Source of the DNA: Parabacteroides faecis | GTDB taxonomy: Bacteria; Bacteroidota; Bacteroidia; Bacteroidales; Tannerellaceae | Direction: 5' to 3' | NCBI RefSeq assembly: GCF_014647375.1 | Contig: NZ_BMPB01000008.1 | Span: forward strand, 124,001-188,000 | Length of the DNA: 64,000 nt | Shown here: positions 1 through 64,000 of the stretch, piece after piece | How positions within the stretch are numbered: the stretch's first letter is position 1 | Layout of the letters: each line of letters opens with the position of its first letter | Notes under the pieces: generated by a model | Database searches by the model: none | Told to the model about the DNA's origin: nothing | The model's input: only the letters and a program-made list of their open reading frames with translations | Program-made: the position numbers and the translations under genes

Positions 1-1023
1 ATAGAAGTAAAAGCAGGTAACGAAACCCTCCTCCTGGAAGGTAAAAAGATATTCATCAATACGGGAGCATCTACCATCATCCCACCCATCAAAGGTATAG
101 ATGGAAATCCGTTTGTCTACACCAGTACCTCGATCATGGAACTGGACAAACTACCACGTCGGCTGGTGATTGTAGGCGGCGGTTATATCGGCCTGGAATT
201 CGCCTCCATGTTTGCCGGTTTCGGTTCGGAAGTGATCGTGCTGGAAGGGGGAGACAAGTTCATTGCCCGCGAAGACCGCGACATTGCCGATGCGGTAAAA
301 ACGGTACTCGAAAAGAAAGGAATCACCATCCGTCTGAACGCTTCGGTACAGTCGATTGAACACAATGGCTCCGGAGTTGTTATAACATATAAAGAGAAAG
401 AAGGAAACGAAGTACAACTTCCCGCCGACGCTGTGCTGCTGGCAACCGGACGCCGTCCGAACACCACAGACCTGCATCCGGAAGCTGCGGGGATAAAGAT
501 CTCCGACCGGGGAGCCGTCATCGTGGACGACCATCTGCGCACCAATGTCCCGAATATCTGGGCAATGGGCGATGTGACGGGCGGTCTTCAATTTACCTAC
601 ATCTCTCTGGACGATTATCGTGTGATAAAAGACCAGCTGTTCGGTAACGGACGGCGAACGAAGGATGACCGTGTGGCGGTTGCCTATTCCGTATTCATCG
701 ATCCCCCGCTGTCACGCATCGGGATGGGAGAGGAAGAGGCGCTGCGTTCCGGAAGGAAAATAAGCATTGCACGGATGCCGGCTGCTGCATTCCCGCGGAC
801 ACGTACCTTCGAACAGACGGACGGACTGCTGAAAGCGATCGTCGATACGGAAACAGGCGAGATACTGGGATGTACCCTTTTCTGTGCCGAGTCGACCGAG
901 GTGATCAACACCGTATCGCTGGCCATACGTGCCGGAAAAGACTATACATTCCTTCGGGACAGTATTTATACGCATCCGTCGATGAGTGAATCGTTGAACG
1001 ATTTGTTTGCATTAATAAAATAA
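1..1023 (+). CDS. FAD-dependent pyridine nucleotide-disulfide oxidoreductase, 5' end missing
   Basis: The reading frame is open from the first base, so the gene begins before the window; the first internal ATG at 136 is not the real start. The visible 340 residues hold the end of the FAD domain (FINTGA, residues 18-23), the NAD(P)-binding loop GGGYIGLEFASMF (about 57-69), a second FAD contact ATGRRPN and AMGDVTGG, and the C-terminal dimerisation domain. The missing part should be about 110 residues with the first GxGxxG and the redox-active cysteines. The family includes RclA/YkgC-like, mercuric reductase-like and dihydrolipoamide dehydrogenase-like enzymes. The C-terminus lacks the HPT-E active-site pair in its usual lipoamide form (it reads THPSMSE), so RclA-like is my preference. 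It is followed 23 bp later by gnd. Confidence 0.85.
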   Translation: MEVKAGNETLLLEGKKIFINTGASTIIPPIKGIDGNPFVYTSTSIMELDKLPRRLVIVGGGYIGLEFASMFAGFGSEVIVLEGGDKFIAREDRDIADAVKTVLEKKGITIRLNASVQSIEHNGSGVVITYKEKEGNEVQLPADAVLLATGRRPNTTDLHPEAAGIKISDRGAVIVDDHLRTNVPNIWAMGDVTGGLQFTYISLDDYRVIKDQLFGNGRRTKDDRVAVAYSVFIDPPLSRIGMGEEEALRSGRKISIARMPAAAFPRTRTFEQTDGLLKAIVDTETGEILGCTLFCAESTEVINTVSLAIRAGKDYTFLRDSIYTHPSMSESLNDLFALIK

Positions 1024-1046
1024 CGAAATATAAAATAGAACAAAAC

Positions 1047-2501
1047 ATGAAGAAAGCTGATATCGGACTGATTGGTCTCGCCGTGATGGGTGAGAACCTG
1101 GCTCTAAATATGGAAAGCAAAGGTTTTACCGTTGCAGTATATAACCGTAGTTTCCCCGGCGAAGAAGGAGTGGTGGACCGCTTCGTGAACGGCCGTGGAA
1201 AAGGAAAGAATTTTATCGCTACCCATTCGATCGAAGAACTGGTGGATGCCGTGAAGCGTCCCCGCATCATTATGATGATGATCAAGGCCGGTGCTCCGGT
1301 CGACGAAATGATTGAACAGCTCTTGCCTCATATGTCGCCCGGCGACGTGATCATCGACGGAGGCAACTCCGACTTCCATGATACGGAACGCCGTGTGAAA
1401 GAGGTGGAAGCCAAAGGTCTGTATTTTGTCGGATCAGGTATTTCGGGAGGTGAAGAAGGTGCCTTGCACGGCCCTTCTATCATGCCCGGAGGATCTCCCG
1501 AAGCATGGCCCATCGTAAAGGATATTTTACAGAGTATCGCAGCCAAGCTGGATGACGGTAAGCCTTGTTGCCAATGGATCGGCGAAGGCGGTGCCGGGCA
1601 CTTTGTCAAGATGGTGCACAACGGCATCGAGTACGGTGACATGCAGCTGATCTCCGAAGCCTATTCCCTGTTGAAGAACCGGAAAGGCCTGGACAATGAT
1701 GAAATGTCCGTCGTCTTTGAAGAATGGAACAAGGGCGAACTGGATAGTTTCCTGATCGAGATCACCACGAACATACTCCGCTTCCGCGACGAAGACGGCA
1801 AGCCGTTGCTGGATAAGATACTCGACGTTGCCGGCCAGAAAGGAACGGGAAAATGGAGTGCCATCGCCGCAATGGACGAGAACGATCCGTTGACGCTGAT
1901 TACCGAGGCCGTGTACGCCCGTATGCTGTCCGCCCTCTCTGACGAACGCGAAAAGGCTTCCGGCTTGTATCCGGAACCGGTGCAGTTGGGTGAAAACCTG
2001 TATGTGGAAGAGATACGCCAGGCATTGTATGCTGCCAAGCTGATCTCTTATGCGCAGGGATTCTCCCTGATCCGCCGTGCTTCCGAACGTTATGGCTGGA
2101 AACTGGATTTCGGGACGATCGCACAGATCTGGCGTAAGGGTTGCATCATCCGTTCCGTCTTTCTGCAGAAGATCACGGAGGCTTACCGGAAGAATCCGGA
2201 ACTCGAAAACCTGTTGTTCGACGATTTCTTCCGCACCAAGATACAGTCTGCTTTACCTTCCTGGCGTAAAGTCGTTGCGGAAGGTGCCCTGAGCGGTGTC
2301 GCCCTACCGGCCATGAGTTCCGCCCTGAGTTATTTCGACGGGTTGCGTACCCAGAGCTCGGCAGCCAACCTGATACAGGCGCAGCGTGACTATTTCGGTG
2401 CTCACACGTATGAACGGACAGACCGCGACCGTGGTATTTTCTTCCACACCAACTGGACGGGCGAAGGGGGTAATACGGTTTCAGGAACCTATACAGTTTA
2501 A
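1047..2501 (+). CDS. gnd: 6-phosphogluconate dehydrogenase, decarboxylating
   Basis: Cytosolic enzyme that converts 6-phosphogluconate and NADP+ to ribulose 5-phosphate, CO2 and NADPH, the third step of the oxidative pentose phosphate pathway. The 484 residues match the usual length. The N-terminal Rossmann fold shows GLAVMGENLALNM (about residues 10-22). The substrate site shows GGNSDFHDTERR, GPSIMPGG and GGAGHFVKMVHNGIEYGD with the catalytic lysine and the HNGIE signature. The all-helical C-terminal domain contains GTGKWSA and ends in a glycine/threonine-rich tail that in known structures reaches into the partner subunit. It is the first gene of a gnd-zwf-pgl operon; the stop is 3 bp before an in-frame GTG and 18 bp before the ATG of zwf. 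Confidence 0.97.
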   Translation: MKKADIGLIGLAVMGENLALNMESKGFTVAVYNRSFPGEEGVVDRFVNGRGKGKNFIATHSIEELVDAVKRPRIIMMMIKAGAPVDEMIEQLLPHMSPGDVIIDGGNSDFHDTERRVKEVEAKGLYFVGSGISGGEEGALHGPSIMPGGSPEAWPIVKDILQSIAAKLDDGKPCCQWIGEGGAGHFVKMVHNGIEYGDMQLISEAYSLLKNRKGLDNDEMSVVFEEWNKGELDSFLIEITTNILRFRDEDGKPLLDKILDVAGQKGTGKWSAIAAMDENDPLTLITEAVYARMLSALSDEREKASGLYPEPVQLGENLYVEEIRQALYAAKLISYAQGFSLIRRASERYGWKLDFGTIAQIWRKGCIIRSVFLQKITEAYRKNPELENLLFDDFFRTKIQSALPSWRKVVAEGALSGVALPAMSSALSYFDGLRTQSSAANLIQAQRDYFGAHTYERTDRDRGIFFHTNWTGEGGNTVSGTYTV

Positions 2502-2519
2502 CAAGTGGAGGACCGGAGA

Positions 2520-3989
2520 ATGAAAAGAGCAAACGACCAACTACTTGTTATTTTCGGGGCATCGGGCGACCTGACGGGCCGCAAGTTGCTGCCCGCACTT
2601 TTTGAATTGTTCATCGGCGATATGTTGCCCGAACATTTTGCCATACTGGGAGCTGCACGTACAGCGTTTACGGATGATGAGTTCCGTGCCGAACAACGTA
2701 AACATATCCTGGAAGCACGGGGAAATAAGGAAACAAACAGCGCAGATCTGGATAGATTCCTCCAGATACTGTTCTACCTGGCATTCGATTCGACCAAATC
2801 CGCCGAATATGTGAAACTGAAAGACCGTGTACATCTGTTGCTGCAACAAGAGAATATCCCGGACAGGATCATGTATTATCTGGCTACACCGCCGCTGATG
2901 TACGAGCTGGTACCGAAGTACCTGCAGGAAAACGGCATGAACGTGGCGGAATCGGAAGACGGCTGGCGTCGCGTGATCGTCGAGAAGCCTTTCGGTACAA
3001 GCCTGGAGACGGCGCAGGAGCTGAACAAGCATCTCTGCCGCATCTTCGACGAGAACGAGATTTACCGTATCGACCATTACCTGGGTAAGGAGACGGTGCA
3101 GAACATCCTGGTACTCCGTTTCTCCAACGGTATTTTCGAACCGTTATGGAACCGTAATTATGTCGATTCGGTGGAGATCAGCGCATCCGAAACATTGGGC
3201 GTGGAGAACCGCGGTAAATACTATGACGGGGCAGGGGCCCTGCGTGATATGATTCAGAATCACCTCATGCAGCTGATGGCGTTTGCCGCTATGGAATCGC
3301 CCGCCGTGTTCGATCCTGAACCTATCCGCGACGAGATCGTGAAGGTCTTCCGTGCCATCCGTCCTTATACGATCCGCGAGATCAACGAACAGGTGGTCCG
3401 CGGGCAGTACGACGGCTATCGTGAAGAGAAGAATGTCGCGCCGGATTCGAATACGGAAACCTATGTCGGCATGAAGTTCTTCATCGACAACTGGCGTTGG
3501 AGCGGTGTGCCGTTCTACTTCTTTACGGGGAAGAAACTGCCGGAGAAGTCGTCGGAGATCGTTATCCATTTCAAATCGACACCCCATCAGCTTTTTGCCG
3601 GACAATGCTCGGGCAGTTCATGTAACAAGCTGGTGATCCGTATCCAGCCGGACGAGAGCATCACGCTGCGTTTCGGCCTGAAGATGCCGGGTGCCGGATT
3701 CACAGTGAAGCAGGTAGGGATGGAGTTCCGCTACGATTCACTGTCAAAGACCCATTTGCCGGATGCTTACGAGCGTCTGTTGCTGGATGCCATGCTGGGC
3801 GATTCGACCTTGTATGCACGTAGCGACGCTTTGGAAGCCAGCTGGCGCTTTATCGACCCGATCCTGCATCACTGGAAAGAGGAAGGTTCGAAGAATCTCT
3901 TCTTCTACGAACCGGGGCAGAACGGGCCATTGGAAAGAATGATGTTAGGCGCAGACTCAGCAGGAGACTCCTGCGATTCCTGCGGTTAA
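2520..3989 (+). CDS. zwf: Glucose-6-phosphate 1-dehydrogenase
   Basis: Oxidises glucose 6-phosphate to 6-phosphogluconolactone, making NADPH; first step of the oxidative pentose phosphate pathway. I chose ATG 2520 over the in-frame GTG at 2505 because a purine-rich GGAGGACCGGAG lies just before it. The 489-residue product shows the NADP loop FGASGDLTGRKLL (about residues 12-24), VEKPFG, and the catalytic RIDHYLGKE at about 183-191 with the active-site His and Lys. The C-terminus ends MMLGADSAGDSCDSCG: the last dozen residues, including two cysteines, look unlike the family and lie against a REP-like palindrome immediately after the stop. This tail may be the product of that insertion. The enzyme core looks intact. 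Confidence 0.96.
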   Translation: MKRANDQLLVIFGASGDLTGRKLLPALFELFIGDMLPEHFAILGAARTAFTDDEFRAEQRKHILEARGNKETNSADLDRFLQILFYLAFDSTKSAEYVKLKDRVHLLLQQENIPDRIMYYLATPPLMYELVPKYLQENGMNVAESEDGWRRVIVEKPFGTSLETAQELNKHLCRIFDENEIYRIDHYLGKETVQNILVLRFSNGIFEPLWNRNYVDSVEISASETLGVENRGKYYDGAGALRDMIQNHLMQLMAFAAMESPAVFDPEPIRDEIVKVFRAIRPYTIREINEQVVRGQYDGYREEKNVAPDSNTETYVGMKFFIDNWRWSGVPFYFFTGKKLPEKSSEIVIHFKSTPHQLFAGQCSGSSCNKLVIRIQPDESITLRFGLKMPGAGFTVKQVGMEFRYDSLSKTHLPDAYERLLLDAMLGDSTLYARSDALEASWRFIDPILHHWKEEGSKNLFFYEPGQNGPLERMMLGADSAGDSCDSCG

Positions 3990-3997
3990 ACAACGTA

Positions 3998-4019
3998 GGG
4001 GCAGTTCGTGAATCGCCCC
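3998..4019. repeat. REP-like imperfect palindrome between zwf and pgl
   Basis: An imperfect palindrome starting GGGGCAGTTC and ending GAATCGCCCC fills the 46-bp gap between zwf and pgl. The outer arms GGGGC/GCCCC pair and the inner GTTC/GAA.. pair with two mismatches. A preceding shorter palindrome CAGGAGACTCCTG (3961-3973 region) lies inside the zwf tail. The composition resembles dispersed short palindromic repeats; whether it is multicopy cannot be seen from one window. It is within the operon, so it may tune mRNA stability rather than end transcription, since no T-run follows. Confidence 0.55.
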
Positions 4020-4035
4020 CTCAAATGAGAAACAT

Positions 4036-4737
4036 ATGAAAATAGAGAATTACAAAGACAACAAGGAGGCTTTGCGGGCTTTGACCAGCCAATTGATGGA
4101 TTATATGGCCCGTAAAGAAGAGCAGACGCCGTTCAACCTGGCTTTGTCGGGTGGCGAGACAGCCAAACAGATGTTTGCTCTATGGGCGGATGAGTATAAA
4201 GATAAGATCGACTGGGAGAACATGCGTTTCTTCTGGGTGGACGAGCGTTGTGTGCCGCCGACAGATGCGGAGAGTAATTTCGGGCATGCGAACAAGTTAT
4301 TGTTCGAACCCCTGCAGATACCTAAAGATCATATTCACCGGATCCACGGTGAAGGAGAACCCGGCACGGAGGCAATGCGTTATTCGCGTATCGTGAAGGA
4401 ATATCTGCCTCGTCACGGGCAGTTCCCGTATTTCGATTGTATCATCCTGGGGATAGGAGGCGATTCGCATACGGCATCCATCTTCCCGGATAATCTGCCG
4501 TTGCTGACGGACAGCCGGAATTATGCCGTATCGCAGCATCCGGAATCGGGACAGTTCCGTATTACGATGACGGGTCCGCTTATCCTGAACGGTTCGCCGC
4601 TGCTTGTCCCCGTGTTGGGTAAAGGCAAGGCGGCTGCGATAGAGGAGTTGAAGCAGGGGTATTCGGCTACGAATGCAACACCGGCTGCTTATATCCTGTC
4701 GCATGCGGTAGATTCGATCGTTTATACGACATTGTGA
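4036..4737 (+). CDS. pgl: 6-phosphogluconolactonase
   Basis: Hydrolyses 6-phosphogluconolactone, the product of zwf, to 6-phosphogluconate, the substrate of gnd; with the two genes before it the oxidative branch is complete in one operon. The 233 residues match the DevB/SOL-type lactonase family, which is related to glucosamine-6-phosphate deaminase. Visible motifs are ALSGGETAKQMFALW (about residues 38-52), FFWVDERCVPP followed by SNFGHANKLL, and LGIGGDSHTASIFP (about 146-159). The ATG follows GAGAAACAT with no clear ribosome binding site, normal in Bacteroidetes. A strong hairpin follows. Confidence 0.95.
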   Translation: MKIENYKDNKEALRALTSQLMDYMARKEEQTPFNLALSGGETAKQMFALWADEYKDKIDWENMRFFWVDERCVPPTDAESNFGHANKLLFEPLQIPKDHIHRIHGEGEPGTEAMRYSRIVKEYLPRHGQFPYFDCIILGIGGDSHTASIFPDNLPLLTDSRNYAVSQHPESGQFRITMTGPLILNGSPLLVPVLGKGKAAAIEELKQGYSATNATPAAYILSHAVDSIVYTTL

Positions 4738-4770
4738 TGAAAGGATAGAAGTCCTTGACTTTATATATAG

Positions 4771-4816
4771 AAAGAGGTGCACCGAAAAGCTTTTTAGGCT
4801 TTCGATGCATCTCTTT
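4771..4816. terminator. Bidirectional terminator between pgl and the surface-lipoprotein operon
   Basis: A hairpin with arms AAAGAGGTGCACCGAAAAGC and GGCTTTCGATGCATCTCTTT (two or three mismatches) lies between two convergent genes. It is A-rich on the left and T-rich on the right, so it can end transcripts from both sides: the pentose phosphate operon from the left and the minus-strand lipoprotein operon from the right. Confidence 0.8.
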
Positions 4817-4845
4817 TGTCGGGTTAATAGCTCTTGACTGGAATG

Positions 4846-6435
4846 TTAAAATGCTCGGATGCAACGCACGCTTTGATTGTTGCTTTTTGTTCTGCTGCTT
4901 AGAGTACCATCGTCAAAGGCTATGGTAAAAGCTGTATTGGCATCGTTCTCCGTGGAGCTCCAATGGGTATTGAGTTTGAATGCGCGTCCTCCTATTGAGG
5001 TCAGCGTGTTATCCAATATTTTATTATTATTTGTATATATCGTATAAAGTTCCGCTAACTCATTCTTTGAAGGAATATACCAGGGACTATTATCACTGCC
5101 GTTTGCTTCATATGCCTGGTTAAACACTTCATATTTCGTTTTAAAGTCAGCATTACTTCCATATTGAGTGAGCAGTTTCTGGGTTCCCAGCGATCCGTCC
5201 GTTTCGTTGCGGATACTTTGTCCGATGGCTCCGACTGCTGATTCATCAACACCCACAGGTCCCCATACCTGAGCTGTAACATAATCTTTCGCCATGATCT
5301 TACCTTTGATCTTGTTTGTAGGATCTATCCAGTACACGACACCGATAGCCGTTTTGCTCTTGTCTATCGTGGTTGACCAGGTATTATCCGAGTAATAGCA
5401 GTCGCCAACCTTCGGGTCCACATCTGTATCTTCCTGTTCGCTCGTCCAGTCTTTATCGATATCCACTGTTATTTTCGTGACAGTTGAAGGCTCGTCTTCG
5501 ATAACCAGCAGGCTTCCGGCAGCATTGACGCAATAGTTGCGTTTGGCTGGGATTCCGGCAGGTAGGGTAATCGTCTTCAGTTTCTTACCGCTTGCCGTTG
5601 TCGCTGTAAACTCCATTGTGATTTCACCTATCGTACCGTCCGCTTCGGCAAAGAAATATTGGGAAAAGATCGTTTTGCAGGAAGAACTCTTGATGGTGAT
5701 ATCCTTGCCGTTATCAAATTCGTTTGCGTTGCCTTTTACTTCCCAGTTCTTTGATCCGGAGACAGTACCGGTGGCCACATTCAGCAAGCTGGGAACGGAG
5801 AATGTGATATTCATGCTATTGAAGTAACCGAAGTTTGTGGCATCCTTTTCCGCAATGGTCAGCTTGGTGAGCGGACGCGTGAGAGTTACTTTCAGGTCAT
5901 TCAGGGCGCTAGCCTCTTTGGTGAAGTTTTTGGAGGCATAAAAAGCGTCGCAGTCTGCGGGAGTTGTGCTTCCTTGTTTCATCTCTACGGCTTGTAATCC
6001 TGTGGAGCCATCTGTTGTATAATATTTGTCGGGATAATGTGCTACACTGTTCAGTCCGGCAATGGTAACAGGTGAGGAAGATGCGGTGGCGTCCATATAA
6101 TCTGCCCAAAGCAACGCCTTGTAGTTCCCGGAATTAGTCAGTTCGAATTCGAAAGTGAGATCGCTTGTTCCGGTGGTGCACATTTCCTGACGCACTTTGA
6201 GTACGGTAAGATCCTCATCCCACACTTCGAGCACGCAACGCAGTTGATGATTTGCCGGTGCAGAGGGCACGGTACGTGTTTCAACCTTTGCAAAATCAGC
6301 AGGCAACGACGCGGTAAGGCTCACCCGACTGCCCGGATTATTGGTTTGCAGCACATTGGCGGGTTCGTCCTGGCTGCACGAGGTTATCAATCCCAGAAGG
6401 GTGATTAACCAAAGATAAAGATTGTTCTTCTTCAT
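4846..6435 (-). CDS. Surface lipoprotein: fimbrillin-like N-terminus with DUF1566-like C-terminus
   Basis: A 529-residue exported lipoprotein. I start at MKKNNLYL (6435) rather than the ATG four codons upstream; the signal peptide ends at lipobox LITSC (Cys about residue 20) followed by SQDE, consistent with the acidic surface-export signal of Bacteroidetes lipoproteins. Residues about 45-330 resemble the first domain of the next gene upstream, with LRCVLEVWDED, ALLWADY and the RPLTKL motif typical of fimbrillin/FimB/Mfa2-like proteins and the DUF6562-type family (from memory). Residues about 345-529 form a DUF1566/C-type-lectin-like module: WYIPSKNELAEL, HWSSTEND and the terminal QSVRCIRAF. 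Such modules bind ligands at tips of surface structures. It is the last gene of a four-gene minus-strand operon. Ligand unknown. Confidence 0.8.
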   Translation of the reverse strand: MKKNNLYLWLITLLGLITSCSQDEPANVLQTNNPGSRVSLTASLPADFAKVETRTVPSAPANHQLRCVLEVWDEDLTVLKVRQEMCTTGTSDLTFEFELTNSGNYKALLWADYMDATASSSPVTIAGLNSVAHYPDKYYTTDGSTGLQAVEMKQGSTTPADCDAFYASKNFTKEASALNDLKVTLTRPLTKLTIAEKDATNFGYFNSMNITFSVPSLLNVATGTVSGSKNWEVKGNANEFDNGKDITIKSSSCKTIFSQYFFAEADGTIGEITMEFTATTASGKKLKTITLPAGIPAKRNYCVNAAGSLLVIEDEPSTVTKITVDIDKDWTSEQEDTDVDPKVGDCYYSDNTWSTTIDKSKTAIGVVYWIDPTNKIKGKIMAKDYVTAQVWGPVGVDESAVGAIGQSIRNETDGSLGTQKLLTQYGSNADFKTKYEVFNQAYEANGSDNSPWYIPSKNELAELYTIYTNNNKILDNTLTSIGGRAFKLNTHWSSTENDANTAFTIAFDDGTLSSRTKSNNQSVRCIRAF

Positions 6436-6480
6436 TGTTTCTAACATTTTGATGTTTAATTATTATATTTTGTTCGTCGA

Positions 6481-7506
6481 TCATTTGAGCAGACCGTCGA
6501 GGTCTATGTCTATATTTCCTTCAAAATCATCGTCAATATCCACGCCTCCTTGCATCTCGTTGGTGAGGAAACGGGCACGGACAGTGGTGAGATGTCCACG
6601 GCAGTAGGGCACTTCGAGGCCGGTAGTGCGTGCGACGACCGTACCTCTTTCATCCTGTATCTCTATCGAGAGCTGGACGAACGATTCCATGCCGTTCACA
6701 AATATGTAGTCTGTCCCGATACTACATTCCTCTGCGCCGTCCGTGGGAATAGTGAGCGGGACGGTGTATTGCACTCCCGTCTGCGAATCGGCAGGCTTAC
6801 CCGACAGGACGTTGAATACGGTTGGCAGATAGAAGCCGTAAGCGAATGTGACGTTGAAGGCTTTGCCTCCGGACCGTTGTTTGCGGGTCTTGCGCAGAAA
6901 GTCCTTTACGTCCGTAGCGATCAGTTCATATTTTGCCAGCGGACGGACCATATCCACCGATACCTGCACTTTAGCGTTCCATTCATCCCGGTAGGGACGC
7001 AGGTCGAGTGGTGTAGTTCCGTAGAGGCAATCCCGGTAGTCGGTGCTACCTGTATAGGGAACGGTACAACCTACGTATTGTAAATCCTCCGTGTCGTAAT
7101 ACAGGTCGGTGCCTGAGTTTGCTTTCACGTAGTCGGTCCATACGGCGAGAGTGTACTCCACGGCATGCAGGCGGAGATTGATAGGAAGGGAGATTTGTTT
7201 GTTTTCAGTTTCGGCTTCATCCAGTATCGTTACTTGGCGTGTTTCGGCATGTCCGTCTCTCCGGGCTTCGATGATGAAGCGGCGTCGGTAATCGGAAGTA
7301 GCTTTCGTGGTTCCGGTCCGGACGTTCTTTTGTGTGATGATTTCGAGCGGAACGAGTTCGAGGTCGAGTGTCACTTCTGTGTTGATTTGTACCAGTGTGG
7401 GGTCGATACCCTCTTCACCTTCTTCGGTTATCGTGGGATAATCGTGTACGCAGCTGCCCAGCATGGAGAGTAACATGAACAACAGGATGGAATATTGTTT
7501 CTTCAT
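6481..7506 (-). CDS. Fimbrillin-like surface lipoprotein (DUF6562-type/FimB-Mfa2-like)
   Basis: A 341-residue lipoprotein with signal peptide MKKQYSILLFMLLSMLGSC (lipobox LGSC, Cys about 19) then a charged, glutamate-rich stretch EEGEEG. The body shares motifs with the neighbouring 529-residue lipoprotein: RRRFIIEARRDG, YTLAVWTDYVKA, YRDCLYG, DMVRPLAKYELI. These are typical of Bacteroidales fimbrillin-like superfamily domains, which fold as transthyretin-like beta sandwiches and polymerise or anchor pili. The acidic C-terminus VDIDDDFEGNIDIDLDG is unusual and could bind calcium. It lies 6 bp downstream of the DUF3575 gene and 45 bp upstream of its paralogue, so the three are probably co-transcribed. 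Being a pilus anchor or accessory subunit is inference. Confidence 0.75.
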   Translation of the reverse strand: MKKQYSILLFMLLSMLGSCVHDYPTITEEGEEGIDPTLVQINTEVTLDLELVPLEIITQKNVRTGTTKATSDYRRRFIIEARRDGHAETRQVTILDEAETENKQISLPINLRLHAVEYTLAVWTDYVKANSGTDLYYDTEDLQYVGCTVPYTGSTDYRDCLYGTTPLDLRPYRDEWNAKVQVSVDMVRPLAKYELIATDVKDFLRKTRKQRSGGKAFNVTFAYGFYLPTVFNVLSGKPADSQTGVQYTVPLTIPTDGAEECSIGTDYIFVNGMESFVQLSIEIQDERGTVVARTTGLEVPYCRGHLTTVRARFLTNEMQGGVDIDDDFEGNIDIDLDGLLK

Positions 7507-7512
7507 GGTCGC

Positions 7513-8166
7513 TTACTTTTTTAAGTTGAACCGGTAGACAATCGACAGACCTACACGTGTGATGCCCCAATAGTTCCGGGTGTGCGTGTCGATGCATGCG
7601 CCGTTGTCTATATTATAATAGGTGTCGTATTTCATGTTGGCATAACCGGCGCCGAGGGTAAATTCTCCTGCCCAATGTTCATTGAACGGCAACAGATAAC
7701 CGTAACTGATGCCTGCACCCACGAACGGACGATCGGTATCCTGATAGCGGTCGCGGTTCCACCGGACATTGAACCAGCCCATGTGCGCATGAATACCGAA
7801 GAAGTGTCCTCTGCCAGGCTTGGAAAGCCAGTAACGCCCTTCAGGTTGGATGACAAAGGTTTTTACAGCATGCTGGCTACCGATATGCCACGGACACCAT
7901 AATACGGGTAATTCTACGGAAACATGTTTCGTGATTTGCACGTCTGCCGCCATGTTCATAATCGTTCCTGCCCAAGCTGCCAGGTTGGTTTTTACGGCAA
8001 GGTATCTATTCGCCGTAGGAACCGGAGCAGTAGGAGAGATATTGCCAATCGCTTTGTCGGATGGAGGCAGAGCGTTTGCTATTGTCGTGATGAAGATCAT
8101 ACAAGCGGAAAATAGTGCGGAGATGATGTTGCGGAGTGTTTGGGATGGAATAAGTCGTGTTGCCAT
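7513..8166 (-). CDS. DUF3575-family exported protein
   Basis: A 217-residue protein with a hydrophobic N-terminal segment (about residues 10-32) ending near ANALPPS, a likely signal peptide. The rest matches the Bacteroidales DUF3575 family: RYLAVKTNLAAWAGTIMNMAADVQ, SVELPVLWCPWHIG, FVIQPEGRYWLSKPG, FFGIHAHMGWFNVRW, and a last beta-strand ending IVYRFNLKK with a C-terminal-type aromatic pattern of small outer-membrane barrels. Family members sit next to fimbrial genes in Bacteroides and Parabacteroides, and here too it precedes two fimbrillin-like lipoproteins. Its reading frame stays open upstream past the ATG into the HU-like gene, see the frameshift finding. Confidence 0.8.
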   Translation of the reverse strand: MATRLIPSQTLRNIISALFSACMIFITTIANALPPSDKAIGNISPTAPVPTANRYLAVKTNLAAWAGTIMNMAADVQITKHVSVELPVLWCPWHIGSQHAVKTFVIQPEGRYWLSKPGRGHFFGIHAHMGWFNVRWNRDRYQDTDRPFVGAGISYGYLLPFNEHWAGEFTLGAGYANMKYDTYYNIDNGACIDTHTRNYWGITRVGLSIVYRFNLKK

Positions 8167-8201
8167 ATATATACGTAGTGTGTTTGAATAAAGGGAATCG
8201 T

Positions 8202-8606
8202 TTATCCGGAGACCGGATGTGAGCGTATCTGGGTGTCGGATGCGGTGATGATTGTTGGAGGTGAGTGGGATAACACGAATGTTGATTTTATTCTTCGTAG
8301 GATCGATTTAGCCTTCGGTCCTATAAAGGCACCGTCAACACCGAGTGAGTTGGTTGCAAAACCAAATTCTACGGTAGAAGCAGAGTATAACTTATCCTTT
8401 GCAACGTCCATCAGATCGTTGTAGGTGGTTCTCAATTCGGAAGCAGTGAATTTACTTTTACCTTTGGCGGCGATCTGACAAAGGTTGTCGATAAAGCGGC
8501 GTGCCACGTAGGTAATATTCAATGTGAAGTCGTCTTCACACTCTGTCAGCATGTTAGCGACGAGGTTGCCGGTGATGCTACGTTTCTTTGGTTCATTTGT
8601 AGCCAT
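8202..8606 (-). CDS. HU-like DNA-binding domain protein, probably frameshifted
   Basis: The 134-residue ORF begins MATNEPKKRSITGNLVANML and resembles the N-terminal HU/IHF-like domain of the Bacteroidetes DUF4469-type family, in which the pattern ITGxLxxNxLT..DD..., an alpha-helical dimer arm, and a segment GVDGAFIGPKA are expected. After GAFIGPKAK the frame turns into basic, unfamiliar sequence and stops. In the next frame the same DNA reads IDPTKNKINIRVIPLTS, which looks like the family's expected beta-strand continuation. One missing A in the AAA at about 8308-8312 would join them. It is the first gene after the inverted repeat and would be the first to be transcribed if the promoter segment flipped. 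Confidence 0.6.
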   Translation of the reverse strand: MATNEPKKRSITGNLVANMLTECEDDFTLNITYVARRFIDNLCQIAAKGKSKFTASELRTTYNDLMDVAKDKLYSASTVEFGFATNSLGVDGAFIGPKAKSILRRIKSTFVLSHSPPTIITASDTQIRSHPVSG

Positions 8607-8623
8607 AATCTTTGAGATTTAAT

Positions 8624-8640
8624 TAGTTCGTATAGAACTA
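8624..8640 (+). repeat. Left inverted repeat of putative invertible segment
   Basis: TAGTTCGTATAGAACTA, 18 bp upstream of the ATG of the minus-strand HU-like gene. Its arms AGTTC/GAACT are themselves palindromic around a 5-bp asymmetric centre GTATA, the form expected of a recombinase site. The exact reverse complement occurs at 8910-8926. Confidence 0.75.
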
Positions 8641-8886
8641 TGTCTTAATAAAAATAGGCGTGCGTTTTGAAATGAAAAACATACTAAAAAATGTGTTGAT
8701 CCTTTTTTTACCACCTCCAAAAACATAAAGTACCTACTGGGTTTATATAAAATTAAGTTTTTGGCAATTATCGTATTGGTACCCGATACAATTCCGCTTT
8801 CCTGACATAAAAGGTCTATTCTTTGCAAAAACACATACTTGCTTTATAAATTAACGGCTTTGTAGAGGTTGTGTTGATTTATTTCA

Positions 8887-8894
8887 TACCTTTG
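8887..8894 (+). promoter_or_regulatory. Promoter -7 element TACCTTTG inside the invertible segment
   Basis: Perfect match to the Bacteroidetes consensus TAnnTTTG. Candidate -33 TTG elements lie at 8859-8862 or 8869-8871, with spacings of 24 and 15 bp that are not ideal. The transcript would start near 8901 and cross the right repeat into the short ORFs at 8926 and 9051. Confidence 0.6.
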
Positions 8895-8909
8895 AAAGCA
8901 TAATTAACC

Positions 8910-8926
8910 TAGTTCTATACGAACTA
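8910..8926 (-). repeat. Right inverted repeat of putative invertible segment
   Basis: TAGTTCTATACGAACTA, exact reverse complement of the copy at 8624-8640. Both copies are followed on the plus strand by TGTC, so five flanking bases are directly repeated while the core is inverted. Confidence 0.75.
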
Positions 8927-9039
8927 TGTCCTTCCCTTTTAACCATAAAAACGGTTTATCTGTAAAAGAATTAAAAAAACATCGTTCTACCGACAACAAT
9001 TATCGTCTACAGGCTGTTAGAATAGTGTATCAACAATAA
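8926..9039 (+). CDS. Possible 37-residue peptide starting at the right inverted repeat
   Basis: An ORF whose ATG shares its first base with the last base of the inverted repeat. It reads MSFPFNHKNGLSVKEL and continues lysine/arginine-rich to IVYQQ. It would be the first product of the rightward transcript, 25 nt after its predicted start. I recognise no family. The left repeat is followed by the same ATGTC but the frame stops after two codons. It could equally be leader sequence. Low confidence. Confidence 0.25.
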   Translation: MSFPFNHKNGLSVKELKKHRSTDNNYRLQAVRIVYQQ

Positions 9040-9050
9040 AATCAACGGTT

Positions 9051-9233
9051 ATGACGAAGATAATGCAAACACTGTGGGACGAGAGCTCGGATCTGACCGA
9101 CGAAGCGATGGCTTCGGATGCCTCTGTCCTGTCTAACACCTATACAGCAGGTGATATTAAAGACGTTACGGAAACAATAGAGGGCGGCAATCAGGAAGCT
9201 GATGACCTGAACGAAGAAAATGACGTCCCCTGA
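9051..9233 (+). CDS. Small acidic protein, unknown function
   Basis: A 60-residue ORF starting MTKIMQTLWDESSDLTDE, 11 bp after the stop of the preceding short ORF. It is strongly acidic (many Asp and Glu, very few basic residues), has no signal peptide or membrane segment, and ends EENDVP. It is followed by a long hairpin with a T-run, so it has the layout of a short transcription unit driven by the promoter at 8887. I recognise no homologue; a DNA-mimic or an inhibitor of the HU-like neighbour is speculation. Confidence 0.45.
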   Translation: MTKIMQTLWDESSDLTDEAMASDASVLSNTYTAGDIKDVTETIEGGNQEADDLNEENDVP

Positions 9234-9242
9234 CATACTAAT

Positions 9243-9359
9243 TCCGGGAAAGATCGCGCACTAAGAGCTTGTTCTTACGCAAACACATGTACCCCTTTTA
9301 ATTACAGGATGTATCCCCTTTTAAAAAAACGAAGCTCTGATCTTTCCTGGGATTTTTTT
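9243..9359 (+). terminator. Long-loop terminator after the small acidic ORF
   Basis: Arms TCCGGGAAAGATC (9243-9255) and GATCTTTCCTGGGA (9339-9352), plus an inner pair AGAGCTT (9264-9270) and AAGCTCT (9332-9338), followed by seven T. The loop of about 60 bases contains the two CCCCTTTTA near-repeats. Confidence 0.65.
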
Positions 9360-9498
9360 ATTCTTTCCTTTCATATAGCCTAGCGTGTATCCGAATTTAA
9401 GGAGTGACTTTGTAGTCCGTTATATACTGAAACCTGCGTTTGGTCTATTATTATCCCCGTGTTTGTCTATTAATCTGCAACGCCATGCTTTGTTCGAA

Positions 9499-9506
9499 TA
9501 GTTTTG
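9499..9506 (+). promoter_or_regulatory. Possible -7 element TAGTTTTG for the barrel/two-component locus
   Basis: Matches TAnnTTTG, 37 bp before the ATG at 9543. A -33 element at the right distance is not clear. Confidence 0.4.
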
Positions 9507-9542
9507 CAGCGTATTAAACTGTAAACTTAAAGTGAATAAGGT

Positions 9543-10445
9543 ATGAAGACTGCATGGTTGTGGATGATTTTACTGTTTGTTTCTGTATGTCAGGGTGTAA
9601 ATGCCCAGGTTTGGCTGAAGACTGAGTATATCGGCTCTTCCGGCTTCCGCGATGCGGATAACCAAAAGGTTGGCGGCAAAGGGGATATGAAAGTGATACA
9701 GGGAGGCGTGAATATTCCCCTGTCTATGAAGATGGATGAAAATAACCACCCGACCGCCTGGATGGTGGGAGTGGGCGCAACGTACGCATCGATGAATAAC
9801 AAGAACCTGGCGGGGTATGTCGATCTGAAAGAGATATTCAATGCCCAACTGGCAGTGTCGTATATCCGCCCGTTGAATAAAAAATGGTCGCTGCTGGCAA
9901 GTGTCGGGGTGGGGACATTCATGGATACGCCCAACCTGTCGTATATCCGTTTCAATAATCTTATGGGAATAGGCATGGCTGCTGCGATCTGGCATCTGCG
10001 GGAGAACCTCGATGTGGGGATGGGACTAGCGTTGAATACGACGTTCGGTTATCCGATGGTCTTTCCGGCAGCTTTCGTGGATTGGCGGATCGAGGGACGT
10101 TATATGGTGAATGTCTCGATGATGGACGGGATCGAGCTGTCGGGTGGCATCCAGCTACATAAGTTGATGCGTTTGAAGCTGGTCGCTTCGATGGGCGGAA
10201 TGATGGCTTTGGTGGAGCATGGCGGGAAAGATCAGATATTTACGCAGCAGTATGTCGTCTGCGGACTTCAACCCGAACTGGTCTTGTCGAAATCGTTCTC
10301 CATCCCGCTGACGGTCGGAGTGTCGGCTTACCGTGCCGCTTATTATAGCGACCGGACATTGAAAGCATTCTTCAAAGGAGACGAATATGATCCGCATTTC
10401 ATGCCTTCTTTTTATGCAAGTGTAGCCTTGAAATATGGTTTCTAA
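9543..10445 (+). CDS. DUF6268-type outer-membrane beta-barrel protein
   Basis: A 300-residue protein with signal peptide MKTAWLWMILLFVSVCQGVNAQ, cleaved after NAQ. The mature part is a run of alternating beta-strands: ALVSYIRP-like strands, WSLLASVGVGTFM, NLDVGMGLALNTTFGYPMVFPAAFVDWRIEGRY. It ends with YASVALKYGF, whose terminal Phe is the classic outer-membrane barrel signal. The family name is from memory. In Bacteroidales such barrels often precede LytS/LytTR two-component genes, as here (94 bp to the first kinase), which suggests it is a sensor partner or regulated target. Substrate unknown. Confidence 0.75.
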   Translation: MKTAWLWMILLFVSVCQGVNAQVWLKTEYIGSSGFRDADNQKVGGKGDMKVIQGGVNIPLSMKMDENNHPTAWMVGVGATYASMNNKNLAGYVDLKEIFNAQLAVSYIRPLNKKWSLLASVGVGTFMDTPNLSYIRFNNLMGIGMAAAIWHLRENLDVGMGLALNTTFGYPMVFPAAFVDWRIEGRYMVNVSMMDGIELSGGIQLHKLMRLKLVASMGGMMALVEHGGKDQIFTQQYVVCGLQPELVLSKSFSIPLTVGVSAYRAAYYSDRTLKAFFKGDEYDPHFMPSFYASVALKYGF

Positions 10446-10539
10446 GTCGATGACGTTTCTGATAAACCGAGTGGGATCGTTTTGTTATTACCGGGAAATG
10501 TACCACCTTTACTTCTCATATATAAATTAAGTTCGTGTT

Positions 10540-11628
10540 ATGCCGAAGTCGGAAGGGACCTATAATAGTTTTATGATCAATTTTCTGATCGACAGGAAAT
10601 ACAGGGTAGCGAGACATTTGCTGCTTATACTGTTTTTCGTTTTCGTGTCGTTCAATCTGCCTTTTCTTACCTGCGCGGTTTTTCTGGATCAGGTGGATCA
10701 TATGGTTTGGTATATTAGTCTGGCATTACTTGTTTCTTATCTGGGAGGAGTTTATCTGCATCTGTATGTTTTGTTGCCGGAGCTGCTACTTAAGAACCGG
10801 TATGTGCTTTACACGATTACTGTTTCCCTGCTCATCTTCTTGATGATACTGATCTCCTTGGGGGCCGATTATGGAGTAACACGGTATTACGACCAGGAAC
10901 CGACACATTATTCTTATTTCTATAAAGACCGGATACCGGCAATAGAAATAGCTGGAAACTTCTTCCTGTATGCACTTCTGATTGCCGGGACATCCATTAC
11001 GATTTTGCTGCGCCGTTGGATGCAGTTCAGCAAACGGAAGAACGAACTGGAGAAGGAGAACCTGAAGACGGAACTGGAATCTTTGAAGGATCAGATAAAT
11101 CCGGAGTTCCTTTTCAATATGCTTGACGAAGCTGGGGAGCAAACCCCCAATGACCCTGAACGGGCATCTATGGTATTGATGAAATTGAGTAAACTGCTTC
11201 GTTATCAGCTGTATGACGGAAAGCGGGAGAAGGTACTGCTTATCTCTGAAATTTCATTTATCGAAAACTTTCTTGATCTGGCGAAGGTTCGTTACACGGG
11301 CTTGAACTTTACAGTGACGAAGGAGGGGAAACTTAGTCGTAAACTGGTGCCGCCTTTGCTATTTATCCCGTTTGCTATCTATTATGTGAAACTGTTGCCG
11401 TCGGTAAGTTCACCGATGGATATTCATTTCACTTTCCGTGCCGGGGAAAAGGAGCTATTCTTTTCCTGTATCTGTTTTGCTCCGGGAATAACGGATAAAG
11501 ATCCGGAAAACGGCCGGGAACTGGAAGATATAAGACATCGTTTGGACTTGTTGTTTAAAGAATCCTATACGCTGGATACGGTGGATGAGGGAACTATTTG
11601 TAGAACGAATTTGTATATAAAGCTATGA
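10540..11628 (+). CDS. LytS-type sensor protein, degenerate pseudokinase
   Basis: A 362-residue paralogue of the next gene. About the first 170 residues contain four hydrophobic segments, then a coiled-coil-like KNELEKENLKTELESLK. The His_kinase core follows, but the phosphoacceptor motif reads DQINPEFLFNML: Glu189 replaces the histidine found as H173 in the neighbour. The ATP N-box, PFVENAVKH in the neighbour, reads PFAIYYVKLL, and the GxGLxNI loop reads GRELEDI. It therefore should neither autophosphorylate nor bind ATP normally. The fold otherwise is full length and without stops, so it is maintained, probably as a heterodimer partner or inhibitor. Its TGA overlaps the ATG of the intact kinase by 4 bp. 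Confidence 0.88.
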   Translation: MPKSEGTYNSFMINFLIDRKYRVARHLLLILFFVFVSFNLPFLTCAVFLDQVDHMVWYISLALLVSYLGGVYLHLYVLLPELLLKNRYVLYTITVSLLIFLMILISLGADYGVTRYYDQEPTHYSYFYKDRIPAIEIAGNFFLYALLIAGTSITILLRRWMQFSKRKNELEKENLKTELESLKDQINPEFLFNMLDEAGEQTPNDPERASMVLMKLSKLLRYQLYDGKREKVLLISEISFIENFLDLAKVRYTGLNFTVTKEGKLSRKLVPPLLFIPFAIYYVKLLPSVSSPMDIHFTFRAGEKELFFSCICFAPGITDKDPENGRELEDIRHRLDLLFKESYTLDTVDEGTICRTNLYIKL

Positions 11629-12671
11629 AGAATACATCTGGTTTTCTGTTACGCTTGTTAGTCGATCCTCGTTACAGGATTTGCCGGCATTTCCTGTTGT
11701 TCGTTCTGAGCGTAATCATTCTGTCTGTGAATTTTTATGTCGATGTAATAGAAGACAGCCGCTTCCTGGTAAGCAATGTCATTCAGAGTGCTTTGTTGCT
11801 CGTCCCGATCTATTTGAGCGTATTTGTCCTCACACCCCGTTTATTGCTGAAAAATAAGGTTGGAACTTATGTGATTTCCGTTGTCTTGGTGATTCTTTTG
11901 GCACTTTTGTTCTCCTATATATTGCGGAAAGAAGCGATTGAGGAAGAATATGAGTTGTTCCAATTCTGGTTGGCTGCTTTCTTTTTCATCTCGTCCATTA
12001 TTCAATTGTGCCTGATCATTGCCGGTGCTTCGGCTGTGATCGTCTTCCAGGATTATGTGAAATATGGGCAGCGGATCGACGAATTGAAGAATGCGACGAT
12101 GCAGTCGGAACTGGAACAGTTGAAGAATCAGATCAATCCGCATTTCCTGTTCAATATGCTGAATAATGCGAATGTCCTGATCCGGGAAAGTCCGGTAGAG
12201 GCAGTGCATGTCCTGTCCAAACTGAAAGATCTGCTGAAATACCAGTTAAAGGACAGCACTTCAGAGAAAGTATTCCTGGCAGACGACATCCATTTCCTGA
12301 ACGATTATCTCAATCTGGAAAAGATACGGCGTGATAATTTCGACTTTATCATCTCGATGGAAGGGGAGATTGCGGATATAACCGTTCCTCCTTTATTGTT
12401 CATCCCCTTTGTAGAGAATGCCGTGAAACATAATAACGATAATGAGAAGCTGTCTTATGTGCATCTTTATTTCAAGGTGGAGGAAGCTACACTCATCTTT
12501 ATCTGTCTCAACTCCAAACCGGCGGAACAGAAAGAAAAGGCGGCAGACGGTGGGATAGGGCTTGCCAATATCCGCCGTCGCCTGCAACTTATGTACGATA
12601 CGGATTGTTCTCTGAAAATAGATGAAACCGACATAACATATACAATAAATCTCCGTTTAAAACTAAAATAG
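11625..12671 (+). CDS. LytS-type sensor histidine kinase
   Basis: Inner-membrane kinase of 348 residues: four hydrophobic segments in residues 15-150, a short helical linker with KNATMQSELEQLKNQ, then the LytS/YehU core. The phosphoacceptor motif NQINPHFLFNMLNN carries His173; the ATP site has PPLLFIPFVENAVKHN (N-box Asn265) and GGIGLANIRRRLQLMY. It would phosphorylate the LytTR regulator encoded 8 bp downstream. The pseudokinase before it shares the same layout and overlaps it by ATGA, so translation is probably coupled and the two may form a mixed dimer (inference). Signal unknown. Confidence 0.93.
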   Translation: MKNTSGFLLRLLVDPRYRICRHFLLFVLSVIILSVNFYVDVIEDSRFLVSNVIQSALLLVPIYLSVFVLTPRLLLKNKVGTYVISVVLVILLALLFSYILRKEAIEEEYELFQFWLAAFFFISSIIQLCLIIAGASAVIVFQDYVKYGQRIDELKNATMQSELEQLKNQINPHFLFNMLNNANVLIRESPVEAVHVLSKLKDLLKYQLKDSTSEKVFLADDIHFLNDYLNLEKIRRDNFDFIISMEGEIADITVPPLLFIPFVENAVKHNNDNEKLSYVHLYFKVEEATLIFICLNSKPAEQKEKAADGGIGLANIRRRLQLMYDTDCSLKIDETDITYTINLRLKLK

Positions 12672-12679
12672 ATAATTAT

Positions 12680-13402
12680 ATGAATTGTATCATTGTAGAT
12701 GATGAACCATTGGGTCGCAAGGCCATCCAACTGTTGGTACAGGATACACCGGCGTTGTCTTTGTGCGGGAGTTTCGGGGATGCTGTTTCTGCGGGTAAGT
12801 TTATGCAGGCGAGCCCGGTCGACTTGGTCTTTCTCGACATCAAGATGCCCGGCGTGAACGGCTTGGAGTTTGCCCGGACAATCCCGTCTGAAACACTCGT
12901 GATCTTCATTACCGCCTATGCGGAATATGCCCTCGACAGCTATGAAGTGGATGCGATCGACTATTTGGTGAAGCCGATCGAGATCGAACGTTTCAAACGG
13001 GCGGTACAGAAAGCTCATGCCTATCATTCTTTGTTGAAAACGGACAACAGCAAAAACCAGGTGGAATCGGTCTCTGCCGATTATATCTTTGTGAAAGCGG
13101 AGCGGCGTTATTTCAGGATACAACTGAAAAATATCCTGTTCATCGAAGGTCTGAAGGATTATGTCGTGATACAGACACCCGAACAGCGGATCGTGACGAA
13201 GATGAATCTGAAGTCGATCCATGAGATGCTCCCGAAGGATGTTTTTCTACGAACAAACAAGTCGTATATCGTTAATTCCGACCATATTGATTCGTTTGAT
13301 AATAATGACGTGTTCATCGGAAAGTATGAAATTTCGATAGGCAACAGTTACCGGGATGCCTTTTTCGAGAAGTTTTTTATGAAGAATAATTCCACGGATT
13401 AG
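12680..13402 (+). CDS. LytTR-family response regulator
   Basis: A 240-residue cytoplasmic transcription factor. Receiver domain about residues 1-120: MNCIIVDDEPLG holds the acidic pair, FLDIKMPG the phosphorylated Asp53, ITAYAEYALDSYEVDAIDYLVKP the conserved Thr/Ala and Lys. The LytTR DNA-binding domain covers about 135-235: FVKAERRYFRI, ILFIEGLKDYVVI, LRTNKSYIVN. It is encoded 8 bp after the intact kinase, its likely partner. LytTR proteins bind direct repeats upstream of a few targets; the DUF6268 barrel gene is the natural candidate. Confidence 0.95.
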   Translation: MNCIIVDDEPLGRKAIQLLVQDTPALSLCGSFGDAVSAGKFMQASPVDLVFLDIKMPGVNGLEFARTIPSETLVIFITAYAEYALDSYEVDAIDYLVKPIEIERFKRAVQKAHAYHSLLKTDNSKNQVESVSADYIFVKAERRYFRIQLKNILFIEGLKDYVVIQTPEQRIVTKMNLKSIHEMLPKDVFLRTNKSYIVNSDHIDSFDNNDVFIGKYEISIGNSYRDAFFEKFFMKNNSTD

Positions 13403-13425
13403 GCTTCGTTCTCTTTAAAATCACG

Positions 13426-13433
13426 TATATTTG
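13426..13433 (+). promoter_or_regulatory. -7 element TATATTTG before the DUF3859 gene
   Basis: Exact TAnnTTTG match, 30 bp before the ATG at 13464, with a TTCG at 13405-13408 as a weak -33 match. Separates the two-component operon from the following two genes. Confidence 0.6.
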
Positions 13434-13463
13434 TGGTGGAAAAATGAATAAAATTAACGTAAG

Positions 13464-13847
13464 ATGCCTAAAATAGCTCCTGTCTTCTCCATTAAGAGTT
13501 ATGGATTATACACAGCCTGGGATCGTGGATCGAAGGATTTACCTAAGATTATCAAACACACTTTGGATATTCCGGCAGAGCTTGGTGTCGAGTTTGGTTT
13601 TATTCTTTCTGTGAAAAAGGGTAAAGGTGAAATACTGGAATATTGTATAGATCATCCGCCTTTTTGTGATGAAGATGGGAAGGTGATGCCCCCGTTTGTG
13701 GGTACTTATTTTGTGAACAGTAACGATTTCGAGTTTTTTCTGGGAGATACGATCTGGGAACCTGCCGATGATAAACGGGGGACCTGGACGCTTGTGGTCA
13801 GTTATAAAGGGAAGGAAGTGGCTCGCAAATGTTTTAATATATTCTGA
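13464..13847 (+). CDS. DUF3859-family protein
   Basis: A 127-residue soluble protein without signal peptide. It matches the DUF3859 pattern: SIKSYGLYTAWDRGSKDLPKI, IPAELGVEFGFILSVKKGKG, IDHPPFCDEDGKVMPPFVGTYFV, FFLGDTIWEPADDKRGTWTL. Function is unknown in the family. It is 32 bp upstream of the GtrA gene, so the two may share a transcript. Confidence 0.85.
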   Translation: MPKIAPVFSIKSYGLYTAWDRGSKDLPKIIKHTLDIPAELGVEFGFILSVKKGKGEILEYCIDHPPFCDEDGKVMPPFVGTYFVNSNDFEFFLGDTIWEPADDKRGTWTLVVSYKGKEVARKCFNIF

Positions 13848-13879
13848 TAGATGGCTGAACTGGCCTGTGGGAAATTGAT

Positions 13880-14269
13880 ATGAAAGAATCGGTACGGATA
13901 TTTCGTTTTATCATTGTGGGGACACTGAATGCACTTATTACCGCCTTGGTTATCTGGGTGCTGATGAGTGGTATCGGCTGTAATTACTTATGGTCGAACA
14001 TTGCCGGATATGTAGCTGCATTGATCAATAACTTTTGCTGGAGTAAGTACTGGATATTCTCTTCCCGTAGCGGAAAGTTCGAGCGGGAGATTCCCCTTTT
14101 CCTCGTTGCTTTCGGATGTGCCTATGGCCTTCAGTTCCTGTCTCTGCTGTTGATGGTAGAGATCGGAGACATGAATGAATACCTGGCACAATTCCTGGGC
14201 ATGTTTGTTTACGGAGCCGTCAATTTCACGATGAACAGACGGCTTACCTTTAGAAAAAAAGAGAAATAA
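13880..14269 (+). CDS. GtrA-family membrane protein
   Basis: A 129-residue integral membrane protein with four hydrophobic segments (about 7-28, 35-55, 72-92, 100-120) and the GtrA signatures RFIIVGTLNALIT near the N-terminus and YVAALINNFCWSKYWIF in the middle, and a basic tail TMNRRLTFRKKEK. GtrA-like proteins are thought to move lipid-linked sugars across the inner membrane. No glycosyltransferase neighbour is present, so the substrate cannot be guessed. It ends 3 bp from the convergent permease. Confidence 0.85.
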   Translation: MKESVRIFRFIIVGTLNALITALVIWVLMSGIGCNYLWSNIAGYVAALINNFCWSKYWIFSSRSGKFEREIPLFLVAFGCAYGLQFLSLLLMVEIGDMNEYLAQFLGMFVYGAVNFTMNRRLTFRKKEK

Positions 14270-14272
14270 GTC

Positions 14273-15925
14273 TTACGCTTGTGTCGTCCCTTTCCATATC
14301 CTGATCATATAGAATGGCAAATGGGTAAAAGCAAAGACAAATGAAATGATCAGCAAAACCTTGCTTTCATTCCAACCGACGGTCTGCTGATGCCATAACC
14401 CGGCAATCACACATAATACCGACAATGTTATCCCAATCATATTAAGTGACAGATTCCCTTTACGATGCTGTTGCATATATTCCAGTTTGCTATGCTTGAT
14501 ACCGTAGCAAGCATAGATGTCAAGTCCGATAAGCATCCATAACACCAAACGTATCCAGGTATCGGCAGGCAGGAAAAGCATCATACAAAGACAGGTGACG
14601 ATACCCGCTACCGGCACGAACGGTACGAGCGGTGTCTTGAAAGCCCGCTGCACATCCGGCATCGTCTTTCTTACCACTAATACACCGGCACAAACCAAAG
14701 TAAAAGCGAACAATGTTCCGATACTTGTCATTTCTCCAGCAACCTGTGCAGGAACGAATGCGGCAAGCAATCCGACCAGCAGCATAAACAGAAAATTACT
14801 GCGTGTCGGAGTGCGGAATTTTTCATTGATATGCGAGAAGAACGGAGGTAACAACCCGTCGCGGCTCATACTCAGGAATACACGGCTTTGCCCCAATAAC
14901 GTAACCATGATGACCGAACAGTAACCGAACAGGATAGCCAGTACGATCGCCTTATTCAACCACGGATAATCCGGCTGTATCACTCCGGCAGCGTCCGCAT
15001 GTCCCATGTGAGAGATCGCTACGGCAACAGGTGCGATACCTTCCTGTCCGCTGAACTGGCTGTAGTGCGCCACTCCGGTCATCACATGTGCAAAGAGCAT
15101 GTAAAGGATCGTACAGACCAGTAACGAAACAAGAATACCGATAGGCATATCCCGTTTCGGATTTTTAGCTTCCTGTGCAGCAGTCGATACGGCATCGAAG
15201 CCGAGGAAGGCAAAGAATACGATAGCAGCTCCACGCAGAACTCCTGAAAATCCATATTCTCCCAAAGTGCCGGTATTGGCCGGAATATAAGGAACGTAAT
15301 TGTCTGTCTGAATATACTTCCATCCTAAAGCGACAAAGACCAACACGACCGATACTTTCAGAAATACGATAATCCCATTGAAGATAGAACTTCCTTCCGT
15401 TCCCCGGATCAGGAAAATGCTCATCAGGACAACGATCAGGAAAGCCGGGATATTGACAATACCGCCATCCCACGGACAAGCCGTTAAAGCATGCGGCAGA
15501 TGAATCCCCAGTCCTTCGAGGAATACAACCAGATACCGGCTCCAACTGATGCTGACCGTTGTGGCCGCTACCGTATATTCTAGTACCAGGTCCCAGCCGA
15601 TGATCCAGGCGATCAATTCTCCCATAGTGGCATATGAATAGGTGTAGGCACTTCCTGCAACCGGAATCATGGAGGCAAATTCTGCATAGCATAATCCGGC
15701 AAAACAGCAGCCTAGAGCAGCGATAGCGAATGATAAGGTGATGGCAGGTCCGGTATATCCGGCAGCAACGGTCCCGGTAATAGAGAATAGCCCGGCTCCG
15801 ATAATAACCCCAACACCCAAGGCAACCAGGCTCCAGGGGCCTAGTACACGTTTAAGTGTTTTACTACCCGATTCGTTGGCTTCCGCCTGCAAGGCGGCTA
15901 ACGGTTTCTTTATAAATAATCCCAT
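14273..15925 (-). CDS. APC-family amino acid permease
   Basis: A 550-residue inner-membrane transporter with about 12-14 hydrophobic helices. The start of TM1, VLGPWSLVALGVGVIIGAGLF, and the following GPAITLSFAIAALGC...YAEFASMIPVAGSAYTY are diagnostic for the cationic amino acid transporter branch of the APC superfamily (YfnA/CAT-like). A later motif FAFLGFDAVSTAAQEAKNPKRDMPIGI is also typical. Members move amino acids with protons. It stands alone, with its own promoter region at 15955-16012, so it is probably monocistronic. Substrate unknown. Confidence 0.9.
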   Translation of the reverse strand: MGLFIKKPLAALQAEANESGSKTLKRVLGPWSLVALGVGVIIGAGLFSITGTVAAGYTGPAITLSFAIAALGCCFAGLCYAEFASMIPVAGSAYTYSYATMGELIAWIIGWDLVLEYTVAATTVSISWSRYLVVFLEGLGIHLPHALTACPWDGGIVNIPAFLIVVLMSIFLIRGTEGSSIFNGIIVFLKVSVVLVFVALGWKYIQTDNYVPYIPANTGTLGEYGFSGVLRGAAIVFFAFLGFDAVSTAAQEAKNPKRDMPIGILVSLLVCTILYMLFAHVMTGVAHYSQFSGQEGIAPVAVAISHMGHADAAGVIQPDYPWLNKAIVLAILFGYCSVIMVTLLGQSRVFLSMSRDGLLPPFFSHINEKFRTPTRSNFLFMLLVGLLAAFVPAQVAGEMTSIGTLFAFTLVCAGVLVVRKTMPDVQRAFKTPLVPFVPVAGIVTCLCMMLFLPADTWIRLVLWMLIGLDIYACYGIKHSKLEYMQQHRKGNLSLNMIGITLSVLCVIAGLWHQQTVGWNESKVLLIISFVFAFTHLPFYMIRIWKGTTQA

Positions 15926-16004
15926 TTTTCAATTTGTTTAATAAGAAGATATATCAAAAGTATGTATTAAGAAATGCTCTCCTTCTGTTTTTGATAATTG
16001 GCGA

Positions 16005-16012
16005 CAAAGGTA
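16005..16012 (-). promoter_or_regulatory. -7 element (TACCTTTG on minus strand) for the amino acid permease
   Basis: Reads CAAAGGTA on the plus strand; a CAAA at 16033-16036 (minus TTTG) gives a -33 element with 20 bp spacing. A second -7 match, TACTTTTG, occurs at 15955-15962 closer to the ATG, so there may be two starts. Confidence 0.6.
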
Positions 16013-16037
16013 GGGATTACAGGAAAAATATACAAAT

Positions 16038-16763
16038 TCAGTTCTGAATGGACAAACGTTCCCAGATAGACTCGGGGATCATCTTCCAGAAAAAGACGAG
16101 GACTACATATCGCCAGTCGATAATAGCACTACGTTTTTTCCGCTGCAAGGCCCGTACTATCCGCCGGGCTACCCGTTCCGGGCGCATCAATAGAGGATAT
16201 TTATCGTTCTTCAATAGATCTGTTTTGACAAAACCGGGGCGTATGTCGGTGAAATCGATCTGCAGTTTCTCCATCTTTGCCAATTGTGCCAGGGCATCGA
16301 TATAGGTATTCTGAAAACGTTTGGTAGCAGAATAGGCAGGAGCGGCGCCCAGACCTTTCGTCCCGGCAATAGAACTGATCACAGCCAGATGCCCTTTGCC
16401 TTCTTCCCGGAAATAATTGAAAGCGGCAGTGACCATACGGGTGAAACCGATGGCGTTAGTGTTTACGGTTGCCAGTTCTATCTCCGGATTTAATGCTCTA
16501 TTCTGACTTCCAATGCCCGTGCTGAGAAGGAATAAGTCCATGCCTCCCAACTTTCCGATCAATTGACGGAGCTTGTCCACAGCGTCGGCCCGGGTCACAT
16601 CAAGTTCTTGTATTTCTATCTGTTCGGGGGCCTGTTCTTTAAATTTTTCAAGCAGTTCCAAACGACGGCCTGCCACTCCGACACGCCAACCCAGCTGACG
16701 GTATATCTTTGCCACTTCATAACCGATACCGGAAGTTGCCCCAATGATCACAATCCTTTTCAC
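16038..16763 (-). CDS. Short-chain dehydrogenase/reductase
   Basis: A 241-residue NAD(P)-dependent oxidoreductase of the classical SDR family. The cofactor loop GATSGIGYEVAKIY is at about residues 8-21; AGRRLELL suggests NADP preference. LLSTGIGSQN replaces the usual NNAG-type motif. The catalytic Ser is in VISSIAG and the YxxxK pair in PAYSATKRFQ (about 147-155). The hydrophobic C-terminus YVVLVFFWKMIPESIWERL suggests membrane contact, as in DltE-like or DHRS-like members. Monocistronic with its own promoter. Substrate unknown. Confidence 0.9.
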   Translation of the reverse strand: MKRIVIIGATSGIGYEVAKIYRQLGWRVGVAGRRLELLEKFKEQAPEQIEIQELDVTRADAVDKLRQLIGKLGGMDLFLLSTGIGSQNRALNPEIELATVNTNAIGFTRMVTAAFNYFREEGKGHLAVISSIAGTKGLGAAPAYSATKRFQNTYIDALAQLAKMEKLQIDFTDIRPGFVKTDLLKNDKYPLLMRPERVARRIVRALQRKKRSAIIDWRYVVLVFFWKMIPESIWERLSIQN

Positions 16764-16791
16764 GATTTCTTTTATTTAAATAATAGATGGA

Positions 16792-16821
16792 CAAATGTAA
16801 CTAAAACTTTATTAATTCAAA
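16792..16821 (-). promoter_or_regulatory. Promoter of the SDR gene
   Basis: On the minus strand, TACATTTG at 16792-16799 (-7) and TTTG at 16818-16821 (-33) are separated by 18 bp, close to the Bacteroidetes consensus. The ATG lies 29 bp downstream. Confidence 0.7.
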
Positions 16822-16895
16822 GTCATTCTTTATTTATAGCAAGGGATTATCCTGTTGAAAGAATAAATACATTCGTTATCAGTAACTATTACTTA

Positions 16896-16925
16896 TTGGC
16901 ATTCATACAATAATTACTATATTTG
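16896..16925 (+). promoter_or_regulatory. Promoter of the ThuA-family gene
   Basis: TTGG at 16896-16899 and TATATTTG at 16918-16925, 18 bp apart. The transcript should start near 16932, which excludes the in-frame ATG at 16923 and favours ATG 16956. Confidence 0.7.
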
Positions 16926-16955
16926 TGTTCTAAATCTTTAAACCATTTTTATACC

Positions 16956-17873
16956 ATGAAACATTTATTCTTAGGAAAGTTATTGGTTGTGTTGCTCTCC
17001 TTTTTCTGTGTTTGTTCAGTGTCTGCACGCAAACCAATCAAAACGTTGCTGATCACCGGGCAGAACAATCACAACTGGCAGGTGAGCCATGTCGTGTTAA
17101 AACAGATACTGGAAAACTCCGGTCGTTTCTCCGTTGATTTTGCAGTGTCGCCTTCTCAAGGGAAGGACATGTCGGGGTTTGTACTGGATTTTACCCCGTA
17201 CGAATTGGTCGTGTTGGATTATAACGGCGATTCATGGCCGGAAGAAACAAACAAGCGTTTTCTGGAATTTGTACAGAACGGCGGGGGAGTGGTTGTTTAC
17301 CATGCAGCAGATAATGCTTTCTCCAAATGGCCGGAATTTAATAAGATCTGTGCCCTGGGCGGATGGGAAGGACGCAATGAAGATTCCGGTCCCTATGTCT
17401 ACTGGCAGGATGGAAAGCTGATCAAAGACAGTTCGGCGGGTCCCGGCGGGTCGCATGGCCGGCAGCATGAATATGTATTGAACGGACGTAATAAAGAGAA
17501 TCCTATAATGAAGGGATTACCGTTAAAATGGCGTCATACACAAGATGAATTGTATGACCGTATGCGTGGTCCCGGTAATATAGGCGATTTGCTTTATACG
17601 GCTTATTCCGATAAGGAAACAGGTGGTTCGGGACGTGAGGAACCGTTGATCTTTACTGTCGATTATGGAAATGCCCGTATCTTCCATACGATGCTCGGAC
17701 ATGCCGGTGCTACTGTAGAAGATAATACCGCTATGCAATGCACAGGTTTTCAGGTCTTGTTACTACGGGGGGCTGAATGGGCAGCAACAGGAAAAGTGAC
17801 CCAGAAAGTCCCGAAAGATTTCCCGACTGAAACGCAATGCAGTTACCGGAAAGATTATAAAGAAAAGAAATAA
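16956..17873 (+). CDS. ThuA-domain exported protein
   Basis: A 305-residue protein with signal peptide MKHLFLGKLLVVLLSFFCVC, cleaved near VSARK. The rest is one ThuA/glutamine amidotransferase-like domain: IKTLLITGQNNHNW, YELVVLDYNGDSWP, NGGGVVVYHAADNAF, PYVYWQDGKL, GSHGRQHEYVL, KWRHTQDELYDRM, ARIFHTMLGHAG. Many Bacteroidetes carry such periplasmic ThuA proteins, associated with sugar or glycan metabolism; the founding member was linked to trehalose use, but the reaction is not established. The amidotransferase cysteine is not obvious. It stands alone with its own promoter. Confidence 0.88.
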   Translation: MKHLFLGKLLVVLLSFFCVCSVSARKPIKTLLITGQNNHNWQVSHVVLKQILENSGRFSVDFAVSPSQGKDMSGFVLDFTPYELVVLDYNGDSWPEETNKRFLEFVQNGGGVVVYHAADNAFSKWPEFNKICALGGWEGRNEDSGPYVYWQDGKLIKDSSAGPGGSHGRQHEYVLNGRNKENPIMKGLPLKWRHTQDELYDRMRGPGNIGDLLYTAYSDKETGGSGREEPLIFTVDYGNARIFHTMLGHAGATVEDNTAMQCTGFQVLLLRGAEWAATGKVTQKVPKDFPTETQCSYRKDYKEKK

Positions 17874-17896
17874 GATAAATATCCTACTGTAAAGCT

Positions 17897-18004
17897 TTGT
17901 GTCGGTGCTTGTTCAAACTGCCGATGTTTTTCGGAAAATCTGCCGACGTTTTTTATAAAACCTGCCGACCGTCATCGTTAAGGTAAGCGATGGTGACCGG
18001 CAGG
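17897..18004. repeat. CTGCCGAYGTTTTT short repeats and hairpin at convergent gene ends
   Basis: CTGCCGATGTTTTT, CTGCCGACGTTTTTT and CTGCCGACCG follow each other at about 22-bp steps after the ThuA stop. The last forms a hairpin (17961-18004) with CGATGGTGACCGGCAGG. It lies between the ThuA gene and the convergent ABC permease and may act as a terminator; no long T-run follows on the plus strand. Confidence 0.5.
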
Positions 18005-18020
18005 TAAAATATCCTATCCT

Positions 18021-19283
18021 TTATTCGCTCCGTAGCGTATCTGCCGGAGCTATTCTTGACGACAGGTAGGCCGGATACCAGGCTCCCAGTGTGATAAAGA
18101 CGACCATGATGAGATAGGTTGATATCAGACTGGCAAAGATGCGGAAGAAAGTGACCGGCATGATATTCGTACCGATAAACTCCATCTTTGCTATATTGAT
18201 GCAGATGATGGCAGCCGGAATACCCACCAGGCTTACTAACAGCCATCCTTCGCCGATCATCATTTGTAATATCTGACGGCGTGTAGAACCGATCGCTATA
18301 CGCAAACCTATTTCCGGCTTTCTGTATTCGTTGCGGAACCAGAACGTTCCGATGATCCCCAGGAATATATTAAAGATAAGGAATGCCATAAATGCTATCC
18401 GGTACCGAATGGCATCAGTAACTCCATTGGTCAGATAGAGCGTATCTCTCAAATCTTCAAACGATGAAACCTTGTATAATACGAAATTCCCGGTATTCAG
18501 TTGTTCCCGCATATCCTTTTGGAAGTTCTCGATGAAATTATGCTTGTTCAATCCCGGTTTAACCCGTATGCTTATCTCCAGGTCTGCCAGTGCCATTTCT
18601 CCCCAGTCGACAATATCGGAGTTTGATAATAAGAAGTAATTGGCTCTTTCTTCCCGGCTGTAGTCATCTCGTTTTACTGCTCCGCAGACGCCTCCTATCT
18701 GGTAAAATTCGTCGTTTCCTCCGCATAAAACAGACTTACCTTTAGGATTTTGTTCTTTGGGAAATACTTTTTCTGCCATCAAACGGGATATGACGATGCT
18801 CTTTTCTGTCAGGACATCTTTCAGGGAAGATGGTTCCCCTCCGTTCAAAGGTTCGATGCGGAATACTTCGAAATAAGATGGGGTGACTTGCAGGTATTGA
18901 CAGTTCTTTAAACTTGTCGTGTCTGGCCCCATCGGTAAATTTCTGTAGCTCGGACAGTAGGGAACACTCATATTCGACAGGCAGACGGCTTCTACCTGGG
19001 GATATTGCCGGATACGTTCGATAATGGAAAGATACTGTTCGGCAGCAATCTGTTCTCCTTCTTCATAATGAATGTATTTCGGACTGCTTGCCGGAACTGT
19101 TGCAAGTTGTACCTGATATGTATCTTCGATATGGTAGGCATTCTCAATGGATGCAGTATATCCGATTGTAATGAAGTAATCCATGATATACCATAGTAAC
19201 ATGAATACCAGGAATAATTCGGCAGCGATCCAGGCGTTTTGCCTGCGCTGTTTCCATATTAGTTTAAAAAGGTGCTGTATCAT
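18021..19283 (-). CDS. ABC transporter permease, FtsX/MacB-like
   Basis: A 420-residue inner-membrane protein. One hydrophobic helix near the N-terminus (about 17-40), a periplasmic MacB_PCD-like domain of about 230 residues, then an FtsX domain with three helices starting about residue 290 (FMAFLIFNIFLGIIGTFWFRN), including the loop RKPEIGLRIAIGSTRRQI. The end ISSRIAPADTLRSE is typical of this family. Proteins of this type pair with an ATPase to export lipoproteins or peptides or to act as mechanotransmission systems. No ATPase or membrane-fusion gene lies nearby. It follows the homologous permease by 8 bp. Confidence 0.88.
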   Translation of the reverse strand: MIQHLFKLIWKQRRQNAWIAAELFLVFMLLWYIMDYFITIGYTASIENAYHIEDTYQVQLATVPASSPKYIHYEEGEQIAAEQYLSIIERIRQYPQVEAVCLSNMSVPYCPSYRNLPMGPDTTSLKNCQYLQVTPSYFEVFRIEPLNGGEPSSLKDVLTEKSIVISRLMAEKVFPKEQNPKGKSVLCGGNDEFYQIGGVCGAVKRDDYSREERANYFLLSNSDIVDWGEMALADLEISIRVKPGLNKHNFIENFQKDMREQLNTGNFVLYKVSSFEDLRDTLYLTNGVTDAIRYRIAFMAFLIFNIFLGIIGTFWFRNEYRKPEIGLRIAIGSTRRQILQMMIGEGWLLVSLVGIPAAIICINIAKMEFIGTNIMPVTFFRIFASLISTYLIMVVFITLGAWYPAYLSSRIAPADTLRSE

Positions 19284-19291
19284 GGTTCTGT

Positions 19292-20593
19292 TTATTTATC
19301 GTTTATAGCATCAACAATCGGTCGTCTGAGTGCACGCCAGGCCGGGACAAGGGCCGACATCAGGTTTAAGACCAGGCAGAAGATCAATGTGTATCCGAAA
19401 ATAGCCGGATTGATCAACATGCCGGGAGAAAGGTCGATAGAAGCGGTCAGCGAGCTGCCGTCCCAGTTATAATTGCCGAGCAACCATCCTTTCAATAAAT
19501 AGATCAGGATATAAGATCCCAATAACCCAGCCAGTCCTCCCAGGAAAGTAAGCAGCAGGTTCTCATATAATATCTGCATAAGTAATGTTCTGTTTTCAGC
19601 TCCGAAAGCCTTACGGATACCCAGTTCTTCCATGCGCTTTTTCATCCGTGAGGCAGTCATGCCCGTCAGGTTAATGGAGGGCACTAACAACAACAGAAGT
19701 ATGATCAGTATGATTTGCAGGTAGATCTTCAATAATTCCGGACTGTTAAAGGAGTCTCCTTCACTCATCCAGGCATGGAATACGGTATCCGGCTGATTGT
19801 TTAAAACAAAGTCGTATTGAACCGTAGTGGTATTGTAACGGCGGCAAAGTTCTTTGGCTTCCTGCCGGATGGCATCGAAGTCACCGGGCTTTTTTGCCAG
19901 TATGCAAACTTTCATATGCCCCAATATATAATCGCACCAACTACCTCCCTGAATCTGTAAAGGTCGGGTAGTAAAAGGTATCCACATCTCTGCGTAACTG
20001 TATTTTGCGATGGAGGGTATGTCTTTTACTACGCCGGAGACTATATATTCTTCAAAGTTCAGCATAAATGTTTTCCCTGCCGCGTCGGAGGTGTTGAACA
20101 GTCTGCGTGCAAGTGATTCATTCAACACTGCCTTTTTAATTCCGGATATGAACTCTTCTTCCGTGTAGGGTATCCCTGACAAGAAGCTAAACTGGAAAAC
20201 TTTCCAGAAAGCAGCATCCGTACCCATAACAAGTCCGTTGTAAACATCATTGTTTCCTTGTACCTGTATGAATTCACTTTGTTCGCCTATAGGAAGAATG
20301 GCGGTGACAGCTTCCGGTGTCTGCATCCGGTAAAAGCATTCTTTAATGGTCGGGTAAGACAGTTTGCTGCTTCCGTATCCCTGGCCTTTTTTATTATTTA
20401 CTTTTCCGTGCTGTACGATCATCATCCGGTCACGATTGGTTTCCGGGGCAATATCGGCTGTGCGGAAGTAATATAAAATAGCCAGTACCATGACCATTGT
20501 AATGGCCAGGCCGGTACCGGTTATATAAACGATGCTGAAGAACTTGTTTTGCCTTAGCATCTGCATTGCCTGCCTGAAATAGACTTTATACAT
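19292..20593 (-). CDS. ABC transporter permease, FtsX/MacB-like
   Basis: A 433-residue paralogue of the following gene: N-terminal helix about 20-42 (FFSIVYITGTGLAITMVMVLAILYYF), periplasmic domain to about residue 285, then FtsX helices with RMKKRMEELGIRKAFGAENRTL and the end APAWRALRRPIVDAINDK. The two permeases are probably a heterodimeric membrane unit. The usual partner ATPase (LolD/MacB type) is absent within 4 kb on either side, so it is either encoded elsewhere or lost. It starts 67 bp after the recQ stop, on the same strand. Confidence 0.88.
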   Translation of the reverse strand: MYKVYFRQAMQMLRQNKFFSIVYITGTGLAITMVMVLAILYYFRTADIAPETNRDRMMIVQHGKVNNKKGQGYGSSKLSYPTIKECFYRMQTPEAVTAILPIGEQSEFIQVQGNNDVYNGLVMGTDAAFWKVFQFSFLSGIPYTEEEFISGIKKAVLNESLARRLFNTSDAAGKTFMLNFEEYIVSGVVKDIPSIAKYSYAEMWIPFTTRPLQIQGGSWCDYILGHMKVCILAKKPGDFDAIRQEAKELCRRYNTTTVQYDFVLNNQPDTVFHAWMSEGDSFNSPELLKIYLQIILIILLLLLVPSINLTGMTASRMKKRMEELGIRKAFGAENRTLLMQILYENLLLTFLGGLAGLLGSYILIYLLKGWLLGNYNWDGSSLTASIDLSPGMLINPAIFGYTLIFCLVLNLMSALVPAWRALRRPIVDAINDK

Positions 20594-20660
20594 AAAAGAC
20601 TTTGTTATTATTGTTCTCGATCCATAATAGCAAAGTTTGTGCCATAAAGATAAAAGCTTG

Positions 20661-22616
20661 TTATTCAGCTTCAGACTGTACTTCGTGGTGTTCGTTATCG
20701 GACAGAGTGTTCATTTTCGTAAGGCTTAATATACCGTCTTCCAGCGAAAAACGATCATCATGGTCAGCCAGGAAACGAATTACGGTTATAATCTTGTCAG
20801 AAGGAAAAGAGATGTTTTCCATCAACTTTTTGGTTTCTGCCGGGCCGTCAGCCAAAGCTTCCAGTAAGGCATCACGAATGGCATTGAATGTATGATTGTT
20901 CAGGCCGGAATCGTTTTTAGCCAGGCAGACATCACAACAACCGCAATCAGAAGGGTCCTCTTCACCGAAGTAGGAGATCAGCATCCGACTCCGGCAGATA
21001 CGATTTTCATTGATATACGCCATAACCCGGCTGATACGGCTCTCAAAACGTTCCTTTCGCTCTTCATAAGCCGACCGGGGGATGGAGAGGTATTTGACCT
21101 CTTCACGGGTCCGGGTATAAATGATTAACGGCGTTTTCTTGTGCGGGATATAATTTACGATCCTGTATTTGGATAGTCCGACCAGTACATCGTAAATATC
21201 CTGTTGACTCAATCCGGTACGTGTAGAGATCAGTCCCTCATTGATATAGACATAATCAGAAAATAGCCCGGTATAGGAACGGAGGATACATTGTATTACC
21301 TCGTCCGTTTTCTTATCCTGATGCAGATATCTGTAAAGCTCGTCACGTGTAGCCGTAAATACAAGGCGCGAAGCATTTTCCTGTTCTTCCGTGTATTCTA
21401 TATAACCGGCCAGTTCCAGTATTTTTAAAGCATGGTGTGCCTGTAAATGCGAGAACTTATAAGCCGTGCAGAAATCGACGAGCGAGAAGTCGTGTACCGT
21501 ATCCAGTCCGAAGCCCATCGCTATCTGGTAATAATTACCTAAAGCATCATAGACCCGGCTTATAAAATCCCTGTCGGGGAACTCGTCGGCCAGCCGTTTC
21601 TTTAGTTTCGTACAATCTATATTAGAACATAATGCGACTGCATAAGCCCTTTGTTCATCCCGTCCGGCGCGTCCCGCTTCCTGGTAATATTCTTCCAGCG
21701 ATCCGGGCATATCCAGATGGACTACCAGGCGTACGTCCGGTTTATCGATACCCATACCGAATGCGTTTGTCGATACGATTACCCGGCATTCATTGTTTTT
21801 CCAACGGCTTTGACGCAGGTTCTTTTCATCCCGGTTGAGTCCGGCATGGAAGAAGTCTGCCGAAATACCTGCTTGTTGGAGCATGACTGCCACTTCTTTG
21901 GTCCGTTTCCGGTTACGCACATAAACGATTGCCGTTCCGGGCACTTTCCCCAGAATATAAATCAGAGAGTTCAACTTATCCTCTGTCTGCCGTACGATGT
22001 ATGACAGATTTTTCCGTACGAAACTTTTTCGGAATACATTCTTTTCTTTAAAATGCAGCCGTTCCTGAATGTCGTTAACTACCTCCGGAGTTGCTGTTGC
22101 TGTCAGGGCAAGTACCGGTACTCCGGGAAGTTCTTCACGAATATCGGCAATACTCAGGTAGGAGGGCCGGAAGTCATATCCCCATTGTGAGATACAATGA
22201 CTCTCGTCGATGACCAGCAGATTGACATTCATCGCCTGAAGTTTGCTTTTGAATATATCGGTACCTAACCGTTCGGGAGAGACATACAGGAACTTATAAT
22301 CACCGAAGATACAATTCTCCAGTTGGGCGATAATCTCCTGTCGCGTCATTCCCGAATAAACGGCAGTCGCTTTGATCCCCAGTCTGCGAAGATTGTCGAC
22401 CTGGTCTTTCATCAGGGCGATCAGAGGAGTCACGACAATGCATATCCCTTCCATGACCAATGCCGGCACCTGGAAGGTAATCGACTTACCTCCACCTGTC
22501 GGCATGAGTCCAAGGGTATCCTTTCCCTCGCAAACGGAGTGAATAATATCTTCCTGTAAAGGACGAAAAGCAGGGTATCCCCAATACTTCTCTAATATCT
22601 TATGGTAGACGTCCAC
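20661..22616 (-). CDS. recQ: RecQ-family ATP-dependent DNA helicase
   Basis: A 651-residue superfamily 2 helicase that unwinds DNA 3' to 5' in recombination and repair. Motif 0 WGYPAFRPLQEDII, motif I MPTGGGKSITFQVPA (about 37-51), motif II VIDESHCISQWGYDFRP, motif III LALTATATPEV, motif V NAFGMGIDKPDVRLV, motif VI QEAGRAGRDEQRA are all present. Zinc cysteines appear at the end: ICRSRMLISYFGE then CGCCDVCL. No HRDC domain follows; the last 90 residues look like a small helical/winged-helix domain. It is 9 bp downstream of recJ, whose 5'-3' nuclease acts with RecQ at stalled forks, so the pair makes functional sense. Confidence 0.93.
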   Translation of the reverse strand: MDVYHKILEKYWGYPAFRPLQEDIIHSVCEGKDTLGLMPTGGGKSITFQVPALVMEGICIVVTPLIALMKDQVDNLRRLGIKATAVYSGMTRQEIIAQLENCIFGDYKFLYVSPERLGTDIFKSKLQAMNVNLLVIDESHCISQWGYDFRPSYLSIADIREELPGVPVLALTATATPEVVNDIQERLHFKEKNVFRKSFVRKNLSYIVRQTEDKLNSLIYILGKVPGTAIVYVRNRKRTKEVAVMLQQAGISADFFHAGLNRDEKNLRQSRWKNNECRVIVSTNAFGMGIDKPDVRLVVHLDMPGSLEEYYQEAGRAGRDEQRAYAVALCSNIDCTKLKKRLADEFPDRDFISRVYDALGNYYQIAMGFGLDTVHDFSLVDFCTAYKFSHLQAHHALKILELAGYIEYTEEQENASRLVFTATRDELYRYLHQDKKTDEVIQCILRSYTGLFSDYVYINEGLISTRTGLSQQDIYDVLVGLSKYRIVNYIPHKKTPLIIYTRTREEVKYLSIPRSAYEERKERFESRISRVMAYINENRICRSRMLISYFGEEDPSDCGCCDVCLAKNDSGLNNHTFNAIRDALLEALADGPAETKKLMENISFPSDKIITVIRFLADHDDRFSLEDGILSLTKMNTLSDNEHHEVQSEAE

Positions 22617-22625
22617 CGGTTTCCT

Positions 22626-24350
22626 TCATATGTCATCGACCTTTATGTCTTTAACCATGAGTTGCAAGGTCGTGTTACCGTTATACGTATTTTCCTCGAT
22701 CGTGTAGCAGATATTGAAAGGCTTCATTCCTTTAATATGGGTACTGTGTTGATGCATTCCGAAAGCGATACCGTGGATCGGTGTGTTCGACTTGTCGTCT
22801 ATCAGTTCCAGTTTGATGTGCTCCAGTTCCTTTCCGACCAGTTTGCTTGTTCCGTAATCTTTCACGTTCAGCGAGCAAAACACAGGTTTCTGGTTGTCTG
22901 GACCGAAAGGATTCATTTTCTTTAGTTCACTCATAAACTTGGTATTGATATCTTTCAGGTCCAGTACCGCATCGATATCGATTTGCGGTGTCATCTGTTC
23001 CGGAATGATTTCATCGGCAGCCAGTTTCAGGAAACGTTCGGTAAAAGCATCCAGGTTTTCCTCTTTCAGGGAAAGACCGGCGGCGTATGTGTGTCCTCCG
23101 AAATTCTCCAGCAGGTCACGGCAATTCTCAATAGCTTTGTAGATATCGAAACCCGTAACCGAACGGGCGGAACCGGTGATCAGTTCGGATGATTTGGTCA
23201 GAACGACTGCCGGGCGGTAGTATTTTTCCGTCAAGCGGGAAGCGACGATACCGATCACGCCTTTATGCCAACCGCGATTATAAACGACGATTGCCTTCCG
23301 GTCTTCCATATTGGCGAAATCATCGATGATAGCATTCGCTTCGTCGGTAATCTTTTTATCCAGTTCCCGGCGTTCGTCATTGTATTGATTGATGTTTTCG
23401 CTCTTTTCACGGGCCGATTCCACATCTTTCGCCAGTAACAGGTCTACAGCTTCCTTTCCGTTCATCATGCGTCCGGATGCGTTGATACGTGGGCCGATCT
23501 TGAAAACGATGTCGCTGATCGTTATATCTTTTCCGGTAAGTCCGCAGATATCGATGATACCTTTCAGTCCCAGGCTCGGGTTACTGTTCAATTGCTTTAG
23601 TCCGTAATAAGCCAGGATACGATTTTCGCCGGTGATAGGCACGATATCGGAGGCTATGCTGACAGCTGTCAACTCCAGTAGTTTTTCCAGTTCCGAGAAA
23701 GGGAAATTATTGCTTTTGGCAAAAGCCTGCATGAATTTGAAACCTACGCCGCAACCCGACAGATGGTCATACGGATAGATCGAATCCACCCGTTTTGCAT
23801 CCAGTACAGCCACAGCATCCGGCAGTGTATCATCCGGCATATGGTGGTCGCAGATGATAAAATCGATGCCTTTGCCTTTGGCATATTCAATCTTTTCGAT
23901 TGCCTTGATTCCGCAATCGAGTGAAATAATTAATGAGACTCCGTTTTCGGAGGCATAATCTATCCCCTTGTAAGAAATGCCGTATCCTTCATCGTAACGG
24001 TCCGGGATATAATAATCCAGGGACGAAGAATAGGGTCTTAGATACTTGTACACAAGTGATACGGCTGTTGTACCGTCCACGTCATAATCGCCGTAAATCA
24101 GAATCTTCTCTTTATTTCCCAATGCCCTGTTCAACCGTTTCACCGCCTTATCCATATCCGGCATAAGAAACGGGTCGTGCAGGTCGTTCAAGCTGGGTTT
24201 AAAGAATTTTCTGGCCTCTTCAGCCGTCGTGATCCCTCTCTGAACAAGCAGCAGGCAGATGACCGGGCTGAAGCCGATTTCGGCTGCCAGTGCATCTCTC
24301 TTACGTAATTCTTCTTCTGTAGGGGTTTGAAAATTCCATCTGTTAATCAT
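22626..24350 (-). CDS. recJ: Single-strand-DNA-specific exonuclease RecJ
   Basis: A 574-residue 5'-3' exonuclease of the DHH phosphoesterase superfamily, used in RecF-type recombination and mismatch repair. Visible: KEEILIYGDYDVDG-type motif I (ILIYGDYDVDGTTAVSL, about 82-98), motif II SLDCGIKAI, motif III DFIICDHHMPDD, KVGPRINASGRM, and the DHHA1 motif NFGGHTYAAGLSL (about 420). An OB-fold covers the end. It begins the recJ-recQ operon. A 9-bp stem-loop, GATAATGTG/CACATTATC, lies in the leader. Confidence 0.95.
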   Translation of the reverse strand: MINRWNFQTPTEEELRKRDALAAEIGFSPVICLLLVQRGITTAEEARKFFKPSLNDLHDPFLMPDMDKAVKRLNRALGNKEKILIYGDYDVDGTTAVSLVYKYLRPYSSSLDYYIPDRYDEGYGISYKGIDYASENGVSLIISLDCGIKAIEKIEYAKGKGIDFIICDHHMPDDTLPDAVAVLDAKRVDSIYPYDHLSGCGVGFKFMQAFAKSNNFPFSELEKLLELTAVSIASDIVPITGENRILAYYGLKQLNSNPSLGLKGIIDICGLTGKDITISDIVFKIGPRINASGRMMNGKEAVDLLLAKDVESAREKSENINQYNDERRELDKKITDEANAIIDDFANMEDRKAIVVYNRGWHKGVIGIVASRLTEKYYRPAVVLTKSSELITGSARSVTGFDIYKAIENCRDLLENFGGHTYAAGLSLKEENLDAFTERFLKLAADEIIPEQMTPQIDIDAVLDLKDINTKFMSELKKMNPFGPDNQKPVFCSLNVKDYGTSKLVGKELEHIKLELIDDKSNTPIHGIAFGMHQHSTHIKGMKPFNICYTIEENTYNGNTTLQLMVKDIKVDDI

Positions 24351-24678
24351 TATATATTGTTTTTTTCTTTTTTCTCTCTTATCACAGATAATGTGTCGAT
24401 TGAATCACATTATCATCGGGGTTAACTCCCTGTTTCTTTTGAACCCGTAAAGTTAGAAATTAAAATGGAGAATATCGGTGGGTACGATGAAATATTAACA
24501 ATAAAAAAACTGACTTTCCTTTCAGGATATGAAGAATGGCAGGTTTATGTTTTCTTCCGTAGATTCGTACCGTCTCTGTGATAAACTGAAAGCAGTGAAG
24601 GTGATATATAATTATTTTCGGTTTATATCGTTAGTTGGAAAATAAACCTGTATATTTGTCACAATATTTTAAAAAACA
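24351..24678. other. Divergent intergenic region between recJ and the tsaC-type gene
   Basis: 328 bp without a gene. It holds a perfect 9-bp inverted repeat GATAATGTG (24387-24395)/CACATTATC (24406-24414) in the recJ leader and a TATATTTG -7 element for the rightward operon at 24651-24658. No clear leftward promoter is visible. Confidence 0.5.
24651..24658 (+). promoter_or_regulatory. -7 element TATATTTG of the tsaC-fmt operon
   Basis: Exact match to TAnnTTTG, 20 bp before ATG 24679. A -33 element at 19-21 bp is unclear; TTGG at 24635 is too close. Confidence 0.55.
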
Positions 24679-25239
24679 ATGACGGAAGATATAAAAAAGG
24701 CCTGTGAAGTAATGCAGGCGGGAGGGATAATTCTCTATCCGACAGATACAATCTGGGGAATTGGTTGCGATGCGACCAATGAGAAGGCCGTGCAACGTGT
24801 GTACGAATTAAAGAAAAGAGCAGACAATAAGGCTATGCTGGTCCTGATGGATAGTTCAGCCAAATTAAATATGTACGTGAACGATATTCCGGATATTGCC
24901 TGGGATCTGATCGAAGTGGCAGATAAGCCACTGACAATCATTTATTCCAATGCGAAGAATCTGGCAAAAAACCTGTTGGCAGATGACGGTAGTGTCGGTA
25001 TACGTATAACCAATGAAGAATTTTCGCGTCAGTTATGCGAACGCTTCCGTAAACCGTTGGTCTCTACTTCTGCCAATGTGAGCGGAGATCTTTCTCCAGC
25101 TAATTTCTCTGAAGTGTCCGAGGTGGTAAAGAATGGCGTCGATTACATCGTTTCTTACCGCCAGGATGATATGAGCAAGGCGCAACCGTCGAACATACTT
25201 AAGTTGGGTGCCGGAGGTCTTATTCAGGTGATCAGGTAA
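24679..25239 (+). CDS. tsaC: L-threonylcarbamoyladenylate synthase, Sua5/YrdC/TsaC type
   Basis: A 186-residue cytosolic enzyme that makes threonylcarbamoyl-AMP for the t6A37 modification of ANN-decoding tRNAs. The single YrdC domain shows GGIILYPTDTIWGIGCDA (about residues 15-32), VYELKKRADNKAMLVLM with the KR..K lysines that bind substrate, VGIRIT, and LVSTSANVSGDLSP. It lacks the C-terminal Sua5 domain, so it is the short TsaC form. First gene of an operon of five closely spaced genes up to DUF454 (2-bp gap to the next). Confidence 0.92.
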   Translation: MTEDIKKACEVMQAGGIILYPTDTIWGIGCDATNEKAVQRVYELKKRADNKAMLVLMDSSAKLNMYVNDIPDIAWDLIEVADKPLTIIYSNAKNLAKNLLADDGSVGIRITNEEFSRQLCERFRKPLVSTSANVSGDLSPANFSEVSEVVKNGVDYIVSYRQDDMSKAQPSNILKLGAGGLIQVIR

Positions 25240-25241
25240 TA

Positions 25242-26642
25242 ATGAAAAGAAACAGACAGGCAGCAAAATACATATTATCGGATTTTGTATCGGCAGCGGT
25301 CGCCTGGTTTTTATTTAACTGGCTTCGCTATGAAGAGATGGCTGTGTATGAGGGGGCAACCTCTTTTGCTAACTATCTGAGTTATACTCCGGTTATAAAA
25401 GGACAGTTGATCATTCCGTTCTTTTGGCTGGCTTTGTATTATTTCTCGGGTTATTACAATAAATGGCTGGCCAAGTCAAGATTAACAGAGTTGTTCTCGA
25501 CTTTTGTGACAGTGCTGATCGGGGTGGTATTTATTTTCTTTGTGGTGGTGTTGAATGACCTGCCGCGTTCTTTCCATGTTTATTATGAACTGTTTTTCTC
25601 TCTCTTCGGATTACAGTTTTTCATGACCTATATACCACGCCTGGCAATTACACAAAGTGGCATACGAAAGATAAAGAGCCGGAAATGGGCAACGAAAGTT
25701 TTGATTATCGGTGCAGGAAAGAGAGCAGCCCATATTGCGGGTGATCTTTATCGGTTGGGATACCATATATCAGGTTTTATCCCCGAAGACGATACGACTC
25801 CTGTACTTGTGGAAAAGAATGAGATTGCCGGAGAGTTATCTGATTTGCCGTCGGTCGTAACCGACAAGAAGATCGATGAACTGGTACTGGCTGCTGAAAC
25901 GGAAGACGACAAAAAGCAACTTACGATCCTGTATTCGCTTTATCATTACAAATTGCCGATCAAGGTGCTGGCAGATAAGTTGAGCATGTTGTCGCAAGTG
26001 AAGATAAAGACGATCAGAGGCATCCCGTTGGTGAACGTGACAGAGAATAACCTGTCGTCGGTTGAGAAGAACATTAAGTTTGTGATGGACAAAGTATTGT
26101 CTGTATTGGTACTGTTGATACTCTCGCCGATGTATCTTTACATAGCCTGGCGGGTGAAGAAAGATTCGCCAGGACCGGTGTTCTTCCGGCAGGAACGGAT
26201 CGGATATATGGGGAAGCCTTTTTATATCTATAAATTCCGGACAATGTATACCGATGCGGAAGATAACGGCCCTTTGCTTTCATCGGAAAAAGACAAAAGG
26301 ATCACTCCGTTCGGCCATCTTTTAAGGAAATATCGGTTGGATGAGTTCCCCCAGTTCTGGAATGTACTGAAAGGCGATATGTCGATTGTCGGTCCGCGTC
26401 CGGAGAGGAAGTATTTTATCGATCAAATCGTGAAAAAAGCGCCTTATTACTATCTGTTGCATAACGTAAAGCCAGGTATTACCTCGTTGGGAATGGTGAA
26501 ATACGGTTATGCCAATGATGTCGATAAGATGATAGAACGTTTAAGATATGATATATTATATTACGAAAATATGTCGTTAGTGCTGGATATAACAATTTTG
26601 ATTTATACGGTGAAAACGGTGTTTACAGGTAAAGGTATTTGA
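25242..26642 (+). CDS. Polyprenyl glycosylphosphotransferase (undecaprenyl-phosphate sugar-1-P transferase)
   Basis: A 466-residue inner-membrane enzyme that starts a surface polysaccharide by moving a sugar phosphate to undecaprenyl phosphate. About four or five hydrophobic segments fill residues 10-135. A Rossmann-like CoA_binding-type region follows (VLIIGAGKRAAHIAGDLYRLGY, about 147-168). The catalytic Bac_transf domain covers about 280-466: DSPGPVFFRQERIGYMGKPF, YKFRTMYTDAE, LRKYRLDEFPQFWNVLKGDM, IVGPRPERKYF, KPGITSLGMVKYGYA. No other polysaccharide genes are near, so it may start a conserved glycan such as the protein O-glycan or capsule from a distance. Confidence 0.92.
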   Translation: MKRNRQAAKYILSDFVSAAVAWFLFNWLRYEEMAVYEGATSFANYLSYTPVIKGQLIIPFFWLALYYFSGYYNKWLAKSRLTELFSTFVTVLIGVVFIFFVVVLNDLPRSFHVYYELFFSLFGLQFFMTYIPRLAITQSGIRKIKSRKWATKVLIIGAGKRAAHIAGDLYRLGYHISGFIPEDDTTPVLVEKNEIAGELSDLPSVVTDKKIDELVLAAETEDDKKQLTILYSLYHYKLPIKVLADKLSMLSQVKIKTIRGIPLVNVTENNLSSVEKNIKFVMDKVLSVLVLLILSPMYLYIAWRVKKDSPGPVFFRQERIGYMGKPFYIYKFRTMYTDAEDNGPLLSSEKDKRITPFGHLLRKYRLDEFPQFWNVLKGDMSIVGPRPERKYFIDQIVKKAPYYYLLHNVKPGITSLGMVKYGYANDVDKMIERLRYDILYYENMSLVLDITILIYTVKTVFTGKGI

Positions 26643-26643
26643 A

Positions 26644-28428
26644 ATGGCAAAAGAAGGTTTATTTTACAGGTTCCTGCTCTGGCGGGACAAGCATATAAAA
26701 GAAAAGCATTTTATTTTGGTGATCAGTTTTCTGGTCGGGATATGTACGGCTGCGTCCGCAATTATCCTGAAACAGTTAATTCATCTGATACAACATCTTC
26801 TTACCGGAAATTTCGATGTGAGCGGAGTGAACTACCTGTATCTGCTTTATCCGGTGATCGGTATATTGCTGGCAGGATTATTCGTAAAATACATCGTACG
26901 TGACGATATCAGTCATGGGGTGACAAAGATCCTGTATGCCATTTCGCAGCGTAAGAGCCGCATCAAGCCACATAACACCTGGACTTCCATTGTAGCCAGT
27001 TCGGTCACGATCGGTTTCGGTGGATCAGTAGGAGCGGAGGCCCCGATCGTATTGACGGGAGCGGCTATCGGTTCCAATCTGGGGCGTCTGTTCCGTATGG
27101 AGCAGAAGACGTTGATGCTGTTGGTCGGTTGTGGAGCAGCCGGTGCGATTGCCGGTATCTTTAAGGCCCCGATCGCGGGATTGGTATTTGTGATCGAGGT
27201 GTTATTGCTCGACCTGACCATGACATCGGTGTTGCCTTTACTGATCTCTTCAGTGACAGCGGCTACGGTTTCCTATATCTTTACAGGTACGGAGGCCATG
27301 TTTAAATTCTCGCAGACAGAAGTGTTTGAGATAGAACGTATTCCGTATGTATTGTTACTGGGAGTTTTCTGTGGATTGGTTTCTTTGTATTTTACACGGG
27401 TGATGAACCGGGTGGAAGGTATGTACCGTAAACTGGGTGTTTACTGGAAGAAGTTCCTGCTTGGCGGTGTCATGTTGAGCGTACTTATCTTCCTGTTCCC
27501 GCCGTTGTACGGTGAAGGGTACGATACGATCGGTTCACTGCTGAACGGACAATTTTCCCATATCATGGACAAGAGTTTGTTTTATGACCTGAATGATACT
27601 TATTGGGGAATTATCGTGTTTCTGTTCCTGATCCTGCTAACAAAGGTGTTCGCCTCCAGTGCGACAAATGCCGGTGGCGGATGTGGTGGTATTTTTGCAC
27701 CTAGCTTGTACCTGGGATGTATTTCCGGTTTTCTCTTTGCACATACCTCCAATTACTTTCCGTTCACCATGTATATTTCAGAAAAGAATTTTGCCCTACT
27801 GGGAATGGCCGGAATCATGTCGGGAGTCATGCATGCTCCGCTAACAGGTGTGTTCCTGATTGCGGAACTTACCGGTGGATACGATCTTTTCCTTCCGTTA
27901 ATGATCGTTTCTATCAGCTCATATCTGACAATTCTCATGTTTGAACCTCATAGTATCTATTCAATGCGTCTGGCACAAAAGGGCGAATTGCTTACCCATC
28001 ATAAAGACCGTGCCGTCCTGACTTTATTGAATACGGACAGTGTAATAGAGAAAGACTTTCAGGTCGTTTCACCGGAAATGTCATTAGGAGATATGGTCAA
28101 GGTGATTGCAAAGAGCGGACGAAATACATTCCCGGTTGTCGATGAAAAGGGTGTTTTGCTGGGAATTGTATTATTGGATAACATTCGCAACATTATGTTC
28201 CGTCCGGAGTTATATAACAGATTTCATGTCTCTAAGTTCATGGTATCGGCTCCGGCAAAGATACAGATCGGGACACCGATGGAACAAATCATGGGTATCT
28301 TTGACGATACGAAAGCATGGAACTTGCCGGTAGTGGATGAAGAAGGACGTTATGTCGGCTTTATGTCGAAATCAAAGATATTTAATTCATACCGCGAAGT
28401 ATTGGTAGAAAACTTTTCAGGAGATTAA
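26644..28428 (+). CDS. ClC-family chloride channel/antiporter with CBS domains
   Basis: A 594-residue inner-membrane protein. The ClC core (about residues 20-430) has GFGGSVGAEAPIVLTGAAIG, in which Glu matches the gating glutamate of GxEGP although the following Gly is Ala; GIFKAPIAGLVFVIEV; and GGGCGGIFAPSLYLGC. Two C-terminal CBS motifs follow (about 455-590), SGRNTFPVVDEKGVLLGIVLL and WNLPVVDEEGRYVGFMSKS, which bind adenine nucleotides in relatives. It could be a Cl-/H+ exchanger for acid resistance. It sits between the sugar transferase (1-bp gap) and fmt (3-bp gap). Confidence 0.93.
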   Translation: MAKEGLFYRFLLWRDKHIKEKHFILVISFLVGICTAASAIILKQLIHLIQHLLTGNFDVSGVNYLYLLYPVIGILLAGLFVKYIVRDDISHGVTKILYAISQRKSRIKPHNTWTSIVASSVTIGFGGSVGAEAPIVLTGAAIGSNLGRLFRMEQKTLMLLVGCGAAGAIAGIFKAPIAGLVFVIEVLLLDLTMTSVLPLLISSVTAATVSYIFTGTEAMFKFSQTEVFEIERIPYVLLLGVFCGLVSLYFTRVMNRVEGMYRKLGVYWKKFLLGGVMLSVLIFLFPPLYGEGYDTIGSLLNGQFSHIMDKSLFYDLNDTYWGIIVFLFLILLTKVFASSATNAGGGCGGIFAPSLYLGCISGFLFAHTSNYFPFTMYISEKNFALLGMAGIMSGVMHAPLTGVFLIAELTGGYDLFLPLMIVSISSYLTILMFEPHSIYSMRLAQKGELLTHHKDRAVLTLLNTDSVIEKDFQVVSPEMSLGDMVKVIAKSGRNTFPVVDEKGVLLGIVLLDNIRNIMFRPELYNRFHVSKFMVSAPAKIQIGTPMEQIMGIFDDTKAWNLPVVDEEGRYVGFMSKSKIFNSYREVLVENFSGD

Positions 28429-28431
28429 AAG

Positions 28432-29406
28432 ATGGAAAAAAAAGAGTTACGGATTGTGTATATGGGCACTCCCGATTTCGCCGTGGAGAGCCTGCGTGCC
28501 TTGGTGGAAGGCGGATATAATGTAGTAGGAGTAATCACTATGCCGGATAAACCAGTCGGACGTCATGGAAGTGTCCTGCAGGCAAGTCCGGTGAAAGAAT
28601 ATGCTTTGTCGCAGAATCTTCCCGTGTTACAACCGGAGAAACTGAAAGATGAAGCTTTTCTCGATGCGCTGCGTGCATTGAAAGCAGATTTGCAGATCGT
28701 GGTAGCTTTCCGTATGTTGCCGGAAGTTGTCTGGGATATGCCTCGTTTCGGCACATTCAATCTGCATGCTTCTTTGCTGCCGCAATACCGCGGGGCGGCT
28801 CCTATCAACTGGGCTGTGATTAACGGCGATACGGAAACAGGTGTGACAACTTTTTTCCTGACGCATGAAATAGATACCGGAAAGATCATCCGCCAGAAAC
28901 ATCTGCCGATTGCCGATACGGATGATGTCGGTGTCGTACACGATGCTTTGATGGCCATAGGTGCCGGCCTGGTAACAGAAACGGTAGATCTGCTGCTGGA
29001 AGGGAAAGTGGATGCCGTTCCCCAGGAAGAGTTCTTTAAGGATGCAGCCGAACTGCGCCCGGCCCCTAAGATATTCAAGGATACCTGCCGGATCAATTGG
29101 AACCAGCCGTTGAAGAAGATATATGATTTTATCCGTGGTCTTTCTCCGTATCCTGCAGCATGGACAGAGCTGGTAGCTCCCGATGGAAGCCGTATGGCAT
29201 TGAAAGTTTATAAGACTGAAAAGCATCCGGCTTCGCATGATCTGGTTACCGGTACGATACATACGGATGCAAAAAGCTATATCGATGTCGCCGTGGAAGA
29301 TGGTTACATCCGTCTGTTGGCGGTGCAATTAGCGGGTAAAAAACGGATGGAAGTAAAAGACTTCCTGAACGGATTCAAACAAATCGGGGATTATACCGTA
29401 GAATAA
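28432..29406 (+). CDS. fmt: Methionyl-tRNA formyltransferase
   Basis: Formylates initiator Met-tRNA with 10-formyltetrahydrofolate. The 324 residues match the family. N-terminal formyltransferase domain: IVYMGTPDFAVESLRAL, MPDKPVGR, then the catalytic NLHASLLPQYRGAAPINWAV (about 111-130) and FFLTHEIDTGKII with the conserved Asp. The C-terminal tRNA-binding OB-like domain is about 210-324 with DFIRGLSPYPAAW and DFLNGFKQIGD. Its stop overlaps the first ATG of the next gene by one base. Confidence 0.96.
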   Translation: MEKKELRIVYMGTPDFAVESLRALVEGGYNVVGVITMPDKPVGRHGSVLQASPVKEYALSQNLPVLQPEKLKDEAFLDALRALKADLQIVVAFRMLPEVVWDMPRFGTFNLHASLLPQYRGAAPINWAVINGDTETGVTTFFLTHEIDTGKIIRQKHLPIADTDDVGVVHDALMAIGAGLVTETVDLLLEGKVDAVPQEEFFKDAAELRPAPKIFKDTCRINWNQPLKKIYDFIRGLSPYPAAWTELVAPDGSRMALKVYKTEKHPASHDLVTGTIHTDAKSYIDVAVEDGYIRLLAVQLAGKKRMEVKDFLNGFKQIGDYTVE

Positions 29407-29780
29407 TGATGAAAGGAACCAGACGCATTATCTATATAATACTGGGTTCTTTTTTCCTGATACTGGGAGCAATAGGAATATTCGTTCCGTTGCTCCCGAC
29501 TACTCCTTTCTGGTTGCTCACTTGTTGGTTTTATATCCGGAGTTCCGAGAAGTTATACAACAGGGTGATGAGCAACCGCCATTTCGGACCTTATATCCGG
29601 AATTATATGGTAGATAAGGCAATCCCGTTACGTTCAAAGATCATTTCCGTAGCAGTGATGTGGCTGTCTGCTATTTTTACCTCTCTTTTTCTCGTCGATA
29701 TTCTTTGGGTGAAGATCCTGCTGATCCTGATCAGTATCGGAGTCAGTTGGCATATCCTGTCATTCCCTACCAAGAAATAA
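29406..29780 (+). CDS. DUF454 (YbaN-like) inner-membrane protein
   Basis: A 124-residue membrane protein of the YbaN/DUF454 family: GSFFLILGAIGIFVPLLPTTPFWLLTCWFYIRSSEKLYN is the diagnostic N-terminal helix pair, and NRHFGPYIRNYMVDKAIPLRSKI follows. Two further hydrophobic segments close the protein. The function is unknown. A second ATG follows at once (29409) and may be the true start; the overlap with fmt implies coupled translation. Confidence 0.88.
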   Translation: MMKGTRRIIYIILGSFFLILGAIGIFVPLLPTTPFWLLTCWFYIRSSEKLYNRVMSNRHFGPYIRNYMVDKAIPLRSKIISVAVMWLSAIFTSLFLVDILWVKILLILISIGVSWHILSFPTKK

Positions 29781-29800
29781 AACATATATGATTCGCTTCT

Positions 29801-29838
29801 AAAACATAGGTGTTTTGCCTTCAAACCATATATGTTTT
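29801..29838. repeat. 38-bp AAAACATA element, copy 1
   Basis: AAAACATAGGTGTTTTG, a five-base linker, then AAACCATATATGTTTT. Each half is a short palindrome. The same layout occurs at 54064-54102. It lies between the convergent DUF454 and AraC genes, with another AAACATATATG at 29780-29790, and might act as a weak bidirectional terminator. Confidence 0.5.
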
Positions 29839-29862
29839 CAGAACGGACATCATACCGTTGTT

Positions 29863-30681
29863 TCAGAATAATAATTCTTTTCTTCTTTTCCTGTATTCAC
29901 CGGGTGTTATGCCATAATGATTTTTGAACACACGTGAGAAGTAAGCATCGTCATAGAATCCTAACCGGTAAGCGATCTCTTTTATATTATATTCATTGCT
30001 GAGCAACAGAGGGAGTGCCGCATTCATCCGTAATAAAGAAATATAGTTTGCCGGAGTCGTCTGCAATGCCTTTGAAAATATTTTATGGAAATAGTTCGGT
30101 GAGATATTACAACAATCGGCCAATTGCTTTAAGCGAATTGGTTCGGTGAAATGTTCCTTGATATATGAAATGGCCGGTTCTATCGTATGGATAGAATAAA
30201 TCTCGCGGGGAGAAGTCCATGAATGCTGCTCCAGCAAAGATACGATCATTGCCTGAATACCGGTTTGCATGCGTAATGATTCCAGAAGATATTCTCTGCC
30301 GGAGGTATGTGCGGAGGAGATCAGTATTTCTATATGGGGTAATGACCCGGCAACCATTTCCAATGTATCTGCGAAATTAACGACTAAAGGCATTGCCAGC
30401 AGACTATGATGAAGAATTATATCTTTGGGAATGAAATGCAGCCAATGCGTAGAGAACGATTTCCTGCATTGTTGCGATACCAGTTTACTACCGTTGATAA
30501 AATACAGATTTCCGCTTTCCAGTAGAAATTCCCCGTTTTCATCGGTAAGGAACAGTTCTCCGTCTGTGATCTGGTATAGCTTGAAACAGTTATCTATGTC
30601 CGAATGCTTTTTATTCCATGAACTGTTGCCTGAATAAGTTCCTCCGGTAAGCACATCGATTGTATGGTTTAAATGGATCAT
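29863..30681 (-). CDS. AraC-family transcriptional regulator
   Basis: A 272-residue regulator. Residues about 1-160 form a cupin-like sensor (GGTYSGNSSWNKK, YQITDGELFLTDENGEF, SGNLYFING). The C-terminal pair of helix-turn-helices is at about 172-270: YIKEHFTEPIRLKQLADCCNISPNYFHKIFSKAL and NIKEIAYRLGFYDDAYFSRVFKNHYGITPGEYRK. It is divergent from the small lipoprotein/fucosidase genes with 108 bp between starts, so it is the likely regulator of that unit and may sense a sugar. The ligand is unknown; fucose would fit the neighbour. Confidence 0.93.
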   Translation of the reverse strand: MIHLNHTIDVLTGGTYSGNSSWNKKHSDIDNCFKLYQITDGELFLTDENGEFLLESGNLYFINGSKLVSQQCRKSFSTHWLHFIPKDIILHHSLLAMPLVVNFADTLEMVAGSLPHIEILISSAHTSGREYLLESLRMQTGIQAMIVSLLEQHSWTSPREIYSIHTIEPAISYIKEHFTEPIRLKQLADCCNISPNYFHKIFSKALQTTPANYISLLRMNAALPLLLSNEYNIKEIAYRLGFYDDAYFSRVFKNHYGITPGEYRKRRKELLF

Positions 30682-30754
30682 AATGTTATAGTCTGGAATA
30701 AGATTCTACAATAATAGCCAAAAATTATACAATGAGTATATAAAACGGATTATT

Positions 30755-30762
30755 TATTTTTG
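30755..30762 (+). promoter_or_regulatory. -7 element TATTTTTG of the lipoprotein/fucosidase unit
   Basis: TAnnTTTG match 27 bp before ATG 30790, in the AraC-divergent region. The -33 element is not evident, as expected for an activator-dependent promoter. Confidence 0.5.
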
Positions 30763-30789
30763 CCGGTACTAAATTCTAATTCTAACATC

Positions 30790-30948
30790 ATGAAAACAAT
30801 AGTTGGGAATCTGTATCTCTGGTGTATGATCTTGTCTTTACTGTTCAGTGGTTGTAGCCGGAAGAAAGAATGGACGGGTGGACCTCATGATGATCCGCGA
30901 AACAGACCGGAAGGTACTTCAGGAAGTAGGAGAGATGATCAGGAATAA
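30790..30948 (+). CDS. Small lipoprotein, unknown function
   Basis: A 52-residue product: hydrophobic N-terminus and lipobox LFSGC with Cys22, then about 30 charged residues with no hydrophobic core (CSRKKEWTGGPHDDPRNRPE). I start at 30790 since the upstream in-frame ATG at 30760 overlaps the -7 element. It is followed 22 bp later by the fucosidase, so it is probably co-transcribed. It could be a genuine mini-lipoprotein or the stub of a longer gene. Confidence 0.55.
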   Translation: MKTIVGNLYLWCMILSLLFSGCSRKKEWTGGPHDDPRNRPEGTSGSRRDDQE

Positions 30949-30970
30949 CAAATGAACCGGAAATTACTAT

Positions 30971-32497
30971 ATGAAAAATTTGAATAACTTATTATTGGGA
31001 CTTGCTTTCTGTTCTTTATTATCCTGTGGAAACCAACAGAAAGAAATATCTGTCACCTCCTGCCTGTTCCCGAAAGGAGTTACGGCGGATGAAAAGGCCC
31101 GTTTAGCAGCTCATGTCGTACCTTCCGACCGTCAGCTGGAATGGCAGCAGATGGAGTTTACCTGTTTCATCTGCTATGGTGTAAACACCTTTACCGATGC
31201 AGAGTGGGGAACGGGGAAAGAAGATCCGTCTGTCTTCAATCCGACAGAACTCGATGCCAGGCAATGGGCACAGACAGCGAAAGACGCGGACATGAAAATG
31301 ATTCTGCTGACCTGCAAGCATCACGATGGTTTCTGTCTATGGCCTTCGGCATATACCGATTTCTCGGTAGCATCTACTCCCTGGAAAGACGGGCAGGGTG
31401 ACCTGGTTCGTGAAGTAGCTGATGCCTGTAAGGAATACGGCCTGAAGTTTGCCGTTTATCTTTCTCCTTGGGATATGAATCATCCGGATTATGGAACGGA
31501 GCAATATAATGATTATTTTGTCAACCAGCTTACAGAGTTGTTGACGCAATATGGCCGTGTTGACGAAGTATGGTTTGACGGAGCCTGTGGTGAAGGGCCG
31601 AACGGGAAGAAACAGGAATATGATTTCATGCGTTATTATGAACTGATCCGTCGCTTGCAACCTCAGGCTGTCATTGCTGTTATGGGGCCGGATGTGAGAT
31701 GGGTAGGAACGGAAAGCGGTTACGGACGTGATACGGAGTGGAGTGTATTGCCGGCAGCAGTATCCAGCCTGACAGCTATTGCGGAGTCGTCCCAGCAAGA
31801 AACCGGCAGCGGTACTTTCCTGCCGGAAGGAGATAAGATGGCACAGGATCTGGGAAGCCGTACTTTATTGGCTGACGCCAGGGGAGTGATCTGGTATCCA
31901 TCCGAAGTAGACGTTTCGATCCGTCCGGGCTGGTATTACCATGCATCGGAAGATACTTCGGTGAAAACGCCTCAAAAGTTGATCGATATCTATTACAGTT
32001 CGATAGGGAAGAACTCATTGCTACTATTGAACCTGCCTCCTGACAAACGGGGATTGATCCATGAGAATGACATTTCTTCATTAATGAATATGAAGCGGAT
32101 ACTGGGAAAGACATTTGAAAAGAATCTGTTGGAGAAAGCTGTTTCGTCTACCGGTGAAATCGGTGATTTAACTGATGGCAGGCTGGAAACCTATTGGCAA
32201 GGTTCCGGAAAAACAAATACGATAGAAATATCCTTTGAAGGGGAAGAGCAGTTCGACCGCCTTCTTTTACAGGAAAATATAACGGAAGGTCAACGGATCG
32301 AACGCTTTACACTGGAATGTCAGGTAGGCGATACCTGGCAAATGATAACAGAAGGGACAACTGTCGGATATAAACGGATTCTACGGTTTGCCCCTGTCCG
32401 ATGCAATAAAGTCCGGATTGTGGTTTCGGAGTCGAGAGATCTTCCTCAGTTATCGGAGATCGGATTCTATAAGGCTTCTGAAGAGGAACAAGAATAA
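30971..32497 (+). CDS. GH29 alpha-L-fucosidase, lipoprotein
   Basis: A 508-residue exported glycosidase. Lipobox LLSCGNQQ (Cys about 19) gives a membrane anchor. The GH29 (beta/alpha)8 barrel covers about 50-360: WQQMEFTCFICYGVNTF, LLTCKHHDGFCLWPS, FAVYLSPWDMNHP, and VWFDGACGEG in which Asp203 is the expected nucleophile. The acid/base residue is harder to place, which is usual in subfamily B. The last 130 residues resemble a discoidin/F5-F8 type C module (TNTIEISFEGEEQFDRLLLQENITEGQRI). It would remove terminal fucose from host mucin or milk-type glycans in the periplasm. No SusCD pair is nearby. Confidence 0.9.
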   Translation: MKNLNNLLLGLAFCSLLSCGNQQKEISVTSCLFPKGVTADEKARLAAHVVPSDRQLEWQQMEFTCFICYGVNTFTDAEWGTGKEDPSVFNPTELDARQWAQTAKDADMKMILLTCKHHDGFCLWPSAYTDFSVASTPWKDGQGDLVREVADACKEYGLKFAVYLSPWDMNHPDYGTEQYNDYFVNQLTELLTQYGRVDEVWFDGACGEGPNGKKQEYDFMRYYELIRRLQPQAVIAVMGPDVRWVGTESGYGRDTEWSVLPAAVSSLTAIAESSQQETGSGTFLPEGDKMAQDLGSRTLLADARGVIWYPSEVDVSIRPGWYYHASEDTSVKTPQKLIDIYYSSIGKNSLLLLNLPPDKRGLIHENDISSLMNMKRILGKTFEKNLLEKAVSSTGEIGDLTDGRLETYWQGSGKTNTIEISFEGEEQFDRLLLQENITEGQRIERFTLECQVGDTWQMITEGTTVGYKRILRFAPVRCNKVRIVVSESRDLPQLSEIGFYKASEEEQE

Positions 32498-32507
32498 TTA
32501 AATAATG

Positions 32508-32558
32508 ATCTCCCGGTTGATTGTTCCCGTAAAGAGAACATTCACCGGGAGATTTATT
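32508..32558. terminator. Bidirectional terminator between fucosidase and flavodoxin genes
   Basis: Perfect 10-bp arms ATCTCCCGGT (32508-32517) and ACCGGGAGAT (32544-32553), an inner TTC/GAA pair, and TTATTTTA after the hairpin. The two genes converge here. Confidence 0.8.
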
Positions 32559-32566
32559 TTATCGGC

Positions 32567-33109
32567 TCAACAATTAAATTCTTCATCGGAAGAAGGTGCG
32601 CCTTTCTCGAACTCTGTCTTTATTTGTTTCACCCATTTCCGTATCCTTTCGTTCGTTTTATCGGATTGGTTTTCTATATCTATCACCAGGCCGAGGAATT
32701 GTCCGTTTTCGACGGCTTCTGAACGGCTGAAATGGTAACCTTCTGCCGATGTTTTACCGATCAGGGTAGCCCCTCGTTCGGTAAATGCTCTTGCCAGAAT
32801 ACCGATTCCATCGGCAAAATTATCCGGATATTTCTTTTGGTCACCCAGTCCGAAGAGGGCGACTTTCTTCCCTTGCAGGTTGAGTGTTGCCAGTTCGGGG
32901 AGGGTCTCGTCCCAGTATGTCGGCAGTTCTCCGTCAAACCAGGTGGATGAGCCTGCAATGATATGGTCGTATGCATTAAACTCCTTTTCATCGGAACGTT
33001 CTACCGGAATTATATCGACAATATCTTCTCCGAACGCTTCCTTTATCTTTTGGGCAACTGCAGCAGTCTTAGCTGTAGCAGTCCCGTAAAATAATCCTAT
33101 CTTTTTCAT
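32567..33109 (-). CDS. fldA: Flavodoxin, long-chain
   Basis: A 178-residue FMN electron carrier. The phosphate loop LFYGTATAKTAAVAQKI is at about 6-22; SSTWFDGELPTYWDE and LFGLGDQKKYPDNFADGIG surround the isoalloxazine; the about 20-residue insert of long-chain flavodoxins is present (TSAEGYHFSRSEA). It gives electrons to enzymes such as pyruvate:ferredoxin oxidoreductase partners or IspG under low iron. The upstream 190 bp contain the 22-bp dyad array at 33189-33291. The C-terminus EEFNC ends in an unusual cysteine. Confidence 0.95.
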   Translation of the reverse strand: MKKIGLFYGTATAKTAAVAQKIKEAFGEDIVDIIPVERSDEKEFNAYDHIIAGSSTWFDGELPTYWDETLPELATLNLQGKKVALFGLGDQKKYPDNFADGIGILARAFTERGATLIGKTSAEGYHFSRSEAVENGQFLGLVIDIENQSDKTNERIRKWVKQIKTEFEKGAPSSDEEFNC

Positions 33110-33188
33110 TGCTTGTTTTTATTAATTGTTTCTAATCTTATCAGACCTGAACCCGTAACAAAGGATTGTTTTTGTCCTGACCAAAAGA

Positions 33189-33291
33189 CTCTGCCACTGT
33201 ATTGGCAGAGTTGTGCCATACCTATGGCAGAGTTATGCCATTACCTTGGCAGAGTCGTGCCATAATAGTGGCATTACCAGGTACTGCCTTT
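33189..33291. repeat. 22-bp tandem array of GGCA..TGCC dyads
   Basis: Exact 22-bp period with GGC starts at 33204, 33226, 33248 and 33270. The first three units share GGCAGAGTYRTGCCAT; the fourth keeps only GGCA. CTCTGCCA at 33189-33196 pairs with TGGCAGAG at 33203-33210. It lies 3' of the E1 gene and 80-180 bp upstream of fldA. Confidence 0.75.
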
Positions 33292-33300
33292 CTGATTATC

Positions 33301-35331
33301 TTAATACTCCAATAGTTCTTTAGCCGCCTTATATATCTTCTCCTCATTGGGAAGGATAGCCTTCTCGAGTATCGGATTGAATCCGACGGGGGTAAAGATC
33401 GAACCGACACGCTGTATCGGGGCATCCAGATATTGGAACAACTCGGCACCGATCATACTGGCAATTTCAGCTCCAAAACCGGAGAACACTTTGTCTTCAT
33501 GTACGATCAGCACTTTACTGGTCTTTTTAACGGATTCAAAAATAGTCTCTTTATCCAACGGAATAAGCGAACGGAGATCGATCACTTCGACATTCCTGTT
33601 ATGCTCTTTCTGTAACCGTTCGGCAACATTCAGGCAGAGATGAGTGGTATTACCATATGTAATAATACTCATATCGTCGCCTGCCCGGCGGATGCGTGCC
33701 TTGCCGAATGGGACTTCAAAATCATCGGGAACGACGGCAGATGCTTCAACTGCATTATATAAAGCTTTCGGTTCGAGAAACAGGGTGAAGCCTTTCGACC
33801 GCATGCTCGTCCGGAGTAAACCGGCAGCATCATCGGCAAAAGAAGGATAGACGATCCGTGCACCGGGCAACGTAGTCAGCGCCCCTTCGATAGTCTGGGA
33901 GTGATATAAACCTCCTCCGATATAACCTCCGGAAGCCAGACGAAGCGTGATGTTGGGAGTGAACCGTCCGTAGCTTCTCCAGTATTCGTGGGTACATTCC
34001 ACATACTGTTCTACTGCGGGCCAGAAATAATCGGCAAATTCGGCCCCTTCTATTACAACATGGATTTTAGGATCGAAGCGGCACATACCATTGGCCGTAC
34101 CGACGATATAGTCTTCGGCAATCGGGGCATTGAAGACACGGGCATCGCCGAACTCTTGCTGCATTCCTTTTGAGATATTGAAAACGCCGCCTTTCTCTTT
34201 GTTGGCAATATCCTGTCCCCAGATGAACGTGTCCGGGTTGTGACGGAATTCTGCTTTCAGTGTTTTGTTGATGGCGGTGACCAATGTTTCTTTTTCTCCG
34301 TTTTCATCGTGTATGCCGTCCGTATATTTGGTAGGGATATAAGGCTCGGGCAAAACAAAGTCAGTGACAGTGGCAGGATCCGGATCGGGTGCGGCCAATG
34401 CTTTCCGGTTGGCTGCGCTCAGGTCTTTCTTTGCTTTGTCTTCTATCTCCTTCAATTCTTCTTCCGTAAATCGTTTGTAACGGAGAAGCATACGGCGGAA
34501 TTTGTACAAAGGGTCGGCTGCCTTTACATAGTTCAGCTCGTTTTCATCGCGGTATAAAGTATGTTTATCCGAATTGGAATGGGAACCGATACGAACACAG
34601 TTTGCCTGTACGATTACCGGTGTACGGTTCAGGGCATATTCTTTTGCTTCCGTCATGGCATTCATGGAGTCGAATACGTCCTTACCGTTACAATGGATAA
34701 TCTTCAGATTTTTGAAACCGGAGAAGTTGTCGGCCACCTTTCGGTTAGCTGTCTGATCCTCCTTCGGAACAGAAATGCCGTACCCGTTGTCCTGAATAAC
34801 AAAGATAACCGGCAGGCGTTCCGTGCTGGCACCGTTTATCGCTTCATACACGAAACCTTCGGAAGTGGCGGATTCACCGTGGGAAGTGATAGCAACTCCT
34901 TTGTGTTTGTAGTAAACCATCGCACGTCCGACACCAGCCGCATGCAGGTCGTGTGTACCTGTTGCGGAAGAGATATTTTCTATGTTCCACTCCGTTTTGG
35001 CGAAGTGGTTCGACATATGCCGTCCGGCACCAGTCAGGTCGGTCGCCTTAGAGATACCGTTCAGTATAATTTCTTCAGGAGTCATTCCGGCCGATAATAC
35101 CGTGAGCATGTCCCGGTAATAGGGGAACAGGAAATCTTCTCCCTTTTTGAAAACCTGCCCGATCGCAAGTTGAATCCCGTCATGTCCGGCGTATGGAGCA
35201 TGATATGACCAACCTAACGATTGTAGCAGGTAGGCAGGGGCCTTTTCGTCGAGAGCCCGGCCAAGTGTCATCAGATAGAACCACTTTTTCAGGGTTTCTT
35301 TATCCGTAGTCTTTATATCGTACTTTTTCAT
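33301..35331 (-). CDS. 2-oxoacid dehydrogenase E1, alpha and beta fused (branched-chain type)
   Basis: A 676-residue thiamine diphosphate enzyme that decarboxylates a 2-oxoacid and acylates the lipoyl group of E2. The alpha half (about 1-330) has GHDGIQLAIGQVF, GAGRHMSNHFAK, and the TPP motif HGESATSEGFVYEAINGA...QDNGYGIS. The beta half (about 345-676) has ETLVTAINKTLKAEFRHNPDTFIWGQDIANKEKGGVFNISKG, FNAPIAEDYIVGTANG, and VEVIDLRSLIPLDKETI. Such fusions are the Bacteroidetes form of branched-chain 2-oxoacid dehydrogenase E1, normally two genes. Next to E2 (18 bp) and to lipoate and E3 genes. Substrate is inference. Confidence 0.9.
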   Translation of the reverse strand: MKKYDIKTTDKETLKKWFYLMTLGRALDEKAPAYLLQSLGWSYHAPYAGHDGIQLAIGQVFKKGEDFLFPYYRDMLTVLSAGMTPEEIILNGISKATDLTGAGRHMSNHFAKTEWNIENISSATGTHDLHAAGVGRAMVYYKHKGVAITSHGESATSEGFVYEAINGASTERLPVIFVIQDNGYGISVPKEDQTANRKVADNFSGFKNLKIIHCNGKDVFDSMNAMTEAKEYALNRTPVIVQANCVRIGSHSNSDKHTLYRDENELNYVKAADPLYKFRRMLLRYKRFTEEELKEIEDKAKKDLSAANRKALAAPDPDPATVTDFVLPEPYIPTKYTDGIHDENGEKETLVTAINKTLKAEFRHNPDTFIWGQDIANKEKGGVFNISKGMQQEFGDARVFNAPIAEDYIVGTANGMCRFDPKIHVVIEGAEFADYFWPAVEQYVECTHEYWRSYGRFTPNITLRLASGGYIGGGLYHSQTIEGALTTLPGARIVYPSFADDAAGLLRTSMRSKGFTLFLEPKALYNAVEASAVVPDDFEVPFGKARIRRAGDDMSIITYGNTTHLCLNVAERLQKEHNRNVEVIDLRSLIPLDKETIFESVKKTSKVLIVHEDKVFSGFGAEIASMIGAELFQYLDAPIQRVGSIFTPVGFNPILEKAILPNEEKIYKAAKELLEY

Positions 35332-35349
35332 GTTTGAGTAATTTAATTA

Positions 35350-36726
35350 TTAAAGATTCCAGTTTTCCAGATAATCGGCAATATAGCGCAGGAAAGCACC
35401 GCCCAAAGCACCGTTGATAAGACGATGGTCGTATGACAGGGACAGATACATCTTATGGCGTATTCCGATCGTGTCGCCTTCAGGTGTTTCAATGACAGCC
35501 GGTTTCTTTTCTATATAACCGACACCCAGGATGGCCACCTGCGGTTGATTGATGATCGGAGTGGCAAAGAGGTTCTTGAATGTACCGAAGTTAGTGATCG
35601 TGAAAGTTCCTCCTTGTATATCATCCGGCGCAAGTTTATTGGCACGTGCTTTATTGGCCAGAGAATCGATGGCAACGGCAAGGCCGTTCAGATTCAGCTT
35701 GTCGGCATCACGTACGACCGGGACAATCAGGTTGCCGTCATCCAGTGAAACTGCTATTCCTACATTGATATGCTTTTTCAGAATGATCTGATAGCCGTTG
35801 ACAGAGGCGTTAACCTGCGGAAATTCAGCTAAAGCTTTAGCTGTCGCTTCCGTGATGGCCGGCATATAGGTCAGACTGATACCTTCGCGTTTCCGAAATG
35901 CATCCTTTGTGCGGGAGCGCCATTGAACCAGTTTGGTTACATCTACTTCCACAACCGTTGTGACATGAGGTGAGACGTTCTTCGACATGACCATATGATC
36001 AGCAATGATCCGGCCGACACGATCCATCTCGACTATTTTATCTTCGCCGTTTGCCGATACGGGTATTGACGGAGCAGAAGCCGGAGCGGATGGGGCAGAA
36101 GTAACCGGAGTTGCAGAAGCTGCTTTGCTTTGTGGAGCAGGTTCCGGTTTGCTGGCCGATACTGCCTGTGAGGGCTGCTGCACTTTCGTTCCCGAAGCGG
36201 TATTTTTCTTTCCGGAGAGGTAATCTTTCATATCTTTTTTGCTCAAACGTCCCATGTAACCTGTTCCGGGAATCTGATCCAGTTCCTCTTGTGACAGATT
36301 GGCTTCGCGGGCCATTTGGAGTACGACAGGCGAATACCATCTCCCGTCTTCCTGGGCGGCTTGTGCTTTAGGCACCGGTGCCGAAGATATCGTGTTGCTA
36401 TTCCCGGCAGGAGCAGCGGCTGTCGTTCCTTTTTCAACTTTTTGTTCTGAAGCTGTGTGATCGGGTGCATCCTCTTCTTCCGAACCTTCCAGCAGGATTA
36501 CTGCGACTGTTGTACCTACTGCAACCGTGTCGCCTTCCTGGAATAATATTTCAAGTACTTTTCCGGCAACGGGGGAAGGTATTTCCGCACTGACCTTTGC
36601 CGTACTTACTTCGAAAAGTACATCGTCTTCTTTGATGAAATCACCTGTTTTTACAGACCAGGAAATAATGGTTCCTTCTGTAATACTTTCGCCCAGTTTG
36701 GGCATTTTTATTTCGAATGTAGCCAT
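35350..36726 (-). CDS. 2-oxoacid dehydrogenase E2, dihydrolipoamide acyltransferase
   Basis: A 458-residue core of the complex. One lipoyl domain (1-80) with the modified lysine in STAKVSAEIPSP at about 44; an Ala/Pro/Ser-rich linker; a peripheral-subunit-binding domain about 125-165 (YSPVVLQMAREANLSQEELDQIPGTGYMGRLSKKDMKDYL). A second Ala/Ser/Pro linker leads to the catalytic domain about 225-458 with the active-site SYDHRLINGALGG. The linkers are long and low-complexity, hence flexible. Encoded just upstream of E1 on the minus strand. Which acyl group it carries is not visible; branched-chain is my preference because no pyruvate-type E1 is fused like this. Confidence 0.93.
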   Translation of the reverse strand: MATFEIKMPKLGESITEGTIISWSVKTGDFIKEDDVLFEVSTAKVSAEIPSPVAGKVLEILFQEGDTVAVGTTVAVILLEGSEEEDAPDHTASEQKVEKGTTAAAPAGNSNTISSAPVPKAQAAQEDGRWYSPVVLQMAREANLSQEELDQIPGTGYMGRLSKKDMKDYLSGKKNTASGTKVQQPSQAVSASKPEPAPQSKAASATPVTSAPSAPASAPSIPVSANGEDKIVEMDRVGRIIADHMVMSKNVSPHVTTVVEVDVTKLVQWRSRTKDAFRKREGISLTYMPAITEATAKALAEFPQVNASVNGYQIILKKHINVGIAVSLDDGNLIVPVVRDADKLNLNGLAVAIDSLANKARANKLAPDDIQGGTFTITNFGTFKNLFATPIINQPQVAILGVGYIEKKPAVIETPEGDTIGIRHKMYLSLSYDHRLINGALGGAFLRYIADYLENWNL

Positions 36727-36839
36727 AGTATAATTAATTTATTTCTTTTTGTTATCGCCGGATAAATAAATCGACCGTGAATATTTCGGTCTGTTCTATT
36801 GTTATAATGGAACAAGGAAGAGATACGGAAAGTTCTATA

Positions 36840-37583
36840 TTACAGGGTGTAAGTATTGAATATCCAGTTTTCGTCAGCATATTTTTTATTCCTTAACAAC
36901 CGAATCTCCTCCAGGTCCTGGTCTGTGAATTTGTATGGCCGGAAGGCTGTGCTGCGCGCAGAGAAATAAGCCAGCAAAGACTGCTTGAATTTGTCGATGG
37001 TGATGGGGGCAGGCAGTTTGCCGCACAGATTGGTCACCGGACTTTTTACCGACGGAACGAAATAGGGACGGGCTGCCGTATCATGTCCGGTGGTATATTC
37101 TATCGATGGACAAAGCACATGTTCGAGCGTTTCCAGATCGGTGGAAAACAGAAGAGTGGCATGGTGCAGCATCCTCCGTTTATGGATGGCCTGTGCGCTA
37201 CCGGATACTTTCAGACCGTCGATAGTCAAGCCCTGTCTTTCGTCGGAGCAGGCATGCAAACCGTAGGTCTCCAGGAAATCTATGATGCTGTTGGTAAATC
37301 CGGTCGGGCGGATCTGACTGCTGTTTTCGATAAAAGAAAGGTTCAGATTGCCCATGTCGTGATATACGGCACCTCCGCCGGAGTAACGGCGCGCCAGTTT
37401 GATTTGCTTTTGTCCGGCATATTCAAGATCTGCTTCCGCCCATATATTTTGATATTTACCGATAACGACGGCCGGTTCATTCTGCCATAACATGAAAATG
37501 TCTTCAGAGAAATTCTTCAGAAGATACTCTTCTGCTGCCAGATTGAACCAGGCGTCTGTATGGGTGTTGTGAATGCAGAGCAT
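36840..37583 (-). CDS. lplA: Lipoate-protein ligase A-type (short form)
   Basis: A 247-residue enzyme that attaches lipoate to E2 or H-protein lysines. The BPL/LplA fold shows WFNLAAEEYLLKNF, MLWQNEPAVVIGKYQNIWAE, and the RRYSGGGAVYHDMGNLNLSFIE motif (about 74-94), then GLTIDGLKVSGSAQAIHKRRMLHHATLLFSTDLE with the lysine of the SGSA segment. It lacks the C-terminal accessory domain of the full LplA, as in many Bacteroidetes. Its ATG overlaps the lpdA stop by one base. It serves the E2 encoded downstream. Confidence 0.9.
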   Translation of the reverse strand: MLCIHNTHTDAWFNLAAEEYLLKNFSEDIFMLWQNEPAVVIGKYQNIWAEADLEYAGQKQIKLARRYSGGGAVYHDMGNLNLSFIENSSQIRPTGFTNSIIDFLETYGLHACSDERQGLTIDGLKVSGSAQAIHKRRMLHHATLLFSTDLETLEHVLCPSIEYTTGHDTAARPYFVPSVKSPVTNLCGKLPAPITIDKFKQSLLAYFSARSTAFRPYKFTDQDLEEIRLLRNKKYADENWIFNTYTL

Positions 37584-38932
37584 TACATATATAAACTTTC
37601 GTGAATGACTTCACCGACTGTCGGATGGGGAAAGATATTCTTTTTGAACTCTTCCGTCGTGAAACCGTTTTCGATAGCGATACCGGCTGTAATAATGATT
37701 TCGGAAGCCGGGTTTCCCAGCAGTTGGCAACCGATGATACGATCGTCCGTATCGGTGATCAGTTTGCATAAGCCGGTGATTCCTTCGTTCTCTGCCATAA
37801 AACGGCCGGAATAGGTCATCGGTATCTTTACTACATTATATATACTGCCGGCAGCCAGCAACTCTTCTTCCGTTTTCCCGACACTGGCGACTTCCGGATT
37901 GGTGTAAACGACAGCCGGAATCGCATTATAACTCATCCGGTCGTCATGTCCCAGCAAATGATTGATGGCAACTTCCGCTTCCCTGTATGCCGTATGGGCC
38001 AGCATGGAGAAACCGGTGACGTCTCCGCAGGCATAGACATTGGGGTGGGAGGTTTGCATGTATTCATTTACTTTTACGCCGTTCCGCAAGAGTTCGATGC
38101 CTAGGGTTTCAAGACCCAGATTCGCTGTATTGGCTTTTCGTCCGACACTGACCAGTATTTTATCTGCTTCGATCGTTTCCGTCTTTCCGTCTTTTTCAAC
38201 GATCACGCTGTCGGAAGTGACTTCAATAACCTTGGTTTCAAGAAAGAACTCAACACCTCTTTTGGTGTATTCTGCCCGGAGCATGGCGGATATTTCCTTA
38301 TCCATCGCACCGAGTATTTCGGGCATCATCTCAATGACTTTCACTTTTACACCCATGCTGTTAAAAAAGGATGCGAATTCCATGCCGATCACTCCGCCGC
38401 CAATAATGGCAACCGAACGGGGTAGCTCTTTTATATCCAGAGCTTCTCTTGATGTCCAGTAGGCAATATCAGACAGTCCTTTTATCGGTGGAATGACGGT
38501 TTCCGAACCGGTACAGAGCAAAATGTTTTTTACCGCAAATACTTCTTCACCGCATTGGATCAGGATGTATCCCTCTTCTTCTCCCCGGATCAAGGCTTCA
38601 CCCTGCACGATTGTTACACCGTTTCCGTTCAATTTGGCTTTCACGCCCAGTGTCAGTTTCTTTACGGTCTTATTTTTTCGTGCGATGATCTTGCCGAGGT
38701 CGAACCCCGGGTTATCATCTGCCTGTATTCCATATTTGGAGGCACTCTTTATGCTATCCAGTATTTTTGCTGAATATAATAATGTCTTGGTAGGAATACA
38801 ACCTTCGTTCAGGCAGACTCCGCCAATGGCATTCTTTTCAAAGAGTATTGTTTTTAATCCATTCTCGGCGGCCCGTTCACCGGCCGTATAGCCGGCGGGA
38901 CCTCCTCCGATAATGGCTATGTCATATTTCAT
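37583..38932 (-). CDS. lpdA: Dihydrolipoyl dehydrogenase (E3)
   Basis: A 449-residue flavoprotein that re-oxidises dihydrolipoyl E2 and reduces NAD+. FAD loop IIGGGPAGYTAGERAA; redox disulfide GGVCLNEGCIPTKTLL (Cys about 40 and 45); NAD loop AIIGGGVIGMEFASFFNSMG; CGDVTGFSMLAHTA; and the C-terminal active-site His-Glu in IFPHPTVGEVIHESLY. Full length and intact. Together with lplA, E2 and E1 this gives nearly the whole lipoate-dependent complex from one strand. Confidence 0.96.
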   Translation of the reverse strand: MKYDIAIIGGGPAGYTAGERAAENGLKTILFEKNAIGGVCLNEGCIPTKTLLYSAKILDSIKSASKYGIQADDNPGFDLGKIIARKNKTVKKLTLGVKAKLNGNGVTIVQGEALIRGEEEGYILIQCGEEVFAVKNILLCTGSETVIPPIKGLSDIAYWTSREALDIKELPRSVAIIGGGVIGMEFASFFNSMGVKVKVIEMMPEILGAMDKEISAMLRAEYTKRGVEFFLETKVIEVTSDSVIVEKDGKTETIEADKILVSVGRKANTANLGLETLGIELLRNGVKVNEYMQTSHPNVYACGDVTGFSMLAHTAYREAEVAINHLLGHDDRMSYNAIPAVVYTNPEVASVGKTEEELLAAGSIYNVVKIPMTYSGRFMAENEGITGLCKLITDTDDRIIGCQLLGNPASEIIITAGIAIENGFTTEEFKKNIFPHPTVGEVIHESLYM

Positions 38933-38947
38933 AACCTTTCGTTTTAA

Positions 38948-39550
38948 TTATTCAAAAGTAAGGAAACGTTCTCCCATCGGGTCGAATTCTTTTCCTCCCG
39001 GTCCTTCGGTCGGTGTACCGAACGGCATTTGTGCGATCAGCTTCCAGTTCGGGTCGAGTTTCCATTCATTTTGCACCATTTCATCGATCAACGGATTGTA
39101 ATGTTGCAGGGAAGCACCCAGACCGGCATCTTCCAGCATCGTCCAGATAGCGAACTGATGCATGGCGGAAGTTTGTTGCGACCAGATTGGGAAATTATCT
39201 TTGTAGGTCGGAAAAGCTTTCTGTAAGTTTTCCACTACTGCCATATCTTCAAAATATAAAATGGTTCCGTACCCGCAGTCGAAGCTGGAATTGATCTTTG
39301 CAAGCGTTTTTTCAAATGCTTCTGCCGGAACAATCGCTTTTAATGCTTCTTTTGTGATATCCCAGAACTTCTTATGGTTCTTTCCTAAAAGAAGAACGAC
39401 CCGTGACGATTGCGAGTTGAAAGCGGAAGGTACGTTTTTCACTGCAAATGCGATGATCTCTTTAATCTCATTGTCTGAAATAGGAGAGCTGTTAGTGATG
39501 TGATAGTATGTTCTCCTGTGTTCTACTGCTTCTTTAAAATTTCTAGCCAT
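38948..39550 (-). CDS. Nitroreductase-family FMN oxidoreductase (HBN1-like)
   Basis: A 200-residue enzyme. I use the ATG giving MARNFKEAVEHRRTYYHI (39550); 14 more in-frame residues upstream, MVLLIININTYVK, look untranslated. The fold shows EHRRTYY near the N-terminus (FMN phosphate), PSAFNSQSSRVVLLLGKNHKKFW, and AIWTMLEDAGLGASLQHYNP, typical of the short nitroreductases related to yeast Hbn1/Frm2. Members reduce nitro groups, quinones or lipid-derived signals with NAD(P)H. It is the first gene of the minus-strand run lpdA-lplA-E2-E1; its part in that complex is unclear. 15 bp to lpdA. Confidence 0.88.
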   Translation of the reverse strand: MARNFKEAVEHRRTYYHITNSSPISDNEIKEIIAFAVKNVPSAFNSQSSRVVLLLGKNHKKFWDITKEALKAIVPAEAFEKTLAKINSSFDCGYGTILYFEDMAVVENLQKAFPTYKDNFPIWSQQTSAMHQFAIWTMLEDAGLGASLQHYNPLIDEMVQNEWKLDPNWKLIAQMPFGTPTEGPGGKEFDPMGERFLTFE

Positions 39551-39681
39551 TTTTACGTAAGTATTTATGTTTATTATTATTAGTAAAACCAATAAAGTTG
39601 TATTTTTGTTGCACGGGAGTATATATGTAAGTATAGGTGAAATTTATCGGAGATTTGTATGGTAGAATCAAAAATAATATT

Positions 39682-39689
39682 TACCTTTG
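39682..39689 (+). promoter_or_regulatory. -7 element TACCTTTG of the rpmB operon
   Basis: Exact consensus, 122 bp before rpmB; TTTG at 39654-39657 is a possible -33 with long spacing. Another TAnnTTTG match, TATTTTTG, is at 39601-39608. The long leader may hold autoregulatory structure. Confidence 0.6.
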
Positions 39690-39811
39690 CGCCCTGTAAA
39701 GAGAGAAACTCTATTAGAATCTTCGTTCTGATCATGATGCTAGTTCGGAAGGGAAGACAGATAGCAGGAGTTGTAATTAATTTATTGCGTTAATAAAAAA
39801 AGAAGATAGCA

Positions 39812-40051
39812 ATGTCTAAAATTTGTCAAATTACCGGAAAGAAAGCAATGGTTGGCAACAACGTTTCTCACTCTAAGAGAAGAACGAAACGTAAGTTTGA
39901 TGTTAACCTGTTTACTAAAAAGTTCTACTGGGTAGAACAAGATTGTTGGGTTAGCCTGAATATTTCAGCCGCAGGCTTGCGTACTATCAATAAGCTTGGC
40001 TTAGATGCAGCAATTAAAAAAGCAGCTGAAAAAGGTTATTTAAACGCTTAA
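39812..40051 (+). CDS. rpmB: 50S ribosomal protein L28
   Basis: A 79-residue ribosomal protein: [29 protein letters not shown] is the L28 signature, with [19 protein letters not shown] at the end of the fold. Only one cysteine, so it does not bind zinc through a CXXC pair. First of three small ribosomal genes, 18 bp before rpmG. Confidence 0.97.
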
Positions 40052-40069
40052 TTTGGAGGAAAAGAAAAA

Positions 40070-40258
40070 ATGGCAAAGAAAGCAAAAGGTAACAGAGTTC
40101 AGGTAATCATGGAATGTACTGAACACAAAGAAAGTGGTATGCCGGGTACATCCAGATACATCACTACAAAGAATAGAAAAAATACAACTCAGAGATTGGA
40201 ACTGATGAAGTACAATCCGATTCTGAAGAAGATGACTTTACACAAAGAAATTAAGTAA
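40070..40258 (+). CDS. rpmG: 50S ribosomal protein L33
   Basis: A 62-residue protein near the tRNA exit site of the large subunit. It reads [20 protein letters not shown], then [23 protein letters not shown]. It is the zinc-free (C-minus) form, since only one Cys is present. A GGAGGAAAAGAAAA run precedes the ATG, one of the few good Shine-Dalgarno sequences in the window. Followed 16 bp later by the DUF4295 gene. Confidence 0.97.
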
Positions 40259-40274
40259 TAGGAGATTTTAAACG

Positions 40275-40427
40275 ATGGCAAAAAAAGCAGTTGCAACATT
40301 TAAGAAAGGTGACGGCCGTACTTATTCAAAAGTAATCAAAATGGTTAAGTCTCCGAAAACTGGTGCTTACATCTTCCAGGAAGAAATGATTCCTAACGAA
40401 GCTGTAAAAGATTATTTCGCGAAATAA
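40275..40427 (+). CDS. DUF4295 protein, Bacteroidetes-specific ribosomal protein (bL38-type)
   Basis: A 50-residue basic protein, MAKKAVATFKKGDGRTYSKV to AVKDYFAK, too short for the usual ORF cut-offs but clearly real: it sits in the rpmB-rpmG cluster found with it throughout Bacteroidetes. From memory, the Flavobacterium johnsoniae ribosome structure identified a new large-subunit protein, bL38, that I believe is this family. GGAGATTTTAAACG precedes the ATG. A terminator follows 23 bp later. Confidence 0.85.
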   Translation: MAKKAVATFKKGDGRTYSKVIKMVKSPKTGAYIFQEEMIPNEAVKDYFAK

Positions 40428-40450
40428 TCTTTCGTAATAAGAGATATAGA

Positions 40451-40484
40451 AAAGAGGTTCTTCGTCATGAAGGACCTCTTTTTT
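40451..40484 (+). terminator. Terminator of the rpmB-rpmG-DUF4295 operon
   Basis: AAAGAGGTTCTTC and GAAGGACCTCTTTTTT form a hairpin of about 12 bp with one mismatch, followed by a T-run. Confidence 0.85.
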
Positions 40485-40524
40485 GTTTTCATATTTAGTA
40501 TGTTACTTTTGGCTTGATCTTTTG

Positions 40525-40553
40525 GTTACTTTTCTATCAAGAGAAAAGTAACG
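40525..40553. repeat. GTTACTTTTCT/AGAAAAGTAAC inverted repeat
   Basis: Perfect 11-bp arms around a 6-base loop, preceded by TTGGCTTGATCTTTTG. Sequence of this kind (WLLFYQEKSN when translated) is a common dispersed intergenic element of Bacteroidales genomes, from memory. It lies between the rpmG terminator and the dnaN promoter. Confidence 0.6.
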
Positions 40554-40585
40554 GAGATTATAATGGATAGAATCAAATATTTTTT

Positions 40586-40593
40586 TACTTTTG
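40586..40593 (+). promoter_or_regulatory. -7 element TACTTTTG of the dnaN operon
   Basis: Exact TAnnTTTG, 71 bp before dnaN. The leader contains TGACGATGCGTCA, a small hairpin. Confidence 0.6.
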
Positions 40594-40663
40594 TATGGGC
40601 GTTGACGATGCGTCACTAAATAATGTACAATAATAAAATTAATAATATAAACAATTAAGAACC

Positions 40664-41788
40664 ATGAGATTTGATGTATCCAGCACTGCGCTGTTATCCC
40701 GTTTGCAGTCTATCAGCAAAGTTATTGCGTCTAAGAACTCTTTACCGATCCTCGACAGTTTCCTGTTCGACCTTGATGGTAATAAACTGACTATAACAGC
40801 TTCGGATGCTGAAACACGTCTGGTTACTTCTGTTGAAGTGATGAATGCAAAAGGAACCGGACTTTTCGCCGTTTCTGCCAAGATCCTGCTCGATCCTCTG
40901 AAAGAACTGCCGGAACAACCGCTAACTTTTGATATCAACGACGAGAATCTGGAGATCTTTATTCATTTCCAGAACGGTAAATACAATTTCATCGGTCAGA
41001 AAGGGGATACTTATCCGCAACAAAAACCGTTGAACGATAATGCGATCGCCATTACTGTAGATTCACAGATGTTGCTGAATGGTATCAGCCGATCTCTTTT
41101 TGCTACGGCAGACGATGAACTTCGTCCGGTTATGAATGGTATCTATTTTGATATCCATACGGATGACCTGACATTTGTGGCATCAGACGGACATAAATTG
41201 GTGCGTTTGCGTAACCTGTCGGTGAAATCACCGGAAAGAGCTTCCTTTATATTACCGAAGAAACCGGCTAACCTGTTAAAGAATCTGCTGGGTAAGGAAA
41301 CTGAAATGGTTAATATCAAGTTCGACGACAACAATGCTTATGTGAATTGTACAAACTTTGAAATGGTTTGCCGCCTGATCGAAGGTCGTTATCCGAATTA
41401 TAACAGTGTAATTCCACAAGATAATCCGTTCAAGGTAACGATTGACCGTGTATCCTTCCTGAATGCTTTGAAGCGTGTTTCTGTTTTCTCTAATCCGGCA
41501 AGCAGCCTGGTTAAGTTGCAGTTGAAGGAGAGTGAAATGGTCGTATCTGCACAGGATATAGATTTTTCGACTTCCGCAGAAGAAAAGATCGTTTGCCAGT
41601 TCGACGGGACAGAGCTGAATATCGGTTTCAAGGCAACCTATCTGATTGAAATATTAAGTAATATCAATTCGGAAGAAGTAATTCTTGAATTGGCAGACCC
41701 CTCACGTGCCGGTCTGATCGTTCCTGCAGAAAATGAAGAGAACGAAGACCAACTGATGCTGCTTATGCCAATGATGTTGAATGACTAA
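40664..41788 (+). CDS. dnaN: DNA polymerase III beta sliding clamp
   Basis: A 374-residue ring-forming clamp. Three similar domains of about 120 residues: domain I starts MRFDVSSTALLSRLQSISKV and has LPILDSFLFDLDGNKLTITASDAET; domain II LLNGISRSLFATADDELRPVMNGIYFDI; domain III with VSFLNALKRVSVFSNP and a shortened C-terminus LMLLMPMMLND in place of the usual VVMPMRL. It is not next to dnaA, as is common in Bacteroidetes. The following exonuclease, 10 bp later, probably shares its transcript and role. Confidence 0.97.
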   Translation: MRFDVSSTALLSRLQSISKVIASKNSLPILDSFLFDLDGNKLTITASDAETRLVTSVEVMNAKGTGLFAVSAKILLDPLKELPEQPLTFDINDENLEIFIHFQNGKYNFIGQKGDTYPQQKPLNDNAIAITVDSQMLLNGISRSLFATADDELRPVMNGIYFDIHTDDLTFVASDGHKLVRLRNLSVKSPERASFILPKKPANLLKNLLGKETEMVNIKFDDNNAYVNCTNFEMVCRLIEGRYPNYNSVIPQDNPFKVTIDRVSFLNALKRVSVFSNPASSLVKLQLKESEMVVSAQDIDFSTSAEEKIVCQFDGTELNIGFKATYLIEILSNINSEEVILELADPSRAGLIVPAENEENEDQLMLLMPMMLND

Positions 41789-41798
41789 TAAATAAAAA

Positions 41799-42572
41799 AT
41801 GCAATTAAATCTGAGAAACCCGTTAGTCTTCTTCGACCTGGAGACTACGGGTATAAATATTGTTAAAGACCGTATCGTTGAAATCTCTTTTGTAAAGGTT
41901 CACCCTAACGGCAAAGAAGAGTGTAAGACGAGACGTATCAACCCGGAAATGCCCATTCCACCGGAATCGACGGCGATCCACGGTATTACGGATGAAGACG
42001 TAAAAGACTGCCCCACTTTTAAAGAGATAGCCAAATCGCTGGCAGCACAGATCGAAGGCTGTGATTTGGCCGGATATAATTCCAACCGCTTCGATATTCC
42101 TTTACTGGTTGAAGAATTCCTTCGTGCCGGAGTGGATATCGATCTGAACAAGCGCAAGTTTGTCGATGTACAGACTATTTTCCATAAGATGGAACAGCGC
42201 ACACTTTCTGCTGCCTATAAGTTTTATTGCGATAAGAGCCTGGAGAATGCCCATACCGCAGAAGCTGATACAATGGCGACTTATGAGATATTAAAAGCAC
42301 AACTTGATCGTTATCCGGATGATTTGCAGAATGATATAGAATTTCTTTCCAAATATTCCAGCTTCACCAATAATGTGGATTTTGCAGGCCGTATGGTTTA
42401 CAATGAAGATGGTAAGGAAACCATCAATTTCGGTAAATACAAAGGAAAACTGGTAGAAGAAGTGTTGAAGAACGACCCGGGATATTATTCCTGGATCATG
42501 AATGGCGATTTCCCGTTGAATACGAAGAAAGTGCTTACCGAAATCAAATTGAGAGGTTTTAATTCGAAATAA
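41799..42572 (+). CDS. DnaQ-type 3'-5' exonuclease
   Basis: A 257-residue DEDDh exonuclease. ExoI motif PLVFFDLETTGINI (about 9-22), ExoII AGYNSNRFDIPLLVEEF (about 90-106), ExoIII ENAHTAEADTMATYEIL with the catalytic His and Asp (about 148-164). The last 60 residues (INFGKYKGKLVEEVLKNDPGYYSWIMNGDFP) match the exodeoxyribonuclease X-like C-terminal module. Proofreading with the clamp encoded 10 bp upstream is a natural role, but whether it is the true epsilon subunit is not shown. Confidence 0.92.
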   Translation: MQLNLRNPLVFFDLETTGINIVKDRIVEISFVKVHPNGKEECKTRRINPEMPIPPESTAIHGITDEDVKDCPTFKEIAKSLAAQIEGCDLAGYNSNRFDIPLLVEEFLRAGVDIDLNKRKFVDVQTIFHKMEQRTLSAAYKFYCDKSLENAHTAEADTMATYEILKAQLDRYPDDLQNDIEFLSKYSSFTNNVDFAGRMVYNEDGKETINFGKYKGKLVEEVLKNDPGYYSWIMNGDFPLNTKKVLTEIKLRGFNSK

Positions 42573-42577
42573 CAGCA

Positions 42578-43729
42578 ATGAATAACTTTGAGTTTGCCAA
42601 TCCTGTAAAAGTAGTGTTCGGGAAAGGCACAATTGCACGTTTATCCGCTTTGATCCCTACCGGAAGCAAGGTGCTGATGGTTTATGGAGGCGGCAGTATT
42701 AAGAAAAACGGTATCTATGACCAGGTAACAAATGCGCTGAAGGGTTTTGAAGTAACCGAATTTCCTGGTATCGAAGCCAATCCGCATTATGAAACCTGCA
42801 TGAAAGTAGTGGAGATCGTTAAAGAAAAAAATATTGATTTCCTGCTGGCAGTAGGAGGTGGCTCCGTTATCGATGCTACCAAGTTTATTGCAGCGGCTTA
42901 TTATTATGAAGGCGAACCTTGGGATATTCTCTCCAAAGGAGGTGTTATTAAAAAGGCATTACCTTTAGGCGTTGTACTGACGTTATCGGCAACCGGCTCT
43001 GAAATGAACGAACGTTCTGTTATTTCACGTGTGGAAACCCGTGAGAAATTAAATTTCGCGAGTCCTATGGTATTCCCTCAGTTTGCCGTACTCGATCCGG
43101 AAGTGACTTATTCACTACCGGCAAGACAGGTTGCTAACGGTGTTGTGGATTCTTTCATCCATGTCGTGGAGCAATATCTGACTTATCCGGTCAATGCCAA
43201 AGTACAGGATGCTTTTTCCGAAGGTCTGATGAAGGTGATCTATGAAGAAGGCATAAAAGTTTTGGATCATCCGCATGATTACGATATCCGTGCCAACCTG
43301 ATGTGGGCAGCGACCAATGCATTGAATGTATGGATCGGCCAGGGTGTTCCGCAGGATTGGTCTTCTCATCGTATGGGATATGCTTTGACAGCTCAGTTCG
43401 GTTTGGACCATGCGCAAACACTGGCTATTCTTCTGCCGGGTGTAATGACTTATATGTTCAAGGAAAAACAGGTGAAACTGGCCCGTATGGGTGAAGTCGT
43501 TTTCGGCATAATCGAAGGGACGGAAGAAGAACGTGCCCGTAAAACAATTACAGCCTGCGAAGACTTTTTCCGCCGTATGGGGCTGAAAACCCGCTTGAGC
43601 GAATTCGGTATTAAAGAAAGCGATCTGGATGCACTCTCAGCCCCGGTGGATAAACAAGGCTGGCATTTGGGTGAACATCATAATATTGACAGTAAGGTAA
43701 CACACGACATTCTGATGTTGCGTTTATAA
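42578..43729 (+). CDS. Iron-containing alcohol dehydrogenase, YqhD/butanol dehydrogenase type
   Basis: A 383-residue NADPH-dependent oxidoreductase. The cofactor loop LMVYGGGSIKKNG (about 30-42) and LLAVGGGSVIDATKFIA (about 89-105) bind NADP and phosphate. The metal site residues lie in NGVVDSFIHVVEQY and HRMGYALTAQFGLDHAQTLAILLPG (Asp, His, His, His). Members reduce aldehydes made by lipid or sugar breakdown to alcohols. It sits 5 bp after the exonuclease and 8 bp before coaBC, an odd position in an otherwise housekeeping operon. Confidence 0.93.
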   Translation: MNNFEFANPVKVVFGKGTIARLSALIPTGSKVLMVYGGGSIKKNGIYDQVTNALKGFEVTEFPGIEANPHYETCMKVVEIVKEKNIDFLLAVGGGSVIDATKFIAAAYYYEGEPWDILSKGGVIKKALPLGVVLTLSATGSEMNERSVISRVETREKLNFASPMVFPQFAVLDPEVTYSLPARQVANGVVDSFIHVVEQYLTYPVNAKVQDAFSEGLMKVIYEEGIKVLDHPHDYDIRANLMWAATNALNVWIGQGVPQDWSSHRMGYALTAQFGLDHAQTLAILLPGVMTYMFKEKQVKLARMGEVVFGIIEGTEEERARKTITACEDFFRRMGLKTRLSEFGIKESDLDALSAPVDKQGWHLGEHHNIDSKVTHDILMLRL

Positions 43730-43737
43730 GGAGAAAG

Positions 43738-44940
43738 ATGCTGAAAGGTAAACATATCATACTAGGAATAACAGGAAGTATAGCGGCTTATAAGGCAGCC
43801 TATATTATCCGTGCATTAGTCAAAAAAGGAGCTGAAGTGCAGGTTGTGATAACCCCGGCGGGAAAAGAGTTTATTACACCCATAACCCTCTCTGCATTAA
43901 GCAGTAATCCTGTTATCAGTGAGTTTTTCTCTAACCGTGACGGTTCCTGGCACAGCCATGTCGATCTGGGTTTGTGGGCTGATGCGATGCTGATCGCTCC
44001 GGCAACGGCTTCGACGATCGGCAAGATGGCGAACGGAATAGCCGATAATATGTTGGTGACCACCTATCTGTCATGTAAGGCACCCGTTTTCATCGCACCG
44101 GCAATGGACCTGGATATGTTCGCCCACCCTTCGACACAGCAGAACCTGGACCGTCTCCGTTCATTCGGAAACCATATCATTGAACCTGCTGAAGGCGAAC
44201 TGGCAAGCCATCTAGTAGGTAAAGGCAGGATGGAAGAACCGGATAAGATCATTGCCGTTCTGGAAGAGTTTTTTGTTTCCCAAACTGCCCTTGAAAAAAA
44301 AAAGATTGTAATAACAGCCGGTCCGACGTACGAAAAGATTGATCCCGTACGTTTTATAGGTAACTATTCTTCCGGGAAGATGGGATTTGCACTGGCGGAG
44401 GCTTGTGCACAGCAAGGAGCGGAGGTAACATTGATAGCCGGTCCGGTATCGTTGACGACTGTGCATCCGAACATACATCGGGTGGATGTGGAGTCAGCCG
44501 AAGAAATGTATCAGGCAGCTATAGCAGCTTTTCCGGATGTGGATGCCGGTATTTTATGTGCGGCAGTAGCCGATTACCGTCCGGAGGTACAGGCGGATGA
44601 AAAGATCAAACGCGAAAGTAAAGAAGAGATGACGTTGCATCTGGTCCCGAATAAGGATATTGCAGCTTCTTTGGGAGCAATCAAGCGGGAAGGGCAGGTA
44701 TTGGTCGGTTTTGCTTTGGAAACGAACAATGAAGCCACAAATGCCGAAAGCAAGTTGAAGCGAAAAAATCTCGATTTCATCGTGTTGAATTCACTTCGTG
44801 ATGCTGGTGCCGGTTTCCGTTGCGATACCAATAAGATATCCATTATCGACCGTCAGGGAGAATTGACCAGTTATCCGTTGAAATCAAAACAAGGGGTAGC
44901 TGCTGATATCGTAAACAAGTTGGCAACATTATTGAAATGA
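43738..44940 (+). CDS. coaBC: Bifunctional CoaBC, phosphopantothenoylcysteine synthetase/decarboxylase
   Basis: Coenzyme A enzyme of 400 residues with two domains. CoaC (about 1-185): GITGSIAAYKAAYIIR flavin loop, catalytic His in GSWHSHVDLGLWADAML, and PAMDLDM. CoaB (about 190-400): ITAGPTYEKIDPVRFIGNYSSGKMGFALAEA, AAVADYRPEVQADEKIK, KDIAASLGAIK, VGFALETN. Its TGA overlaps the ATG of the next gene (ATGA). Intact. Confidence 0.96.
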   Translation: MLKGKHIILGITGSIAAYKAAYIIRALVKKGAEVQVVITPAGKEFITPITLSALSSNPVISEFFSNRDGSWHSHVDLGLWADAMLIAPATASTIGKMANGIADNMLVTTYLSCKAPVFIAPAMDLDMFAHPSTQQNLDRLRSFGNHIIEPAEGELASHLVGKGRMEEPDKIIAVLEEFFVSQTALEKKKIVITAGPTYEKIDPVRFIGNYSSGKMGFALAEACAQQGAEVTLIAGPVSLTTVHPNIHRVDVESAEEMYQAAIAAFPDVDAGILCAAVADYRPEVQADEKIKRESKEEMTLHLVPNKDIAASLGAIKREGQVLVGFALETNNEATNAESKLKRKNLDFIVLNSLRDAGAGFRCDTNKISIIDRQGELTSYPLKSKQGVAADIVNKLATLLK

Positions 44941-45854
44941 AAATGATTAAAAGACTGTTATTCCTGTTCCTGTTGGGAACGATTCCTTTTATCGGTAAAG
45001 CGCAAGATAAAGCAAATGAGTTTAATGCCCAGGTCAAAATCAATAGTGATAAGATTCAGGGTACTAACAAGCAGGTATTTATTACATTGCAGAATGCTTT
45101 GATCGAGTTTATCAATAACCGGAAATGGACGGATGCGACCTTCGGTATCAACGAACGGATTGACTGTACTTTTAATATCATTATCAATGAAATGCCTTCT
45201 GATAACAGCTTCAAGGCGGAATTACAGGTTCAGGCAAGTCGCCCGGTCTACAATTCAAGTTATATAACTACGTTGCTGAACTTCCGTGACACCCAGCTCG
45301 ATTTTGATTATACAGAGTTCGAACCGCTGGAATATACGGAGAATTCTCTGAGCAATAATCTTACAGCTACGGTCATATTTTATCTGTACACCATTTTAGG
45401 ACTTGATTTCGATAGTTTTTCACCTAAAGGAGGAAGCGCTTTCTACCAGCAGGCACAGCAAGTCGTTACACTGGCCCAGGCACAGATGTCATGGAATGGC
45501 TGGAAAGCTTTCGACAGTGACCGTAACCGCCATGCAATAGCGACCGCGCTGACTGAAAATGCATCGGAAGGATACCGCGATATGTGGTATAACTACCATC
45601 GCAAAGGCCTCGATGAAATGGCTGCAAATGTAGATCGTGGACGTACTACGATCCTTTCTTTATTGCCTGTCCTGGAGGAATTGAAGAAAACCCGGCCAAC
45701 TTCTGTTTTATTGCAAATGTTTGCCGATTCCAAACTGGATGAAGTAGTTGCCATTTATTCCAAGGCAACCACGACTGAAAAGCAGGAAGGATATAAAATG
45801 TTGTCCAATCTGTATCCGGCAATGACTACACGTCTGGAGCCACTCAAAAAGTAA
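44937..45854 (+). CDS. DUF4835 protein, PorD-like
   Basis: A 305-residue exported protein: signal peptide MKMIKRLLFLFLLGTIPFIGKA cleaved before QDKANEF. Motifs of the DUF4835 family: FNAQVKINSDKIQGTNKQVF, LQNALIEFINNRKWTDATF, LQVQASRPVYNSSYITTLLNFRD, TVIFYLYTILGLDFDSFSPKGG. The coaBC-DUF4835-recN order is conserved in Bacteroidetes. I recall the family being called PorD in type IX secretion annotation; that link is not provable here. A second ATG is 6 bp inside; either start fits. Confidence 0.85.
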   Translation: MKMIKRLLFLFLLGTIPFIGKAQDKANEFNAQVKINSDKIQGTNKQVFITLQNALIEFINNRKWTDATFGINERIDCTFNIIINEMPSDNSFKAELQVQASRPVYNSSYITTLLNFRDTQLDFDYTEFEPLEYTENSLSNNLTATVIFYLYTILGLDFDSFSPKGGSAFYQQAQQVVTLAQAQMSWNGWKAFDSDRNRHAIATALTENASEGYRDMWYNYHRKGLDEMAANVDRGRTTILSLLPVLEELKKTRPTSVLLQMFADSKLDEVVAIYSKATTTEKQEGYKMLSNLYPAMTTRLEPLKK

Positions 45855-45863
45855 ATAAGAACT

Positions 45864-47528
45864 ATGCTGAAATCTTTATTTATACAGAATTTTGTCTTAA
45901 TAGACAGCCTGGATATTCAGTTCAATAACGGCTTTTCGGTCATCACCGGTGAAACGGGAGCCGGAAAGTCTATTATTTTAGGGGCCTTATCGTTGGTGCT
46001 CGGGCAACGGGCAGACGGAAAGAGTATTAAGAACGGCTCGGATAAATGTGTGATGGAAGCAACTTTCGATGTATCCAAGTATCAGTTGGAAGAGTTTTTC
46101 CATGTGAACGACCTCGAATATGATCCGGAAATCTGTATCCTTCGCCGGGAATTGTTCGCTTCCGGTAAATCGCGTGCGTTTGTCAACGATTCCCCTGTGC
46201 CTCTTACTGTTATGAAGGAACTCGGTAGTCGCCTGATCGATATCCATTCGCAACATCAGAACTTGTTGTTGGGAGATAACCGTTTCCAGTTGAAGGTGAT
46301 CGATGTAATGGCGGAAAATGAAATACTTCTGATTCTGTACCGGAAAGAATACCGGCGTTATCAGTCTTTGAAACGGGAATTGAAAGAGTTGGAAGAAAAG
46401 GCAGGGCAGAACCGGCAGGAAGAGGATTATATCCGTTTTCAGTTGGAGCAACTGACCGATGCCCGTCTGGTTGCCGGAGAACAGGAAGAACTGGAACAGG
46501 AATTGGAAACCTTGTCCCATGCCGAAGACATCAAAAGTTCCTTATATAAGATAACCGAATTACTGAATGGCGAAGAACAGGGAAGTGTCCGGCTTATCAA
46601 AGAAGCTCTTTCAACGGTCGATTCGTTGGAACGTTACTATCCTAAAGCCAAAGAGATTGCAGAACGTTTGCGCTCTGCTTATATCGACCTGAACGACCTG
46701 GCCTCGGAGACTGATGTTCTGAAAGAAGATGTTGAATTCAACCCGGAGCGCCTGGAATGGGTAAATGAACGTCTGAACACCTTGTATACTTTGGAACAAA
46801 AACACCGGGTTGCCACTGTGGAAGAATTGATCGCGATACAGGATAAATATACTGAACAATTACGCGATATAGATTCTTTTGACGAACAGATCGATGTTCT
46901 GAAAGGACAATTGGATATTTCTTATCAGGAATTACTCCAACAGGCTGCCGTTTTAAGCGAACAGCGTAAGATAGCATCGAATGCAATAGCCAAACAGTTA
47001 GTGGAAATGGTTATTCCATTGGGAATGCCGAATGTTCGTTTTGCTGTGGATTTTGTTGCCAGACCGGAACCGGAAAGCGATGGAATGGACGATATACGTT
47101 TTCTTTTCTCTGCCAATAAGAGTGGAGAACTACAACCTGTTGCTCAAACAGCATCCGGTGGTGAAATTTCCCGCCTTATGTTATGTATAAAAGCTATGAT
47201 TGCCGGATTCACAGCTCTACCAGCTATTATTTTCGATGAAGTAGATACAGGTGTTTCCGGTGATATCGCCGATAAAATGGGGGATATTATGCAGGATCTG
47301 GGATCAAAGATGCAGGTGATCACTATCACTCATTTACCTCAGATTGCCGCCAAAGGAAAAGATCATTTCTTTGTCTATAAGGAAGATACGTCCGAACGTA
47401 CGATAACCCGAATTAAGAAACTCAACAAGGAAGAACGGATCAAGGAAGTTGCCCGTATGTTGAGTGGCGCATCGTTGACCGGAGCTTCTATCGCCAACGC
47501 AAAAGAATTGTTGAAGGTCAAACGTTGA
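45864..47528 (+). CDS. recN: DNA repair protein RecN
   Basis: A 554-residue SMC-like ATPase that gathers DNA ends in double-strand break repair. N-terminal Walker A ITGETGAGKSIILGALSLVLGQR (first 45 residues), DIHSQHQNLLL, two long coiled-coil arms (about 150-230 and 260-370), then the ABC signature TASGGEISRLMLCIKAM, Walker B AIIFDEVDTGVSGDIA, and VITITHLPQIAAKGKDHF. 10 bp after the DUF4835 gene. Complete; the usual length. Confidence 0.96.
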   Translation: MLKSLFIQNFVLIDSLDIQFNNGFSVITGETGAGKSIILGALSLVLGQRADGKSIKNGSDKCVMEATFDVSKYQLEEFFHVNDLEYDPEICILRRELFASGKSRAFVNDSPVPLTVMKELGSRLIDIHSQHQNLLLGDNRFQLKVIDVMAENEILLILYRKEYRRYQSLKRELKELEEKAGQNRQEEDYIRFQLEQLTDARLVAGEQEELEQELETLSHAEDIKSSLYKITELLNGEEQGSVRLIKEALSTVDSLERYYPKAKEIAERLRSAYIDLNDLASETDVLKEDVEFNPERLEWVNERLNTLYTLEQKHRVATVEELIAIQDKYTEQLRDIDSFDEQIDVLKGQLDISYQELLQQAAVLSEQRKIASNAIAKQLVEMVIPLGMPNVRFAVDFVARPEPESDGMDDIRFLFSANKSGELQPVAQTASGGEISRLMLCIKAMIAGFTALPAIIFDEVDTGVSGDIADKMGDIMQDLGSKMQVITITHLPQIAAKGKDHFFVYKEDTSERTITRIKKLNKEERIKEVARMLSGASLTGASIANAKELLKVKR

Positions 47529-47595
47529 TCAGGCCGTTAAACCATTTCTTCTTTGGCTGGTCATAGAAGTAATTACTAACTAAAAACGAAAAGTC

Positions 47596-48366
47596 ATGAA
47601 ACGGATTAGCTTTATATGTTTGTTGATTTTGTTGTGTAGTTTGCCGGGACAAGCTCAGTTTTGGATCAGTTTTGGTTGGAATGAACCCCATTGCCAGAGT
47701 TGCCTCTGGATGGAGCAAGCCATGCGGTTGAATGGAAGACAGGCAGCCGATTATCATAATATCGTACATAAATACGGTCAGAAGATAGAGAAAGAGGCCC
47801 GTAAACATTATCGTTACTGGGACCAGTCTGCAAAGAAGATCTTTAATCTGCGTATGGAGCGCGACCGTAAATTACAGCGTGTCCTTTCTCCTTCGCAGTT
47901 CCGCCTGTATGTTCGCTTTGTTCGTGAACGTCCGCAGCGTATTCATGATTATCAGGGTTGGTATAATAATCCTCATTATCCGAATTACCGTCCGTCCGAT
48001 GTTTGTTGGCGTTATGAAGATCATTACTGGCATAATCAATGGGAATATTCAAACGGACGATGGAATGGACGTTTTGATGATGGCAAATGGTATCGGGGTA
48101 AATACGATCGTCCCGGTCATCATGATAACGGACAGTGGCGCCCGGACAATCATAATCGTCCCAATCCAAATCATAACCAGCATTTCAATAAACCATCGAA
48201 ACCGGGAAATGACCGGTATGACCGGGATAAAAGATCCGATAAGCGGGGAGACAGCTATCGCAGTAATGAAAAACGCAATGACAAGCGTGATAAAGACAAA
48301 AAAGAGAAGGAAAAAGAGAATAAACGACAGGAAAGTAAACGTTCCGAAGTTTATCGCAGAAGCTAA
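47596..48366 (+). CDS. Exported protein with basic low-complexity tail
   Basis: A 256-residue protein with signal peptide MKRISFICLLILLCSLPGQAQ. The first part (about 22-130) is helical and ends RKLQRVLSPSQFRLYVRF, which recalls LTXXQ/Spy-type periplasmic chaperones but is not a firm match; it holds one CxxC (CQSC). From about 135 to the end it is tyrosine/tryptophan/histidine-rich and then Arg/Lys/Asp/Asn-rich, disordered (DNHNRPNPNHNQHFNKPSK, KDKKEKEKENKRQ). Such tails may bind the peptidoglycan, DNA or metal. I recognise no named family. Confidence 0.65.
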   Translation: MKRISFICLLILLCSLPGQAQFWISFGWNEPHCQSCLWMEQAMRLNGRQAADYHNIVHKYGQKIEKEARKHYRYWDQSAKKIFNLRMERDRKLQRVLSPSQFRLYVRFVRERPQRIHDYQGWYNNPHYPNYRPSDVCWRYEDHYWHNQWEYSNGRWNGRFDDGKWYRGKYDRPGHHDNGQWRPDNHNRPNPNHNQHFNKPSKPGNDRYDRDKRSDKRGDSYRSNEKRNDKRDKDKKEKEKENKRQESKRSEVYRRS

Positions 48367-48389
48367 AAACATATTAAGTGAACTTTCCT

Positions 48390-48431
48390 GAACATGAGTT
48401 TGTTCCTATTATAAAGAATAAACTCATGTTC
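48390..48431 (+). promoter_or_regulatory. 12-bp stem-loop covering a start codon
   Basis: GAACATGAGTTT (48390-48401) and AAACTCATGTTC (48420-48431) are perfectly complementary, 18-nt loop. The right arm contains the ATG at 48426 of the DUF1622 gene. No T-run follows, so it looks like a translation lock or a protein site rather than a terminator. Confidence 0.6.
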
Positions 48432-48773
48432 ACACATTTTCTGAATATTCTGGCTACGGTTATCAGCGTGGTAAGTTTACTGATCGTTACTTACGGAGCG
48501 CTGGTTGCTTTTATATCTTTTCTAGGAAATGAACTCAAGCGATTTACCGGCCAATACTCAACAGTCAATATCCGTCGGCTGCGAGCTGAATTAGGAACTT
48601 ATTTGTTATTGGGATTGGAGTTGCTGATAGCTTCCGATATTCTTAAAACCGTCCTGGAACCCAGTTTGGACGAACTGGCTATCCTTGGCGGTATTGTTGT
48701 TTTAAGGACTATCCTTTCTGTTTTCCTGAATAAGGAAATAAAGGAACTGGAAAGTGAAAAGCAGGCTTCATAG
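48426..48773 (+). CDS. DUF1622-family inner-membrane protein
   Basis: A 115-residue membrane protein starting MFTHFLNILATV. An upstream ATG (48378) in the same frame would add 16 polar residues; I prefer 48426 since it begins right at the first hydrophobic segment. Three hydrophobic helices: about 4-30, 60-75 and 84-100. FLGNELKR and RRLRAELGTYLLLGLELLIASDILKTVL are typical of DUF1622. Function unknown. Its ATG lies inside the stem-loop at 48390-48431. Confidence 0.75.
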   Translation: MFTHFLNILATVISVVSLLIVTYGALVAFISFLGNELKRFTGQYSTVNIRRLRAELGTYLLLGLELLIASDILKTVLEPSLDELAILGGIVVLRTILSVFLNKEIKELESEKQAS

Positions 48774-48806
48774 TTTGTTGAAATTAGGATATATCGTTAA
48801 AAATAG

Positions 48807-48814
48807 TACTTTTG
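48807..48814 (+). promoter_or_regulatory. -7 element TACTTTTG before the 141-residue membrane protein
   Basis: Exact TAnnTTTG. It overlaps the first in-frame ATG at 48812, so translation must begin at ATG 48836 instead. Confidence 0.55.
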
Positions 48815-48835
48815 CATTGCAGTAAAAGTAGACGG

Positions 48836-49261
48836 ATGTTCAGAGTCAATAAGCAGATATTATTATTTATAGCAGGTTGCGTATGGATCATAGCCGGAGT
48901 CAATATTCTCCGGATCGGGATTCTCACGTGGATGCATGAAGCCCATTACTCTGTGCTTAAGGTGGGAGAAGCCGTTATTGTGTTCCTCTTGTTCCTCAAT
49001 TTCGTATTCCTACGTTTGTTCAGGAAGCATAGCCGGCGTATCGCTCAAAAAGGAGAAAAGAATTGTCCTTTCTCTTTCTTTGATATTAAAGGTTGGGTTG
49101 TGATGTTTTTTATGATCATTTTAGGAGTAGGAATCCGTCATTCCCGGTTATTACCCGATTCCTTTATTTCTGTTTTTTATACAGGCCTCTCTTCAGCCCT
49201 TATCATCACCGGAATATTATTTCTTATTCAAGGCGTGAAGGAACGGCGAAATAGTAAATAA
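48836..49261 (+). CDS. Four-helix inner-membrane protein, unknown function
   Basis: A 141-residue protein starting MFRVNKQILLFIAGCVWII. Four hydrophobic segments (about 8-28, 38-58, 87-102, 112-130) with a basic loop LRLFRKHSRRIAQKGEKN and the motif FSFFDIKGWVVMFFMIILGVGIRHS. The shape is of a small transporter-like or Bacteroidetes-conserved membrane protein; I recognise no named family. Own promoter at 48807. Confidence 0.65.
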   Translation: MFRVNKQILLFIAGCVWIIAGVNILRIGILTWMHEAHYSVLKVGEAVIVFLLFLNFVFLRLFRKHSRRIAQKGEKNCPFSFFDIKGWVVMFFMIILGVGIRHSRLLPDSFISVFYTGLSSALIITGILFLIQGVKERRNSK

Positions 49262-49395
49262 CCAGCAATTATGGCAAAGATTGAAGTTGGAAGTCTAAGT
49301 AACTACTTTGGTAACAAATAAAAGGGATTGGGGTATTTGAAGAAGAAGTTAGATGAATTTTATACATAAAACTTTTTGATAATCATTATTATATC

Positions 49396-49403
49396 TATTT
49401 TTG
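49396..49403 (+). promoter_or_regulatory. Promoter -7 TATTTTTG with -33 TTTG (49375)
   Basis: TTTG at 49375-49378 and TATTTTTG at 49396-49403, 17 bp apart, 65 bp before the ATG of the TPR/zinc-finger gene. Confidence 0.6.
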
Positions 49404-49468
49404 TATTAGATGCATTAACATCTAAAGAGTTTGCTGGATTTGTTAATTATGGATAAATTCTATTACGT

Positions 49469-50941
49469 ATGAAAAAGTACAGTATATTATTAGTGTTATC
49501 ACTTATTTGTTTGTTTTCAACGGCTCAAAATGACAACGTAAATAAAGTAAAAGCTGTTATTGATAAATACAATAAAGTTACAGGGCTTGATAAATTATCC
49601 AAAAATCCACCAAAGACATTTTTACAAGAATCTAAAATGACTTCTTTTTTTTCCGATCAACCAAATATTTCCTGGATAACAATTATTGGTGATTCTGAGA
49701 ATGAAAGAGCGTATATGGTGCAAGAGTCATCAGATAATAGTAAAATCGAAACGCTATTTAATAAAGATAGGGGATGGATCCTAACTAATGATGGAACAAC
49801 TTTGGAACTTGATGAGAACATGTTATCCTCTATGTCTAAGTTAACCGATTTTCTAAAATCTTCAACCGCTTCAATGACAGATATTTCAAATATGAAATAT
49901 GTCGAAACTATTACTGAAGGTAAAAATACATATAACGTTTTACAGTTGATTTCCCCTGAAAACAGCAAGGTCAATATGTACTTTAATGAAAGAACGGGAC
50001 TTTTGGATTACTCAGTTTCCTTTTTGAATGAAGAACAAAAGAAGGTATTGCATACTGAACAACAGAAACAAACATTTAATAACTATACTCAGTTTGGAGA
50101 TGTAATGTTGCCTGATTTTTATACTGAGAACAACGGCAAAATAGGTCTAATGTTTGAAACAAAAAGAATATCATTGGATTATCCTATTGACAATGTTGAT
50201 TTCTCAGAGAATAAGTTTAAATTAGGTTTGGATGCTTATTCGTATTATTCTAAAGGGTTAAACACAGAAAATGACAGAGAAGCTATCGAATTATTTGATA
50301 AGGCAATAACTATTCGTCCTAATTATATTGATGCTCATTTGGCAAGGATTAAGAATTATCAGAATTTGAATGATTACCAATCCGCCATTAATTTGTGTGA
50401 TAGATTATTAAGAATAGATGACAATAATACAAGTGCGTTGTTTTATAGAGCTTCTTCATATTTAATTTTAGGTAATTATAGTAAGGCAAAGAATGATTGT
50501 AAAACAATTCTTGCATATGAGCCGGAAAATAAGGTGATAAGTGAATTTATGGATAATATCAGTAAAATTGAAAATGAAAATATTGCTATTAAAAATGAAA
50601 TAAAAGAGAATCAAAAAGCAGAAAAGAAAAAAACAGTAATGAACATCATATTAGGTTGTTTGTCGATTGCTAATGACTTTGCAAATTATTATGTATCGAC
50701 AAATACGGAAGGCGGAAGTTTTAATTCTGGAAGTTCTAGCAATATTAAATACACTTCTTCAAGGCAAGTTTGTCCTACTTGTCGGGGAACTGGTAAAAAT
50801 GAAACAAGAGAGAGACCTCCTTTCTACGATTATTCGACAGAAACAAATGATCATCCTGCATGTTCAATATGTGGAGACAAATCTAATCACTGGCATAAAG
50901 ATTGTTCTGGATGCGGAGGATCAGGTTATGTAAATAGATAA
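49469..50941 (+). CDS. Exported TPR protein with DnaJ-type zinc finger
   Basis: A 490-residue protein. Signal peptide MKKYSILLVLSLICLFSTAQ. Residues about 25-250 resemble a LolA-like/outer-membrane-lipoprotein-sorting beta sheet (SKMTSFFSDQPNISW, NVLQLISPENSKVNMYFNERTGLLDYSV, QFGDVMLPDFY). Three TPR-like repeats follow (about 265-365; DREAIELFDKAITIRPNYID, YQSAINLCDRLLRIDDNN, YSKAKNDCKTILAYEPEN). The C-terminal 50 residues hold two CxxCxGxG motifs, CPTCRGTG and CSGCGGSG, flanking CSICGD: DnaJ-type zinc centres, odd in an exported protein. The gene and its surroundings are much more AT-rich than the neighbours, suggesting transfer. Confidence 0.8.
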   Translation: MKKYSILLVLSLICLFSTAQNDNVNKVKAVIDKYNKVTGLDKLSKNPPKTFLQESKMTSFFSDQPNISWITIIGDSENERAYMVQESSDNSKIETLFNKDRGWILTNDGTTLELDENMLSSMSKLTDFLKSSTASMTDISNMKYVETITEGKNTYNVLQLISPENSKVNMYFNERTGLLDYSVSFLNEEQKKVLHTEQQKQTFNNYTQFGDVMLPDFYTENNGKIGLMFETKRISLDYPIDNVDFSENKFKLGLDAYSYYSKGLNTENDREAIELFDKAITIRPNYIDAHLARIKNYQNLNDYQSAINLCDRLLRIDDNNTSALFYRASSYLILGNYSKAKNDCKTILAYEPENKVISEFMDNISKIENENIAIKNEIKENQKAEKKKTVMNIILGCLSIANDFANYYVSTNTEGGSFNSGSSSNIKYTSSRQVCPTCRGTGKNETRERPPFYDYSTETNDHPACSICGDKSNHWHKDCSGCGGSGYVNR

Positions 50942-50962
50942 AAATCCTAAAGTAATAACGAA

Positions 50963-50998
50963 AAGGCCATGTACTTCGCAGTAGGTGGCTTTTTTATT
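50963..50998 (+). terminator. Terminator after the TPR/zinc-finger gene
   Basis: GGCCATGTAC and GTAGGTGGC form an imperfect stem followed by six T. Confidence 0.6.
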
Positions 50999-51091
50999 TA
51001 CATACCCAAACTATAGGGAGAGAGTTCTATAAATAGTAACCTCTTTTTTTGTTTATAGCAATGATGTAAACAAATCCTCTCATTTTATTTT

Positions 51092-51099
51092 TATCTTTG
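51092..51099 (+). promoter_or_regulatory. -7 element TATCTTTG of the rlmB operon
   Basis: Exact TAnnTTTG match, 94 bp before rlmB. Confidence 0.55.
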
Positions 51100-51193
51100 C
51101 ATTGAAATAGTAGAGGTGATGAACAGTAAAGATGTTTTACAAATGTTTTCTAATCTTACTAATAAATAATATAACTTACAGAGAATAAGATTG

Positions 51194-51946
51194 ATGAAAG
51201 AAAACGAAATGGTATTCGGCATACGTGCCGTGATCGAGGCTATCCAGGCCGATAAGGAAATAGATAAAATTCTTATAAAGCGCGAGTTGCAGGGAGAACT
51301 TTCCCGCGAACTGTTTGAAGTGCTGAAAGGACGTGAGATTCCTGTACAGCGTGTACCGGCTGAACGTCTGGACCGCCTGACACGGAAGAATCACCAAGGC
51401 GTGATCGCCTTTATTCCGGCTGTCACTTATCAGCGTCTGGAAGACATTATACCATTCGTTTACGAACAGGGGAAAAATCCTTTTATCGTCTTGCTGGACG
51501 GTATTACGGATGTCCGTAATTTCGGTGCGATAGCCCGTACCTGCGAATGTGCCGGTGTGGATGCTATTGTTATTCCGGCAAAAGGAAGCGTTACGGTAAA
51601 TGCGGATGCAATCAAGACATCTGCCGGAGCATTGCATGTATTGCCTGTCTGCAAAGAGAAAAGTATTGAAGAATCCATCCGTTTCCTCCAGGCAAGCGGA
51701 GTAAAAGTATATGCAGCCAGCGAGAAGGCTTACGAAAACTATACATCTATTAAATATGACGGTCCGGTCGCTATCGTAATGGGAGCGGAGGATAAAGGCG
51801 TTTCGATGGATAACCTGCGTATCTGCGACAGTATGGTAAAAATACCGCAGTTCGGAACGATCGGCTCACTGAATGTATCTGTAGCCAGCTCTATCCTGAT
51901 CTATGAAGTTGTCCGCCAGCGTATGAATGAAGAACAAAACAACTAA
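51194..51946 (+). CDS. rlmB: 23S rRNA 2'-O-ribose methyltransferase, RlmB (SpoU) family
   Basis: A 250-residue enzyme that 2'-O-methylates G2251-type sites with SAM. I use the ATG 51194, three bases inside a TTG. The N-terminal substrate-binding domain begins ENEMVFGIRAVIEAIQA; the trefoil-knot SPOUT domain has LLDGITDVRNFGAIARTCECAGVDAIVI (motif 1), VAIVMGAEDKGVSM (motif 2) and VKIPQFGTIGSLNVSVASSILIYE (motif 3). RidA follows 13 bp later. Confidence 0.93.
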   Translation: MKENEMVFGIRAVIEAIQADKEIDKILIKRELQGELSRELFEVLKGREIPVQRVPAERLDRLTRKNHQGVIAFIPAVTYQRLEDIIPFVYEQGKNPFIVLLDGITDVRNFGAIARTCECAGVDAIVIPAKGSVTVNADAIKTSAGALHVLPVCKEKSIEESIRFLQASGVKVYAASEKAYENYTSIKYDGPVAIVMGAEDKGVSMDNLRICDSMVKIPQFGTIGSLNVSVASSILIYEVVRQRMNEEQNN

Positions 51947-51959
51947 AAAGATAAACACA

Positions 51960-52340
51960 ATGAAAAAAGTTATTGCAACAACAAATGCGCCTGCCGCAAT
52001 AGGCCCTTACAGCCAGGCTGTACAAGTAGGAAACATGCTGTTCGCTTCCGGACAACTAGGAATCGATCCCGCAACCGGTAATTTCGTGGAAGGAGCCGTA
52101 AAGGAACAGACTGCCCAGGCTTTCAAGAATGTAAAAGCGATCCTGACTGAAGCCGGATACGATATCAGCGATGTCGTAAAAACAACCGTATTTTTGGCAG
52201 ATATGGGTGATTTTGCTGCGATGAACGAAGTATATGCTTCTCAATTCGAAGGTGCTTTCCCTGCCCGTTCTGCTGTTGCCGTAAAGACTTTGCCTAAGAA
52301 TGGTTTGGTAGAGATCGAAGTGATAGCTGTAAAAGAATAA
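51960..52340 (+). CDS. ridA: RidA-family enamine/imine deaminase
   Basis: A 126-residue protein; I start at MKKVIATTNAP (51960). RidA hydrolyses 2-aminoacrylate and other reactive enamines from PLP enzymes. It matches the family end to end: AAIGPYSQAVQVGNMLFASGQLGIDP, FKNVKAILTEAGYDISDVVKTTVFL, NEVYASQFEGAFPARSAVAVKTLP with the conserved Arg, and VEIEVIA. Intact. A strong terminator follows. Confidence 0.95.
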   Translation: MKKVIATTNAPAAIGPYSQAVQVGNMLFASGQLGIDPATGNFVEGAVKEQTAQAFKNVKAILTEAGYDISDVVKTTVFLADMGDFAAMNEVYASQFEGAFPARSAVAVKTLPKNGLVEIEVIAVKE

Positions 52341-52358
52341 TAATCAGTACAATTTTCA

Positions 52359-52392
52359 TGGGGCACTATACAAAACAATGGACAGTGCCCCA
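52359..52392. terminator. Bidirectional terminator after ridA
   Basis: TGGGGCACT and AGTGCCCCA pair perfectly over a 16-base loop. It separates ridA from the convergent collagen-like lipoprotein. Confidence 0.75.
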
Positions 52393-52419
52393 TAAATAAA
52401 AGATAGAGTAAAGACATAT

Positions 52420-53790
52420 TTAGTTAGTAGCGATCACCCCATCGGCAACCTTCATGTCATCTATTTTGACTGCTCTGCCATCTATTTCCACATCGAAAGT
52501 CAGATACAGTTCGGATTTATTCATTTCAGGTATGTAATCAAAAGAAGATCTTATTGCTTCATTAGCACCTGTTTCATATGTAATTACATCCCCTTCTTCT
52601 ATATCCTCTACATCCTCTCCTTTGAATGTGTAAAGTAGTCCTTTTGCTTCACCACCGGAATAACGAAGAACCGGAGTTATTTTTATAACAGCATTTTTAT
52701 AGAACCACTGGGGAGGAAATATGATATTTTGGATAGTCACAGGAACCTTACCACCTATAGCCTCTAACACTTGTGGCATTGTATTGATAGAGCTTTTATC
52801 CCAAAATAGCATTGTTTTTACCGAATACCTAAATTGCGATATCAGTTTATTGTCCTTTAGAAGAGAGACAATTATGCGCCCTTCTTCGTTCCAGGCTTCT
52901 AAAGGTATTAAAGTAATAGAATTGTTATTACGATTATGCTTAACTCTCCATCCGTTAGTTGCTTCAAAATCAACTGTTGTTTGTGAATCCGGATTTTCTA
53001 CCTTATACGTAATCTCTTTTGTCTCATCAGCCCACATTCTTTCTGCAATCAAACCATTTTCATTTACATCAAAGAGAATTTTCATTGCTTTAGAATTTTC
53101 TTTGGGCAACTTTAATATAGTACCTGTCGTTAGTTTTAATTCGATATAGTCTCCTTTGTCCGTTACGCTTTTAAATGGAGAGTAGCCATCAACGCCATCT
53201 TTACCGTTGGTTCCATTCGCTCCGTCTTTTCCGTCGGTACCATTTACTCCATCTTTCCCGTTTTGTCCGTCTTTACCCTTAGCAGAAACAGGTTTACCAT
53301 TAACTAAAAGTTCTTTAGAACCTTCTCCATAATCTACAGTCCAGTTTCCACTGGAGTTTACGCCGATAACAGGAGTCTTACCGTTTCCCCCAGTTGCCTG
53401 TACTTTATTGCCATTCGAATCTAAAACCCAGGAAGCAGAATTATCCCCAACCTTTTGTGTCCAATAGAAAATGCCATTTAACTCATCTACACCAATTACG
53501 GGATAATCACCATTCGTACCATGTTTTACCACAATGGTGTTTCCTTTAAGGAAATTAATGGCATATCCACTTTTGTCAGCCAGTTCATTTACACTGGTAA
53601 TGTAATCGTTAGCTTCCAATAACGAAACAATTTGCTTTAAATCAACAATGTCGGCATTAGCCTGCTCACAGATTTTTTCTAATTTGGAAACTCTTTCTAA
53701 TAAATCATCCACATCATCTCTTAGATCCTTTTGGCAGCTAGTGGCTGAAAGCAAAAAAATACTCGTAAATAAAATAAAGTTCTTTTTCAT
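52420..53790 (-). CDS. Collagen-like lipoprotein with PL29/DUF4988-type N-terminus
   Basis: A 456-residue surface lipoprotein. Signal peptide and lipobox SATSC (Cys about 19), then KDLRDDVDDLLERVSKLEKICEQANADIV, a coiled coil typical of DUF4988/PL29 N-terminal domains. Two YPVIGV/TPVIGV repeats follow with TNGDYPVIGV and NGKTPVIGV. Residues about 168-205 are eight collagen-like G-x-y turns (GKDGQNGKDGVNGTDG). The C-terminal part (about 335-456) has VPVTIQNIIFPPQWFYKNAVIKI and YIPEMNKSELYLTF, seen before OmpA-type domains in longer relatives, but the protein ends here with DGVIATN. AT-rich compared with neighbours. Confidence 0.8.
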   Translation of the reverse strand: MKKNFILFTSIFLLSATSCQKDLRDDVDDLLERVSKLEKICEQANADIVDLKQIVSLLEANDYITSVNELADKSGYAINFLKGNTIVVKHGTNGDYPVIGVDELNGIFYWTQKVGDNSASWVLDSNGNKVQATGGNGKTPVIGVNSSGNWTVDYGEGSKELLVNGKPVSAKGKDGQNGKDGVNGTDGKDGANGTNGKDGVDGYSPFKSVTDKGDYIELKLTTGTILKLPKENSKAMKILFDVNENGLIAERMWADETKEITYKVENPDSQTTVDFEATNGWRVKHNRNNNSITLIPLEAWNEEGRIIVSLLKDNKLISQFRYSVKTMLFWDKSSINTMPQVLEAIGGKVPVTIQNIIFPPQWFYKNAVIKITPVLRYSGGEAKGLLYTFKGEDVEDIEEGDVITYETGANEAIRSSFDYIPEMNKSELYLTFDVEIDGRAVKIDDMKVADGVIATN

Positions 53791-53871
53791 ATATAATCTT
53801 TACTGTAATAATCATGTCATCACAATATAAAAAACAGTCTCGTAAGACTATTGATCTACAATTGGAACAAT

Positions 53872-53879
53872 CAAAGATA
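53872..53879 (-). promoter_or_regulatory. -7 element (TATCTTTG, minus strand) of the collagen-like lipoprotein gene
   Basis: CAAAGATA on the plus strand, 82 bp upstream of the ATG. It lies just outside the 16-bp inverted repeat. Confidence 0.6.
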
Positions 53880-53947
53880 AAATAAATAACATAAAGTTTT
53901 TCTTTTCTTACGAAATAGTATTCTCTTATTTTTTCACACACAATGAG

Positions 53948-53963
53948 ACGTTTCAGGTTTCAG
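53948..53963 (+). repeat. Heptad inverted repeat, left copy
   Basis: ACGTTTCAGGTTTCAG, containing GTTTCAG twice in tandem. Perfect reverse complement at 54329-54344. Confidence 0.65.
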
Positions 53964-54063
53964 CCACCTCGATCAATTGTTTTTCAAACGATCCGACTGA
54001 CTGGTGAAAAAGAATTTAAAAAGTCAGCTCTTTTAAATATAAAATAAGGGACTTTTGACTTCA

Positions 54064-54102
54064 AAACATATATGCTTTGTTGACGAAACATATATGTTTT
54101 TT
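54064..54102. repeat. 38-bp AAAACATA element, copy 2
   Basis: AAAACATATATGCTTTG, a five-base linker, then GAAACATATATGTTTT and more T. Same layout as at 29801-29838. Confidence 0.5.
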
Positions 54103-54234
54103 TTCGATGGGTCACTATGTCTTGACAAGTGGATAACTACTTCTTTAAAATGGGTAGGCATCCATAAAAAACAGGAAGTGAACGGAAAAAAATAGGACAG
54201 GAGTTATTTCAGAAAAGCCTTAAGTATATAACAA

Positions 54235-54275
54235 AAAAAGCCTTGTCGTTTTTTGAAAAAACTGCAAGGCTTTTT
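54235..54275 (-). terminator. Terminator of htpG
   Basis: AAAAAGCCTTG (54235-54245) and CAAGGCTTTTT (54265-54275) pair perfectly; the inner GTTTTTTGAAAAAAC extends the stem. On the minus strand a T-run follows. Confidence 0.85.
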
Positions 54276-54328
54276 CCTTTTTTATAACGTTTCAGTATAA
54301 TCTACTCACATATAATATATTAAGACGA

Positions 54329-54344
54329 CTGAAACCTGAAACGT
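54329..54344 (-). repeat. Heptad inverted repeat, right copy
   Basis: CTGAAACCTGAAACGT, reverse complement of 53948-53963. It lies 33 bp past the htpG stop. Confidence 0.65.
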
Positions 54345-54377
54345 GAGTTATAAAAACTTCCGGAGAGACAGGACAAT

Positions 54378-56429
54378 TTATCCGATCATCTGAACACTAC
54401 GTTTGATAAACTGGCTTAACGCTTCGCCTTTCAGCATACCATTGGCAAGCAAAGCCAGGTCGATCAACTGGCTGACCAACTTGTTGCTGCCTGCATATTC
54501 TGCCAGGATAGCATCACGCTGTGATGTCAGCTCATCGATCTTATGGTTCGTATTTGTCATGTCTTCTTTTTCTTCGGAAGTGATCTCTTCTTCCTTCTTC
54601 TTACTCTGAGCGTCACGAAGATCGGATTGACGAGCTTTCCAACCTTTCAGGTCTGCCAGGATCGGTTTCAACTTCTCTTCGCAGTTCTGTTCTTCTTCAG
54701 AAAGCACTTTCTTAACCAGTTCATGATCCGTATTCAATACCAGGTTGTAGTTGTCAGGTATTTCGCCATAGAATGACATACCCGGTTGCATAGCAGACAT
54801 TTCACGCATACGGCGCATATATTCGCTCTGTGTAAGCATTACAGGATTTGAGTTTTCACCCAATGCTTCGAAAGTAACGATAAAGTCCGTCTTTTCGATC
54901 TTCGGCAACTGGCTCTTAAACATTTCCTGCAGGGCATTCTTCTGATCTTCATCCAATGTTACCTGGCCTACATTTTCCTTACGGATCAGGTTATCGATCG
55001 TATCGCTGTCTACACGGACGAAACGAGTCTTATCGAACTTCTGTTCCAACTGGCTGATAACATGTACATCCAGCTGGCCGTCCATGATCAATACACTGTA
55101 GGCTTTATCTTTAGCAGCCTGGATGTAGCTGTACTGGTCGTTGGCATTCGTTGTATACAGATAAATCAGGTTGCCGTCTTTATCTGTCTGGTTGGTTTCA
55201 ACCAATGCTTTGTATTCTTCAAATGTATAGTATTTGCCGTCGACATCTTTCAGAAGAGCAAACTTAGCGCCGCGATCGTAGAACTTTTCATCGCTTAACA
55301 TACCATACTGGATAAATAACTTCAGGCTATCCCATTTCTCTTCAAACTGAGGACGGTCGTTCTTGAATATTTCTTCCAGACGGTCGGCCACTTTCTTGGT
55401 GATATGGTTGGAAATCTTCTTCACATTCTGGTCGCTCTGCAGATAAGAACGGGAAACATTCAAAGGAATATCCGGAGAGTCGAGTACGCCATGCAATAAT
55501 GTCAGGAATTCAGGAACAATGCCTTCCACAGAGTCTGTAACGAATACCTGGTTGCTGTAAAGCTGAATCTTATTACGATGCAGGTCGAGATTGCTCTTGA
55601 TACGCGGGAAATACAGAATACCTGTCAGGTTGAACGGATAATCCACATTCAGATGAATCCAGAACAAAGGTTCTTCCGACATAGGATATAGGTCACGATA
55701 GAATTTCTTATAATCTTCATCGGTCATATCGGTCGGTTTGCGAACCCATGCCGGTGTGATCTCATTAATGATATTATCTTCGTCGGTATCGACATATTTG
55801 CCGTCTTTCCATTCCTGCTTTTTACCGAAGGCAATAGGTACCGGAAGGAAACGGCAGTATTTCGTCAGCAAGCCGCTGATCTTGTCTTTATTCAGGAAGT
55901 CTTTGTTTTCATCGTCGATATACAGGATGATATCTGTACCGCGATCCTCTTTCTGTGTTTCTTCCAGTGTATATTCAGGTGTACCGTCGCAACTCCATTT
56001 CATAGGAACGGCACCTTCCTTGTAAGATTTGGTAACGATCTCTACTTTCTTCGAAACCATGAAAGAAGAATAGAAACCAAGACCGAAATGTCCGATGATA
56101 GCTGCCGCGTCGTTCTTGTATTTTTCTACGAACTCTTCAGCACCGGAGAAGGCAATCTGGTTAATATATTTGTCGATTTCTTCGGCCGTCATACCGATAC
56201 CACGATCGGAGATCTTGATAATCTTGTCGTCGAAACTTACATGGACCGTTAAATCTCCTAACTCACCTTTAAATTCTCCGACAGATGCCAGCGTTTTTAA
56301 TTTCTGAGTCGCATCGACAGCATTTGACACTAATTCACGAAGAAAGATTTCGTGATCACTATACAAAAACTTCTTAATGATAGGGAAGATGTTCTCGCTT
56401 GTAACACCAATGTTTCCTTGTTTAGCCAT
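54378..56429 (-). CDS. htpG: Molecular chaperone HtpG (Hsp90)
   Basis: A 683-residue ATP-dependent cytosolic chaperone. The N-terminal GHKL ATPase (about 1-230) shows YSDHEIFLRELVSNAVDATQKLK, DRGIGMTAEEIDKYI, and GHFGLGFYSSFMVSKKVEI. The middle domain has a long client-binding region (SRSYLQSDQNVKKISNHITKKV), and the C-terminal dimerisation domain (about 540-683) begins near PVMLTQSEYMRRM and ends FIKRSVQMIG. It lies 111 bp downstream of the clpC stop region on the same strand, with a terminator between, so it is a separate unit. Confidence 0.97.
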   Translation of the reverse strand: MAKQGNIGVTSENIFPIIKKFLYSDHEIFLRELVSNAVDATQKLKTLASVGEFKGELGDLTVHVSFDDKIIKISDRGIGMTAEEIDKYINQIAFSGAEEFVEKYKNDAAAIIGHFGLGFYSSFMVSKKVEIVTKSYKEGAVPMKWSCDGTPEYTLEETQKEDRGTDIILYIDDENKDFLNKDKISGLLTKYCRFLPVPIAFGKKQEWKDGKYVDTDEDNIINEITPAWVRKPTDMTDEDYKKFYRDLYPMSEEPLFWIHLNVDYPFNLTGILYFPRIKSNLDLHRNKIQLYSNQVFVTDSVEGIVPEFLTLLHGVLDSPDIPLNVSRSYLQSDQNVKKISNHITKKVADRLEEIFKNDRPQFEEKWDSLKLFIQYGMLSDEKFYDRGAKFALLKDVDGKYYTFEEYKALVETNQTDKDGNLIYLYTTNANDQYSYIQAAKDKAYSVLIMDGQLDVHVISQLEQKFDKTRFVRVDSDTIDNLIRKENVGQVTLDEDQKNALQEMFKSQLPKIEKTDFIVTFEALGENSNPVMLTQSEYMRRMREMSAMQPGMSFYGEIPDNYNLVLNTDHELVKKVLSEEEQNCEEKLKPILADLKGWKARQSDLRDAQSKKKEEEITSEEKEDMTNTNHKIDELTSQRDAILAEYAGSNKLVSQLIDLALLANGMLKGEALSQFIKRSVQMIG

Positions 56430-56484
56430 TTTCTTTATATTTTTATGTTACACTAATTCGTTTGACGTTACGATATAAACAAAA

Positions 56485-56515
56485 AAAATGCCAGATAGGT
56501 TCTATCTGACATTTT
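56485..56515 (-). terminator. Terminator of clpC
   Basis: AAAATGCCAGATAG and CTATCTGACATTTT pair with one mismatch, 3-base loop. Confidence 0.8.
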
Positions 56516-56539
56516 GACTTTATTACCGGAAGAAACGAC

Positions 56540-59101
56540 TTATTCCTGTTCCTTCTTTTCTACGGATGTTACTATTTTCTGTTCCTCCTTGTTGAAGTCT
56601 ACAACGATCTTGTCGCCTTCGCCAACAGAAGCACGGATGATCAGCTCAGCCATTTCGTCTTCCAGATATTTCTGGATGGCGCGTTTCAGCGGACGGGCAC
56701 CAAACTGTACGTCGTAGCCTTTCGTTGCGATGAAGTCTTTCGCCTCGTCGGTAAGCACCAATTCGTACCCCAGACCACAAACACGTTTGTAAAGACCCTG
56801 TAACTCAATATCGATGATCTTGTGGATCGCATCTTTATCAAGCTGGTCGAACATGATAATGTCGTCGACACGGTTCAGAAATTCCGGAGCGAACGCCTTA
56901 TTCAACGCTTTCTGAATTACGCTGCGTGAGAAATCCTTATCCGGTTCACCGGCTGCCTGCGAACTGAATCCGACACCACGGCCGAAGTCTTTCAACTGGC
57001 GTGTTCCGATGTTGGAAGTCATAATCAGGATCGTGTTCTTAAAATCAATCCGTCTGCCAAGACTGTCAGTCAAGCGACCTTCGTCGAGCACCTGCAACAA
57101 CAGGTTGAATACATCGGGATGCGCTTTTTCGATCTCATCCAGCAATACGACAGAGTAAGGTTTACGGCGAACTTTTTCTGTTAACTGACCACCTTCTTCA
57201 TAACCTACGTATCCCGGAGGTGCACCGATCAGGCGGGAAACCGCGAACTTTTCAAGATATTCACTCATGTCGATACGAACCAAAGCATCTGCCGAGTCAA
57301 ACAGGTATTCTGCCAACTTCTTAGCCAGGTGAGTTTTACCCACACCTGTCGGACCTAAAAACATAAAGGTTCCGATCGGCTTGTTCGGATCTTTCAGACC
57401 GACACGGTTACGCTGGATCGCTTTTACGATCTTCTGGACAGCATCATCCTGACCGACTACCTGCTTTTTCAGGTTCTCTGCCATTTCCAGCAGTTTCAGG
57501 TTCTCTGCTTTAGCAATACGCTGAACGGGAACGCCTGACATCATGGCTACAACTTCGGCAACTTTGTCTTCATCCACCGTTTCGCGGTGCTCCTGCAATT
57601 CCTGTTCCCATTTGGATTTTGCGGCCTCCAACTGCAACAAGTACTGACGTTCTTTATCACGGAAACTTGCTGCCAGTTCGAAGTTTTGCGACTTCACGGC
57701 TGCCAGTTTTTCGGTTTTCGTATCTTCTATCTTCGCTTCCAGTTCTTCGATACTTTTCGGAACTGTAATATTAGATATATGTACGCGGGAACCGGCCTCG
57801 TCCAGGGCATCGATCGCCTTATCCGGGAAATTACGGTCACTGATATACCGTTCTGTCAGCTTAACGCAAGCTTCCAGTGCTTCGTCGGTATAAATCACAT
57901 TGTGATGTTCTTCGTAACGAGGTTTGATATTTTTCAATATCTGCAATGTTTCTTCGGCAGTAGTCGGATCGACAATCACCTTTTGGAAACGACGTTCCAA
58001 AGCACCGTCTTTCTCGATGTTCTTACGATACTCATCCAAAGTCGTTGCACCGATACATTGGATTTCACCACGTGCCAAAGCCGGTTTCAGCATATTGGCA
58101 GCGTCCATAGAGCCGGAAGCCGACCCTGCACCTACGATCGTATGGATCTCATCGATAAACAGGATGATATTCGGGTTCTTTGAAAGTTCGTTCAGTATCG
58201 CTTTGATACGTTCTTCGAACTGTCCGCGGTATTTTGTTCCGGCTACGATAGAGGCCATATCCAGGCTGATCACACGCTTGTCGAACAACACCCGAGATAC
58301 CTTACGCTGGATGATACGCAGAGCAAGTCCTTCTACGATAGCAGATTTACCAACCCCCGGTTCACCGATCAGCACCGGATTGTTCTTCTTACGGCGGCTC
58401 AATATCTGTGCCAGACGTTCAATTTCTTTTTCACGGCCGACGATAGGATCGAGACGATTCTCGGCTGCGGCACGTGTCATATCCGTACCAAAGTTATCCA
58501 GTACAGGTGTATCGTTCGGCGATTTCGGCTGTGCAGCACCGGCTCCGGAAGAGGAGCGGGGAGCTTCTTTACGGGAAGAGAAATCCTCGTCGTCATCGTC
58601 CTCGTCATCTGTATAACCGTCGCTGATCTCATCGATCTCTTCCAGTTCTTCCATACGGTCCATACTTGTTTCGCCTATCAGACTGTTATATACGTTACGG
58701 TAATTTATCCCGGCTTCACCCAATGCTTTTGCGGCTACATTGAACTCTTCCTTCAAAATAGCCAGCAACAGATGTTCCGTCCCTGTCTCGTCTGTTTTAA
58801 ACAAACGTGATTCTAACATACTCATTCGTAACACACGCTCTGTTGTCTTACTGATAGCTATATCGTGTAGTTCGGACTCTTCGGTTTCAAATGTATTTTT
58901 GATTTCCTGCTCAATCCTTTTCTTTATATCTGATACGTCGGCATGCAAATCATGCAGCAATTGCATGGCTTTGCCTTCACCGTCGCGGATGATACCAAGC
59001 ATTAAGTGTTCCGGCCCGATATAGCTGTTCTGAAGCCTGGCGGCCTCTTCGCGGCTATATTCTATAACGTCAATAAGCCTTTTCGAATAATTATTTTTCA
59101 T
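56540..59101 (-). CDS. clpC: ATP-dependent Clp protease ATPase ClpC
   Basis: An 853-residue AAA+ unfoldase that feeds proteins to ClpP. I start at [13 protein letters not shown] (59101); the 21 upstream residues are not family-like. N-terminal Clp_N repeats span about 5-150 ([23 protein letters not shown]). A disordered, strongly acidic linker follows ([16 protein letters not shown]). AAA-1 has [15 protein letters not shown] and [12 protein letters not shown]; a UVR-containing middle domain leads to AAA-2 with [15 protein letters not shown] and [19 protein letters not shown]. ClpP-docking tripeptide VGF lies in GRGVGFSSQ. The promoter matches at 59144-59151. Confidence 0.96.
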
Positions 59102-59143
59102 ATTATATGAATCCTTATCTATTATAATAATGTACTGTGAATG

Positions 59144-59151
59144 CAAAATTA
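59144..59151 (-). promoter_or_regulatory. -7 element (TAATTTTG, minus strand) of clpC
   Basis: CAAAATTA on the plus strand, 43 bp before the chosen ATG; a CAAA at 59175-59178 may be the -33. This placing supports the shorter clpC start. Confidence 0.5.
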
Positions 59152-59322
59152 ATAAACTCTCCATATATATCTAACAAATTTCATGCCATTATTCCTTAAG
59201 AAACCCCCAATATTTCTGAATAATAAAATTTCAGTGCAAAAACTTTCGTGATAAGGGGAAAAGCGTTACCTTAGTGCACTTTTTAAAAGATGAGATATTG
59301 AGTGTAATTAATATAAAACTAA

Positions 59323-61902
59323 ATGGTTGATCAAGACAGAATTATTAAGATTAACATCGAGGAGGAAATGAAATCGGCATACATTGACTATTCAATGTCT
59401 GTTATCGTTTCACGTGCCCTTCCGGATGTTAGGGATGGTTTTAAACCGGTTCATCGTCGTATTTTGTTTGGAATGAATGAATTGGGAAATACATCCGACA
59501 AACCTTATAAAAAATCTGCGAGAATTGTTGGTGAAGTTTTAGGTAAATATCATCCACATGGTGACTCGTCCGTCTATTTCGCAATGGTTCGTATGGCACA
59601 GACATGGTCTATGCGTTATACATTGGTCGATGGACAAGGTAACTTCGGTTCTGTGGACGGTGACAGTCCTGCCGCTATGCGTTACACAGAGGCAAGATTA
59701 AGTAAACTTGCCGAGGAAATGCTCCGGGATATCGATAAGGATACAGTAGATTTTCAGTTGAACTTTGACGATACGCTGAAAGAACCGACTGTGTTGCCGA
59801 CTCGTATTCCTAACCTGCTGGTAAATGGAGGTTCGGGTATTGCTGTTGGTATGGCTACAAATATGCCGACACACAATTTGACCGAAGTGCTCAACGGATG
59901 TATTGCCTATATCGACGCTCGCGGAGACATCGACATAGAAGGACTGATGCAATATATCAAGGCTCCTGACTTCCCGACCGGTGCAACGATCTACGGATAT
60001 GCCGGTGTAAAAGAGGCTTTCGAGACCGGTAGAGGACGTATTATCCTTCGTGGTAAAGCAGAGATTGAAGTTGAAAACAATCACGAAAAGATTGTTATTA
60101 CCGAAATTCCTTACCTTGTTAATAAGGCAGAATTGATCAAGTATATAGCTGATCTGGTAAATGACAAACGTATTGAAGGTATTTCCAACGTAAACGATGA
60201 GTCCGACCGTAATGGTATGCGCATCGTTGTCGATGTGAAACGTGATGCCAACTCAGGTGTCGTACTGAATAAATTGTATAAGCTGACCGCACTGCAATCT
60301 TCTTTCAGTGTAAACAATATCGCCCTGGTCAACGGTCGTCCGAGACAGTTGAACCTGAAGGATATGATCAAGGCTTTTATCGAACACCGCCATGAAGTTG
60401 TTATCCGTCGTACTCGCTTCGAACTGAAGAAAGCAGAAGAAAGAGCACATATCCTGGAAGGTTTGATCATTGCTTCTGACAATATCGATGAAGTAATCGC
60501 TATCATCAAATCATCCAAAAGTCCGAATGAGGCTATCGAACGTTTGATGGAGCGTTTCTCACTGTCTGATGTTCAGTCACGTGCCATCGTTGAAATGAGA
60601 CTTCGCCAGTTGACCGGACTGGAACAGGATAAACTTCGTGCAGAATACGAAGAAATTGAAAAGTTAATCGCCCGTTTGAAAGAAATTCTTGAAAATGAAG
60701 ATGTTCGTATGGACGTTATCAAGGGAGAACTGGAAGAGGTAAAAGAAAAATTCGGCGATGAACGTAAAACAGATATCGTATATGCTTCGGAAGAACTGAA
60801 TCCTGAAGATTTCTACGCTGATGACGAAATGATCATCACCATTTCTCACATGGGATATATCAAGCGTACACCGCTGAGTGAATTCCGTGCCCAGGGACGT
60901 GGCGGAGTAGGAGCGAAAGGATCGGTAACACGTGACGAAGACTTCGTTGAATATATCTATCCGGCTTCTATGCATGCAACCTTGCTGATCTTTACGGCAA
61001 AAGGTAAGTGCTACTGGCTGAAAGTTTATGAAATCCCGGAAGGCGCCAAGAACGCAAAGGGTAGAGCAATCCAGAATTTATTGAATATCGAACCGGATGA
61101 TAAAGTAAACGCATTCATCCGTGTAAAGAAACTGACAACCGATACCGAATTTATCAATTCACATTATCTGTTGTTCTGTACCAAGAAAGGTGTCATCAAG
61201 AAAACATTGCTTGAAGCATATTCACGGCCGCGTCAGAATGGCGTAAATGCCATCACATTGCGTGAAGACGACGGTCTGATCGAAGTTTGTATGACAAATG
61301 GCAATAACGAAGTGCTGATCGCAAACCGTAACGGACGTGCTATCCGTTTCCATGAAAGCGCCGTTCGTGTTATGGGACGTACAGCATCCGGGGTAAGAGG
61401 TATGACACTCGATGACGATCCTTCCGATGAAGTAGTCGGAATGGTATGTATCAAGGACAAGGAAGCCGATACCGTACTGGTCGTTTCCGAACAGGGTTAC
61501 GGAAAACGTTCGGTTGTGGAAGATTACCGTATGACAAACCGTGGCGGTAAAGGTGTTAAGACACTCAACATTACAGAAAAAACAGGTAAACTTGTTGCCA
61601 TCAAAAATGTTACAGTAGAAAATGATATCATGATCATCAACAAGTCTGGTATCGCTATTCGTATGAAAGTGACCGACTTGAACGTTATCGGACGTGCAAC
61701 ACAAGGTGTACGCCTGATCAACTTGGGTAAACGTAACGATGAGATAGCCTCGGTATGTAAGGTACTGTCCGAACCGGAAGAGCAGGAGGTGGATGAAGAA
61801 AACGCTGAACTGGATGCTCAGAATGAAAATAATGAAGAATTAACCGGGTTTGGAGGATCTGAAGATATCGCAAATGATACTGAAGAGACAACAAATGAAT
61901 AA
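59323..61902 (+). CDS. gyrA: DNA gyrase subunit A
   Basis: An 859-residue topoisomerase subunit that cleaves and reseals DNA. The N-terminal part shows [26 protein letters not shown], the quinolone region [17 protein letters not shown], and the catalytic Tyr in [14 protein letters not shown] (about 125). The serine at the E. coli Ser83 position is retained, so no quinolone-resistance change is visible there. The coiled coil has [15 protein letters not shown]. The GyrA box reads [10 protein letters not shown], and six-bladed pinwheel repeats fill the C-terminus, ending in an acidic tail ([15 protein letters not shown]). It is separated from clpC by a divergent promoter region. Confidence 0.97.
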
Positions 61903-61942
61903 TTTAAACAAATAGAAATATTAATCTCAAATTACTATCACA

Positions 61943-63163
61943 ATGAAACGATTATTGTTAACAGTTGCATTATGTGTTGCAGCATCATCAGCCTCTTTCG
62001 CTCAGAAGAAAGCCGTTAAGGAGGCGCAAGGTATAGCAAAAGGGGCAACTCCTGATTTTACAGAAGCTAGAACCTTGATCAAGGGAGCTTTGGAAAATCC
62101 TGAAACAAAAGACGATGCTCAGGCATGGTATGTAGCAGGTTTTATCGAAGATCAGCAGTTTAGTTCTGAAAGAACAAAACAGATCCTGGGACAACAACCG
62201 AACGAACCGGTTATGTATGATGCATTGATCGCTATCCTTCCTTATTTCAAGAAGGCTTACGAACTGGATCAACTGCCTAACGAAAAAGGTAAGATCAAAC
62301 CTAAATATACAAAAGACATCAAGAGCATTCTGAGTGCTGACCATGTATATTATTTCAACGGTGGTGCTTACTATTTCGACCAGAAAGATTACAAGAAAGC
62401 TTATGATTTCTTCAATCAATATCTGGAAATCTCTGAATTGCCGATGTTTGAAGGAACTCAGACTGCAGAAAAAGACTCTACTTTCATGACAGTTCAGTTC
62501 TATGCTGCTGTTGCTGCTACTCAGCTAGGTGATTCTCCTACAGCTATCAAGGCTTTGACTCGTGCTAAAGACACAGATTTCAGACAGAATGATGTTTATC
62601 AGTATCTGGCTTACGAATTTCAGCAGGCTGGAGATTCTGTAAGCTACTTAAATACTCTGGAAGAAGGTTTGTCAAAATTCCCGAATGAAGATTTCTATCT
62701 GATGAGCTTGATCGATACTTATATTCGTTCAGGTCAGAATGAAAAGGCTATCGAAAACCTGTCAACAGCTATCGCTAAAGATCCGAACAACTCACAACTT
62801 TATCATGTTCAGGGTATCGTTTATGAAACAGGTTTCAAGGATTATGCAAAAGCAGAAGCAGCATTCAAGAAAGCATTGGAACTTAATCCGGAAAACATCG
62901 ATTCAATGTCAGGTCTGGGACGTATCTACTACAACCAGGGTGTGAACAAACAAGGTGAAGCTAACATGATCAATGATAGCAAGAAATATCAGGAAGAATT
63001 AGCTGTTGCTAAAGATCTTTTCAAACAGGCTCTTCCTTATTTCCAGAAAGCTCACGAAATGAAACCGACTGAATCAGAATATATGGTTGCGTTAAGAGGT
63101 ATCTATTATAATCTGAACATGGGTCCGGAACTGGAAGCTATCGAAGCAGAAATGAACAAATAA
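61943..63163 (+). CDS. Periplasmic TPR-repeat protein
   Basis: A 406-residue protein with signal peptide MKRLLLTVALCVAASSASFA. The body is helical with several TPR units: KKAYDFFNQYLEISELPMF, SPTAIKALTRAKDTDF, SVSYLNTLEEGLSKFPNEDFYLMSLIDTYIRSG, EKAIENLSTAIAKDPNNSQLYHVQG, YAKAEAAFKKALELNPEN, and ALPYFQKAHEMKPTESEY. Such proteins bind partners in the periplasm of Bacteroidetes. It follows gyrA by 40 bp and ends at a clear terminator; a link to gyrase is unlikely. Confidence 0.88.
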   Translation: MKRLLLTVALCVAASSASFAQKKAVKEAQGIAKGATPDFTEARTLIKGALENPETKDDAQAWYVAGFIEDQQFSSERTKQILGQQPNEPVMYDALIAILPYFKKAYELDQLPNEKGKIKPKYTKDIKSILSADHVYYFNGGAYYFDQKDYKKAYDFFNQYLEISELPMFEGTQTAEKDSTFMTVQFYAAVAATQLGDSPTAIKALTRAKDTDFRQNDVYQYLAYEFQQAGDSVSYLNTLEEGLSKFPNEDFYLMSLIDTYIRSGQNEKAIENLSTAIAKDPNNSQLYHVQGIVYETGFKDYAKAEAAFKKALELNPENIDSMSGLGRIYYNQGVNKQGEANMINDSKKYQEELAVAKDLFKQALPYFQKAHEMKPTESEYMVALRGIYYNLNMGPELEAIEAEMNK

Positions 63164-63182
63164 TAATCATCTCATTACATAC

Positions 63183-63219
63183 AAAAATAGCCGTCTCGAT
63201 TGAGATGGCTATTTTTTTG
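63183..63219 (+). terminator. Terminator of the TPR gene
   Basis: AAAAATAGCCGTCTC and GAGATGGCTATTTTTTT form a 14-bp stem with one mismatch and a T-run. Confidence 0.85.
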
Positions 63220-63255
63220 TCTATATGTCTCTCCGGTATTTATTTCTCTGTATAC

Positions 63256-63778
63256 TTATTGTGAAACGACAGTCCAAACCTGTTCACTGATACTTTTCAT
63301 TCCTTTTACAGAAGGATGTCCCCATTGTTTATCGATATCGCGAAGACGGATATTGGTTATTCCATAATGAGAGCATATCTCATTTATACTGTTTGTAATA
63401 TCTTCAGAAAGCTCTGTATTCATCAGATTATAAACCCGGGCATTCGGATAAGATCGGGTAATATGGTCCAATAAATAACAGAAAGCCGGACGGAAATTAT
63501 AAAGATCGGCTTTTGTCCAGTTTTCATATTGAAAATGGCCGATAGGGGAGCCAGCCCAACTATCATTGGTACCACCAAAGATAAAAATGATATCAGGATT
63601 ACCTAAACTGTCCATACGGGTTACAAACGAACACCATACCAACACGCATTACCGGCAGGGATAACATACCCATAAAAGGTAGAATAGGAATCACCAAGAA
63701 TAGATATTTTCTTTTGGGCAAAATGCCTGAAGAGAGACTCAGAAAAAGTATCAGAAAATGTATTAGATATTTGTTCAT
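63256..63778 (-). pseudogene. Broken SGNH/GDSL hydrolase gene
   Basis: Three fragments of one ORF lie in different frames on the minus strand. First, a signal peptide MNKYLIHFLILFLSLSSG (from 63778). Then, one T out of frame, AQKKISILGDSYSTFYGYVI, which holds block I GDS with the nucleophile. After NACWYG the frame stops (63641 area), and the downstream ORF resumes with SFVTRMDSLGNPDIIFIFGG and block III GGTNDSWAG, ending HPSVKGM with the catalytic His/Asp region. Intact relatives have about 40 more residues between NACWYG and TRMD, so this part has been deleted. The protein cannot be functional as it stands, unless the assembly is wrong. Confidence 0.75.
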
Positions 63779-63810
63779 AACAAGAATGTTTTTACGCCGT
63801 ACAAAGTTAT

Positions 63811-63847
63811 AAAAATAGCCGTCCCATTTACGGAACGGCTATTTTTT
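63811..63847. terminator. Hairpin resembling the 63183 terminator
   Basis: AAAAATAGCCGT and ACGGCTATTTTTT, near-identical arms to the terminator at 63183-63219. It follows the partial minus-strand membrane gene at 63869, so it serves as its terminator. Confidence 0.75.
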
Positions 63848-63868
63848 ATCTCTAATTCTACTGATGAA

Positions 63869-64000
63869 TTACAAGTAAGGAATAATTGTTATATAAATAC
63901 CTGTAATAATCGCAGATGTAATAACACCTGAAATATTCGCTCCCAAGGCGTCACCCAGGATAAACGAATCCGGATTTTCTTTACTGACCAGCTTTTGTGC
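63869..64000 (-). CDS. C-terminal end of an integral membrane protein, possibly sodium-translocating decarboxylase beta subunit
   Basis: Only the last 43 residues are in the window: KENPDSFILGDALGANISGV and TSAIITGIYITIIPYL. The pattern (KEN.. FIL..ALG.N.SGVI.SA) recalls the C-terminus of OadB/MmdB-type beta subunits, which read MHAMGPNVAGVIGSA. With so few residues the assignment is tentative; another multi-pass protein is possible. The gene begins beyond the right edge and ends with a hairpin. Confidence 0.4.
   Translation of the reverse strand, partial: AQKLVSKENPDSFILGDALGANISGVITSAIITGIYITIIPYL

Follow-up and report, generated by a model that had tools for sequence, protein, structure and literature searches.

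Inverted repeats and the enclosed promoter

The question raised by this locus was whether a gene-free segment in front of a small surface operon of Parabacteroides faecis can be inverted to turn the operon on and off, and which recombinase would do so. The window, that is, the whole stretch of 64,000 nucleotides that was analysed, was compared with its source genome (6.66 Mb, 33 contigs) and with 39 genomes of the genus. Our reading, which we hold with good confidence, is that positions 8624-8926 form a promoter inverton flipped in trans by a tyrosine recombinase, with a protein encoded on contig C3 as the candidate enzyme, serving 14 paired sites.

The perfect 17-bp inverted repeat that the sequence-only reading had described around a gene-free segment was confirmed. 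The left copy occupied 8624-8640 on the forward strand and the right copy 8910-8926 on the reverse strand, and they matched at 17 of 17 positions. Both held a 15-bp core with the architecture AGTTC-N5-GAACT, located at 8625-8639 (AGTTCGTATAGAACT) and 8911-8925, and each core was itself a partial palindrome. The 271 bp between the two cores (8640-8910), which would be the invertible segment, contained no likely gene. The arms could be extended by a repeat-finding tool to 20 nt at 95% identity with one mismatch (8624-8643 and 8907-8926). One perfect 17-bp inverted repeat with copies no more than 600 bp apart was present in the window, compared with 0.017 expected per resampled window on the basis of 60 Markov-1 resamples. 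When AGTTCNTANNGAACT was searched with at most one mismatch, the only two matches in the window were the cores at 8625-8639 and 8911-8925; at least two such matches occurred in 5 of 100 shuffles. A repetition of TGTC beside both sites had been taken as a further sign of a site-specific system. It was present, but it belonged to a weak extended arm (A.63, T.45, G.62 and T.52 over 196 arms). Viral contigs, scanned for exact 31-bp matches, held no further copy of the segment, and Rfam gave no match anywhere in the 64-kb window.

The segment was scanned in both directions, and its sole TAnnTTTG was the -7 promoter element TACCTTTG at 8887-8894 on the forward strand. It pointed right, the OFF orientation for the operon, from a position 16 bp inside the right core. 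No left-pointing TAnnTTTG was therefore found in the present orientation, in agreement with the earlier claim. The same claim had spoken of a single perfect -7 promoter. The match was perfect for the -7 element only, since the upstream TTTG was 28 bases from the -7 element rather than about 26 (counted by hand), which placed the -33 element off the canonical spacing. A second, isolated copy of TACCTTTG was found at 8459-8466 within the HU-like gene. Two features of Bacteroidales promoter invertons, inverted repeats around an intergenic segment and an outward-facing TAnnTTTG within it, were present.

The surface operon and the proposed switch

The first gene on the left was confirmed at the distance given before, with the ATG of an HU-like gene at 8606, 18 bp from the left core. 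Four genes on the reverse strand followed one another from this point, described earlier as HU-like, DUF3575 and two lipoproteins. The HU domain of the 134-aa leader (8202-8606) was below the Pfam cut-off (E 0.0019). The leader was truncated, and its first 100 aa matched relatives that were mostly 255-269 aa long. Sixteen relatives were aligned; 14 fell into this range and two were short (145 and 85 aa), and both full-length relatives scanned with Pfam carried HU and DUF4469. The second gene encoded a DUF3575 protein (7513-8166, Pfam 2e-44). The third encoded a DUF6562 lipoprotein-like protein (6481-7506, Pfam 1e-98) with a lipobox recognised by eye, possibly a pilus subunit, and the fourth a DUF6562 lipoprotein-like protein with a C-terminal Lcl_C domain (4846-6447, Pfam 4e-11 and 3e-9), possibly a tip protein or adhesin. 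DUF3575, DUF6562 and the Lcl-type domain together may point to a fimbria-like or pilus function. With regard to the lipoprotein pilins (anchor, stalk and tip) of type V pili, the locus offered two lipoprotein-like genes with DUF6562, of which one also had Lcl_C. Searches of PDB sequences with both lipoproteins returned no match at E 1 or better. For the first of them, a fold predicted from the single sequence was unusable (mean pLDDT 36.8).

We propose that a trans-acting tyrosine recombinase would recognise AGTTC-N5-GAACT and flip the 271-bp segment by recombination between the inverted copies, inside their 5-bp spacer. In the present OFF orientation, the promoter would face right, towards a 60-aa gene. 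A flip would set it 16 bp inside the left repeat, from where it would drive the leader together with the DUF3575-DUF6562-DUF6562/Lcl operon. All 14 paired sites would be served by this one enzyme, for which the 387-aa protein encoded at G000:C3:454683-455843 is the candidate.

A family of AGTTC sites across the genome

A search of the genome for other such sites had been proposed as a check, and it gave 38 sites for AGTTCNNANNGAACT, compared with one in the reversed control. Twenty-nine of them fell into 14 inverted groups, defined by neighbouring sites less than 1.3 kb apart, and nine were single; one group had three sites. Thirteen of the groups were examined for genes, with C13:125356-125586 left out. 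TAnnTTTG was present 14-19 bp inside one repeat in nine of these 13. In seven groups, the leading gene next to the switch encoded a SusC-type receptor, as judged by Pfam (L096, L099, L100, L101, L103, L104 and L106). Other first genes encoded a FecR-type protein, an ECF sigma factor, an outer-membrane efflux protein and an HU-like protein before a CsgG-domain protein. The remaining groups were a BACON/DUF4493 operon, whose segment contained an AraC-type gene, and the window locus itself. A set of Parabacteroides surface genes thus shares one recombination site, and because this site is common to the set, probably one enzyme.

Two of the loci had unusual arrangements. At L095:2931-4125, the AGTTC pair enclosed 1,165 bp holding an AraC-type regulator gene, so that the regulator itself would flip. 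At L106:5065-5260, three identical AGTTC cores were found before a SusC gene, of which one was a direct duplicate at a distance of 34 bp.

Site counts were compared across the 39 genomes of the genus. Counts of 37, 33 and 28 were obtained in G019, G022 and G024, compared with 1-2 in the control, and most small genomes had counts at or below the control, giving a total of 293 vs 177. There was no excess in G016 (8 sites vs 8 in the reversed control) or G017 (5 vs 10). The count followed genome size (rho 0.63).

Spacer identity within pairs

Fifty adjacent pairs were collected from the own genome and its relatives, some from close relatives (e.g. L011 and L020), so that not all were independent. 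Forty-nine were inverted, and the fiftieth was a direct duplicate beside one of those. The five spacer bases were identical within the pair in all 49 inverted pairs, and 32 different spacers occurred among the pairs when strand was ignored. The arms differed in four of the 50 adjacent pairs, the spacers in none. Within-pair identity was 0.50 and 0.58 at the positions next to the core, and 0.16-0.58 over the 24 flanking columns. Since the spacers matched within pairs yet varied between them, the crossover would lie inside the spacer, which points to a tyrosine recombinase, probably acting in trans. In serine invertases, the exchange involves an overlap of 2 bp, which does not demand identity over a 5-base spacer.

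Candidate recombinases

The genome contained 22 tyrosine recombinases above the family cut-off and four serine recombinase matches. None was in the window, as the sequence-only reading had stated; the PF00589 and PF00239 matches on contig C8 were all outside C8:124001-188000. That reading had also suggested looking for a recombinase next to one of the sites. A candidate was found in the genome, but no tyrosine recombinase was within 10 kb of any own-genome site, and the nearest (L069) was 10,674 bp away.

The candidate for the AGTTC sites is the 387-aa tyrosine recombinase L062 on contig C3, which has arm-binding, SAM-like and catalytic domains. It was flanked by a rarA-type ATPase gene on one side and SusD/SusC-type genes on the other. 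L062, L067, L070 and the serine enzymes were profiled over the 39 genomes. A full-length L062 orthologue was present in 19 of them, including 13 of the 14 with at least five sites, and was absent from 19 of the 25 with fewer sites. In G012 and G042, the orthologue adjoined a SusD/SusC pair (with Pfam support in G012), followed by AGTTC sites and more SusC-like genes, in a shufflon-like arrangement. The orthologue was about 5 kb from an AGTTC pair in four (G012, G042, G016 and G017) of the nine genomes that had L062 and fully listed sites, and these four may be two sister-species pairs. The chance of such proximity was about 0.013 and 0.014 for G012 and G016, the two for which it was computed. 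In the own genome, L062 was far from the AGTTC sites, the nearest on the same contig being 244,627 bp away, and G004 had 11 sites and no L062 orthologue.

Another of the 22 tyrosine recombinases may instead act on a real switch, e.g. the 406-aa L070 (C8:253492), a reading that we regard as unlikely. L070 or orthologues 93-97% identical to it occurred in eight of the 39 genomes, seven of which had at least five sites. It was missing from seven of the 14 site-rich genomes, however, and copies so nearly identical in distant species suggest a mobile integrase. Six further tyrosine recombinases (L072-L077) adjoined invertons with different repeats in their neighbourhoods (L088-L093) and were for this reason set aside as the AGTTC recombinase. 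Another match, L108, was uninformative in the profile, since 36 of the 39 genomes had a match to it or to a paralogue.

Two side observations were made on these enzymes. The six recombinases at L088-L093, each beside inverted repeats of CTTATTT...AAATAAG-like or GTCTCTTGGTAAGAGAC type, represent a second switch class in the genome. At L061 and L063, a tyrosine recombinase was located between genes that appeared by eye to be hsdS, which may be a restriction-specificity shufflon.

It seems improbable that the enzyme of a real switch is an Mpi-type serine recombinase (G000:C2:147145 or C7:327450) and not the C3 tyrosine recombinase. Likely orthologues of both serine enzymes (at least 42% identity for C2 and at least 48% for C7) were found in the same 14 genomes; 13 of these belonged to the 14 with at least five sites, and 24 of the 25 low-site genomes were without them. 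This fitted the count profile slightly better than L062, with low-site absence in 24 rather than 19 of 25. However, a 2-bp overlap would not require the five-base spacer identity seen in 49 of 49 pairs, and AGTTC/AGTCC-type sites were found in none of the flanks of about 1.5 kb at 24 serine loci. In addition, G002, which carries the ON locus described below, had neither serine orthologue but had L062; this genome is a 90% complete MAG, in which an absence is weak evidence. We retain L062 acting in trans as the candidate, with the two serine enzymes as rivals.

Orientation across related loci

The layout had been likened to that of Bacteroides phase switches. This was backed by the related HU-led operons, by one ON locus among them, and by opposite SusC-linked segments in two species. 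All 17 HU-led operons, from six Parabacteroides genomes, had an AGTTC or near-AGTTC pair, with a few arms varying by one base. In each of the 17, the distance from the start of the proximal core to the ATG was 32-35 nt, and one repeat had a -7 element 14-19 bp on its inner side. The own genome also has a third HU-like gene (L097), outside this set, whose segment had no consensus promoter. Sixteen of the 17 loci, including the window, were OFF. The ON locus (L007/L086), with the promoter 16 bp inside the proximal repeat, was in G002, the MAG of Parabacteroides sp. RGIG9024 from water deer rectum. It was a paralogue of the window operon and not the same locus.

Related locus pairs with matchable segments numbered 21, of which 19 had the same orientation and two the opposite. 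One opposite pair was the SusC-linked L106 of the own genome and L159 of P. gordonii, whose SusC proteins were 80% identical over 333 aa. The segments aligned at 79 of 146 columns when reversed vs 59 of 155 as they stood; the left flanks were unmatched, so the two may be paralogues. The second pair (L165/L167) was ambiguous because L165 has SusC-type flanks on both sides. An automatic census of 47 invertons with a crude client rule classed 26 as OFF and 7 as ON; the other 14 received no promoter call. Inspection showed at least three of these ON calls (L083, L015 and L106) to be wrong, the HU or SusC gene being on the other side, and the census missed the ON locus L007/L086 because of its variant arms; the orientation count here rests on the 17 HU loci. 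A search of relatives for the opposite orientation had been proposed, and one orientation in all of them had been named as the finding that would speak against a switch. An ON paralogue and an opposite SusC-linked segment were found, so the relatives did not share one orientation, although 16 of 17 loci were OFF and the ON case was not this locus.

A fossil switch, with intact repeats, a segment locked OFF and a decaying operon, appears very unlikely to us. The truncated HU leader means that the operon may be decaying, and the 16 OFF loci among 17 would fit such a state. However, the repeats and the promoter were intact and the three downstream genes were open. An OFF bias is also usual in such systems: in rich medium, roughly one B. 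thetaiotaomicron cell in 1,000 expresses BT1927 (PMC12548429), and in B. fragilis the promoter of one capsule was OFF in three genome sequences (PMC3090145). A role of the palindromes as binding sites of a regulator or as a structural element, without any recombination, is hardly credible, although each core is partly palindromic, since binding sites need no spacers that match within pairs and differ between loci and would not yield opposite segment orientations. The reading as a promoter inverton was thus kept, and the segment at 8624-8926 itself would flip.

Comparison with known inversion systems

The switch appears to belong to a known kind, the Tsr0667-type inversion, with some unusual local features. 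The consensus of Tsr0667 sites, in a paper of 2009, is reportedly AGTYYYN4GDACT. The right core of the window on the forward strand (AGTTCTATACGAACT) fits this reported consensus and has the same 15-bp architecture. In B. fragilis, a single tyrosine recombinase, Tsr0667 (BF0667), controls three SusC/SusD shufflons and a further nine regions in trans (PMC4747536; PMC11852207). The present system was similar in that one site family was found before SusC genes and others, for which we infer a single enzyme, and in that in G012 and G042 the candidate adjoined SusC/SusD genes that have such sites. It may differ in that the clients here include HU-led surface operons, and the likeness described here concerns sites and layout. 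A literature search on AGTTC/GAACT repeats in Bacteroides inversion gave nothing on the subject.

Other switches were more distant. In the S-layer switch BT1927 of B. thetaiotaomicron, which is mostly OFF in culture, inverted repeats likewise flank a promoter ahead of a gene for a surface protein (PMC12548429); the client differs. The capsule switches of Parabacteroides distasonis are invertible promoters in the same genus (PMC12118408), and their repeat (GCTACTYRGNRAGTAGC) and capsule clients differ. Among the hCom2 invertons, the likely clients of group 131 are a TonB-dependent receptor/SusD and those of groups 137, 112 and 122 are fimbrillin (PMC11892184). These groups were likened to the present switch by their client genes. 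E. coli fimS differs in that promoter, repeats and pilus are all unrelated to the present switch, and its recombinases are encoded locally. As in the present proposal, a tyrosine integrase, FimB, inverts an element that precedes a pilus operon in that system (PMC9993118), whereas a pilus role is a possibility here.

Probable insertion site and the 60-aa gene

The operon and the switch together probably form an inserted unit (4738-8990), across which homology to three relatives was lost and then regained. Homology of the window ended at 4730-4735, on the pgl side, and resumed at 8990-8992, so that about 4.25 kb in the window stood against 14, 14 and 103 bp in the relatives. In these three (L022, L023 and L004 in G019, G022 and G024), the 60-aa gene came directly after pgl (PF01182 in the window), and in a fourth (L006 in G004) it had another left neighbour. 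Insertion is the simpler explanation compared with loss in three relatives. This documents a switch-operon unit seemingly inserted beside pentose phosphate genes.

The conserved 60-aa gene (9051-9233, forward strand) was downstream of the promoter as now oriented and may be a second output, transcribed from that promoter. It differed from L022 mostly at third codon positions (33 of 53 differences), which argues that the gene is real. It was followed by a terminator-like hairpin and T-run (9240-9360, forward strand, z -3.57). In the hairpin loop, at 9286-9322, two imperfect copies of about ATGTAYCCCCTTTT were observed; similar copies were present in L022, L023 and L004 and not in L006. A gnd-zwf-pgl cluster (1047-4737, Pfam) was located directly before the operon-switch unit. 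Oxidative pentose phosphate mutants of B. thetaiotaomicron are reported to have altered S-layer-based phage resistance (PMC12548429), and the pentose phosphate neighbourhood here is probably a coincidence.

Leader and cargo at related loci

We suggest tentatively that the AGTTC switch and the HU-DUF4469 leader form a conserved Parabacteroides expression module with varied, likely surface cargo, inserted at varied chromosomal sites and OFF in 16 of 17 loci. At some sites, the promoter in its other direction would serve a second gene, as a two-way toggle. The HU-DUF4469 leader, which is little studied in the literature, is hereby tied to predicted switchable surface proteins. The cargo behind the leader was surveyed at nine loci (L079-L087). 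At L079, L080, L082, L084 and L085, the leader preceded large proteins marked by GLUG, by InlB-type repeats and/or by DUF6383 at the end; a BspA-type LRR protein was found at L086, and a small operon with a GLUG protein at L087. L081 and L083, the same place in two species, had large proteins without a Pfam match. DUF6383 occurred at five cargo loci, with three matches below or near the Pfam cut-off, and the cargo was thus partly related. In Treponema denticola, TDE_2259 is listed as PF14848 plus PF14734, and the BspA/LrrA gene TDE_2258 is adjacent by number (PMC12724145). At L079, a divergent DUF3575 - DUF3868/OmpA pair was observed on the other side of the switch.
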